A DNA stretch of 32,138 nucleotides from an uncultured Mucispirillum sp. (GTDB taxonomy: Bacteria > Chrysiogenota > Deferribacteres > Deferribacterales > Mucispirillaceae). Shown one piece after another: positions 1 to 32,138 of the stretch (position 1 is its first letter; every line of letters begins with the position of its first letter). The notes beneath the pieces were generated by a model. That model worked only from the letters and a program-made list of their open reading frames with translations. It ran no database searches and was not told the DNA's origin. The position numbers and the translations under genes were made by a program. Where the stretch lies: assembly GCA_944325215.1 (NCBI GenBank), contig CALUZC010000025.1, positions 1 through 32,138 on the forward strand, given 5' to 3'.

Positions 1-60
1 ATTGTTTACGCTACCTTGAGCGCCAATTGCTGTTGAGTTATTTACTATTGAAAGAGCCAT
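1..60 (-). CDS. Flagellin, N-terminal 20 codons only (runs off the window)
   Basis: The reverse complement begins with ATG at position 60 and reads MALSIVNNSTAIGAQGSVNN, the start of the flagellin D0 helix. It is nearly identical to the start of the plus-strand flagellin at 2992: the first 47 nucleotides are the same and the following differences are mostly silent. A strong ribosome site (GGAGGAT) lies just upstream on the minus strand. The rest of the gene is outside the window, so its length and variable domain are unknown. Flagellins are secreted by the flagellar type III apparatus and polymerise into the filament. Confidence 0.93.
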   Translation of the reverse strand, partial: MALSIVNNSTAIGAQGSVNN

Positions 61-125
61 AATTTTATCCTCCGTGAAATATGCTTAATCATTATCCTTC
101 CTGACTATAATGAAATAAGCCTACA

Positions 126-141
126 AGAACATCCGTGTTCT
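126..141 (-). promoter_or_regulatory. CsrA-type hairpin in the leader of the partial flagellin
   Basis: On the minus strand a 5-bp stem (AGAAC/GTTCT) closes a six-base loop ACGGAT, about 65 nt upstream of the flagellin ATG and upstream of the GGAGG ribosome site. GGA in a hexaloop plus a second GGA in the Shine-Dalgarno is the known arrangement for dual-site CsrA repression (e.g. Bacillus hag). Both other flagellin leaders carry an analogous hairpin. CsrA binding is inferred. Confidence 0.55.
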
Positions 142-650
142 CATATTTTCATCTTATTTAATTTTAATTTTGCCTTATAAATTGGCATTTTCATGCTTTT
201 AAACACCAGTTATTATCACATACCTTCACCCGTAACGGCATATTATGTATAATTTGTGCCATACTAGGATATGCGAATATTCTTCTGCAGTTTTTAAGCA
301 AAAAAATTTAAATCCTTGCACTAGTTTTTTAGGTAAACCTTTAACCTTGTAAAATAAAATTAATAAATCTTAACTTTAATTTAATTTACACCTCACTAAA
401 ATAGTTTTGTCCCTATACTTCATATTTCGCGCAAGTGGTATTAAATACCTAAATATGATACCTAGGAGTAATATATTATGCTCATTAATATTATTGCAGC
501 TTACTCAAAATATAAGTCCACTGCTAAAACCTGCTTACACGGCTGCTCACACCATATAAGCTATGCTCAAACAGGAATAAAGCTGGACTAGTAACACTTA
601 TGACAAATAATCCATGCCAATAAAACTGTTATAAAGCCTGCATATTCCTT
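142..650. other. Non-coding region upstream of the partial flagellin
   Basis: No credible ORF is seen. On the minus strand it would be the distal leader or promoter region of the partial flagellin. It contains the motif TGCAAGGA (313-320, minus strand), which recurs in the leaders of the other two flagellins. I found no sigma-28 promoter between the tandem terminators at 651-811 and the gene. A TGGCAC resembling a sigma-54 -24 box lacks a matching -12 GC. How this flagellin is transcribed is unclear. Confidence 0.4.
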
Positions 651-708
651 AAAACAAAATAAGCCGACTATTTGATTACTCAAAAGCCGGCTTAATTATT
701 TTAATACC
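651..708 (-). terminator. Terminator element D (conserved GGTATYAA-type family)
   Basis: On the minus strand the order is GGTATTAA, a short AT spacer, AAGCC, then an imperfect hairpin (680-693 with 661-675, loop GTAA) and a U-rich tail ending TTATTTTGTTTT. The 5' block, the AGCC foot and the tail match elements at 755-811, 2331-2390 and 2511-2561, while the stems differ. It lies directly downstream of element C on the same strand. Confidence 0.6.
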
Positions 709-754
709 TTAAATATTTTACTTTAACAAAAAGAAAACATAATTAAAAACTGCC

Positions 755-811
755 AAAAAAAAAGAGCCGATAAAGTTATTCTTTATCGGCTCAATTATCT
801 TGATACCATAT
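755..811 (-). terminator. Terminator element C (conserved GGTATCAA-type family)
   Basis: On the minus strand GGTATCAA (800-807) is followed by an AT spacer and a perfect 12-bp stem (GAGCCGATAAAG, 781-792 with 764-775, loop AATAA). A run of nine T follows, making a textbook intrinsic terminator. The sequence before the hairpin closely matches that before the plus-strand hairpin at 2353-2383. Confidence 0.8.
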
Positions 812-841
812 TTAATATTTAGTTTTCCTTTTACACCCTAC

Positions 842-869
842 ATATCGGCAGGCTTTAAAATTTACTTTA
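842..869 (-). promoter_or_regulatory. Weaker sigma-28-like promoter
   Basis: On the minus strand TAAA is separated by 16 nt from GCCGATAT. The flagellar sigma-28 consensus is TAAA-N15-GCCGATAA, so spacing is one base long and the last base differs. It lies inside the short transcript predicted from the stronger promoter at 928-954 and upstream of terminator C. Confidence 0.4.
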
Positions 870-927
870 GTAATTTTTTAAATTTTTTTATTTATTTTAT
901 CTAACCTGCCATCCTTGTATGATACAT

Positions 928-954
928 TTATCGGTTAAGTAAAAATATACTTTA
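928..954 (-). promoter_or_regulatory. Sigma-28 (FliA-type) promoter
   Basis: On the minus strand TAAA, 15 nt, then ACCGATAA: one mismatch from the flagellar consensus with exact spacing. It is preceded by TTTTTTC, as are the two sigma-28 promoters upstream of the large flagellin (7725-7752, 7808-7834), where TTTTTCTAAAGTA is shared. Confidence 0.75.
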
Positions 955-992
955 GAAAAAATTTACCGTAACAGAAAAATTTTACAAATAAA

Positions 993-1021
993 TTGACAAT
1001 AGTATATAAGTAATATATTTT
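993..1021 (+). promoter_or_regulatory. Likely promoter of the toxin-antitoxin pair
   Basis: A perfect -35 TTGACA (993-998) is followed 17 nt later by TATTTT, or 15 nt later by TATATT. The antitoxin start is about 50 nt downstream. It diverges from the sigma-28 promoter at 928-954. Confidence 0.5.
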
Positions 1022-1069
1022 AATAATATAAGGAAATAAAGAATTTAAAAAATATTACAGGGTAACAAT

Positions 1070-1600
1070 ATGAATTACAATAAATACACTTTCAAACAAA
1101 TAGTATTATATATAATAAACAAAATCAATAAACAAGAATTAGGAAATGTTAAACTTAATAAAATATTATGGTTTTCAGATTTAGAAAAATGTAAAAATGA
1201 AGCATACACAATTACAGGTGAAACATACATTAAACAAAATTATGGACCAGTTGCAAAACATTTACCATCAATTTTAAGAGAACTTGAGAAAATAGATAAA
1301 GCAATAACAATAGAAAGAGAAACACCAGACAGTATGCTTTTATATACACCAGTTAAAAAAGCAGATACTAATTTATTTAAAAATGATATTAAGTATATTG
1401 ATGAAACAATAGAAAAATTAAGACATATGAAGTCAAAAGATATTAGCAAATTAACACATACAAAACTATGGGAAAGTTTAAATATTGGTGAAGTTATGCC
1501 AGTAGATGTTGAAGCATTAGAATATTTTGTAGATAATGAAACAAAGGATAGTGATATACAATGGGAAAAAGAAAATAATAATTTAAAAAATGTTGGATAG
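1070..1600 (+). CDS. Panacea/SocA-like (DUF4065) antitoxin
   Basis: The 176-residue product has the hallmarks of the Panacea (DUF4065, SocA/GepA-like) domain: an N-terminal KLNKILWFSDLEKCK helix (about residues 28-42), a GETYIKQNYGPV segment (about 50-61) and a following LPSILREL helix. Panacea proteins are promiscuous antitoxins that pair with unrelated small toxins. The gene lies 5 bp upstream of an 89-codon ORF on the same strand, the usual bicistronic TA layout. The reading frame is more AT-rich than the flagellins, consistent with acquisition. The start ATG has a modest AGGG ribosome site. The family call is from motif recognition; the neutralised target is unknown. Confidence 0.75.
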   Translation: MNYNKYTFKQIVLYIINKINKQELGNVKLNKILWFSDLEKCKNEAYTITGETYIKQNYGPVAKHLPSILRELEKIDKAITIERETPDSMLLYTPVKKADTNLFKNDIKYIDETIEKLRHMKSKDISKLTHTKLWESLNIGEVMPVDVEALEYFVDNETKDSDIQWEKENNNLKNVG

Positions 1601-1605
1601 TCTTA

Positions 1606-1875
1606 ATGTATAACATTACAAATATATCATATTTTAATAATAAAGTAAAAAATACTTATGCATATAAAAACAGTATTGAAGTTCGTTATCGGATAAGAGC
1701 ATTTATAAAATCATTAGAAATTAACCCAATTAAAAATTTTGTATGCAGTAGTCCATTAACATATAACTTTATTGTAACTATTCCATTTAATCAAGATAAT
1801 TATAAATTAATAGCTAAATATATAATAGAACAAAATAATATAATAATAAAAGATGTTTTATTTTACAAATTATAA
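1606..1875 (+). CDS. Candidate toxin partner of the Panacea antitoxin
   Basis: This is an 89-residue protein that I do not recognise. It reads as a short N-terminal beta segment, a basic helix (about 22-37, VRYRIRAFIKSL), two beta strands around SSPLTYNFIVTIPF (about 48-61), a helix (NYKLIAKYIIEQ) and a final strand ending KDVLFYKL. It has no signal peptide or membrane segment. It starts 5 bp after the antitoxin stop with only a GGA as ribosome site, so translational coupling is likely. The toxin role is inferred from position and size. A compact mixed alpha/beta fold such as RelE/ParE is possible, but no catalytic signature is evident. Confidence 0.55.
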   Translation: MYNITNISYFNNKVKNTYAYKNSIEVRYRIRAFIKSLEINPIKNFVCSSPLTYNFIVTIPFNQDNYKLIAKYIIEQNNIIIKDVLFYKL

Positions 1876-2158
1876 ATAAAACTATAAAATAGTATATTCT
1901 ATAATCAAATCTTTATTGCTTATGGCAAAATAACGTTTTGTTATATTAAAAAATATTCTTTTTAATCTCTAGTATATTCAAGTGTTATACTATCATCATT
2001 ATTAAAAAAATATTTTATAAGTAATGAGTTTTAACAACTACTTTTTTTTATTTAATTTTTTGCAATCGTTTTTAGAATTTACCAAATTTTATTTTTTTTA
2101 AAAAAACACTTGATTTATTTAAAAATATATATAATATTACTATATATAGGTATACTAA
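1876..2158. other. AT-rich intergenic stretch
   Basis: It is mostly A/T tracts and I see no gene. Near its right end TTGATT (2110-2115) and TATAAT (2130-2135) are only 14 bp apart, and TATACT lies at 2151-2156. Either -10 could start the structured RNA that follows, but neither is a convincing promoter. Confidence 0.4.
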
Positions 2159-2390
2159 TGTGCGTAATGTATGCCTTTATAGCAGCTTGTACATGTGCGT
2201 AAATACAGGCTGTTATGTGAATAGGAGCGAAATGGTGCCTGCCAGTGAAATCAGGGGGTGCTTTCGCTAAGTTTGTTTGGACAGCTTAGCATTGTAAGTT
2301 ATAAGTGAGTGTGTAACTTATATGACATTTTAATATGGTATCAAATATATTGAGCCGTGGGTAGATTGCATCTACTTACGGCTTTTTTGT
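2159..2390 (+). ncRNA. Candidate structured RNA ending in terminator A
   Basis: About 230 nt without a normal ORF contain consecutive inverted repeats. The first pairs CAGC..GTA with TAC..CTG around 2183-2212. The second is AGCGAAA/TTTCGCT (about 2226-2271) enclosing CCTG/CAGG. The third is GCTAAG/CTTAGC, which shares GCT with the previous stem, so the two are mutually exclusive. The fourth is TAAGTTA/TAACTTA with an alternative register. Terminator A closes the region. Sharing one strand between two stems suggests a switching RNA or attenuator. I recognise no known RNA family in it. Confidence 0.5.
2331..2390 (+). terminator. Terminator element A (conserved GGTATCAA-type family)
   Basis: GGTATCAA (2337-2344) is followed by an AT spacer and a 13-bp stem (2353-2365 with 2371-2383, two G-U pairs, loop TTGCA), then six T. 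The upstream block and the AGCC foot match minus-strand element C, while the stem bases differ with pairing kept. Confidence 0.85.
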
Positions 2391-2510
2391 TTTATAAACA
2401 CAGTGCATGAATGCGCCATGCCTGTTTGTTTGCAGTATAAAACAAGCCAATATATTTGCGGGCTGTTGGAACATACGAATATTTTTTTAGTTAAAATAAT
2501 ATTATAATGT

Positions 2511-2561
2511 ATGTATCAACACAATTGAGCCACATTAGTAATACTAGTGTGGCTTATTTTG
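2511..2561 (+). terminator. Terminator element B (conserved GTATCAA-type family)
   Basis: GTATCAA (2513-2519) leads to an 11-bp stem (2528-2538 with 2544-2554, one G-U pair, loop TAATA) and then TTATTTTGTTT. The tail is the same as in minus-strand element D. It lies about 120 bp after element A, so the two form a tandem pair ahead of the flagellin at 2992. Confidence 0.8.
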
Positions 2562-2935
2562 TTTATACATAAGGAGCGAAAAAAATGCGAATATCAAAGC
2601 CCTTTATTTAAGGTAGTCAAAAATTAAAAAATTAAAACTGAATATTGGTGTGTGCTTATGTAATTAGGTGCAGTGTTTTTGCACGCACTTACTACACAAT
2701 TATATAATTGACTTATAATTGATATAGTTGCACGTGCTGTTTTTTAAGGTGATGATGCCTTGTTGGGTATAATTGATATTTGTAAATTATAAATTTGTTA
2801 TTATTTTTGGAGGTGTTGGAAAAATTTAACCATACTTTATGTTTAAGTTTGATATTACTATAAATATCAGTGCAAGGAAAATTAAGTATTTTAACGTTAT
2901 ATTTGGCGGTATGACGTTTAAATGTAAATTAATGA
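2562..2935 (+). other. Upstream region of the 493-residue flagellin
   Basis: No real gene is seen. A nine-codon reading frame (ATG at 2585, MRISKPFI) has an AAGGAG ribosome site at good spacing. Around 2650-2695 a GTGTGTGC/GCACGCAC inverted repeat is visible. The motif TGCAAGGA occurs at 2871-2878, shared with the other two flagellin leaders. No sigma-28 consensus was found here, and the promoter is not identified. Confidence 0.4.
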
Positions 2936-2953
2936 TACAGTAAGGATACTGTA
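2936..2953 (+). promoter_or_regulatory. CsrA-type hairpin in the flagellin leader
   Basis: A perfect 6-bp stem (TACAGT/ACTGTA) closes the hexaloop AAGGAT, exactly the ARGGAU loop of the CsrA binding consensus. It lies 39 nt upstream of the ATG, with a second GGA in the GGAGGAT ribosome site at about 2979. Two GGA sites at this spacing are typical of CsrA translational repression. Confidence 0.65.
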
Positions 2954-2991
2954 AATAAAAATAATTGATAATATTCACGGAGGATATTAAT

Positions 2992-4473
2992 ATGGCTCTT
3001 TCAATAGTAAATAACTCAACAGCAATTGGCGCTCAAGGAAGTGTTAACAGTGCAAATAATGCTCTTACAAAAACAATTAAAGCACTTTCTACTGGTTTAA
3101 GAATTAACTCTGCTGCAGATGATGCTTCAGGTTTAGCAGTTTCTGAAAAATTAAGAGGTCAGATTTCTGGCCTTGCAAAAGCTGCATCTAACGCTCAAGA
3201 TGCTATATCTATGCTGCAAACTGCAGAAGGTGCAATGGGTTCTATGACTTCTATGGTTCAACGTATAAGAGAACTTGCAATTCAAGCAGGTAACCCAGCT
3301 TATACTACAAGCGACCGTGCAGTTTTACAACTGGAAGTTGACCAGTTAAGAGAAGAAATTGACAGGGTTTCAAATACTACTGAATTTAATACTAAAAAAT
3401 TATTAAATGGTGATGCTTCAGGCTACTGGTCTGCAAATACTGATAAACTTGAAGCAATATTAACAGGTTCTGTTGAAGATGGAAGCTATGTTGTAAGTGC
3501 AACTATTTCTGTATCTGGAACTTCTTCAGTTTATCAATCAGCAGCATTTAATCGTGTAAATTCAGCAGGCGTAACAGTTACTGCAAGTGGTGGTGCAAGC
3601 CTTTCTGCTGTTACATCATTTATTGATGCTACAAGTGGCAGTTTTATATTACAAAACACACAGGAACTTACTATTTATGCCAATGGTAAATCAGCATCTG
3701 TATTTTTAGGGCAAGGTGATACTATTAGTTCTGCTGTTACAAAATTAAATACAGCAATGGAAGAATTAGGGTTGATAGCTCAGGGAAGTTCAGGTGTAAC
3801 ATATTCTAATGGTATAACATTTACACCTACTGCTGTAAAAGGTGAACAGTCTGAAATGACATTTGTGGGCAGTGAAAGTTTAATTAAAGCATTAAGTATT
3901 AAACAAACTACTAAAGGCACAAATGATACAGTAACAGTTAATGTTTTATCTTCTGCTGGCGGCACAAATTTAGGTTCATATACAACAAAAGATGGTATAG
4001 CTAGAAATATCTTAGATGGAGTTGACTTAAAAGTTAGCAAGCTTACAGGTAATTCTACATTTAATCTATCCATTAAAAATAACGCTACAAAAGCAATTAT
4101 TGGTGCTAATGAAGGTCAAACATTAGATATTTCTATCGGCAGAGTTGATACTGTTTCTTTAGGCATTGATAATATTAATATTACAAATATTCAAGGGGCA
4201 GAAAAAGCAACTGGTAAACTTGATTTAGCACTTGAAAAAATAAATAAAGCACGCTCTACTATGGGTGCTCAAATGAACAGGCTTGAATATACTGTTAACA
4301 ACTTAAATATTACAAGAGAAAATATGATAGCTTCTGAAAGCCGTATCCGTGACTTAGATATTGCTCAGGCTTCAAGTGATTTAGCTTCTCAGCAAGTTGT
4401 TCTTCAGTCTGCAACAGCCATGCTTGCTCAAGCTAACTTAATACCAACTTATGCTATGACACTGCTGCAGTAA
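2992..4473 (+). CDS. fliC: Flagellin (493 residues)
   Basis: This is the structural subunit of the flagellar filament. The conserved N-terminal D0/D1 region (about 1-140) includes LSTGLRINSAADDASGLAVS and a TLR5-type segment QRIRELAIQAGN. The conserved C-terminal region (about 410-493) includes the typical MNRLEYTVNNL and ESRIRDLDIA. The centre is a variable domain with a Flagellin_IN-like segment (NTQELTIYANGKSASVFL). I chose the ATG at 2992 because it follows GGAGGAT at ideal spacing and gives the family start MALSIVNN; a TTG at 2965 would extend it unnaturally. The leader has a CsrA-type hairpin. The small gene at 4510 follows on the same strand. Confidence 0.95.
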   Translation: MALSIVNNSTAIGAQGSVNSANNALTKTIKALSTGLRINSAADDASGLAVSEKLRGQISGLAKAASNAQDAISMLQTAEGAMGSMTSMVQRIRELAIQAGNPAYTTSDRAVLQLEVDQLREEIDRVSNTTEFNTKKLLNGDASGYWSANTDKLEAILTGSVEDGSYVVSATISVSGTSSVYQSAAFNRVNSAGVTVTASGGASLSAVTSFIDATSGSFILQNTQELTIYANGKSASVFLGQGDTISSAVTKLNTAMEELGLIAQGSSGVTYSNGITFTPTAVKGEQSEMTFVGSESLIKALSIKQTTKGTNDTVTVNVLSSAGGTNLGSYTTKDGIARNILDGVDLKVSKLTGNSTFNLSIKNNATKAIIGANEGQTLDISIGRVDTVSLGIDNINITNIQGAEKATGKLDLALEKINKARSTMGAQMNRLEYTVNNLNITRENMIASESRIRDLDIAQASSDLASQQVVLQSATAMLAQANLIPTYAMTLLQ

Positions 4474-4509
4474 GTTATTAACTTATAGCCTATTGTGGCA
4501 AGGACGGGT

Positions 4510-4836
4510 ATGCTTATGGATAATATCAATAAAGTATCACGTATTGATACTAATTTAAGTGATTCTTCATACCGCGGAACTCAAGATGAGAAAAAGTTGG
4601 ATAAAACTAAAGCGACTAAAACAAGCTTTAGTGATATTTATGACATAAGGCTTTTATCTGCACAGATAAATAAAAGCTCCAGTGAGTTTAGGCTTGAAAG
4701 TGTGGAAGAAGTCAATAGAGAGTTAAAAAACGTTATTTCAGAACTGCAGGGTGAAAAAACTGATAATGTGGTGCAGTCTTTTCCATCAGAAGATATTTTA
4801 GCCCTTGCAAAAATGATGTGGAAAAACTCTAATTAA
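4510..4836 (+). CDS. Small protein downstream of flagellin, function unknown
   Basis: About 108 residues, hydrophilic and rich in Ser, Lys and Glu, with no signal peptide or membrane segment. A disordered first 45 residues precedes two helical stretches (about 46-90, including ESVEEVNRELKNVISEL) and a C-terminal helix (SEDILALAKMMW). The start is chosen at 4510 after AGGA; ATG 4516 and GTG 4495 are alternatives. It begins 36 bp after the flagellin stop and is probably co-transcribed. Size, disordered start and C-terminal amphipathic helices recall the anti-sigma-28 factor FlgM, but the resemblance is weak and I do not assign it. Confidence 0.7.
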   Translation: MLMDNINKVSRIDTNLSDSSYRGTQDEKKLDKTKATKTSFSDIYDIRLLSAQINKSSSEFRLESVEEVNRELKNVISELQGEKTDNVVQSFPSEDILALAKMMWKNSN

Positions 4837-4884
4837 AGCAGTAAAATATCAATATACCAATGATGACGGTATAAGTATTAAAAT

Positions 4885-4920
4885 AAAGCCTTCCTCTAGT
4901 TATTGAGGAAGGCTTTTTAT
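4885..4920. terminator. Bidirectional terminator between convergent flagellin units
   Basis: A perfect 12-bp stem (AAAGCCTTCCTC/GAGGAAGGCTTT, 4885-4896 with 4905-4916) with an 8-nt loop has T-rich sequence on the plus side and A-rich sequence before it. It can therefore terminate both the plus-strand unit ending at 4836 and the minus-strand flagellin ending at 4925. Confidence 0.85.
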
Positions 4921-4924
4921 ATTA

Positions 4925-7348
4925 TTAACCTATTGTTTGAAGTAATGCTAAAGCCTGCTGTGGGATTTTATTAGCCTGAGCAACCATAGCTGTAGCAGAC
5001 TGAACTAATACTTGGTTTTTAGTAAGGTTAGTTGTTTCTTCTGCTATATCTAAATCTCTTATACGGCTCTCAGCAGCTGTTAAGTTTTCTCTTGCAGTTT
5101 CTAAATTATTAATAGTGTACTCTAATCTATTCATTTGAGCACCAACTGTTGCTCTTGTTGCAGTTAATATTTCAAGTGCTCTGTCTATTTTAGTTATAGA
5201 CCTTTGAGATAATTCTAAATCCATAACATAAACATCATCAATTTCGAGCCCTGTAGTGTCAAGCTGGCTTACAGATATATTTAAAGTTTGACCTTCATTA
5301 GCACCTATTTGAAGTTCAGTGCGGTTATCAACCACGTGAAGGTAAGCTGTAGATACTTCATTTGTTGCTCTAAATTCAAATGATTTAGTGCTGTCATTCC
5401 ATATTGGTTCAATACCTGCATCTTGTTCTATTGTTATATCCATACCATTAATAATGTTTCTTGCTTTGCCATCATTTACATTATCATTACCTATAAATTT
5501 ACCAGTGTGAGCATCAGTAACTGTTACATCAATACTTGAGTTTTCACCTTTTTGAATAGTATTTAACCCTAAAGCATTCATAATATTTTGGTCTGCAGTG
5601 AAAACAAGTTCGCTGTCTCTACCTAAAGCTGCAGACTGGATTACAAATGTTCCAGGAACAGATTCGTTAGTTCCTGCAGTTGCTTTATTTGCACCACTAT
5701 TTGCAACACCTTCTTTAGATACATATCTTACTAAACTTTCATTTACTATTTGACCATTTTCTGTAGAAGGGTCTGCACCTAAACCAAGTTCTATTAATGC
5801 TGCAGTTAATTTTTTATCAAAATCTTCAATAGTATCATCTTGTTCTAAGTAAATTGTTGTAGATTTACCCATGTTATATATTGTAACATCTTGTGTGTTT
5901 GCAAGTAAATTTACACCATCAGCATTTGTAAACTGAGTAAGGTCTGCAAGTTTTGTATCTTTTGTAGCTGGTCCTGAATCCCTTACATTTACAGTAGTTG
6001 TTCCAGATATTAAAACACCTGCTGTTTGAGTTGCAGCACCCGGAGTGCCTTCTCTAAATTCAGCTGTAATGCTGCCATAGCTTACAACACCAGTTTTAGG
6101 GTCTAAATTTGCCATGTGGTATTTCACTTTATTAAAATCTATAACCTGGTCACCATTATCTGCTTTTACAAGGCTTCCTGCTGCAGAGAATGTAAGAACT
6201 GGACCATTATCAATTTGAAGTGAACCAGAACCACTTGCTGCACCATTAAATTGAGCAGATGCTGCATCAAATACTGATACTATTTTATCTCCAGGTTGAA
6301 TTGTAGCTCCACCACCAGGCATTCTTAATGTCATCACTGCTGTATTTGGGTTTCCTCCACCTAAATTTAATGTAATTGTAGCTGTTCCATTATTTACAGC
6401 TGCTGTTGCTTCTACCCATGAGCTTAATTCGCCAGTTTTACTATCCATATAACGATAGCGATATGTAAAACCACCAGTTACTGTGCCATTAGTTGTGCTA
6501 ACAATTTCAAGCTCATAATAACCACTTGTTAAGTTACCGTTATTAGTAAATGTTGCTGAAGAAATTCTCCAGTTAGTTTGAACACCTTCTGCGCCATGGT
6601 ATGTTTGCATTGCTGTTAATGTATGTGCTGCATTTGTATCATTATCAATAGTATCTGTTTGACCTTTTACTGTGATAGTCATACCTGCAGAATCTGTAGT
6701 TAATATGTTTTCTGGGTCTCTTACACTTGTAACTGAAGCGCTTTGTGTAGTATTAGTTACTTCTGCTACTAATACACCATCTTTAACCTGCATAATTTGT
6801 GATTTATATACATCATTTAATCCAGGTTTAATAGAGCTGTCCACTTTATAGTTACCTTCTGCTACTTCAGGTCCTTTAACTACTGCACCAAGATAATCTT
6901 CAGTTGCTGACCATAAAGCTGTGCCACTGCCATCAAGAAGTTTTTTAGTGTTAAATTCTGAAGTTCTAGAAATTCTGTTTATTTCTTCTTTTAACTGGTC
7001 TACTTCAAGCTGGAGCATTTCTCTGTCATTTGTTGTATATATACCGTTACCAGCTTGAACTGCAAGCTCACGCATACGTTGGAGCATGCTTGTAACAGAA
7101 CCCATTGCACCTTCTGCAGTTTGTAAATAAGAGATACCATCTTGAGCGTTCATACTTGCTCTTTTCATACCACTTATTTGACCACGTAATTTTTCAGATA
7201 TTGCAAGACCTGATGCATCATCAGCTGCTGTATTTATTCTTAATCCAGAAGACAATCTTTGTAAAGATTTTGTCTGCATATTACTTGCTATGTTTAAATA
7301 TTTTTGTGCACCTATGCTTGGCACATTATTGTAAATTGATAAAGCCAT
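4925..7348 (-). CDS. Large flagellin (807 residues) with extended variable domain
   Basis: The N-terminal region (MALSIYNNVPSIGAQKYLN, then SSGLRINTAADDASGLAIS and LQRMRELAVQAGN) and C-terminal region (MNRLEYTINNL, ESRIRDLDIAE) are standard flagellin D0/D1, so it should enter the filament. The central domain of about 550 residues is much larger than in the 493-residue paralog and rich in Thr, Asn and Gly. It contains a Flagellin_IN-like segment (NTQDVTIYNMGKSTTIYL) near residues 490-510. The ATG at 7348 follows GGAGG. Two sigma-28 promoters and a structured leader of about 370 nt precede it. The long exposed domain is a plausible glycosylation and antigenic surface (inference). Confidence 0.95.
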   Translation of the reverse strand: MALSIYNNVPSIGAQKYLNIASNMQTKSLQRLSSGLRINTAADDASGLAISEKLRGQISGMKRASMNAQDGISYLQTAEGAMGSVTSMLQRMRELAVQAGNGIYTTNDREMLQLEVDQLKEEINRISRTSEFNTKKLLDGSGTALWSATEDYLGAVVKGPEVAEGNYKVDSSIKPGLNDVYKSQIMQVKDGVLVAEVTNTTQSASVTSVRDPENILTTDSAGMTITVKGQTDTIDNDTNAAHTLTAMQTYHGAEGVQTNWRISSATFTNNGNLTSGYYELEIVSTTNGTVTGGFTYRYRYMDSKTGELSSWVEATAAVNNGTATITLNLGGGNPNTAVMTLRMPGGGATIQPGDKIVSVFDAASAQFNGAASGSGSLQIDNGPVLTFSAAGSLVKADNGDQVIDFNKVKYHMANLDPKTGVVSYGSITAEFREGTPGAATQTAGVLISGTTTVNVRDSGPATKDTKLADLTQFTNADGVNLLANTQDVTIYNMGKSTTIYLEQDDTIEDFDKKLTAALIELGLGADPSTENGQIVNESLVRYVSKEGVANSGANKATAGTNESVPGTFVIQSAALGRDSELVFTADQNIMNALGLNTIQKGENSSIDVTVTDAHTGKFIGNDNVNDGKARNIINGMDITIEQDAGIEPIWNDSTKSFEFRATNEVSTAYLHVVDNRTELQIGANEGQTLNISVSQLDTTGLEIDDVYVMDLELSQRSITKIDRALEILTATRATVGAQMNRLEYTINNLETARENLTAAESRIRDLDIAEETTNLTKNQVLVQSATAMVAQANKIPQQALALLQTIG

Positions 7349-7378
7349 GACCTACCTCCGTGTAAGTGCTTTACTGCG

Positions 7379-7392
7379 GGGCTTCCCTGCCC
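7379..7392 (-). promoter_or_regulatory. CsrA-type hairpin before the large flagellin
   Basis: On the minus strand a 4-bp GC stem (GGGC/GCCC) closes the hexaloop AGGGAA, 31 nt before the ATG and just upstream of CACGGAGG. The loop fits ARGGA of the CsrA consensus. It is weaker than the hairpin at 2936 but similarly placed. Confidence 0.5.
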
Positions 7393-7496
7393 ATGATTTC
7401 TCATGTTTTTTAGTTTTTTTTAATTTTTTTTAGTTTTAGTTTTTTAAAAAATTGTCCTTGCAAAAAATTGGTCGGTTTGTGATTTCTTTATCAACT

Positions 7497-7529
7497 TTAT
7501 ATAGAAATCTTGTAAATCGCTTTTCTCAT
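7497..7529 (-). CDS. Possible leader peptide in the flagellin 5' UTR
   Basis: Ten codons read MRKAIYKISI and stop, preceded by AGGAG eight bases before the ATG. The ribosome site and start codon lie inside the TAAATCGC/GCGATTTA stem and next to the AAAGGC/GCCTTT hairpin, so translation could alter leader folding. This could be chance in AT-rich DNA: the sequence is short and I see no equivalent peptide in the other leaders. Confidence 0.3.
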   Translation of the reverse strand: MRKAIYKISI

Positions 7530-7724
7530 AATGTCTTCTCCTAAAGGCTTATGCCTTTTGCCGACACGCGATTTAAAAGATTATTTGATTTGCTTTTCGT
7601 CATGCCGACCTGATTGTTTCAGTATCTTCTTTTTTAATTCTTGTAAGGTGCTCTCTAAAACCTGCCAGTGCCCTTGGGGGTCAAAGGCGGCTTTGTTATA
7701 TGAGAAAACTACCTTACAAGACAT

Positions 7725-7752
7725 TTATCGGAAATAATTTCATATTACTTTA
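7725..7752 (-). promoter_or_regulatory. Sigma-28 promoter, proximal, of the large flagellin
   Basis: On the minus strand TAAA, 16 nt, then TCCGATAA, preceded by TTTTTTC. Transcription would start near 7718, at the first base of the 10-bp leader stem. Confidence 0.65.
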
Positions 7753-7807
7753 GAAAAAATTTTATATTTTTTCATTTTTTATGAAATTACCTGTTTTCTT
7801 ACCTTTA

Positions 7808-7834
7808 TTATCGGATAATATTTAGATTACTTTA
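7808..7834 (-). promoter_or_regulatory. Sigma-28 promoter, distal, of the large flagellin
   Basis: On the minus strand TAAA, exactly 15 nt, then TCCGATAA (one mismatch from GCCGATAA), preceded by TTTTTC. It is in tandem with the promoter at 7725-7752. Confidence 0.75.
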
Positions 7835-7859
7835 GAAAAATTTATTATACTAATATAAC

Positions 7860-7887
7860 TTGACTTTTTAAGTATATATGGTAGTAT
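7860..7887 (+). promoter_or_regulatory. Possible sigma-70 promoter of the modification cluster
   Basis: TTGACT is followed 16 nt later by TAGTAT (or 19 nt later by TATTAC), about 27 nt before the FabH-like start. It diverges from the flagellin sigma-28 promoters. Confidence 0.45.
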
Positions 7888-7913
7888 TACTAAAATATAA
7901 ATTCGGTGTATAT

Positions 7914-8858
7914 ATGATTAAACATTCAATATATCTTCCTCTAAATAAAATTGAAAATGACCACTTTGCTTCTATATATGATGATTGGGATTCAGAACGC
8001 TTTTTTAGTCAAACAGGAATAAAATCAAGATATTATGCTAGCCCAAATGAAACATCTGGCAGTATGGCTGCAGCGGCACTTTCAAATTTAATAGATAAAT
8101 ATAATATAGATAAAAATTGTATTGATTTTATCGTATGTGTAACAGAAACCCCAGATAATCTTCTTCCAGCAACAGCTTATAAGGTGCACCAAATAGTAGG
8201 GCTGTCAAATAAATGTGGTGCATATGATATTAATCATGGATGTTCAGGCTTTACATATGGAATAATGAATGCATGCAATCTTATTAATTCTGGAATGGCT
8301 AATAATGTTGCACTGTTAAATACTGATACTCTATCTCACTATCTTGATAAAAACGATAGAGGCATAACCACAATTGTTGGCGATGCTGCATCTGCTTTTT
8401 TAATAGATAAAGCTACATGCAGTAATATAATGAACTTTGTATATGGAACAGATAGCTCAGGGTATGATAAGCTAATTATTAAACCAAAAGACGATGATAA
8501 AAGTAAAGAACAATATCTTTATATGGACGGAATGGATGTTTTTTATTTTGCAATAAATAATGTACCTAATATTATCAAAGAAATTCTACAAGCTAATAAT
8601 TTATCTATTGATGATATTGATTTTATAGTCTTACATCAAGCAAATAAAACCATACTGGAATATGTAAAAAAAAGGCTGAAAATTAAAGATGAAAAATTTT
8701 ATATTAATTTAGAAGAAACTGGTAATACAGCAAGTGTAACAATTCCTATAGCAATAAATAATTTAGTTAAAAATGGAGATTTAAAAGATAATATGAATAT
8801 TCTAATTTTGGGATTTGGTGTTGGATATTCATGGTGTGGTACGATTATAAGGTGGTAA
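7914..8858 (+). CDS. FabH-like 3-oxoacyl-ACP synthase III
   Basis: This is a 314-residue thiolase-fold enzyme of the ketoacyl-ACP synthase III family, which condenses an acyl-CoA or acyl-ACP with a malonyl-type thioester. The catalytic triad is visible: Cys110 in HGCSGF, His241 in LHQAN and Asn271 in GNTAS. The C-terminal GFGVGYSW is the glycine-rich end of the family. The start at 7914 (MIKHSIYLP) matches where FabH proteins begin; a start at 7878 would add 12 residues with no ribosome site. It is the first gene of a tight cluster, 1 bp before a carrier protein. A dedicated carrier next to it argues for a special acyl product, like Campylobacter FabH2 (Cj1303), rather than primary fatty acid synthesis. 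Confidence 0.88.
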   Translation: MIKHSIYLPLNKIENDHFASIYDDWDSERFFSQTGIKSRYYASPNETSGSMAAAALSNLIDKYNIDKNCIDFIVCVTETPDNLLPATAYKVHQIVGLSNKCGAYDINHGCSGFTYGIMNACNLINSGMANNVALLNTDTLSHYLDKNDRGITTIVGDAASAFLIDKATCSNIMNFVYGTDSSGYDKLIIKPKDDDKSKEQYLYMDGMDVFYFAINNVPNIIKEILQANNLSIDDIDFIVLHQANKTILEYVKKRLKIKDEKFYINLEETGNTASVTIPIAINNLVKNGDLKDNMNILILGFGVGYSWCGTIIRW

Positions 8859-8859
8859 T

Positions 8860-9081
8860 ATGACTTTTGAAGAAAAAATGAAAATATTTAGAGAAACTTT
8901 TCTAATTGATGATAATGTAGAATTAAACGGCGATACTAAACTTAGTTCACTAGATAACTGGGATTCTATGTCTAAATTATCGCTCATTATAATTTTTAAA
9001 GACTACTGTGATAAAAAATTGACTTTTGAATTGCTTGATAGTTTTATAACAATACAAGATGTTTTTGATGCTATGGATTAA
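8860..9081 (+). CDS. Acyl carrier protein (first of two)
   Basis: A 73-residue acidic four-helix protein with the phosphopantetheine site DSM in NWDSMSKLSLI (Ser36). It starts 1 bp after the FabH-like stop, so the two are translationally coupled and it is probably that enzyme's partner. The sequence around the Ser (WDSMS) differs from housekeeping AcpP (DSLD), as in specialised carrier proteins. It would be activated by a phosphopantetheinyl transferase encoded elsewhere. Confidence 0.85.
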   Translation: MTFEEKMKIFRETFLIDDNVELNGDTKLSSLDNWDSMSKLSLIIIFKDYCDKKLTFELLDSFITIQDVFDAMD

Positions 9082-9084
9082 AAA

Positions 9085-9405
9085 ATGAATATAGCCAATA
9101 ACACTTATTTAACAATTGGTGTAACAGATGGTACAGGTTCAGTCTTAGCTCATACACTAATAAATGAGAAAGGATGGTTATCTTATTCATCATCAAAAAT
9201 TGAAACTGAATTAGTTCATAATTATATTGATAAAATGTGTGAAAATGATAGTAATGCAACACAATCTCTTGGTTATATTAAACTAAAAGAATTAAAAGAA
9301 CTTACTTTAGACTTTCTTTTAAAAAGCAATCCAAAAACAATTAGAACTATATTTGATATAAATGGTGGTGGGTTTAATGTTAATACCATACTTAGAGTTA
9401 GCTAG
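9085..9405 (+). pseudogene. Collapsed short-chain dehydrogenase (SDR), internal deletions
   Basis: The 106-residue frame keeps three SDR landmarks in order but lacks what should lie between them. The Rossmann glycine loop is at about residues 12-18 (GVTDGTG). The YxxxK catalytic pair (YSSSK) follows at about 34-38, where a normal SDR has it near 150. The C-terminal cofactor-loop end is LGYIKLKELKELTLDFLL...IFDINGG, matching the family's LG.....EI...V.FL...G..I.VDGG. Strands beta-2 to beta-5 and the substrate loop are missing, yet the frame is open. A fold without them should not be active, so I call it a remnant of a FabG-like reductase. The 29-bp overlap with the next gene may keep it translated. 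Confidence 0.6.
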
Positions 9406-11467
9406 AAACTTAAAAATATCTTCTGGAAGCACTGTTTTTATATCATCAGACATTTCTAGGCTTGCATTTGAAGCGCTAGAAAATAATATAGACTTTAATG
9501 TAAATGAATTTATAGATATCATACAAGATAAAATTGGCAATGAAGGTACCCTTTTATTTCCTGTGTATAATTGGGATTTTTGTCATGGAATACCATTTAA
9601 TTATAATAAAACAGTAGGTAAAACTGGTTTACTTGGAAATGCTGCATTAAAAAGAGAAGATTTTAAACGAACTAAAAACGCACTTTATTCTTTTGCTGTT
9701 TGGGGAAAGGATAAAGATTTTCTATGCTCTTTAGATCCTGTTATTTCGCTGGGAAGAAACACTGTATTTGAGTATTTGCATCGTAATAATGCAATAAATG
9801 TTGTACTTGATGTTGCTTTTAGCGATCATTATACTATATGCCATTATGTAGAACAATTGCTTGGTGTTCCTTATAGATATAATAAGTATTTTAAAAGCGA
9901 CTATATTGATGAGCATGGAAATGTTAGTAGAAAAACATATTCTATGAGTGTTAGATACTTAGAACTAGACGTTCAAGGAAATGCTGATGCTTTATATGAT
10001 GAATTTTTAAAACATGGGGCTGCTTATGAAGAAAAAATAGGCAGGCATACAATATCATATATTGATATTGCAAAATCAATACCTTTAATTGAAAAAGATA
10101 TTCTTGAAAATAATGCTGCTATGCAGGCTCAATTTAAGGGTCAGTTTGATAAAAAATTATCTTCTGATGAAAGAATGTATAAAATTATAAAAGATTTATT
10201 TCCTATAACACGCTCCATTTCTGGTAATGGAAATAGACAGACATTAAAATATTTAAAAGAAAACTGCCTTGGAGAACTTAAAATACTTGAATATTCTATT
10301 GCTGATAACCCAACAATTTTTGACTGGGAAACACCATATGAATGGAATATTGATGAAGCATATATTGAAGATGAAAATGGAAATATTATAATAGACTTTA
10401 AAAATAATAACCTGCATATTCTAGGATATTCTGAAAGTGTGGATATTACAATACCATTTTCAGAACTTGATGAACATCTATATTCATTAGAAGATGATAT
10501 TGATGCTATACCATATGTTACATCATATTATAAAACACGCTGGGGCTTTTGCCTTTCTCACAGGCAAAGGGAAGAACTGCGTAAACAGCCTGAAAAACTG
10601 TACCATGTAGTAATCAAATCTAACTTTAATAAAAACGGCTCTATTACATATGGTGAGCTTATTATTAATGGCTATGAAGATGATGAAATATTAATATCTA
10701 CATACATATGCCATCCATCAATGGCTAATGATAACCTATCAGGCATAGCTGTTGCAACTAAAATTGCAAAATATATATATGCACTGCCAGAAAGAAAATA
10801 TACATACCGCATTATATTTATTCCAGAAACTATTGGGGCTTTAATTTACTTAAAAGAAAATATAAACCATTTACAAAAATATGTAAAAGCAGGCTTTGTG
10901 CTTTCTTGTATTGGCGATGACGGTGATTATTCCTGCGTCCATACTCCATATAATAATACATATACTGATAAAATAGTTACTCATGTTTTAAAGCATATTA
11001 CAGATACCCCAAAAGAGTATTCTTATATAGAAAGAGGAAGCGATGAAAGGCAGTTTTGTGCTCCTAATGTAAACTTACCAATATGCACACTTTCACGCAC
11101 CAAGTTTGGCAAATTTAAAGAGTACCACACATCAAATGATAACCTTGATTTTGTTACTGAAAAAGGCCTGCAAGGTGGCTTTGAATATGTAAAAAAATGT
11201 ATAGAAATATTAGAAAATAATAATTTATATCAAATAAAAACTATTGGTGAGCCTCAGCTTGGCAAATATGGTTTATACCCTACTATCAGCCAAAAAGGCA
11301 GTGCTGATTATACAAGACGCCTTACAAATATTATTGCATACCTTAACGGTGAAAACTCTATACTTGATATTGCAGAAATATTAAATGTGCCTTTTAATGA
11401 GGTATTAGAAATTATTATGCAATTAAATGAAAAAAATTTAATAAATATAGTTGGAACAGAAAAATGA
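9377..11467 (+). CDS. Fusion: AAC(3)-like acyltransferase + DUF4910 aminopeptidase-like protein
   Basis: Residues 1 to about 260 form an aminoglycoside N3-acetyltransferase-like domain (GTLLFPVYNWDF, ALYSFAVWGK, CHYVEQLLGVPYRY). Residues about 265-600 are a DUF4910/DUF2172 M28-type aminopeptidase-like domain: LFPITRSISGNGNR, then HPSMANDNLSG, FIPETIGALIYL, GSDERQFC and EYHTSNDNLDFV carry the likely His/Asp/Glu metal ligands. Residues about 640-690 form a small winged helix. In C. jejuni these are separate genes of the flagellin glycan locus (Cj1295 for DUF4910; Cj1296/1297 for AAC(3)-like). A role in acyl transfer to flagellin sugars is inferred; aminoglycoside resistance is unlikely. The start at 9377 follows GGTGGTGGG; 9362 is the alternative. 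Its stop overlaps the next start. Confidence 0.85.
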   Translation: MLIPYLELARNLKISSGSTVFISSDISRLAFEALENNIDFNVNEFIDIIQDKIGNEGTLLFPVYNWDFCHGIPFNYNKTVGKTGLLGNAALKREDFKRTKNALYSFAVWGKDKDFLCSLDPVISLGRNTVFEYLHRNNAINVVLDVAFSDHYTICHYVEQLLGVPYRYNKYFKSDYIDEHGNVSRKTYSMSVRYLELDVQGNADALYDEFLKHGAAYEEKIGRHTISYIDIAKSIPLIEKDILENNAAMQAQFKGQFDKKLSSDERMYKIIKDLFPITRSISGNGNRQTLKYLKENCLGELKILEYSIADNPTIFDWETPYEWNIDEAYIEDENGNIIIDFKNNNLHILGYSESVDITIPFSELDEHLYSLEDDIDAIPYVTSYYKTRWGFCLSHRQREELRKQPEKLYHVVIKSNFNKNGSITYGELIINGYEDDEILISTYICHPSMANDNLSGIAVATKIAKYIYALPERKYTYRIIFIPETIGALIYLKENINHLQKYVKAGFVLSCIGDDGDYSCVHTPYNNTYTDKIVTHVLKHITDTPKEYSYIERGSDERQFCAPNVNLPICTLSRTKFGKFKEYHTSNDNLDFVTEKGLQGGFEYVKKCIEILENNNLYQIKTIGEPQLGKYGLYPTISQKGSADYTRRLTNIIAYLNGENSILDIAEILNVPFNEVLEIIMQLNEKNLINIVGTEK

Positions 11468-12213
11468 TTGAAGATATTATATTAACAGAGCAGGAAAAAC
11501 TATACTGGGAAAAAATCTTTAATACAGAATTTATTTTTGAAAAAGGCTGTTACAGCACATGCAATAGTCATTGCTGTAAATGGGATACTCCAGATTTACC
11601 ACTAACAATTATACCAAAAGGTGGTACTCTTTTTTATCTACCTAAAGAATATGCATATATTTCTAAATATGGAAAAATAACTGAAATACCACCCTATAAA
11701 ATGAAAACAAAATTATTTGATAAAGAACTTTTTATATACTATAAACATTGTAATGATGATAGTAACTGTAATATAAAGTTTTCACGTTCACTTTATTGTA
11801 AGCTCTATCCTTTTATACCTGTTTTTGATATAGAGGGAAATCTGTTGGATTTAAAATTTATTTCAGTATATGATGTTACATACAATATTATAGGGCAAAA
11901 ATCACCCTGCTATGTAAAAGATTTGAAAGCTAAATATATTGACTTATGGAGCAAAGAAGATTCTAATATTCATCTCCTTAAAAATCCATATACATTATTT
12001 TATTTAATGGTTGGTAACTTAATACACGATAATTATGTGGAGACATTAAAATCAAATAATAAATTAATTAATTTACAAGGTAAAGAATTCTGGAAAAAAT
12101 GGGAAAAATTATACCTTGCAGGCAGACTTATAAATAAAAATAAACTTGAAAAAGGTATTGAAAAACTTTATAATGACTTCAGTATAAAATATAATTTTTC
12201 TCTTGAGGATTAA
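11464..12213 (+). CDS. Cysteine-rich protein, YkgJ-like metal-binding pattern
   Basis: This 249-residue soluble protein has clustered cysteines: C29, C33, C37 and C38 (C-x3-C-x3-CC), then C96 and C102, C112 in RSLYCKLYPF, and C149. The CC pair plus a later R-x3-C-x2-YP segment resembles the YkgJ-type zinc/iron-binding family, also found in the flagellin lysine methylase FliB. Overall length and the other motifs do not identify it further. The ATG overlaps the previous stop by 4 bp and the next gene starts at the base after its stop, so it belongs to the same translation unit. A metal or iron-sulphur site is inferred; substrate unknown. Confidence 0.6.
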   Translation: MIEDIILTEQEKLYWEKIFNTEFIFEKGCYSTCNSHCCKWDTPDLPLTIIPKGGTLFYLPKEYAYISKYGKITEIPPYKMKTKLFDKELFIYYKHCNDDSNCNIKFSRSLYCKLYPFIPVFDIEGNLLDLKFISVYDVTYNIIGQKSPCYVKDLKAKYIDLWSKEDSNIHLLKNPYTLFYLMVGNLIHDNYVETLKSNNKLINLQGKEFWKKWEKLYLAGRLINKNKLEKGIEKLYNDFSIKYNFSLED

Positions 12214-12447
12214 ATGGATACAATAAGACAAACAATTAAAGACATTTTTACAGCAAATAATATAGATATATCTAATATTGATGAAAATAAATCATTAATA
12301 GAATCTGGTATTATAGATTCTATGACATATGTTAATATTTTATTAGAAATCGAAGACTCTCTTAATATTGAAATAGATTTTGAAAATATTGATTTAGCCT
12401 CTATTGTTTCAATAAAAGGGCTCTGTGATTATATTAACAGCTTATAA
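12214..12447 (+). CDS. Acyl/peptidyl carrier protein (second of two)
   Basis: A 77-residue carrier with GIIDSMTYVNILLEIE; Ser36 is the phosphopantetheine site. The LIESGIIDSM context is closer to D-alanyl or aminoacyl carrier proteins than to fatty-acid AcpP. This suits the adenylating ligase encoded at 13238 as its loading enzyme (compare Cj1307/Cj1308 of C. jejuni). It begins immediately after the preceding stop and its last 6 bp overlap the end of the convergent methyltransferase gene. Confidence 0.85.
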   Translation: MDTIRQTIKDIFTANNIDISNIDENKSLIESGIIDSMTYVNILLEIEDSLNIEIDFENIDLASIVSIKGLCDYINSL

Positions 12448-13131
12448 TTTTTCTATAAACATATGATAAACACTATTAGTAATTTCTTCATCAATAAACT
12501 TACAATCGTCTGAAATAACATAAGATACTCGGTCATTTCTTCTTAAAAATACCACTTTGAATCTATCATTTAGTATTTTTATCACGCCATACAACCCAAT
12601 ATTATTTACATATATATTATTACCTTTAAAAGAAGCTGATGCATGACCATCATCACTAAAAAGCTTAATTTTTTTAGTGCTGATTTCTGATTGTGGAGTT
12701 AGTAATATTACCCCCCCCCCAACAGTTACTCTATGAACTTCATCAATAGCTTTTTGATACATATCTTCATTGACACATACAAGTGAACCATGGTCTATAA
12801 CCATATGAAAAAAATTATCCTTAAATGGAAGATTGTCAACCGATGCAACTGACATTTCACCATGTAAACCACTTACATTAAATGACCTTATACAATAATC
12901 AATAGCTGTTTGAGATATATCTATACCATATACATTACATCCCTGCTCTGCTAAATATTTTATATTTGCTCCACCACCACAGCCCAATTCTAATGCATTG
13001 ATTTCTGAAGGTAAAACACCAGGGTATTTTTTATAATAAAAATTTAATAATTCTATAATTATAGAAAATGGATATTTCATCATAGCTCTATCATTAAGGC
13101 TACTATATAGTTTTTCCCAATGATTTTCCAT
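12442..13131 (-). CDS. Class I SAM methyltransferase with in-frame G10 tract (phase-variable candidate)
   Basis: A 229-residue Rossmann-fold methyltransferase of the Methyltransf_11 type: motif I ALELGCGGGANIKYL (about 46-60), the acidic end of strand beta-2 in YGIDIS, and VHRVTVGGGVILL (about 132-144) near motif III. The glycines of this last segment are encoded by ten consecutive G on the coding strand, in frame at n=10. Gain or loss of one G would frameshift and truncate the protein. It is convergent with the second carrier protein and divergent from the adenylating ligase. In C. jejuni a methyltransferase (Cj1300) sits among the homologous genes. A sugar- or acyl-O-methyl role is inferred. 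Confidence 0.85.
   Translation of the reverse strand: MENHWEKLYSSLNDRAMMKYPFSIIIELLNFYYKKYPGVLPSEINALELGCGGGANIKYLAEQGCNVYGIDISQTAIDYCIRSFNVSGLHGEMSVASVDNLPFKDNFFHMVIDHGSLVCVNEDMYQKAIDEVHRVTVGGGVILLTPQSEISTKKIKLFSDDGHASASFKGNNIYVNNIGLYGVIKILNDRFKVVFLRRNDRVSYVISDDCKFIDEEITNSVYHMFIEKL
12711..12720. repeat. C10/G10 homopolymer inside the methyltransferase gene
   Basis: Ten C on the plus strand, ten G on the coding strand. In DNA of about 30% GC such a run is very unlikely by chance and is the classic slipped-strand mispairing tract of phase-variable surface-modification genes. The present length keeps the gene in frame (ON). Confidence 0.9.
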
Positions 13132-13174
13132 AAAACTACACCTTATATTCCTAGTATTTTTTTACACTATCATA

Positions 13175-13204
13175 TTGCACTTTTATTTTCAACTTAAATA
13201 TAAT
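13175..13204 (+). promoter_or_regulatory. Promoter of the adenylating ligase
   Basis: TTGCAC (13175-13180) and a perfect TATAAT (13199-13204) are 18 bp apart, with a start expected about 25 nt before the ATG at 13238. The ligase thus has its own promoter, separate from the fabH-led unit. Confidence 0.55.
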
Positions 13205-13237
13205 ATAATATTTGCAATAAAGCATGGGGTTAATTTT

Positions 13238-14776
13238 ATGACAATACAAAAAGATCTTGTACAAATTTTTAAACGATATAGCACACAAAATGCACTATAT
13301 ACTTATAATACATATTATACATATAATCAGTTGTATTCTGCTGCTTCTAATATTACAAATATGATTTTAAATATTTCAAATGAAAAACAACCAGTAATTA
13401 TTATGGGCTCAAAAAGTTTTTTTACTCATGCAGGAATAATAGGTACTGTTATGGCTGGCTCTTACTATACTCCATTAAATGAAACTTTCCCTATTGAAAG
13501 AAATATTGATATTATAAAAATATCAAATGCGCAGAGTATAGTTATAGATATAGATGATTTTAAAAATTATGAAAATATATTAGATAGTATAGACGACTAT
13601 AATATAATATGCCCAGAAAAAGATTTAGAGTATATAACCAAACGTTTTCCAAACCATAAAGTTAGATGTAATGGACAATCAAAACAAAATATAGCAGCTG
13701 AGGAAAATGATGCTGTTTATATGTTATTTACTTCAGGAAGTACTGGCATACCGAAAGGTATTAAAATATCACATTATAACTTATATAACTATATAAAAGC
13801 TTTTACTAAAAGAAACTCAATTACTGATAACGATAGATTTATACAAATGAATGATTTAACATTTGATTTATCAGTTCATTCTTTATTTTTATCTATTTTG
13901 CATGGTGCATGCTTATATATACCTAGTAGCAGCGAAAGAATAAACCCAGTAAAATTTATTAATGACTACAGTATTACAAATATTCTAATGGTTCCATCAT
14001 CTATAGCGTTTATGAAAAAAATGAGAGTATTAAAAGATAATTCACTTATGTCCGTTAAATATTTATCATTTTGTGGTGAAACACTACCTTTTGATAATGC
14101 AATATTAATGGCCAAAGCAGCACCTAATGCAAAGCTTGAAAATTTATATGGTCCTACAGAGGCTACTATTGCATGTACATATTTTGAATTTGATAAAAAT
14201 ACCGAAGAATTAATAGAGTATTCTGGCTCTATGCCTATAGGAAATGCTTATGATGGAATGAATGTGGAACTTTTTGATAATAATCTAAATAAAATCATTG
14301 ATAATAGTATCGGGCAAATTGTATTATCTGGTAAACAACTTACTACAGGTTATGTTAATAATAAAGAACAAACAAAAGAAAAATTTATAATGATAGATAA
14401 TAAACTTCACTATATTACTGGAGATTTAGGTAGAGTTATCAATAATAAACTTGTATTTCTTGGCAGAAATGATGCTCAAGTGCAGATAAAAGGTTATAGA
14501 GTGGAAATTTTTGAAATAGAAAATGCAATATCCAAAATAAATGGTATAATTAGCAATGCTGTTATTCCAACACCTGTTGGTGCTGCTACTTATGAAAATA
14601 CAACAGCATTTCTTGTTTGCAACAAAGATATTGATACAAATAAAATAAAAGATGATTTATCTAAAACGCTTCCTAGCTATATGGTACCAAATAAATATAT
14701 TATACTAGATAATATGCCATTAAACTCCAATGGTAAAATTGATAGAAATCAGTTAAAGAAAATATTACAACCATAA
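13238..14776 (+). CDS. AMP-forming amino acid/acyl adenylating ligase
   Basis: A 512-residue ANL-superfamily enzyme that adenylates a carboxylate and loads it on a carrier. The P-loop LFTSGSTGIPKG is at about 163-174, followed by YGPTEAT (about 307-313), the TGD motif in YITGDLGR, the hinge GRNDAQVQIKGYRVE, and the C-terminal catalytic lysine in NSNGKIDR (about 501). The layout is that of a stand-alone adenylation domain such as DltA. The nearest carrier is the ACP at 12214, across the methyltransferase gene; the relation mirrors Cj1307-Cj1308. The substrate cannot be read safely from sequence. The start at 13238 gives a family-like MTIQKDLVQIF; the upstream extension overlaps the promoter. 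Confidence 0.85.
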   Translation: MTIQKDLVQIFKRYSTQNALYTYNTYYTYNQLYSAASNITNMILNISNEKQPVIIMGSKSFFTHAGIIGTVMAGSYYTPLNETFPIERNIDIIKISNAQSIVIDIDDFKNYENILDSIDDYNIICPEKDLEYITKRFPNHKVRCNGQSKQNIAAEENDAVYMLFTSGSTGIPKGIKISHYNLYNYIKAFTKRNSITDNDRFIQMNDLTFDLSVHSLFLSILHGACLYIPSSSERINPVKFINDYSITNILMVPSSIAFMKKMRVLKDNSLMSVKYLSFCGETLPFDNAILMAKAAPNAKLENLYGPTEATIACTYFEFDKNTEELIEYSGSMPIGNAYDGMNVELFDNNLNKIIDNSIGQIVLSGKQLTTGYVNNKEQTKEKFIMIDNKLHYITGDLGRVINNKLVFLGRNDAQVQIKGYRVEIFEIENAISKINGIISNAVIPTPVGAATYENTTAFLVCNKDIDTNKIKDDLSKTLPSYMVPNKYIILDNMPLNSNGKIDRNQLKKILQP

Positions 14777-14854
14777 TTACTCTTTTTTCTAGAATATTTT
14801 TTGCATATGGTATATAATAAGCCTGTATATATTTATATATTTTTGAGGTGTTAG

Positions 14855-16222
14855 ATGTTATCAGTAATTATTTTAGCTGCAGGCAAAGGCACAAGAATGA
14901 AATCAGAAAAACCAAAAGTGCTTTTTGAGGCTGCTGGTAAACCTATGATAGATTATACTGTTGAATTAAGTAAATCATTAAATCCTGAAAAAATTGTAGT
15001 AGTAACTGGCAATATGGCTGAAGCTGTGCAGGAACACTTACAAGATTATTCTGTAGAATTTGCACTGCAAAAACAGCAGCGTGGAACAGCAGATGCTGTT
15101 ATGGCAGCTCAGGATTTTATAGATTATAATGGCAAAGTGCTTATTTTATGTGGTGATATGCCATTAATTAAATTTGAAACTATTGATAGCTTCATAAAAA
15201 ATGTTAATGAAAAAATAGCTTTTATCAGTGTAAAAATGCAGCAGCCTAAAGGATATGGCAGAGTTGTGCGTTCTTCTGATAATAATGTTATAAAAATAGT
15301 AGAAGAAAAAGATGCTAATGAATATGAAAAACGTATTAATGAAGTAAATACTGGTGTTTACTTATGTGATGGAAAAGAACTTAAAAAGCGTCTTTCATCA
15401 ATTGATGATAATAATGCACAAAAAGAATTTTATTTAACTGATATTGTTCGCGATGGTGCAGAGGCTTACCTAGCAGAAGATGAAAGTGAATTTATGGGCG
15501 TAAATGATAGAATACAGCTTTGTGCTGCTTCTAAAATATTATATAAAAATCGTGCTGAAAAATATATGGTAGATGGTGTGTCAATTATTGACCCGCAATC
15601 ATGTTATATTGATGAGGGAGTTGAAATAGGCAGAGATACTATTATATACCCTAATGTATTTATTGAAAATGGCTCTAAAATTGGAAAAAATGTTGTTATC
15701 CGTTCTGGCTGCCGCTTAAATAAAGCAATAGTTGAAGAAAATGTAGAAATAAAAGATAACAGCTTAATTGAAGACTCATTTATCGGCTCTGGCTCATCAG
15801 TTGGTCCAATGGCTCATTTACGACCTGGCTCATATCTTGAAAAAGATAATAAAGTTGGTAACTTTGTAGAACTGAAAAAAGCAAGAATGGGTGAAGGCTC
15901 AAAAGCAAGTCACCTTACATATTTAGGTGATGCAGAAATCGGTAAAAATGTAAATATAGGCTGCGGCACAATTACATGTAATTATGATGGGTATAATAAA
16001 TATAAAACTATTATTGATGATAATGTATTCATTGGCAGTGATACTCAGCTTGTTGCACCTGTAAAAATTGGTAAAAATGTGCTTGTTGCAGCAGGCAGCA
16101 CTGTTACAAAAGATGTTGATGATAATGCCCTTGCCATATCACGCACTCCACAAAAAAATTTGGAAAATAAAGGCAAGGAAATAATGGACATTAATAAAGC
16201 TAAAAAGGAAAGTAAAAAGTAG
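14855..16222 (+). CDS. glmU: GlmU, bifunctional GlcNAc-1-P uridyltransferase / GlcN-1-P acetyltransferase
   Basis: This cytosolic enzyme makes UDP-GlcNAc for peptidoglycan and LPS. At 455 residues it matches the family's usual length. The N-terminal pyrophosphorylase domain opens with ILAAGKGTRMKSEKPKVL and has LCGDMPL and EVNTGVYL. The C-terminal left-handed beta-helix shows hexapeptide repeats and the acetyltransferase segment NFVELKKARMGEGSKASHLTYLGDAEIG with its catalytic His. The start follows GAGGTG. It heads a tight unit with the ClC channel 10 bp downstream, then uvrD and the epimerase. UDP-GlcNAc is also the precursor for flagellin sugars such as pseudaminic acid. Confidence 0.97.
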   Translation: MLSVIILAAGKGTRMKSEKPKVLFEAAGKPMIDYTVELSKSLNPEKIVVVTGNMAEAVQEHLQDYSVEFALQKQQRGTADAVMAAQDFIDYNGKVLILCGDMPLIKFETIDSFIKNVNEKIAFISVKMQQPKGYGRVVRSSDNNVIKIVEEKDANEYEKRINEVNTGVYLCDGKELKKRLSSIDDNNAQKEFYLTDIVRDGAEAYLAEDESEFMGVNDRIQLCAASKILYKNRAEKYMVDGVSIIDPQSCYIDEGVEIGRDTIIYPNVFIENGSKIGKNVVIRSGCRLNKAIVEENVEIKDNSLIEDSFIGSGSSVGPMAHLRPGSYLEKDNKVGNFVELKKARMGEGSKASHLTYLGDAEIGKNVNIGCGTITCNYDGYNKYKTIIDDNVFIGSDTQLVAPVKIGKNVLVAAGSTVTKDVDDNALAISRTPQKNLENKGKEIMDINKAKKESKK

Positions 16223-16232
16223 GTTATATAAA

Positions 16233-17987
16233 TTGAAATTAGTAAATTTCATACGCTTAAAATTTAGTTACCTTATTACTAAATATGAAGATGTTGTAAT
16301 TATTACAGTGGCAGTTGCCATAGGGATAGCTGCAGGGCTTGGAAATATTGTATTTCGCAGCCTTATACATTTTCTACAAAATACTTTATATGGTATTGAA
16401 AGTGAAGTTATGCTCTATAATCTGCAGGATACTTCCAACTGGAAAATTGTTGTTATACCTGCTTTAGGTGGTTTAGCTGTTGGTATTATTACAACAGTAT
16501 TTAAATCAAATGTTCATTCTGTGGCAGATGTTATAAAAGCCATATCACTTCACAGAACATTATCACCTGTTACTGCCGTTTTAAAAACTATTACATCAGC
16601 TATTACACTAGGCACTGGTGGTTCTGCAGGCAGGGAAGGACCAATTATAATGATTGGGGCATCTCTTGGCTCTGCTGTTGGCCAATTTTTTAAATTTTCT
16701 CATGTTAGAATGAGCTCTGCCACTGCCTGTGGTGCTGCAGGTGGTATTGCTGCCACATTTAATGCACCTATGGGCGGGGCTATGTTTGCTGCTGAAGTGC
16801 TGCTTGGTAAATATGGTGTGAGAACATTCAGCCCATTAATAGTTTCTGCTGTTACTGCGACAGTTGTAAGCCGTGCTTATTTTGGAGATGAAATAACTAT
16901 ACATGCTCCAGAATATGTGTTAAAAAGTCCGCTGGAATTACCACTTTATGCTTTAATGGGAGTATTCATTGCTTTTATTAGTGTATTTTTTATTAGGTTT
17001 TATTATAAAGTATCTGATGCTTTTAAGGAAATGGAGATACCAAAATTTTTAAAACCTGCTATTGGTGGGCTTTTTATGGGTATTATTGCCATATTCTGCA
17101 TTAATATTATGGGTGTAGGCTATGGCACAATTATAGAAATATTACAAAATAAAATTCCATGGTATATATTAATCGTTTTTGTATTTTTAAAAATTGTAGC
17201 CACATCACTTACATTAGGTTCTGGCGGCTCTGGTGGTCAGCTTGTTCCAAGCCTTTTTATTGGTGCTTCTGCTGGTGGTTTTTTTGGTGGTGTATTACAT
17301 TATTTATTTCCCGGGTTTGCTGGAAACCCAGAAACTTATGCACTTGTGGGAATGGGTGCCATGCTTGCTGCTGTTATAAGAGCACCTATTACTTCCATAC
17401 TTATACTTTTTGAAATAACCCAAAGCTACCATATTGTGCTGCCTGTTATGGTAACATGTATTATAGCTAACTTAATTTCTTCTCGTATTGAAAAGGACAG
17501 TATGTTTACATACAGCTTAAGCCGTGCAGGGTTTAATATTGACCATGGGGTAGAAAAAAGCATACTAGAATCCATAAAAGTAAAAAATATTATGTTAACT
17601 GATATTATTGCCTTTAATGATAATACGCCACTTGTGGAAATTAAAAAATCCATAGAGAAAAAACCACATGCTTATTTCCCAGTTGTTGATGATAACGGGT
17701 ATTTAACAGGTGTTATATCATTAAATGACTTAAAAGAAGAAATTTTTAGCGGCAAAAATGTGGAAACTACTTTGGCAAAAGATTTTGGCGCAAGAAAAAA
17801 TATAATAACAGTATCGCCTGAAGAAACATTAGAACAGGCAATGCGTGATTTTGGTATTAAAGAAGTGGGCGATTTACCAGTTGTGGAAATGGAAGAAAAC
17901 GGCATGAAGTTAGTTGGTCTTTTAAGAAGAAGTGATATAATTATAGCATATAATAAAAAAGTGGTGGATTTTGAACCAGATAAATAA
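16233..17987 (+). CDS. ClC-family chloride channel/antiporter with C-terminal CBS pair
   Basis: A 584-residue inner-membrane protein with about ten hydrophobic segments and the ClC signatures: GTGGSAGREGP (about 129-139, including the gating Glu), FNAPMGGAMFAAE and GSGGSGGQLVPS. After the membrane part, two CBS domains occupy about 450-575 (IMLTDIIAFNDN... and ITVSPEETLEQAM...), usually nucleotide-responsive regulatory modules. It appears to start at TTG 16233, preceded by AGTAGG, which overlaps the glmU stop. Its role next to glmU and uvrD is not obvious; it probably just shares the housekeeping operon. Confidence 0.93.
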   Translation: MKLVNFIRLKFSYLITKYEDVVIITVAVAIGIAAGLGNIVFRSLIHFLQNTLYGIESEVMLYNLQDTSNWKIVVIPALGGLAVGIITTVFKSNVHSVADVIKAISLHRTLSPVTAVLKTITSAITLGTGGSAGREGPIIMIGASLGSAVGQFFKFSHVRMSSATACGAAGGIAATFNAPMGGAMFAAEVLLGKYGVRTFSPLIVSAVTATVVSRAYFGDEITIHAPEYVLKSPLELPLYALMGVFIAFISVFFIRFYYKVSDAFKEMEIPKFLKPAIGGLFMGIIAIFCINIMGVGYGTIIEILQNKIPWYILIVFVFLKIVATSLTLGSGGSGGQLVPSLFIGASAGGFFGGVLHYLFPGFAGNPETYALVGMGAMLAAVIRAPITSILILFEITQSYHIVLPVMVTCIIANLISSRIEKDSMFTYSLSRAGFNIDHGVEKSILESIKVKNIMLTDIIAFNDNTPLVEIKKSIEKKPHAYFPVVDDNGYLTGVISLNDLKEEIFSGKNVETTLAKDFGARKNIITVSPEETLEQAMRDFGIKEVGDLPVVEMEENGMKLVGLLRRSDIIIAYNKKVVDFEPDK

Positions 17988-17998
17988 GGGGGCAGGCT

Positions 17999-20152
17999 AT
18001 TTTTAACGTAGATGAAGATTTAAATAAAAGGCAGGCAGAAGCTGTTAAAGAAACAGAAGGTCCAGTTTTAGTTTTAGCAGGGGCAGGCACTGGAAAAACT
18101 CGTGTTATTACATACAGAATAGCCCATTTAATAGTTAATAAAAATGTATCTTCCGGTAATATTTTAGCAGTAACATTTACAAATAAAGCAGCAGAAGAAA
18201 TGAAAAGCAGGCTGCAAGGACTAATAGGGCAGCTTTCTAATGCTGTATGGATGGGAACATTCCATTCTATTTGCTTAAATATCCTGCGTAATGAATCAGA
18301 ATATGTGGGGCTTTCAAAATCCTTTTCTGTTATAGACCAGGAAGACAGGCTTGCTTTAATACGCCAGATTACTAAAAGCCTAAATATTGACCCAAAACAG
18401 TTTCCACCAAAAGCATATCTGCATGCTATAAGTGCTTATAAAAATACAGAAAATTACGCTAGAAATGAAGAAATTGAAGAAAACTATCATTTACTAAAAA
18501 CAGTATTTCAAGCATACCAAAAAGAATTAGAACTTCAAAGGCTTGTAGATTTTGATGATATGATATCATTATGTGTGCGTCTTTTTAATAACTTCCCTAA
18601 TGTGCTTGAAAAATATAAAGACTTATATAAATACATATTAGTTGATGAATATCAGGATACAAATGCTGTTCAGTTTAGACTTTTATACATGCTTGCTGGA
18701 GATGACGGTAATTTATGTGTTGTTGGTGATGATGACCAGTCCATATACGGCTGGCGTGGTGCTGAAGTTAGAAATATACTAGAGTTTGATAAAGTATTTA
18801 AAAATGTAAAAGAAATAAAGTTAGAAGGTAATTACAGAAGTGGTAAAAGTATATTATCTATTGCAAATAGACTAATAGAAAATAATACATACAGACGTGG
18901 TAAAACTTTAGAAGCAAGCTCTGAAAAAGAAGCAGATGTTAGAAAGTTTGAGTTTAACAATGAATATGAAGAAGCAGAATTTGCAGCCAGCACAATTTTG
19001 AAAAAAATAGAAGAAGATGGCATAAACCCTGCAGATATTGCTATACTTTATAGGACTAATGCCCAGTCATTAAATTTTGAACGGGCTTTAAAAATGGCAA
19101 ATATTGCTCATAAAGTTGTGGGAAATATAGGGTTTTACCAAAGAAAAGAAGTAAAAGATATTTTATCCTACCTGAAATTTTCCAGTAATAAACGTGATGC
19201 TCAAGCATTTATGAGAAGCATTATTACACCAAAACGTGGTATAGGTAATTCTTCTATTGATAAGATTATATCATATGCTGAAGATAACGATATTGATATA
19301 ATGCAGGCTTTAAATGCTGATTTAAAATTTTTAGCAAAGCACAGGCAGGCAGTAGAAAGGTATATTTCACTTATTAAAAATATTGAAGATATTGAAAGTA
19401 TCCACAAAAAAATTGAGTATATTATTGATACTGTAAATTATAAAGAGATTTTAAAAAGCAGTGGTGAAGAAGCCGATGTAATTGATAGGAAAATGGAAAA
19501 CCTAGATGAGCTTATATCTGATGCTGTTCGTTTTGAAGAATCCAGTGGCTATTCACTAGCTGACTTTTTAGCAAGTGCTGCCCTTGTAACATCAAGCGAT
19601 GAAGATGCAGAACATTCTGTAAAATTAATGACAATGCATGCAGCAAAAGGGCTTGAATTTAAGATAGTATTTCTTACAGGTCTTGAAGAAGGGCTTTTCC
19701 CTTTAGGCAATGAAGAAGGTGATGCCAATATTGAAGAAGAACGCAGGCTTTGCTATGTAGGTGTTACTCGTGCTATGGAAATACTATATATTACAAGAGC
19801 AGTAAATAGAATGAGAAAAGGCAGGCATAACCACAGCATAGCTTCAAGGTTTTTAGGGGAGCTGCAGTTTGGTGCTGCTTTTAAATTTAATAAAGGTAAG
19901 ACACAAAATACTTTTACAAATATTAATGGAAATTATGCAGATTATATAAAAAATACTACCAATTCTCAAAAGAAAGAGTATAATAATGATAATAGTGCTG
20001 CTTTTTCTTCATCTACAAAAGTAAGACATTCAGTTTTTGGTGAAGGTGTTGTGCTTTTTAGTGAAGGAAGTGGAGAAAATGAAAAAGTTACAGTTCATTT
20101 TAAAAAGGCAGGTATAAAGAAAATTATTGCTAAATTTTTAGAACCTGCATAA
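17999..20152 (+). CDS. uvrD: UvrD/PcrA superfamily 1 DNA helicase, apparent AUU start
   Basis: This 3'-5' helicase acts in nucleotide excision repair and fork maintenance. All motifs are present: Q-motif NKRQAEAV, Walker A AGAGTGKTR, LVDEYQDTN (II), GDDDQSIYGWRGA (III), LEGNYRSG (IV), TMHAAKGLEF (V) and CYVGVTRA (VI). A PcrA-type C-terminal Tudor-like tail (VRHSVFGEGVV...) follows. The first ATG in frame (18200) would delete Walker A, so translation must begin earlier. Back to the in-frame stop at 17981 there is no ATG, GTG or TTG. ATT at 17999, six bases after AAGGGGG, is the only well-placed start and gives 717 residues. AUU is a rare start (known for infC, pcnB). It begins 11 bp after the ClC stop. 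Confidence 0.92.
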   Translation: MFNVDEDLNKRQAEAVKETEGPVLVLAGAGTGKTRVITYRIAHLIVNKNVSSGNILAVTFTNKAAEEMKSRLQGLIGQLSNAVWMGTFHSICLNILRNESEYVGLSKSFSVIDQEDRLALIRQITKSLNIDPKQFPPKAYLHAISAYKNTENYARNEEIEENYHLLKTVFQAYQKELELQRLVDFDDMISLCVRLFNNFPNVLEKYKDLYKYILVDEYQDTNAVQFRLLYMLAGDDGNLCVVGDDDQSIYGWRGAEVRNILEFDKVFKNVKEIKLEGNYRSGKSILSIANRLIENNTYRRGKTLEASSEKEADVRKFEFNNEYEEAEFAASTILKKIEEDGINPADIAILYRTNAQSLNFERALKMANIAHKVVGNIGFYQRKEVKDILSYLKFSSNKRDAQAFMRSIITPKRGIGNSSIDKIISYAEDNDIDIMQALNADLKFLAKHRQAVERYISLIKNIEDIESIHKKIEYIIDTVNYKEILKSSGEEADVIDRKMENLDELISDAVRFEESSGYSLADFLASAALVTSSDEDAEHSVKLMTMHAAKGLEFKIVFLTGLEEGLFPLGNEEGDANIEEERRLCYVGVTRAMEILYITRAVNRMRKGRHNHSIASRFLGELQFGAAFKFNKGKTQNTFTNINGNYADYIKNTTNSQKKEYNNDNSAAFSSSTKVRHSVFGEGVVLFSEGSGENEKVTVHFKKAGIKKIIAKFLEPA

Positions 20153-20196
20153 ATTTTATGGAAAACATAATTAATTATGTATAAATGGAGGATAAT

Positions 20197-20601
20197 ATGT
20201 TACTGAAAAAAATTGACCACATAGGCGTTGCTGTTAAATCAATTGAAGCTGCACTGCCATTTTACAAAGCTATGGGTGCTGATGTAAACCATATAGAAGA
20301 AGTTCCAAGCCAAAAAGTAAAAACTGCTTTTATTAAAATAGGTGAAACTACTATTGAGCTTGTGGAAGCTACTTCACCTGACAGCCCTATTGCAAAATAT
20401 TTAGAAAAAAATAGAGAAGGGCTTCACCACATTTGCTATGAAGTAGATGATGTGGCTGCATGCTTAAATGAACTTAAAGCTGATAATATACCATTAATTG
20501 ATAATGAACCAAAAGTTGGTGCTCATAATATGCTTGTAGCATTTGTTCACCCAAAAGGTAATAATGGTGTATTAACTGAACTTGCTCAACACCAGCATTA
20601 A
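20197..20601 (+). CDS. mce: Methylmalonyl-CoA epimerase
   Basis: A 134-residue VOC-fold enzyme that interconverts (R)- and (S)-methylmalonyl-CoA in propionate/succinate metabolism. Metal ligands are seen in KIDHIGVAV (His), LHHICYEVDD (His) and VLTELAQ (Glu). The start at 20197 lies 5 bp after GGAGG; the ATG at 20185 contains that ribosome site and is rejected. It is the last gene of the glmU-clc-uvrD run, 44 bp after uvrD. The other methylmalonyl genes are not in the window. Confidence 0.92.
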   Translation: MLLKKIDHIGVAVKSIEAALPFYKAMGADVNHIEEVPSQKVKTAFIKIGETTIELVEATSPDSPIAKYLEKNREGLHHICYEVDDVAACLNELKADNIPLIDNEPKVGAHNMLVAFVHPKGNNGVLTELAQHQH

Positions 20602-20612
20602 TATAAAATTAA

Positions 20613-20632
20613 AGGGGCTTTTAAAAGCCCCT
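20613..20632. terminator. Perfect 20-bp palindrome after the epimerase gene
   Basis: AGGGGCTTTT and its exact complement abut, giving a stable hairpin 11 bp after the stop codon. On the plus strand no U-run follows; on the minus strand TTTAATTTTAT does. It probably ends the operon, but the missing U-tract makes it a weak intrinsic terminator for the plus strand. Confidence 0.55.
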
Positions 20633-20700
20633 CTACCAATAATAAGTATATTCACAAGCATATTTATGATGCTTGGAATAATAAATAATTTGAGGACTAT

Positions 20701-20892
20701 ATGAAAAAAAAATTAATACTTTTTATTTTATTATTTCTTTTTGTTTCCACAATAAATGATGCTTATGCATATATTAGACCAGGTGCTGGTAATGATTTAA
20801 TACAAATACTTATTTCTGCTGTTGCAAGCATTGGTGCCTTTTTTAAAAATATAATTAATAAGATTAAATCTATATTTACTGGTAATAAATAA
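20701..20892 (+). CDS. Tiny secreted/membrane protein of the YI(D/R)PGxG type
   Basis: 63 residues: a Lys-rich N-terminus and hydrophobic signal segment (4-22) ending near AYA, then YIRPGAGNDLIQ, a second hydrophobic stretch (about 35-50) and a Lys-rich tail. I recall small proteins of the pattern YIDPGTGS..LQ..I.. followed by F.K and basic residues, encoded next to membrane sulfatase-like genes, which is the context here. The next ATG overlaps its stop (TAATG), so the two are coupled. The ribosome site GAGGA is good. Function unknown; probably membrane associated. Confidence 0.75.
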   Translation: MKKKLILFILLFLFVSTINDAYAYIRPGAGNDLIQILISAVASIGAFFKNIINKIKSIFTGNK

Positions 20893-22406
20893 TGGTATTT
20901 GAGATATTATATCCTTTATTATTTTCGTGTATTCCAATATTTACGTTTCTATCAAGTAATATTAAAGAAGTAGATAAAAAAAATATATTCTATATTTTTA
21001 TCGTTAATGTAATTGTTATATTAAGTCTGTGGTTTATTCTAACATGGACAACAGACATACGTAGTAATATTATTTCAGGTATTATTTTTTATACTCTTAT
21101 ATGGTTTTATACTCCGTGGTATAAATTAAACAGGTTTAAATCAAGGTATGCATATCAATATATTATTAAGTATTTAATTTATGCTGTTCTTACATGTGCT
21201 ATTGTTTATATTAACTTTATGCCTTTAGTTGTAACAATAATTTCTTCACTAATTATTTTTTTGAATTTAATTTATATTCTTTCAAATAATTCTAAAATTG
21301 ATTCTAAATACATTAAAGAAGATACTGTAGATATTAATATATGTAATAGTGAAAAACCTGATATCTACCATATTATACTTGATGGCTACCTTGGCAAAGA
21401 AGCACTAAGCGATATTACAGATTGTGATAATAATGAGTTTTACAGCCAGCTAAAACAGCTTGGCTTTAATATATATAATAATATATATTCAAATTATAAT
21501 TATACAGCATATTCTATTCCTTCTATATTTAATATGGATTACTTTAATAACTATATGCAGGAAGAAGAATTAAATAGTGATATATATAAACAAGATAAAT
21601 TGCAGTATGGTTTTTTAAGAACAATTAAATCTAAATTAATTTTTTCATTAAAAAAAGCTGGATATAAGATTATGATACGTGGTGAAACAATTTTTTTGGA
21701 GGAAGTTCAAAACCAGTGTGAAACTGTGGTTGATGTTCAAAGTAGTCAAAGTTATGTGATTAATGCAAATGCAACTATTTCTACATTCTTAAAAACAACT
21801 ATTATAAGTAACATGTTTATGATTAGTAAAAAAGCAAATAAAGACCATGCATCTTATTTGTTAAATGCTTTTCATGAATTAGGAAATGGTCACAAACTGC
21901 CATCACCTACTTACTCTCTTTTTCATATTTTAGCACCACACCCACCATTTTGCTTTAATAGTGATGGCTCAATCAATGAAAAATACAGTAGCATGGTTGA
22001 ATATCCAGCTTATGATAAAGATGGTTTAGAAGCTTACAAAAACCACATGTTATATGTTAATAAATTATCTATAGAGGCTTTATCAAAATTAATAGAAAAC
22101 ATACAAGAAAAAAATCACAAGGCCATTATTTTAGTTCATGGCGACCATGGGCTAATGATGAATAATCCAGATAAACCAACTTATAATACGTTGCTTGCAG
22201 TATATAAATATAAATTTGATGATGATAAAGATATTTTTAAAAATAATATGACACTGGTTAATATGATGCCTTATCTATTAAATTATATTTTTAATACAAA
22301 TATTCCTATACTTAATAACAAGTTTTACTTTTGCGACTTAACTGATACAAATTACACCAATAATAATGTAACTAATATTATCAGTAAATTCATTAATAAG
22401 GACTAA
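20892..22406 (+). CDS. Membrane-anchored sulfatase/phosphoglycerol transferase-like protein (alkaline phosphatase superfamily)
   Basis: 504 residues. Five hydrophobic segments fill residues 1 to about 130, followed by an outward-facing alkaline-phosphatase-fold domain. It opens with PDIYHIILDGYLGKEAL (first metal Asp) and continues with a NYTAYSIPSIFNM segment holding the likely catalytic Thr (about 204), then HILAPHPPF and LVHGDHGL (about 415, metal-binding His/Asp). LtaS-, OpgB- and EptA-like enzymes share this layout and add phosphoglycerol or phosphoethanolamine groups to envelope glycans; which one this is cannot be decided. It is coupled to the small protein upstream and followed after 5 bp by the gene at 22412. 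Confidence 0.82.
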   Translation: MVFEILYPLLFSCIPIFTFLSSNIKEVDKKNIFYIFIVNVIVILSLWFILTWTTDIRSNIISGIIFYTLIWFYTPWYKLNRFKSRYAYQYIIKYLIYAVLTCAIVYINFMPLVVTIISSLIIFLNLIYILSNNSKIDSKYIKEDTVDINICNSEKPDIYHIILDGYLGKEALSDITDCDNNEFYSQLKQLGFNIYNNIYSNYNYTAYSIPSIFNMDYFNNYMQEEELNSDIYKQDKLQYGFLRTIKSKLIFSLKKAGYKIMIRGETIFLEEVQNQCETVVDVQSSQSYVINANATISTFLKTTIISNMFMISKKANKDHASYLLNAFHELGNGHKLPSPTYSLFHILAPHPPFCFNSDGSINEKYSSMVEYPAYDKDGLEAYKNHMLYVNKLSIEALSKLIENIQEKNHKAIILVHGDHGLMMNNPDKPTYNTLLAVYKYKFDDDKDIFKNNMTLVNMMPYLLNYIFNTNIPILNNKFYFCDLTDTNYTNNNVTNIISKFINKD

Positions 22407-22411
22407 ACTTT

Positions 22412-22792
22412 ATGAGTTTAAAAAATTTTTTAAATAAAAAAATAATTATTTTTGGCACAAGCTCTGATGGCATGTTTACTCTTGAGATTCTGAAAAAATA
22501 TAATATTACTCCAATTTGCTATATTGATAATAACAAACAAAAAATAGGAAGTTCCTATAATGATATAATCATACAACCAGTAGACTATTTAAAACAGTTA
22601 AAAGTTGATGAATATATTGTCCTAATTCCATCACTTTACTATGATGCAATGTATAATCAACTAATGGATATGAAAATACCAAAAAATAATATTGCAAATA
22701 TTGAGATTTATTACAAACCTTTAAGTTTATTTGACATACCATATAAAATTAAATTTTATTTCTTTATGCATAAATATTTTATAAAAAAATAG
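22412..22792 (+). CDS. Small Rossmann-like protein, probably sugar/nucleotide-binding
   Basis: 126 residues. The N-terminus KKIIIFGTSSDGMFTLEILKK is a beta-alpha nucleotide-binding start, followed by ICYIDNNKQKIGSS and a DEYIVLIPSLYYDAMYNQL segment. It matches the small N-terminal domain found in PglD-like acetyltransferases and in several capsule or glycan proteins that carry a CYIDN..K.G motif. No catalytic domain follows, so it is either stand-alone or truncated. It has an AAGGA ribosome site, sits 5 bp after the sulfatase-like gene, and ends 4 bp from the convergent methyltransferase. Confidence 0.6.
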   Translation: MSLKNFLNKKIIIFGTSSDGMFTLEILKKYNITPICYIDNNKQKIGSSYNDIIIQPVDYLKQLKVDEYIVLIPSLYYDAMYNQLMDMKIPKNNIANIEIYYKPLSLFDIPYKIKFYFFMHKYFIKK

Positions 22793-22796
22793 CTGA

Positions 22797-24200
22797 CTAT
22801 TTCAATTTCATTAGATAAATAGTTCTTTTAGTATTTTCTATGGCAACCTTTTCTAATATAGTAAAATGTCTTTCAAAAGATTTTTCAAAGTTTTCAATAG
22901 TATAATATGAATAATCTCCAATTTTTTCATCTAATATTTTCATTGTTTGAGAATCATCTTTTGGAACCCATTCAATTATTAAATATTTTGTAAAAGAAGC
23001 AAAAAACTCAGCAAATTTATTAAAAGGGACATTATTTGTAATAGTTATATGATGAATTAATGCAAGTGCTAATGTTATATCACTATCTGAAAGCCTAATA
23101 ATAAACGAATCACGTTCCTTATTTGCCCACCCTATACTTGGTGTAGGATTTGTTAAATCCGTAATAACTGGATAAATATTTTTATATTCATTAGTTTTTA
23201 ATATTAAATAATTTTCATCTACAGCGTGATAATCCATATCTGATGATATAATTATACTTTTACTATATTTACTACACAATAAACGTGAAAAATGTCCATT
23301 ATTGGCACCTAAGTCTATAATTTTATTACGGTTACCACATTTATCAACAAGTTCTAGTAATATTTTTTCTTTCTGCGTAAAAGACTCTTCATTATAATTT
23401 GTAAAACTGTAATATCCATTCCAGTTACTCCGACCTTTTTTCGTATTATATTCTATTCCATTAATTGTATTGAGCAAATTTTCTATTAAATTAATCAAAT
23501 TTGTTTTCTTTAAAGAAAAATTTTTATTATTATGATTAGAATTTTTTTCAGCACTTTTATGGATTTTTGCATTTAAATATAAATGCATAAATATACCTAA
23601 TTTAAATTTTGATTTCAAGGGTAATAATCTGGCAGCATAATCCAGTGGTATTCCATCAATATAATTTATTGAAGCTTGATATATTCTATAATCAGTGTAT
23701 GCTATTAATGCAAGAGGAGCTAAAAAATGCCTACAAAACTGACTATATGCCTGCCATACACTACCTTCATTATATTTTTCAAATGAAAGAGTATCTATAA
23801 ATATTGGTTTACCATTATAAAACTGAATATTAAATGCTGTGGCATCTTTCAATATCATATTGTATTTTAAAGCTTCAAGAAGCACTTTTAAAGTTAGTAA
23901 TGCAGCATCTTTCAATTGATGAAAACTCCATTCATAAGGGTATGAAATATATGGAAGTTGAGTGGGTTTAATAATCTTATAAATATCTCTATTATCTATA
24001 TTAAATTGGTCTATATCACAAATTTCCTCATGATATACCAATACTCCATCTATCACTAATTTATCATATAATCCAGATGAAATTAAAAAATCATAATTTT
24101 CTTTATACGCCTTATTGATACATCTGTATACAATATTGTCATGCTTAAATACGTATCCACCAGCATATATATCACGAAAAGATGAATTTAGAACTTGCAT
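22797..24200 (-). CDS. NoeA-like SAM-dependent methyltransferase
   Basis: 467 residues. The first 240 or so form a kinase-like or substrate-recognition region (LKDATAFNIQFYNGKPIFIDTLSFE resembles a degraded kinase catalytic loop plus the DFG area). A Rossmann methyltransferase follows: motif I KIIDLGANNGHFSRLL at about 293-308, then ISSDMD and LALALIHHITI. This architecture is that of the NoeA family of nodulation-associated methyltransferases, whose substrates are poorly known. AGGAGG is 11 bp before the ATG. It starts 23 bp after the SUFU-domain gene, so both depend on the promoter with the C8 tract. Confidence 0.72.
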   Translation of the reverse strand: MQVLNSSFRDIYAGGYVFKHDNIVYRCINKAYKENYDFLISSGLYDKLVIDGVLVYHEEICDIDQFNIDNRDIYKIIKPTQLPYISYPYEWSFHQLKDAALLTLKVLLEALKYNMILKDATAFNIQFYNGKPIFIDTLSFEKYNEGSVWQAYSQFCRHFLAPLALIAYTDYRIYQASINYIDGIPLDYAARLLPLKSKFKLGIFMHLYLNAKIHKSAEKNSNHNNKNFSLKKTNLINLIENLLNTINGIEYNTKKGRSNWNGYYSFTNYNEESFTQKEKILLELVDKCGNRNKIIDLGANNGHFSRLLCSKYSKSIIISSDMDYHAVDENYLILKTNEYKNIYPVITDLTNPTPSIGWANKERDSFIIRLSDSDITLALALIHHITITNNVPFNKFAEFFASFTKYLIIEWVPKDDSQTMKILDEKIGDYSYYTIENFEKSFERHFTILEKVAIENTKRTIYLMKLK

Positions 24201-24223
24201 AATCTACTATACCTCCTTTTTTA

Positions 24224-25411
24224 TTAATCTTCCTGCCACTCTTTATAATTTTCATCAATTATTTTTGCAATATCTTTATAATACTGTTCTGTCAGTTCCA
24301 TAAAACAGTATTCCATATCACACATATCATCTGTATCTATATTATTATTTTCAAAATAATCTAGTGCATAAGCAGCAATATCATCATAATACTGACCTAC
24401 TATACCTTCATCTGGGTTATTTAAGCAGTATGATTCTATAAAATCTATAATATCATCATTTAATATTTCATACCTTAATGTTCCAATAAGCTTATCTATA
24501 ATAAAATTTCTTAAATCAATACTTTCTGGCGATGTTTTCACCGTATTTATCTCATCACTATACTTTGATATAAACTCATCAGACATCATATCATGCTCTA
24601 TTAACCACCTTAAAAGTATAGCCATATGGTTAAATGCATTTAATTCTCCAGACTGCTGTACAATGTTTTCTTTATAAAGGGGCAGTAAATGAAGCATACC
24701 ATCATCAAAAATATTTTCATAATCATATAAATATCTATCTTGATATATAATAAAGTTGTGGAAAATAAGTTTATGAAAAATAAGATTTCTGTTAAGGTTT
24801 GCAGCACGTTCTATTTCATCAGATGTAATAGGCATAATCTGTAAAAAGCCTACTTTTTGCCCATCGGGAAGAGTACATATTTGCCCTTCTTCTGTTGTAT
24901 ATGCTGGAAACATTAATATACCGCCAGAATCATGAGTGCTTTCTGAAAACGGTGTTTCATCGTCCATAATATTGCCCATTACAAAATAACTTTCATTATT
25001 AACAGGTGCTTGAGCTAAATTTTTTAATATTTGTATAGGGTAATTCCACTGTGCATTAATATTACCTAAAAGTGGTGTAACTGAACCATCAATAATCAAC
25101 CCTGTAGTTGAACCAGATGATTGTTTAAAAGCACCATCTATATTCCAATTGGAACTTAGATAAATCAAAAGCTCTATTCTATCCAAATTACCGTCTTTAA
25201 AATCATCAGGTATATCCATTTGATATGCTCCCATACCTGAAGTTACAACAGTATAAAAATCTCTTTCTTTTGTTGGCTCTATAATATAAAGCTTTAAATC
25301 AAGGCTATCACACTCTTTAACCGTAACTGTTCTTGAAATATTACCATAATGCTTGATAATATGGTCTTGAATAGTTTGTGCCTCATAGGGAGTATAAGAA
25401 TAGGCTGCCAT
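24224..25411 (-). CDS. Suppressor-of-fused (SUFU) domain protein
   Basis: 395 residues. Residues about 50-205 carry the SUFU signatures: TVVTSGMGAYQMDIP, RIELLIYLSSNW, YPIQILKNLAQAPVNN, FSESTHDSGGILMFP and VGFLQIMPITSDEIE. The rest is an acidic helical extension (about 230-395). Bacterial SUFU proteins are reported among immunity proteins of polymorphic toxin systems, but many are of unknown role. No signal peptide, so cytosolic. The ribosome site is GAGGTG. I see no adjacent toxin gene; the partner is the methyltransferase downstream. Transcription is predicted to be phase variable. Confidence 0.75.
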   Translation of the reverse strand: MAAYSYTPYEAQTIQDHIIKHYGNISRTVTVKECDSLDLKLYIIEPTKERDFYTVVTSGMGAYQMDIPDDFKDGNLDRIELLIYLSSNWNIDGAFKQSSGSTTGLIIDGSVTPLLGNINAQWNYPIQILKNLAQAPVNNESYFVMGNIMDDETPFSESTHDSGGILMFPAYTTEEGQICTLPDGQKVGFLQIMPITSDEIERAANLNRNLIFHKLIFHNFIIYQDRYLYDYENIFDDGMLHLLPLYKENIVQQSGELNAFNHMAILLRWLIEHDMMSDEFISKYSDEINTVKTSPESIDLRNFIIDKLIGTLRYEILNDDIIDFIESYCLNNPDEGIVGQYYDDIAAYALDYFENNNIDTDDMCDMEYCFMELTEQYYKDIAKIIDENYKEWQED

Positions 25412-25445
25412 AAAATCACCTCATAATATTTATAAATTTACCACC

Positions 25446-25474
25446 AAATAATAACATTGGGGGGGGAATGTCAA
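25446..25474 (-). promoter_or_regulatory. Promoter with a homopolymer in the -35/-10 spacer
   Basis: On the minus strand a perfect TTGACA (25474-25469) is followed by a spacer containing eight C, then TATTAT after 15 bp (a 5/6 -10 match) or TTATTT after 17 bp. The SUFU gene start is about 37 nt downstream. Length changes in the C-run would alter spacing: at C8 the better -10 is 2 bp too close, at C10 it would be at the optimum 17. Confidence 0.7.
25459..25466. repeat. G8/C8 homopolymer in the SUFU promoter
   Basis: Eight G on the plus strand, eight C on the transcribed sense of the SUFU promoter, lying wholly between the -35 and -10 boxes. It is the second longest G/C run seen in the window after the G10 in the methyltransferase. 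Confidence 0.85.
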
Positions 25475-25522
25475 GAATAATAAAGTATTATAATATGAGC
25501 ACTTACTAATATATGAGAAGTT

Positions 25523-26650
25523 TTATTCTATCTCATCATTTTTTAAAGCTTCAAGCTTATTCATAGATGATTCAAGTTTATTATTTCTTGTAGTTTTTAG
25601 GCTGTCATATTCTGAAGAAACTTTGCCAATTAATTCCCCAAGCTTTGAAAAGCCATCAGAATATTTTATCCACTCTTTTCTAAAAAGCCCCATAGCCTCC
25701 ATTAATTCCTTAGCTTTTTTCTCCATTACAAAATTTTCAGCAGCCTGCCTAATAACTGCTAAAACTGATATGGTTGTGACAGGCGAACAAATCATAATAC
25801 CCTTTTTGGCTGCCTCATCTAAAAGCGATGGCTCTGTATCAAATATAAAAGAATATATAGCTTCATTAGGTATAAACATAATAGCACAGTTTACAGTGCC
25901 ATTTTCTGTATCTATATATTCCCGTGTAGCAATAGCTTTTATATGGTTTTTTACATCTTTTATAAATTCTTTTTTATAATATGGCTTTTCCTGCTCACCT
26001 GATTCAATATATCTTCTATAATTATCATAAGGAAATTTAACGTCCATATTTAAAATTGTGCCATTGGGAAGTAAAAATGTAAAATCTGGTCTGTTACCAC
26101 TTGTTTCACTTTTCTTTTGGCGAACATAATTTATGCCTTCCTTTAGCCCTGCATAATGAAGCACATCATCTGCCATACGTTCTGCCCACTGGCCTCTACC
26201 CTGTTTAGATGATAATGTTTGCCTTAAACCATTTGTAACATTATATAATTCGTTTGTACGCACCCTGCTGTCATCAATTATACTTTTTAATTCACCCATT
26301 TGCATATTACGGGAAGTTTCCATATTATTTATTAGCCCTGTTAATTTTAAAAGCTCATTATTAAGTGTTTCTATGCGTTTTTCTATTACTTCCTTTTGTC
26401 CACTAAGTTCTTTAGAAGATATTTCCCGCTCACTTTGAAGCCTGCCTGAAAGCATATCTGTTGTTTTACTTAATGTATCAAGAGAAATTTCTGCAAAGTT
26501 GCTTTTTAAAAGATTAGTAGCTTCGTCCATTACTGCATTAAATTTATCATCGCTTTTTTTTGCCATTATCCTGTATATTAATGCAACAATAACAGCTCCA
26601 AAAATAACTCCAGATATGAAAATAAGAATAATATATAAATGTTCTGCCAT
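25523..26650 (-). CDS. rmuC: RmuC-family DNA recombination protein
   Basis: 375 residues: an N-terminal membrane helix (about 5-27, YIILIFISGVIFGAVIVALIY), a coiled-coil segment (about 35-140), then the RmuC nuclease-like domain with GRGQWAERMADDVLHYAG, RPDFTFLLPNG, LNMDVKFP and NCAIMFIPNEAIYSF. RmuC limits inversions and rearrangements at short inverted repeats in E. coli. It starts 4 bp after the smc stop on the same strand, so the two form an operon. Confidence 0.92.
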   Translation of the reverse strand: MAEHLYIILIFISGVIFGAVIVALIYRIMAKKSDDKFNAVMDEATNLLKSNFAEISLDTLSKTTDMLSGRLQSEREISSKELSGQKEVIEKRIETLNNELLKLTGLINNMETSRNMQMGELKSIIDDSRVRTNELYNVTNGLRQTLSSKQGRGQWAERMADDVLHYAGLKEGINYVRQKKSETSGNRPDFTFLLPNGTILNMDVKFPYDNYRRYIESGEQEKPYYKKEFIKDVKNHIKAIATREYIDTENGTVNCAIMFIPNEAIYSFIFDTEPSLLDEAAKKGIMICSPVTTISVLAVIRQAAENFVMEKKAKELMEAMGLFRKEWIKYSDGFSKLGELIGKVSSEYDSLKTTRNNKLESSMNKLEALKNDEIE

Positions 26651-26654
26651 AGGA

Positions 26655-29600
26655 CTACCTGCCTGCTCGTGCTACCTGCTCCAGTGTTACCGATAATATA
26701 GTAGATACACCATATTCCTGCATAGCAACACCATAAATTGAATCTGCAATACTCATCGTATTATGGTTATGAGTAATAAGTATAAACTGAGTTTTATCTG
26801 ATAATGCTTTAACCATACCCACATACCTTTCCACATTGGCATCATCAAGTGGAGCATCTACTTCATCTAAAAAGCAAAATGGTGTTGGCTTTTGTAAAAA
26901 TAATGCAAATAATAATGTCATAGCAGTAAGAGCTTTTTCTCCACCTGATAAAAGCCCCATATGCTGCAATTTCTTACCCGGTGGCTGAATATATATCTCT
27001 ACACCACTTGTAAGCATATTATCAGGGTCCGTAAGTTTTAACTCCGCCTCACCATTACCAAATAATATATGGAAAACTTCCACAAACTTACCTTTTACAG
27101 AATTAAATGTTTCTTCAAACATTCTAACGGTAGCTTCATCTGTTTCATTAATAAATGAATTTATATCGTCAATAGAGCCTTCTAAATCACTTCTTTGTTC
27201 TGTTAAAAATTTATAACGTTCTTCTGCCTCTTTATAATCATTCATAGCATTTAAGTTAATAGGCCCAAGCTCATCAAGTTTGTTTTCTATTCTATTCATT
27301 TCCTCTTTAATACGTCTTGGTTCCTTATCTTTTTCTGCATGGCTTAAATAATCAGCAGATATATCTATGCCGTATTTATCCATATATGTTACGGCACTTG
27401 CTTCTAAAACAGATGTAACACCTGCTAAATCAAGCTCATATTTTCTAACTTCATCATCTAATTCTTTAATACTACTGTTTATATTTTCTGCATTTTTACG
27501 AAGTTCATCAATTCTATTGCGCATTTCCTCAAGTTTTACAGCAGCATTTTTTACTTCCTCTTCACAAGTTAATGTATCTTTTGCTATTTCATTTAATTTT
27601 TCTTTTAATGCTGCTAACTCATTATTCCAATTTAATGCATCTACCGTTAAAAGCTGTTCTAACCTTTGTTCTAATGTATTTAAATTTTTTGTAATACTTT
27701 CTTTACTATGTCGTTTGCTTTCTAAATCCTTCTTTAAAAACTGGGCTTTTTCGTCCTTTTGTGCAAACTGGATTTTTACTTCCATTTGTTCAGATTTTTT
27801 ATCATCAAGGTTATCTTTTATAGTTTCAAGTTTTTCTTCAAGAATACTGCGTTTATCTTCTAATTCTACCTGCTGACTGCTGATTATTTCTATATCTTCT
27901 TTTATTCTGCTTATTTTTTCTGCATTATCATTTATATTTTTACTGGCTAACTCTATTTCTTTATCTATTATATCTTTTCGTTTGATAATACGCTCTTCTT
28001 CCTGTAATATACTTTTAAATTCTGTTTCTTTTTTTAAGTAATTATCACGAGATGTATTATATAAGTTTTGCATTTCTTCTTGATGATGTTTACTTTTTTC
28101 AAGATTATTTTGGATATAGCCCATTATTTTTTCTATTTCAAATACTTCAAGCCCTGCTTTATCCTTACTTGTTTCTGCCTGTAATATATTATCTTTTAAC
28201 GATACTATTTGATAACCCTTATCTTCCTGACCTGCTTTTTTATAAATATTTTTACTTAAAAAAATATTCTCAAAAACTTCGTCTACTTGAGTATTTAAAA
28301 GATAATACCTTATTTTCTCTACATCAGACCTAAAAGCAAACCTAACAGACGATTTTAATGTGGATACTTTTTCAAATATCTCATCTTTATTCTCATCACT
28401 GAAAATAAAAACATCGCCAATATCTATTAAAAGCTTATGCTCCAAATCAGCAATAAAATCAATTAATAAACCCTGCATATAAGGTTTTAAAATGAGAGTT
28501 TCTTCATTAAATGATGAGGCAGCCTCAAGCTGTTCCTGAAAAAATATAATACTATTTTCTAAACTTTTTATTTCTGCCTGCAAGCTTATTAATTTATCCT
28601 GCTCTTTATTATACTGCTCAAGATATTCTGCAACTTTATCTTTAGCATTATTTAGATTTTCCTCATCTTGAACCATGCTAAACTGCAGCCCGTCAAGTTC
28701 CTGTTGAAATACATTTTTTCTCTCTTGTAAATCTTTGATAGATTTCTCTAAATTAGCCTGCTCATATTCCAACCGTTTCATATCCTGCAAAGCATGTTCA
28801 TGGGCAGATTCTATTCTTATAAGCTCGTTACGTTTATTTGTTATTATACCAGTTGATTCAATATATTGCTCATCAGTTTCATGAAATTCTTCTTCTACTG
28901 ATTCTTTTTGGTTAATCATCTCATCAATAGCATCATTTAATTCATCTAACTTTTCTTCTACAAATTCTAATGCATCTCTTGCAGTATCAAGTTCGTCAGT
29001 AAGAGATTCTATTTCATTTGATAATATTTCAAGCTTTTCTTTTTCCTGCTGTATATTTTGTGCTAAATCTGCCTTTATATCATCACTTGATAATATTTTT
29101 GTTTCTAAAGCCTTAATATCACCTTCTATATTAGCTTTTTCCGTAGCTTTAAATATACGCTTTTCCTGTAGTTTTTCATATTCTTCCTGACTTGCTTTAT
29201 ATTCGTTGTTAGATAAATTTTCCACACGGACAATATCAGCATACTCTGTAAGCATACTTTCTAATCTTTTCTTTTGCTCTATAAGTTTTGATTTTATTTT
29301 AGATGCATCTTCTGCTTTTAAATAGTAGGAAGTGCATAAGTATGATTGCTCCAGCCTTTTAAAATTAGTCTGCAGTTCTTCATATATAATAAGTTGTTCC
29401 ACTTGAGATGATAAAGACTGCATTTGGGTAACTATTTCTTCTATAATATCTGTAACACGGTCAAGATTATCCCTTGTTTGCTGCAGCCTTCTTTCTGCTT
29501 CCCTTTTTTTATCTTTAAATTTAGTAACACCTGCTGTTTCTTCTAAGAAAAACCGTAACTCTTCAGGGCTTGCATTAATTATTTTATCTACCTTGCCCTG

Positions 29601-30035
29601 CTCAATAATAGATATACTTCTTGCACCAAGCCCCGTATCCATAAATATGTCTTTAATATCTTTAAGACGGCATTTTCTATTATTAATATAATATTCACGT
29701 TCACCAGTTTTATAGAATTTACGGGTAATGGTAATTTCAGAAAACGTGCCATATTTTGCAGCAACTGCCTCATCAATATCGGATAAAGTAAGCCCAACTT
29801 CAGCAAAACCTGCAGGCTTACGTTTTTGAGAGCCGTTAAAGACAATATCTTCCATATCAGCCCCACGCAGTTCCTTTGCGTTCTGCTCTCCAAATACCCA
29901 CCTGACAGCGTCCATAATATTACTTTTACCACTGCCATTAGGGCCAACAATAGCCGTTATTCCATCTGGAAAATCTACCGTTGTCTTATCTACAAATGAT
30001 TTAAATCCGTGAAGGTATAATTTATTAAATTTCAT
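26655..30035 (-). CDS. smc: Chromosome segregation protein SMC
   Basis: 1126 residues. The head begins MKFNKLYLHGFKSF with Walker A GPNGSGKSNI (about 32-41) and ends with the ABC signature LLSGGEKAL and Walker B FCFLDEVDAPLD. Two long coiled coils flank a hinge around residues 490-610. The hinge is recognisable by position (LIDFIADL...IDIGDVFIF...) but lacks the usual glycine-rich and GRxTFLPL features and seems diverged. Length is a little below the usual 1170-1190. There is no Shine-Dalgarno upstream; with the predicted promoter the mRNA may be almost leaderless. rmuC follows. Confidence 0.95.
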   Translation of the reverse strand: MKFNKLYLHGFKSFVDKTTVDFPDGITAIVGPNGSGKSNIMDAVRWVFGEQNAKELRGADMEDIVFNGSQKRKPAGFAEVGLTLSDIDEAVAAKYGTFSEITITRKFYKTGEREYYINNRKCRLKDIKDIFMDTGLGARSISIIEQGKVDKIINASPEELRFFLEETAGVTKFKDKKREAERRLQQTRDNLDRVTDIIEEIVTQMQSLSSQVEQLIIYEELQTNFKRLEQSYLCTSYYLKAEDASKIKSKLIEQKKRLESMLTEYADIVRVENLSNNEYKASQEEYEKLQEKRIFKATEKANIEGDIKALETKILSSDDIKADLAQNIQQEKEKLEILSNEIESLTDELDTARDALEFVEEKLDELNDAIDEMINQKESVEEEFHETDEQYIESTGIITNKRNELIRIESAHEHALQDMKRLEYEQANLEKSIKDLQERKNVFQQELDGLQFSMVQDEENLNNAKDKVAEYLEQYNKEQDKLISLQAEIKSLENSIIFFQEQLEAASSFNEETLILKPYMQGLLIDFIADLEHKLLIDIGDVFIFSDENKDEIFEKVSTLKSSVRFAFRSDVEKIRYYLLNTQVDEVFENIFLSKNIYKKAGQEDKGYQIVSLKDNILQAETSKDKAGLEVFEIEKIMGYIQNNLEKSKHHQEEMQNLYNTSRDNYLKKETEFKSILQEEERIIKRKDIIDKEIELASKNINDNAEKISRIKEDIEIISSQQVELEDKRSILEEKLETIKDNLDDKKSEQMEVKIQFAQKDEKAQFLKKDLESKRHSKESITKNLNTLEQRLEQLLTVDALNWNNELAALKEKLNEIAKDTLTCEEEVKNAAVKLEEMRNRIDELRKNAENINSSIKELDDEVRKYELDLAGVTSVLEASAVTYMDKYGIDISADYLSHAEKDKEPRRIKEEMNRIENKLDELGPINLNAMNDYKEAEERYKFLTEQRSDLEGSIDDINSFINETDEATVRMFEETFNSVKGKFVEVFHILFGNGEAELKLTDPDNMLTSGVEIYIQPPGKKLQHMGLLSGGEKALTAMTLLFALFLQKPTPFCFLDEVDAPLDDANVERYVGMVKALSDKTQFILITHNHNTMSIADSIYGVAMQEYGVSTILSVTLEQVARAGR

Positions 30036-30043
30036 GACTTTAT

Positions 30044-30072
30044 ATAATGCTTGATTTTAATATATTTTTCAA
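30044..30072 (-). promoter_or_regulatory. Putative smc promoter
   Basis: On the minus strand TTGAAA (30072-30067) and CATTAT (30049-30044) are 17 bp apart. The predicted start is only a few bases before the ATG at 30035, consistent with the absence of a ribosome site. Confidence 0.45.
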
Positions 30073-30155
30073 CAGTTATTTTTATTTATTTTCGATTTAA
30101 ATTTTTATAAATACAATATACCTTTAAGTATAATAAGTTACATTATTACAATAAA

Positions 30156-30173
30156 TGTATTTTTAAAAATACA
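30156..30173. repeat. Perfect 18-bp palindrome between smc and the lipoprotein genes
   Basis: TGTATTTTTAAAAATACA is fully self-complementary. It lies just upstream of the -35 of the lipoprotein promoter and 80 bp upstream of the smc promoter. It could be an operator, but AT-rich palindromes can arise by chance. Confidence 0.4.
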
Positions 30174-30175
30174 AA

Positions 30176-30205
30176 TTGTACTATACTTTTTTATGAATAT
30201 AGTAT
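30176..30205 (+). promoter_or_regulatory. Putative promoter of the first lipoprotein gene
   Basis: TTGTAC and TAGTAT are 18 bp apart, about 37 nt before the ATG at 30242. The match is moderate. Confidence 0.4.
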
Positions 30206-30241
30206 ATATTGCAAATACATTATTTTAAGGAGAAAATAAAA

Positions 30242-31084
30242 ATGCGAAATATTTTTATGATTTTAACAACTTTACTTTTTTTAACAGCATGTGCTGATGA
30301 TCCTTCAAACAAAGGAAGTAGTATAGATACTACACCACCACCTACAACTACTACACCTACAGTTTCAGTTACATCATATGTATCAATTATACGCAATACA
30401 AATAATAGTCATGGAGATTATTGTATAAATGGTGTTTCTAAAGCTGCTGGTGATACAGTTACTCTTACTTTCCAAAATCCTGCAGATGAATCAAAATATA
30501 GAATAACAAAAGGGTATGTTTTTGATAACAGATACTGCTTTTCAATAACATCTGATCTGAAAGATGTTAGTATGACAGCACTTAATGCAAAAGTAACTAA
30601 TAGAAATGGCACAGTAATATTTGATAATAATCAAATATTATTATTAACTATTTACAAATATTTTCCATATGATCCAGCAAAACAAATACCACTTCCAAAT
30701 CTTTTTGATTTTTCAACAACAAAAACACAAGTTATTGTTTTAAATCAATTAGAAAACGAATATTTCAATACATATGGTGATAATTCATGGTCTACATCAT
30801 TTGAAGCTAATTCTGCTTCTATTAGATCATATGGTTTTACAAGCACTCAGTCTGGGGATTTAGATGGGACTACTACTTCTAATAATTTTACAGTAGATGA
30901 TTCAACAGCAACATTTATGGTTGGTTCAACATCTTATCCAAACTGTCTTATTTCAAAAAAGACAACTCCATGTGCCATACAAGTAACTTATGGGGGCACA
31001 GGTGCTGCAAATGCATCTTTTTACATTCGTTTAAATAGATCAACTACTTATCCAGATACTAGATTAGATTTTTTTAGTAAGTAA
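30242..31084 (+). CDS. Lipoprotein of unknown function (first of a paralogous pair)
   Basis: 280 residues with a lipoprotein signal MRNIFMILTTLLFLTAC; the lipobox is LTAC, lipidated Cys17. A Thr/Pro-rich linker (TPPPTTTTPT, about 30-40) follows, then a beta-rich domain with VSVTSYVSIIRNTNNSHG, NPADESKYRITKGY, YGFTSTQSGDLDGTT and a C-terminal CAIQVTY...SFYIRLNRS. The gene downstream encodes the same domain without the linker. Two Cys (about 235 and 246) in YPNCLISKKTTPCA are conserved in both and may form a disulphide. The start at 30242 follows AAGGAG. I do not recognise the family. Confidence 0.85.
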   Translation: MRNIFMILTTLLFLTACADDPSNKGSSIDTTPPPTTTTPTVSVTSYVSIIRNTNNSHGDYCINGVSKAAGDTVTLTFQNPADESKYRITKGYVFDNRYCFSITSDLKDVSMTALNAKVTNRNGTVIFDNNQILLLTIYKYFPYDPAKQIPLPNLFDFSTTKTQVIVLNQLENEYFNTYGDNSWSTSFEANSASIRSYGFTSTQSGDLDGTTTSNNFTVDDSTATFMVGSTSYPNCLISKKTTPCAIQVTYGGTGAANASFYIRLNRSTTYPDTRLDFFSK

Positions 31085-31100
31085 TTAATTAATTACACAT

Positions 31101-31130
31101 ATCCCCACATATTATATGTGGGGATTTTTT
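31101..31130 (+). terminator. Intrinsic terminator after the first lipoprotein
   Basis: An 11-bp stem (ATCCCCACATA/TATGTGGGGAT, loop TTA) is followed by six T. It separates the two paralogous lipoprotein genes into different transcripts. Confidence 0.9.
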
Positions 31131-31148
31131 ATTTTTTAAAATCATTTC

Positions 31149-31181
31149 TTGACAAATTTTTATATATTTCTATTTTATAAT
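31149..31181 (+). promoter_or_regulatory. Promoter of the second lipoprotein gene
   Basis: A perfect TTGACA (31149-31154) is followed by TATTTT after 16 bp and by a perfect TATAAT after 21 bp. The ATG is at 31206. Which -10 is used cannot be told from sequence. Confidence 0.55.
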
Positions 31182-31205
31182 GATTATGTTTTAAATGGAG
31201 ATATT

Positions 31206-32036
31206 ATGAAAAAATTAATCCTTATCCCTGCTTTAATATTAATCTTTGCTGCATGCAATAAAGAAGAAAAGAAAATGGAAAAAGTAGGAAAAGTAAAAAC
31301 TGCTGCCCCAGCTTTATCTGTAACTTCAAATATTACAGTATTAAAAAATGATAATAATTCCAATGCTGTATTTTTTATTTCTGATATAGCTGATGATGAT
31401 ACTATAAATATTACATTTCAAGAACCATATACAGAAAAAGATTTTATTGTTTCAAAAGATTACCCTATGGATAGTGCATATGGAATATCTATAAAACCAG
31501 TTAGCAAATCTACTAATGCTTATGCTTTTACTGTTCAGGTAAAAAATGCTGAAAATAAAGAAGTGTTAAATGAATATGTTTACTTTTTTGCATTAAAAAA
31601 GCTTTATCCTGCTTATGCTGATAGTAATAATACACCTATGCTTGATGATGATGTGGTTATATTTAATAAAAATAATAGAGAACAGTTTATTATTATAAAC
31701 CAAATAGAAGAAGAAAATTATACTGTTATTGAAAATAAAATTTATCAGGATAATGTTTATAGAAATATTTATCCTATTACAGAATATGGTTTTTCAAATA
31801 AATTTACTGGCTCATTAAAAGAAAATACAAACGGTATTTATTCTATCAATAACCAGGATAAAGAATTTTTAATAAATAATAAGCCTTATAATAACTGCCT
31901 TGTAAGTGATAATTTCCATGGCACATACCCATGTGCTTTAAAAATAACAAGTAATGGCGAAAAAAGTGATGCTATATTTTACATTAGGCTAAATGATAAA
32001 TATATAGATACAAAAATTAACCTAAAAACAGAATAA
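31206..32036 (+). CDS. Lipoprotein of unknown function (second of a paralogous pair)
   Basis: 276 residues with signal MKKLILIPALILIFAAC (lipobox FAAC, Cys17), a short Lys/Glu linker, then the same domain as the upstream gene. Aligned landmarks are LSVTSNITVLKNDNNSN with VSVTSYVSIIRNTNNSH, TINITFQEPYTEKDFIVSKDY with VTLTFQNPADESKYRITKGY, ITEYGFSNKFTGSL with IRSYGFTSTQSGDL, and YNNCLVSD...YPCALKIT with the paired cysteines. The linker changed from Thr/Pro to Lys/Glu. It has its own promoter and a GGAG ribosome site. The pair arose by tandem duplication followed by strong divergence. Confidence 0.85.
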   Translation: MKKLILIPALILIFAACNKEEKKMEKVGKVKTAAPALSVTSNITVLKNDNNSNAVFFISDIADDDTINITFQEPYTEKDFIVSKDYPMDSAYGISIKPVSKSTNAYAFTVQVKNAENKEVLNEYVYFFALKKLYPAYADSNNTPMLDDDVVIFNKNNREQFIIINQIEEENYTVIENKIYQDNVYRNIYPITEYGFSNKFTGSLKENTNGIYSINNQDKEFLINNKPYNNCLVSDNFHGTYPCALKITSNGEKSDAIFYIRLNDKYIDTKINLKTE

Positions 32037-32095
32037 TGTAATATACCCCAAAAAGTCTGTAAATTCAGTTTTCTATGATTATATTTTTACATATC

Positions 32096-32138
32096 CTGCT
32101 CTATGAATACTAGAATAAAGTTATTCAGTCAAGAGCAG
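32096..32138. repeat. Imperfect inverted repeat at the window edge
   Basis: CTGCTCT (32096-32102) pairs with AGAGCAG (32132-32138), and inside it GAATACT roughly pairs with AGTTATTC. It lies about 60 bp after the second lipoprotein stop. It could be that gene's terminator, but the sequence ends before any U-tract can be seen. Confidence 0.35.

Follow-up and report, generated by a model that had tools for sequence, protein, structure and literature searches.

Panacea domains (DUF4065, SocAB-like) are the antitoxins of the PanAT type II toxin-antitoxin systems (Kurata 2022, Ernits 2023). Partners with PemK- and ParE-type domains have already been described, and 41 of 88 published partner clusters lack a domain match (PMC8832971). 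A sequence-only reading had paired a recognizable Panacea antitoxin with an 89-residue protein in Mucispirillum, and had proposed that the partner may represent a new toxin family, Panacea antitoxins being known to pair with many unrelated toxins. The analysis below indicates that the pair is likely to be a type II PanAT module, antitoxin first, in which a putative growth-halting toxin probably adopts a fold of the RelE/ParE superfamily.

The panA locus and its 89-residue partner

The window is the whole stretch of DNA that was analyzed; its 32,138 nucleotides are all of contig 25 of a 2.55 Mb genome (G000). The two open reading frames were found exactly where the sequence-only reading had placed them (Table 1). 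The antitoxin domain recognized at the outset was confirmed as Panacea and spans residues 29–134 of PanA (PF13274, E 2.1e-16, 61.3 bits versus a cut-off of 25.7), and phrog_1281 matches nearly the whole length of the protein (E 5e-16). G59-P60, H130, and W134 are invariant across the PanA clade. The antitoxin gene comes first, and 5 nt separate its stop from the start of the panT candidate. Antitoxin-first is the commoner PanAT order, found in 943 of 1,268 loci (PMC8832971). No additional co-directional gene was found near the pair, and the features by which a PanAT locus is recognized in silico are all present at 1070–1875. The GC content is 17% in the toxin gene, 24% in panA, and 30% in the window. 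The candidate promoter falls just inside position 989, the point where the sister genome G010 diverges, and it is one of 15 promoter-like sites in a region where 12.7 are expected from shuffles, which is no excess.

Table 1. Features of the Panacea pair in the window.
Feature	Coordinates	Strand	Basis
panA, stand-alone Panacea (SocA/DUF4065) antitoxin, 176 aa, ATG	1070..1600	+	PF13274 match
panT candidate, putative toxin, 89 aa, ATG, predicted RelE/ParE-like fold	1606..1875	+	partner relatedness and AF2 model
Candidate promoter of the pair, TTGACA, 17 nt, TATTTT	993..1021	+	consensus scan, 10/12 matches

The pair lies, as originally described, between divergent flagellin genes, one with its start at ~60..1 on the minus strand and the other with its start at ~2992 on the plus strand. 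An AT-rich repeat of ~85–100 bp occupies 2005–2100; dozens of copies are present in G000 and in the other genomes of the genus, frequently at the ends of contigs. Between a flagellin gene and a glmU-like gene, positions 7878–14776 hold a small cluster possibly concerned with flagellin or surface-glycan modification. Its genes encode a KAS III protein (PF08541), a methyltransferase-like protein, an AMP-binding ligase, and a 701-aa protein in which an aminoglycoside-3-N-acetyltransferase-like domain (PF02522) is fused to DUF4910/DUF2172 and a winged helix. Neighboring genes at 30209–31084 and 31149–32036 encode two putative lipoproteins of ~290 aa that resemble each other and have no Pfam match.

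The 89-residue protein carries no known toxin signature, in agreement with the sequence-only reading. Searches of Pfam, NCBIfam, and PHROGs with E values up to 10 gave no match, PADLOC gave none, and no PDB sequence matched (best E 1.3). Nothing was found outside Mucispirillum in IMG/VR, plasmids, or the genomes of its own family. The other two frames on the same strand are full of stops at this 17% GC. These stop-filled frames, together with a homologous 101-aa partner behind a homologous Panacea gene and a partner dN/dS of ~0.34 (both described below), indicate that the 89-codon frame is a real gene and not a chance frame.

Panacea and its partner are kept together in three Mucispirillum species

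A second pair is present in the same genome (L012, contig G000:C22). Its Panacea protein is 45% identical to PanA, and a 101-aa open reading frame starts one base past the Panacea stop codon. The same type of pair recurs in G010 (L015/L028) beside the same downstream gene. The 89-aa protein was compared with the 101-aa partners (L012/L028). Global alignment gave z ~4.5, a score reached by 0 to 1 of 1000 shuffles, and in local alignment 0.2–0.8% of shuffles did as well. Against a profile of the two 101-aa proteins, the window protein was outscored or equaled by 1 of 500 shuffles. The proteins have the motif Y-K-N/T-S-x-x-[VI]-R in common. On this sequence evidence the 89- and 101-aa proteins are distant relatives. 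The favored alignment places their last strands together. The default MAFFT alignment of the C-terminal halves, made through an 'E.NNI' match, leaves the last strand unpaired and is disfavored. The 101-aa homologue was also sought in phages, plasmids, IMG/VR, 397 Campylobacteria genomes, and its own phylum, and nothing was found outside Mucispirillum; two weak phylum matches (L023, L024) were rejected as homologues, both lying inside unrelated genes.

Between G000 and G010, the Panacea gene of the L012-type pair has a dN/dS of 0.15 and the gene of the 101-aa partner one of 0.34; thus, both genes encode selected proteins under purifying selection. A Panacea protein and an unrecognized partner of 89–101 aa are kept together in three Mucispirillum species.

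The history of the cassette can be read from two related genomes. In the third species (G008, Mucispirillum schaedleri isolate SI.A35; L027), the PanA protein is 100% identical. The G008 cassette (1040–1880) has 3 differences in 840 bp (99.6% identity), two of which leave the proteins unchanged, and the intergenic DNA at 700–1000 is 75–84% identical to the window. In the G008 toxin gene a T is inserted after window base 1631, and the toxin ends at ten residues (MYNITNISYF-stop); this apparent frameshift involves a single homopolymer base in a metagenome assembly. A ~640-bp insertion with inverted ends (L003 ~1750–2390) is also present in G008, followed by a partial second copy consisting of the last ~85 bp of the toxin gene and the 3' flank. 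In G010 the cassette is absent. Its left flank extends to window base 989, its right flank resumes at 2078, and unrelated repeat-like sequence of ~790 bp lies between them (L084 ~1066–1850). The insertions in G008 and G010 (~640–790 bp) are MITE-like, have ends like TTCACCCCCATTTTTTATTAAAAAATG, and sit at or next to the cassette site. The sequence comparisons indicate that the AT-rich cassette is mobile and younger than its flanks, and that one visible decay step, at the metagenome homopolymer of G008, apparently removed the putative toxin but left the antitoxin intact.

The domain family, gene order, spacing, conserved pairing, mobility, and toxin-only frameshift give good support to the Panacea toxin-antitoxin reading. 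The partner could instead be an accessory or degenerate protein rather than a toxin, with PanA working alone or on a distant toxin. The faster evolution of the partner in the homologous pair (dN/dS 0.34 versus 0.15) and the broken gene in G008 fit this idea, and 8 of the 25 PanT candidates assayed in one study were not toxic in E. coli (PMC8832971). However, both genes are kept paired in the paralogous cassettes and in the wider clade, and modules of this kind usually decay by losing the toxin and retaining the antitoxin. We therefore consider a non-toxin partner improbable. Like published PanAT systems, the locus pairs a Panacea antitoxin with an unrecognized small putative toxin, places the antitoxin first of two closely spaced genes, and forms an AT-rich mobile cassette. 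It differs in that the 89/101-aa partner family was found only in Mucispirillum and is absent from the libraries searched.

Predicted fold of the partner

Structure prediction and a fold search had been proposed at the outset among the checks on the partner, and the outcome depends on the input. AF2 with the 89-aa sequence alone gave a ferredoxin-like model, beta-alpha-beta-beta-alpha-beta, with a pLDDT of 57 and a pTM of 0.43; the five models ranged from 36 to 57. A second model was made with an alignment (A14) of the window protein and five distant Panacea partners (L039, L036, L034, L032, and L031), with the 101-aa homologue rows excluded from the job. This model has a pLDDT of 86.1 and a pTM of 0.72. 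With these distant partners in the alignment, its elements are helices 7–15, 18–22, and 24–39, a short strand 47–49, and strands 52–61, 64–75, and 78–88.

Foldseek singled out no family for the A14 model (best E 0.024, a designed protein), and RelE was missing from the best rows of Foldseek alone for either model. A viral structure library gave no useful match. A second look with VIA-align covered Foldseek's top 1000 chains. The best row for the A14 model was Mycobacterium tuberculosis RelE2 (Z 9.2, 2.2 Å, 74 residues), and further rows included RelE1 (9.0), archaeal RelE (8.6), ParE (8.5), and E. coli RelE (8.4). Rows 1–37 are RelE/ParE/YoeB/HigB/YafQ-type toxins, save the cA4-activated Cami1, and nearly all rows to 46 are likewise. 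So uniform a list of RelE/ParE matches would be unlikely for a wrong model. The A14 fold call is partly circular and not independent proof because the A14 partners are RelE-like in look and only weakly homologous to the window protein. On the A14 model, the 89-aa protein probably has a RelE/ParE-like fold.

The main competing idea keeps the PanAT module but gives its toxin another fold, for instance a ferredoxin-like one. The single-sequence model matches ribosomal S6/ACT structures with Z up to 9.1, and the protein has no sequence link to RelE. However, that model is of low confidence, residues 63–77, which are helical in it, align by hand with a strand-like stretch of the 101-aa homologues that contains G, and pLDDT rises to 86 with the RelE-like arrangement. 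We assign this reading a minority share of the likelihood. A membrane-acting small PanT, like those of E. coli, Helicobacter, and Bartonella, is very improbable. PanT toxins have two main modes of action, of which membrane disruption is one (PMC8832971), and I, L, F, and Y are abundant in the C-terminal half, but by inspection the hydrophobic stretches are short with polar or charged breaks (NFIVTIPF, KLIAKYIIEQ, IIIKDVLF) and include no 18–20-residue segment. The A14 model has no long hydrophobic helix either.

RelE/ParE-superfamily toxins of the canonical type are encoded elsewhere in G000 (L085, L086), with YefM-like and ribbon-helix-helix-like antitoxins. The window protein resembles this superfamily in the fold and element order predicted by the A14 model, in size (89 aa), and in that model's structural matches with Z up to 9.2, and differs from it in having no detectable profile similarity and in apparently lacking most RelE RNase residues and the C-terminal catalytic tail. 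A RelE/ParE profile of 14 proteins did not find it (240 of 493 shuffles were as good), and it has no match to PF05016 or any other Pfam family. In the E. coli RelE numbering, the catalytic residues are K52, K54, R61, R81, and Y87. An approximate alignment with the RelE of the same genome (L086) places N54 and I56 at RelE K52 and K54, and perhaps K67 at R61; the C-terminal tail with RelE R81 and Y87 is missing from the 89-aa protein in the same approximate alignment. The catalytic roles of K52, R81, R83, and Y87 (PMC2791442) and those of Y87 and the arginines (PMC4989188) have been described. Because most RNase residues appear to be absent, mRNA cleavage of the RelE type by the standard residues is unsupported, and the 89-aa protein is probably a RelE-fold protein that is not a RelE mRNA interferase. 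Within the RelE/ParE superfamily, a common fold can serve either RNA cleavage or gyrase inhibition (PMC10440598).

Under the favored PanAT reading, PanA would be made first, bind the partner directly, and hold it inactive, as stand-alone Panacea domains neutralize directly (PMC10440598). The partner would have the RelE/ParE arrangement of a strand, helices, and a three-stranded C-terminal sheet. Degradation of PanA, or the sensing of a cue, would then release a toxin that halts growth. If the RelE/ParE fold is right, the target would most likely be the ribosomal A site, with a block of translation, at about even chances; inhibition of gyrase, as by ParE, is a weaker candidate. The module may serve the upkeep of the mobile element or phage defense.

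These models alter the original proposal. The idea of an unrelated toxin is likely wrong, given the RelE/ParE-like alignment-guided model. The suggestion of a new family holds for the sequence, which has no library match and homologous partners only in Mucispirillum, and probably fails for the fold. The 89-aa protein is thus best described as a toxin candidate that is novel in sequence and probably known in fold.

Partners across the wider Panacea clade

A Panacea profile built from the Mucispirillum proteins was used to find relatives of PanA. They occur in Alphaproteobacteria, Helicobacter and other Campylobacteria, viral contigs, and phages. All but two of the ~29 distinct clade loci have an open reading frame of at least 61 aa, usually 84–127 aa, whose start lies at –52 to +16 nt relative to the Panacea stop codon. 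No partner scanned matched Pfam or NCBIfam above the cut-off, a PemK partner excepted. Many clade partners end, by eye, in a RelE-like hairpin (SFRVLYEVAGRRVHLWSL in L034, IIFRYTIDGHRVIVQDIKI in L039, LIAKYIIEQNNIIIKDVLF in the window), and one alphaproteobacterial partner (L052) matched a RelE/ParE profile in an hhalign comparison (P 8.5e-5, probability 60%).

The partners L031–L063 (Alphaproteobacteria, Campylobacteria, phages) are like the window protein in lying directly after PanA, in their 84–127 aa, in having no Pfam match, and in the C-terminal hairpin seen by eye; they are unlike it in that their sequence similarity to it was at or near chance for most of them, and only L039 came close to relatedness (~0.5–0.8% of shuffles as good). 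In a profile test with the other PanA partners, 13 of 500 shuffles matched the window protein's score. PDB profile searches with the partner alignments found nothing, whereas the same search with the canonical RelE of G000 found RelE; the window protein is therefore far more diverged than a canonical RelE. No significant hhalign link was found among the Mucispirillum, alphaproteobacterial, and campylobacterial partner groups, so the partners are not claimed as one family. They are treated as analogous partners, likely with a shared fold, rather than as a proven family.

A broader reading makes the Mucispirillum and wider clade partners a sequence-novel toxin group, built on a RelE-like scaffold without RelE RNase residues and aimed at neither A-site mRNA nor gyrase, with Panacea as the shared antitoxin across very divergent toxins; we regard it as doubtful. 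The favored reading, a PanAT module with a RelE/ParE-fold toxin, adds an unrecognized small toxin candidate to the Panacea network. It suggests that many Panacea partners scored as having no domain may be highly diverged RelE/ParE-fold proteins invisible to profile libraries. Mucispirillum offers natural test material: one genome has both the intact cassette and a divergent paralogous pair, and a sister species combines the identical antitoxin with a broken toxin.

The genus has other Panacea loci. One in the genome of the window has a PemK-like partner (L010, G000:C55; E 1e-7), and another adjoins a flagellin gene and has an unrecognized 139-aa partner (L016, G012:C12). PanA also shows weak similarity to models of the DarG antitoxin, in their C-terminal part (NCBIfam E 0.0012, PADLOC E 3e-5), which suggests that DarG carries a Panacea-like domain.

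Follow-up and report, generated by a model that had tools for sequence, protein, structure and literature searches.

Does a cytosine run lodged between the −35 and −10 elements of a promoter allow the operon behind it to switch? This question arose from a 32,138-nucleotide stretch of DNA (the window), contig C25 of a 2.55-Mb Mucispirillum genome, in which the original prediction had placed a phase-variable promoter of the slippage type ahead of genes for a SUFU-domain protein and a methyltransferase.

A poly-C spacer ahead of the SUFU operon

Direct reading of the window gave ATAATAACATTGGGGGGGGAATGTCAA on the plus strand at 25448-25474, and the minus strand of the same interval reads TTGACA-TT-CCCCCCCC-AATGT-TATTAT. 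The predicted TTGACA and TATTAT, separated by a 15-bp spacer (25454-25468, counted on the minus strand) containing C8, are exact and correctly placed, and the arithmetic by which C10 would yield a 17-bp spacer is likewise correct. The features of the promoter and its surroundings are as follows; those of the promoter and the Shine-Dalgarno sequence were obtained by direct reading.

25469-25474, minus strand: −35 hexamer TTGACA, the invariant core of the genus-wide family described below
25459-25466, minus strand: C8 tract within the promoter spacer; the mode of the family is C9
25454-25456, minus strand: TGT preceding the −10, giving the extended −10 TGTTATTAT
25448-25453, minus strand: −10 hexamer TATTAT
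25416-25422, minus strand: Shine-Dalgarno sequence GAGGTGA, 5′ of the SUFU ATG
24224-25411, minus strand: 395-aa protein with SUFU and DUF7832 domains, encoded by the first gene past the promoter (PF05076, 2.3e-22; PF25191, 9.8e-18)
22797-24200, minus strand: putative SAM methyltransferase of 467 aa, separated by 23 nt from the SUFU gene (motif DLGANNGHFSR; weak hits)
25523-26650, minus strand: rmuC, upstream of SUFU and co-directional (PF02646, 2e-57)
26655-30035, minus strand: smc, co-directional with rmuC

The SUFU ATG at 25411 lies approximately 37 nt past the −10. Shuffling predicted 0.03 occurrences per window of TTGACANNC8 with up to two mismatches, and the motif was found once, as an exact match, in DNA of 30% GC. 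The element would represent a sigma-70-type extended −10 promoter with a slippage-prone poly-C spacer, in which the gain or loss of cytosines during replication would shift the distance between the −35 and −10 and thereby change the transcription rate of the downstream gene.

The SUFU assignment was borne out by the PF05076 match (E = 2.3e-22), whereas the "NoeA-like" label given to the second gene found no support: neither Pfam nor NCBIfam yielded a NoeA-like family match, and the methyltransferase call relies on the motif DLGANNGHFSR together with weak, generic methyltransferase hits below threshold. An AlphaFold model of the methyltransferase, built from three sequences, had a mean pLDDT of 36 and was too poor for use. 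Bacterial SUFU proteins have been linked to immunity against polymorphic toxins (PMC3482391); this role is possible for bacterial SUFU generally, yet no adjoining toxin gene was recognised, and we did not adopt it here.

Promoter and coding tracts at the SUFU-methyltransferase operon

Six species share the rmuC-SUFU gene order, but among them only that of the window has the poly-C promoter. We therefore rejected the idea of a conserved SUFU-specific switch, given that five other species carry SUFU without this promoter. A methyltransferase gene follows SUFU in three of the six (G000, G001 and G007). In G001 and G007, which have no poly-C promoter, the methyltransferase gene itself carries an in-frame coding G9 at codon 202/205, and a change of one or two bases there would shorten the product from approximately 470 aa to 205-226 aa; the methyltransferase allele of the window, conversely, is free of homopolymeric tracts. 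Tracts thus occur at all three SUFU loci with a methyltransferase (one in the promoter, two as coding G9) and at none of the three loci without one. In this small sample of three versus three, the restriction of tracts to loci with the methyltransferase suggests that the methyltransferase is probably the selected target. Given the coding G9 of this gene in sister species, selection at the SUFU operon probably acts on variable methyltransferase activity.

Separately, the methyltransferase alleles form a mosaic (window 22797-24200, L120:65-1474 and L121:58-1479), as though recombination had swapped segments between sister species: the G001 allele resembles that of the window at both ends and, in its middle part with the tract, that of G007.

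The promoter may be real and its switching nevertheless irrelevant to this operon, if most of its transcription were read-through that began at smc-rmuC, with the poly-C promoter a recent, near-neutral acquisition. The genes smc, rmuC, SUFU and the methyltransferase are indeed co-directional, a terminator scan between rmuC and the SUFU gene found none, and five other species maintain rmuC-SUFU without a poly-C promoter. As no terminator was found after rmuC, read-through may provide a basal level of expression that would blunt any switch. However, the coding G9 in the methyltransferase of the same operon in sister species argues against irrelevance, and at 30% GC a C8 run combined with a perfect −35 and an extended −10 would hardly be expected to survive by chance. 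We accordingly regard read-through as a doubtful account of the locus, and turn to the broader reading of the element as a slippage-type promoter.

A genus-wide family of poly-C promoters and its targets

In the genome of the window, TTGACATTC6 occurred at 10 exact sites, versus 0 for the reversed pattern. When the pattern was generalised to TTGAYA, up to three bases, at least C7 and then a −10, with the reversed pattern as the control, 3 to 14 matches each were recovered from nine of ten Mucispirillum genomes, whereas the control produced a single match; variants with four bases (TTGACAAAAT-C7 to C10-GTTATAAT and similar) contributed a few extra sites. In total, 67 distinct sites in the genus carry, as the SUFU promoter does, a homopolymeric tract of at least seven bases between recognisable −35 and −10 elements. 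Their consensus is TTGACATT-C9-RTGATATAATG, and a TGn lies 5′ of the −10 in 49 of them. The sites are spread over many contigs of the genomes rather than clustered. A scan of approximately 85,000 species' genomes assigned 24 of 28 loci to Mucispirillum; the remaining four (L102, L103, L110 and L116) are isolated single promoters, of which three have a C7 tract and the other a C8. In a related genus of the same family, a lipoprotein-like gene is preceded by a C9 site (L004). The SUFU promoter is one among many family members and not an isolated case.

Lipoprotein genes predominate downstream of these promoters. They account for 47 of 63 downstream genes, compared with 19 of 353 background genes (Fisher p ~8e-33, computed over orthologs that are not independent); lipoproteins were called by one crude rule, and a 400-kb portion of the same genome, with its 353 genes, served as background. 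Within the genome of the window alone, 7 of 10 poly-C targets are lipoproteins (p = 4e-7). Under the same rule, no lipoprotein signal was recognised in the SUFU protein, and the SUFU gene belongs to the few non-exported targets of the family. Two of the targets that were tested are RCC1-repeat proteins. RCC1-repeat (beta-propeller) lipoproteins behind poly-C promoters (L068:1236-2963 and L082:3034-4686) are unusual among surface proteins. Elsewhere in the window's genome, a tandem pair of lipoprotein genes (L072, C6:78313-79143) has identical translations over the part compared, with one poly-C promoter each, and at L070:2991-3026 (C4:65850-65885) a C9 and a G9 separated by 18 bases form an inverted, facing pair of homopolymers.

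Tract length, spacer length and the case for switching

All tract lengths reported here are consensus values from assemblies, which hide minor tract lengths, and the assembly of the window's genome is fragmentary. Over the 67 sites, the tract was C9 in 48, C10 in 9, C8 in 6, C7 in 3 and C11 in 1, and the spacer measured 15 bp in 40, 16 bp in 10, 14 bp in 9 and 17 bp in 3. Variation in length at a given locus was observed between species at orthologous lipoprotein promoters; the SUFU orthologs lack the promoter tract. The clearest comparison is a lipoprotein promoter with C9 in G003 and C7 in G004, where the upstream 60 nt are identical, the downstream sequence shows 97% identity and there is no other gap. 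Further orthologous promoters with near-identical flanks differ as C10 versus C9 and C9 versus C8. Among 16 related pairs, 12 are of equal tract length and 4 differ, 2 of the latter involving one site at which the difference is possibly a substitution (T-A-C9 versus T-C10). This preponderance of equal pairs, together with the narrow range of lengths (C9 in 48 of 67), could also be compatible with a fixed spacer.

Coding poly-G tracts in the same genomes occur, among others, in genes for glycosyltransferases, a radical SAM protein, an N6/N4 DNA methylase and an EptA-like phosphoethanolamine transferase, and several appear to be out of frame as assembled. One lies in the window, in the methyltransferase gene of a flagellin-linked island:

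12711-12720, minus strand: in-frame coding G10 (CDS 12442-13131, minus strand)

A shift of one base in this tract would reduce the product from 229 aa to 140 or 152 aa; the orthologous gene has G11 out of frame in G001 and G9 in frame in G004. In the window's genome, the N6/N4 DNA methylase gene (L081:2980-4323) contains a G11 (C19:21515-21525) near its end and encodes 447 aa as assembled or 627 aa with a one-base gain; it is a possible phasevarion. Another gene with a G9 (L084:2244-3035, C27) encodes 263 aa as assembled versus 667 aa with a one-base gain and was apparently caught in an OFF state, and the gene for the EptA-like phosphoethanolamine transferase (L088:295-1872, C54) has a G9 within its first codons. 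Both mutS and mutL are present in the genome, which leaves loss of mismatch repair unsupported as a cause and is a point against the slippage reading.

The tract might instead be a fixed element of a lipoprotein regulon under common control, serving as a regulator site or as a DNA-shape spacer, in which case C9 with a 15-bp spacer reflects the regulator's need and nothing switches. The dominance of C9 (48/67) and of the 15-bp spacer (40/67) fits such an arrangement, as does the retention of C9 by most related pairs; moreover, the non-tract part of the spacer sums to 6 in 48 of 67 sites through differing layouts (2+4, 3+3 and 4+2). However, where the non-tract length is 7, the tract is still mostly C9 (6 of 11, with C8 in 2 and C10 in 2), indicating that spacer length is not strictly held. 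Orthologous promoters also differ by one or two cytosines, and coding genes show the same tract lengths. A preferred length is also known for the G tracts of Campylobacter jejuni, in which biases towards insertion and towards deletion oppose each other and yield a set point near 9-10 (PMC8224891). In Mucispirillum, a set point near 9 would be expected as well if short tracts gain and long ones lose bases as in C. jejuni, although the distribution here looks narrower. On balance, a fixed element appears improbable. Chance occurrence of a poly-C run between the two boxes is refuted by the genus-wide family, by the expectation of 0.03 per window, by the 10 exact sites versus 0 reversed and by the strong target bias, notwithstanding single scattered C7 cases in unrelated bacteria, for example upstream of a tRNA and of a csp-like gene.

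The preferred reading, to which we assign a probability of roughly three in four, is that the poly-C promoters constitute a slippage-type, phase-variable family across Mucispirillum, to which the SUFU promoter belongs. The original prediction of a phase-variable promoter gained comparative support from the genus-wide family, the differences in tract length between orthologs and the coding poly-G tracts in and out of frame, but its focus on SUFU did not hold for the family, the usual targets of which are lipoproteins.

To gauge the output expected at each length, promoters of the form TTGACA-TATAAT free of C tracts were counted in five genomes with orthologs removed; spacers of 14, 15, 16, 17 and 18 bp occurred 5, 11, 18, 13 and 6 times, respectively. 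Spacers of 16-17 bp are thus the commonest in ordinary promoters of the genus, those of 15 bp being used as well, and a change of one or two cytosines would therefore span the useful range. The optimum of 17 bp named in the original prediction lies within the preferred range, and C9 at SUFU (16 bp) should already be strong. The present C8 (15 bp) would probably be intermediate rather than off, C9 and C10 (17 bp) would be strong, and C7 and shorter tracts would be weak. For the family, the modal C9 would fall one base short of the preferred spacing, which one or two further cytosines would reach. The sequences show the architecture, the family with its conservation and target bias, the change of tract length between species and the exchange of mechanism at the SUFU operon; from them we infer within-clone switching, the expression at each tract length and a benefit.

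The arrangement resembles that of porA, opc and fetA in Neisseria, in which an unstable homopolymer between the −35 and −10 of a sigma-70-type promoter is considered to affect how the sigma factor binds (PMC2791445) and, for FetA, a 17-bp spacer confers consistently high expression (PMC4577077). Unlike its Neisseria counterparts, the Mucispirillum element is repeated (at least 10 sites in the genome of the window), combines an extended −10 that is conserved with a set point of C9, occurs in the phylum Deferribacterota, and is so far only predicted to drive length-dependent expression. The vlp genes of Mycoplasma hyorhinis form one gene cluster. Each of these surface lipoprotein genes has a promoter homopolymer, and their ON/OFF state tracks tract length (PMC10502178). 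Similarly, several Mucispirillum lipoprotein genes, at least seven in the genome of the window, have a homopolymer promoter of their own, whereas the tracts are poly-C rather than poly-A, the genes are dispersed, and the targets comprise several unrelated lipoprotein families plus a few non-lipoproteins. The coding G tracts of the window's genome are, in turn, akin to the contingency loci of C. jejuni, where tracts of approximately 9-11 occur in genes for glycans and DNA modification, with a set point near 9-10 (PMC8224891, PMC4965091). In contrast to the mainly translational control in C. jejuni, translational and transcriptional tracts coexist in Mucispirillum and replace each other at one operon.

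Our literature search for phase variation in Mucispirillum found no report, and the genome paper makes no mention of it. The mechanism is of a known kind; what appears to be new is its use for lipoproteins throughout a genome in Deferribacterota, together with its exchange for a coding tract at one operon. We lean towards a genus-wide phase-variable lipoproteome regulon, accompanied by operons that exchange a poly-C promoter for a coding poly-G tract between sister species; it would be the first contingency-locus system described in Deferribacterota, and the SUFU-methyltransferase operon would be a recruit from outside the lipoproteins.

Mucispirillum belongs to the core microbiota of the mouse gut and is associated with inflammation (PMC5285517). 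If ten or more promoters, mostly before lipoproteins, and some ten or more coding tracts are switchable, surface heterogeneity would be central to its life in the host, and near-identical cells would look different to host or phage. The repeated, near-identical promoters would offer a natural series for relating spacer length to promoter strength, and the exchange between promoter and coding tracts at the SUFU-methyltransferase operon would provide a clear-cut example in which to ask what it is about phase variation that selection preserves.
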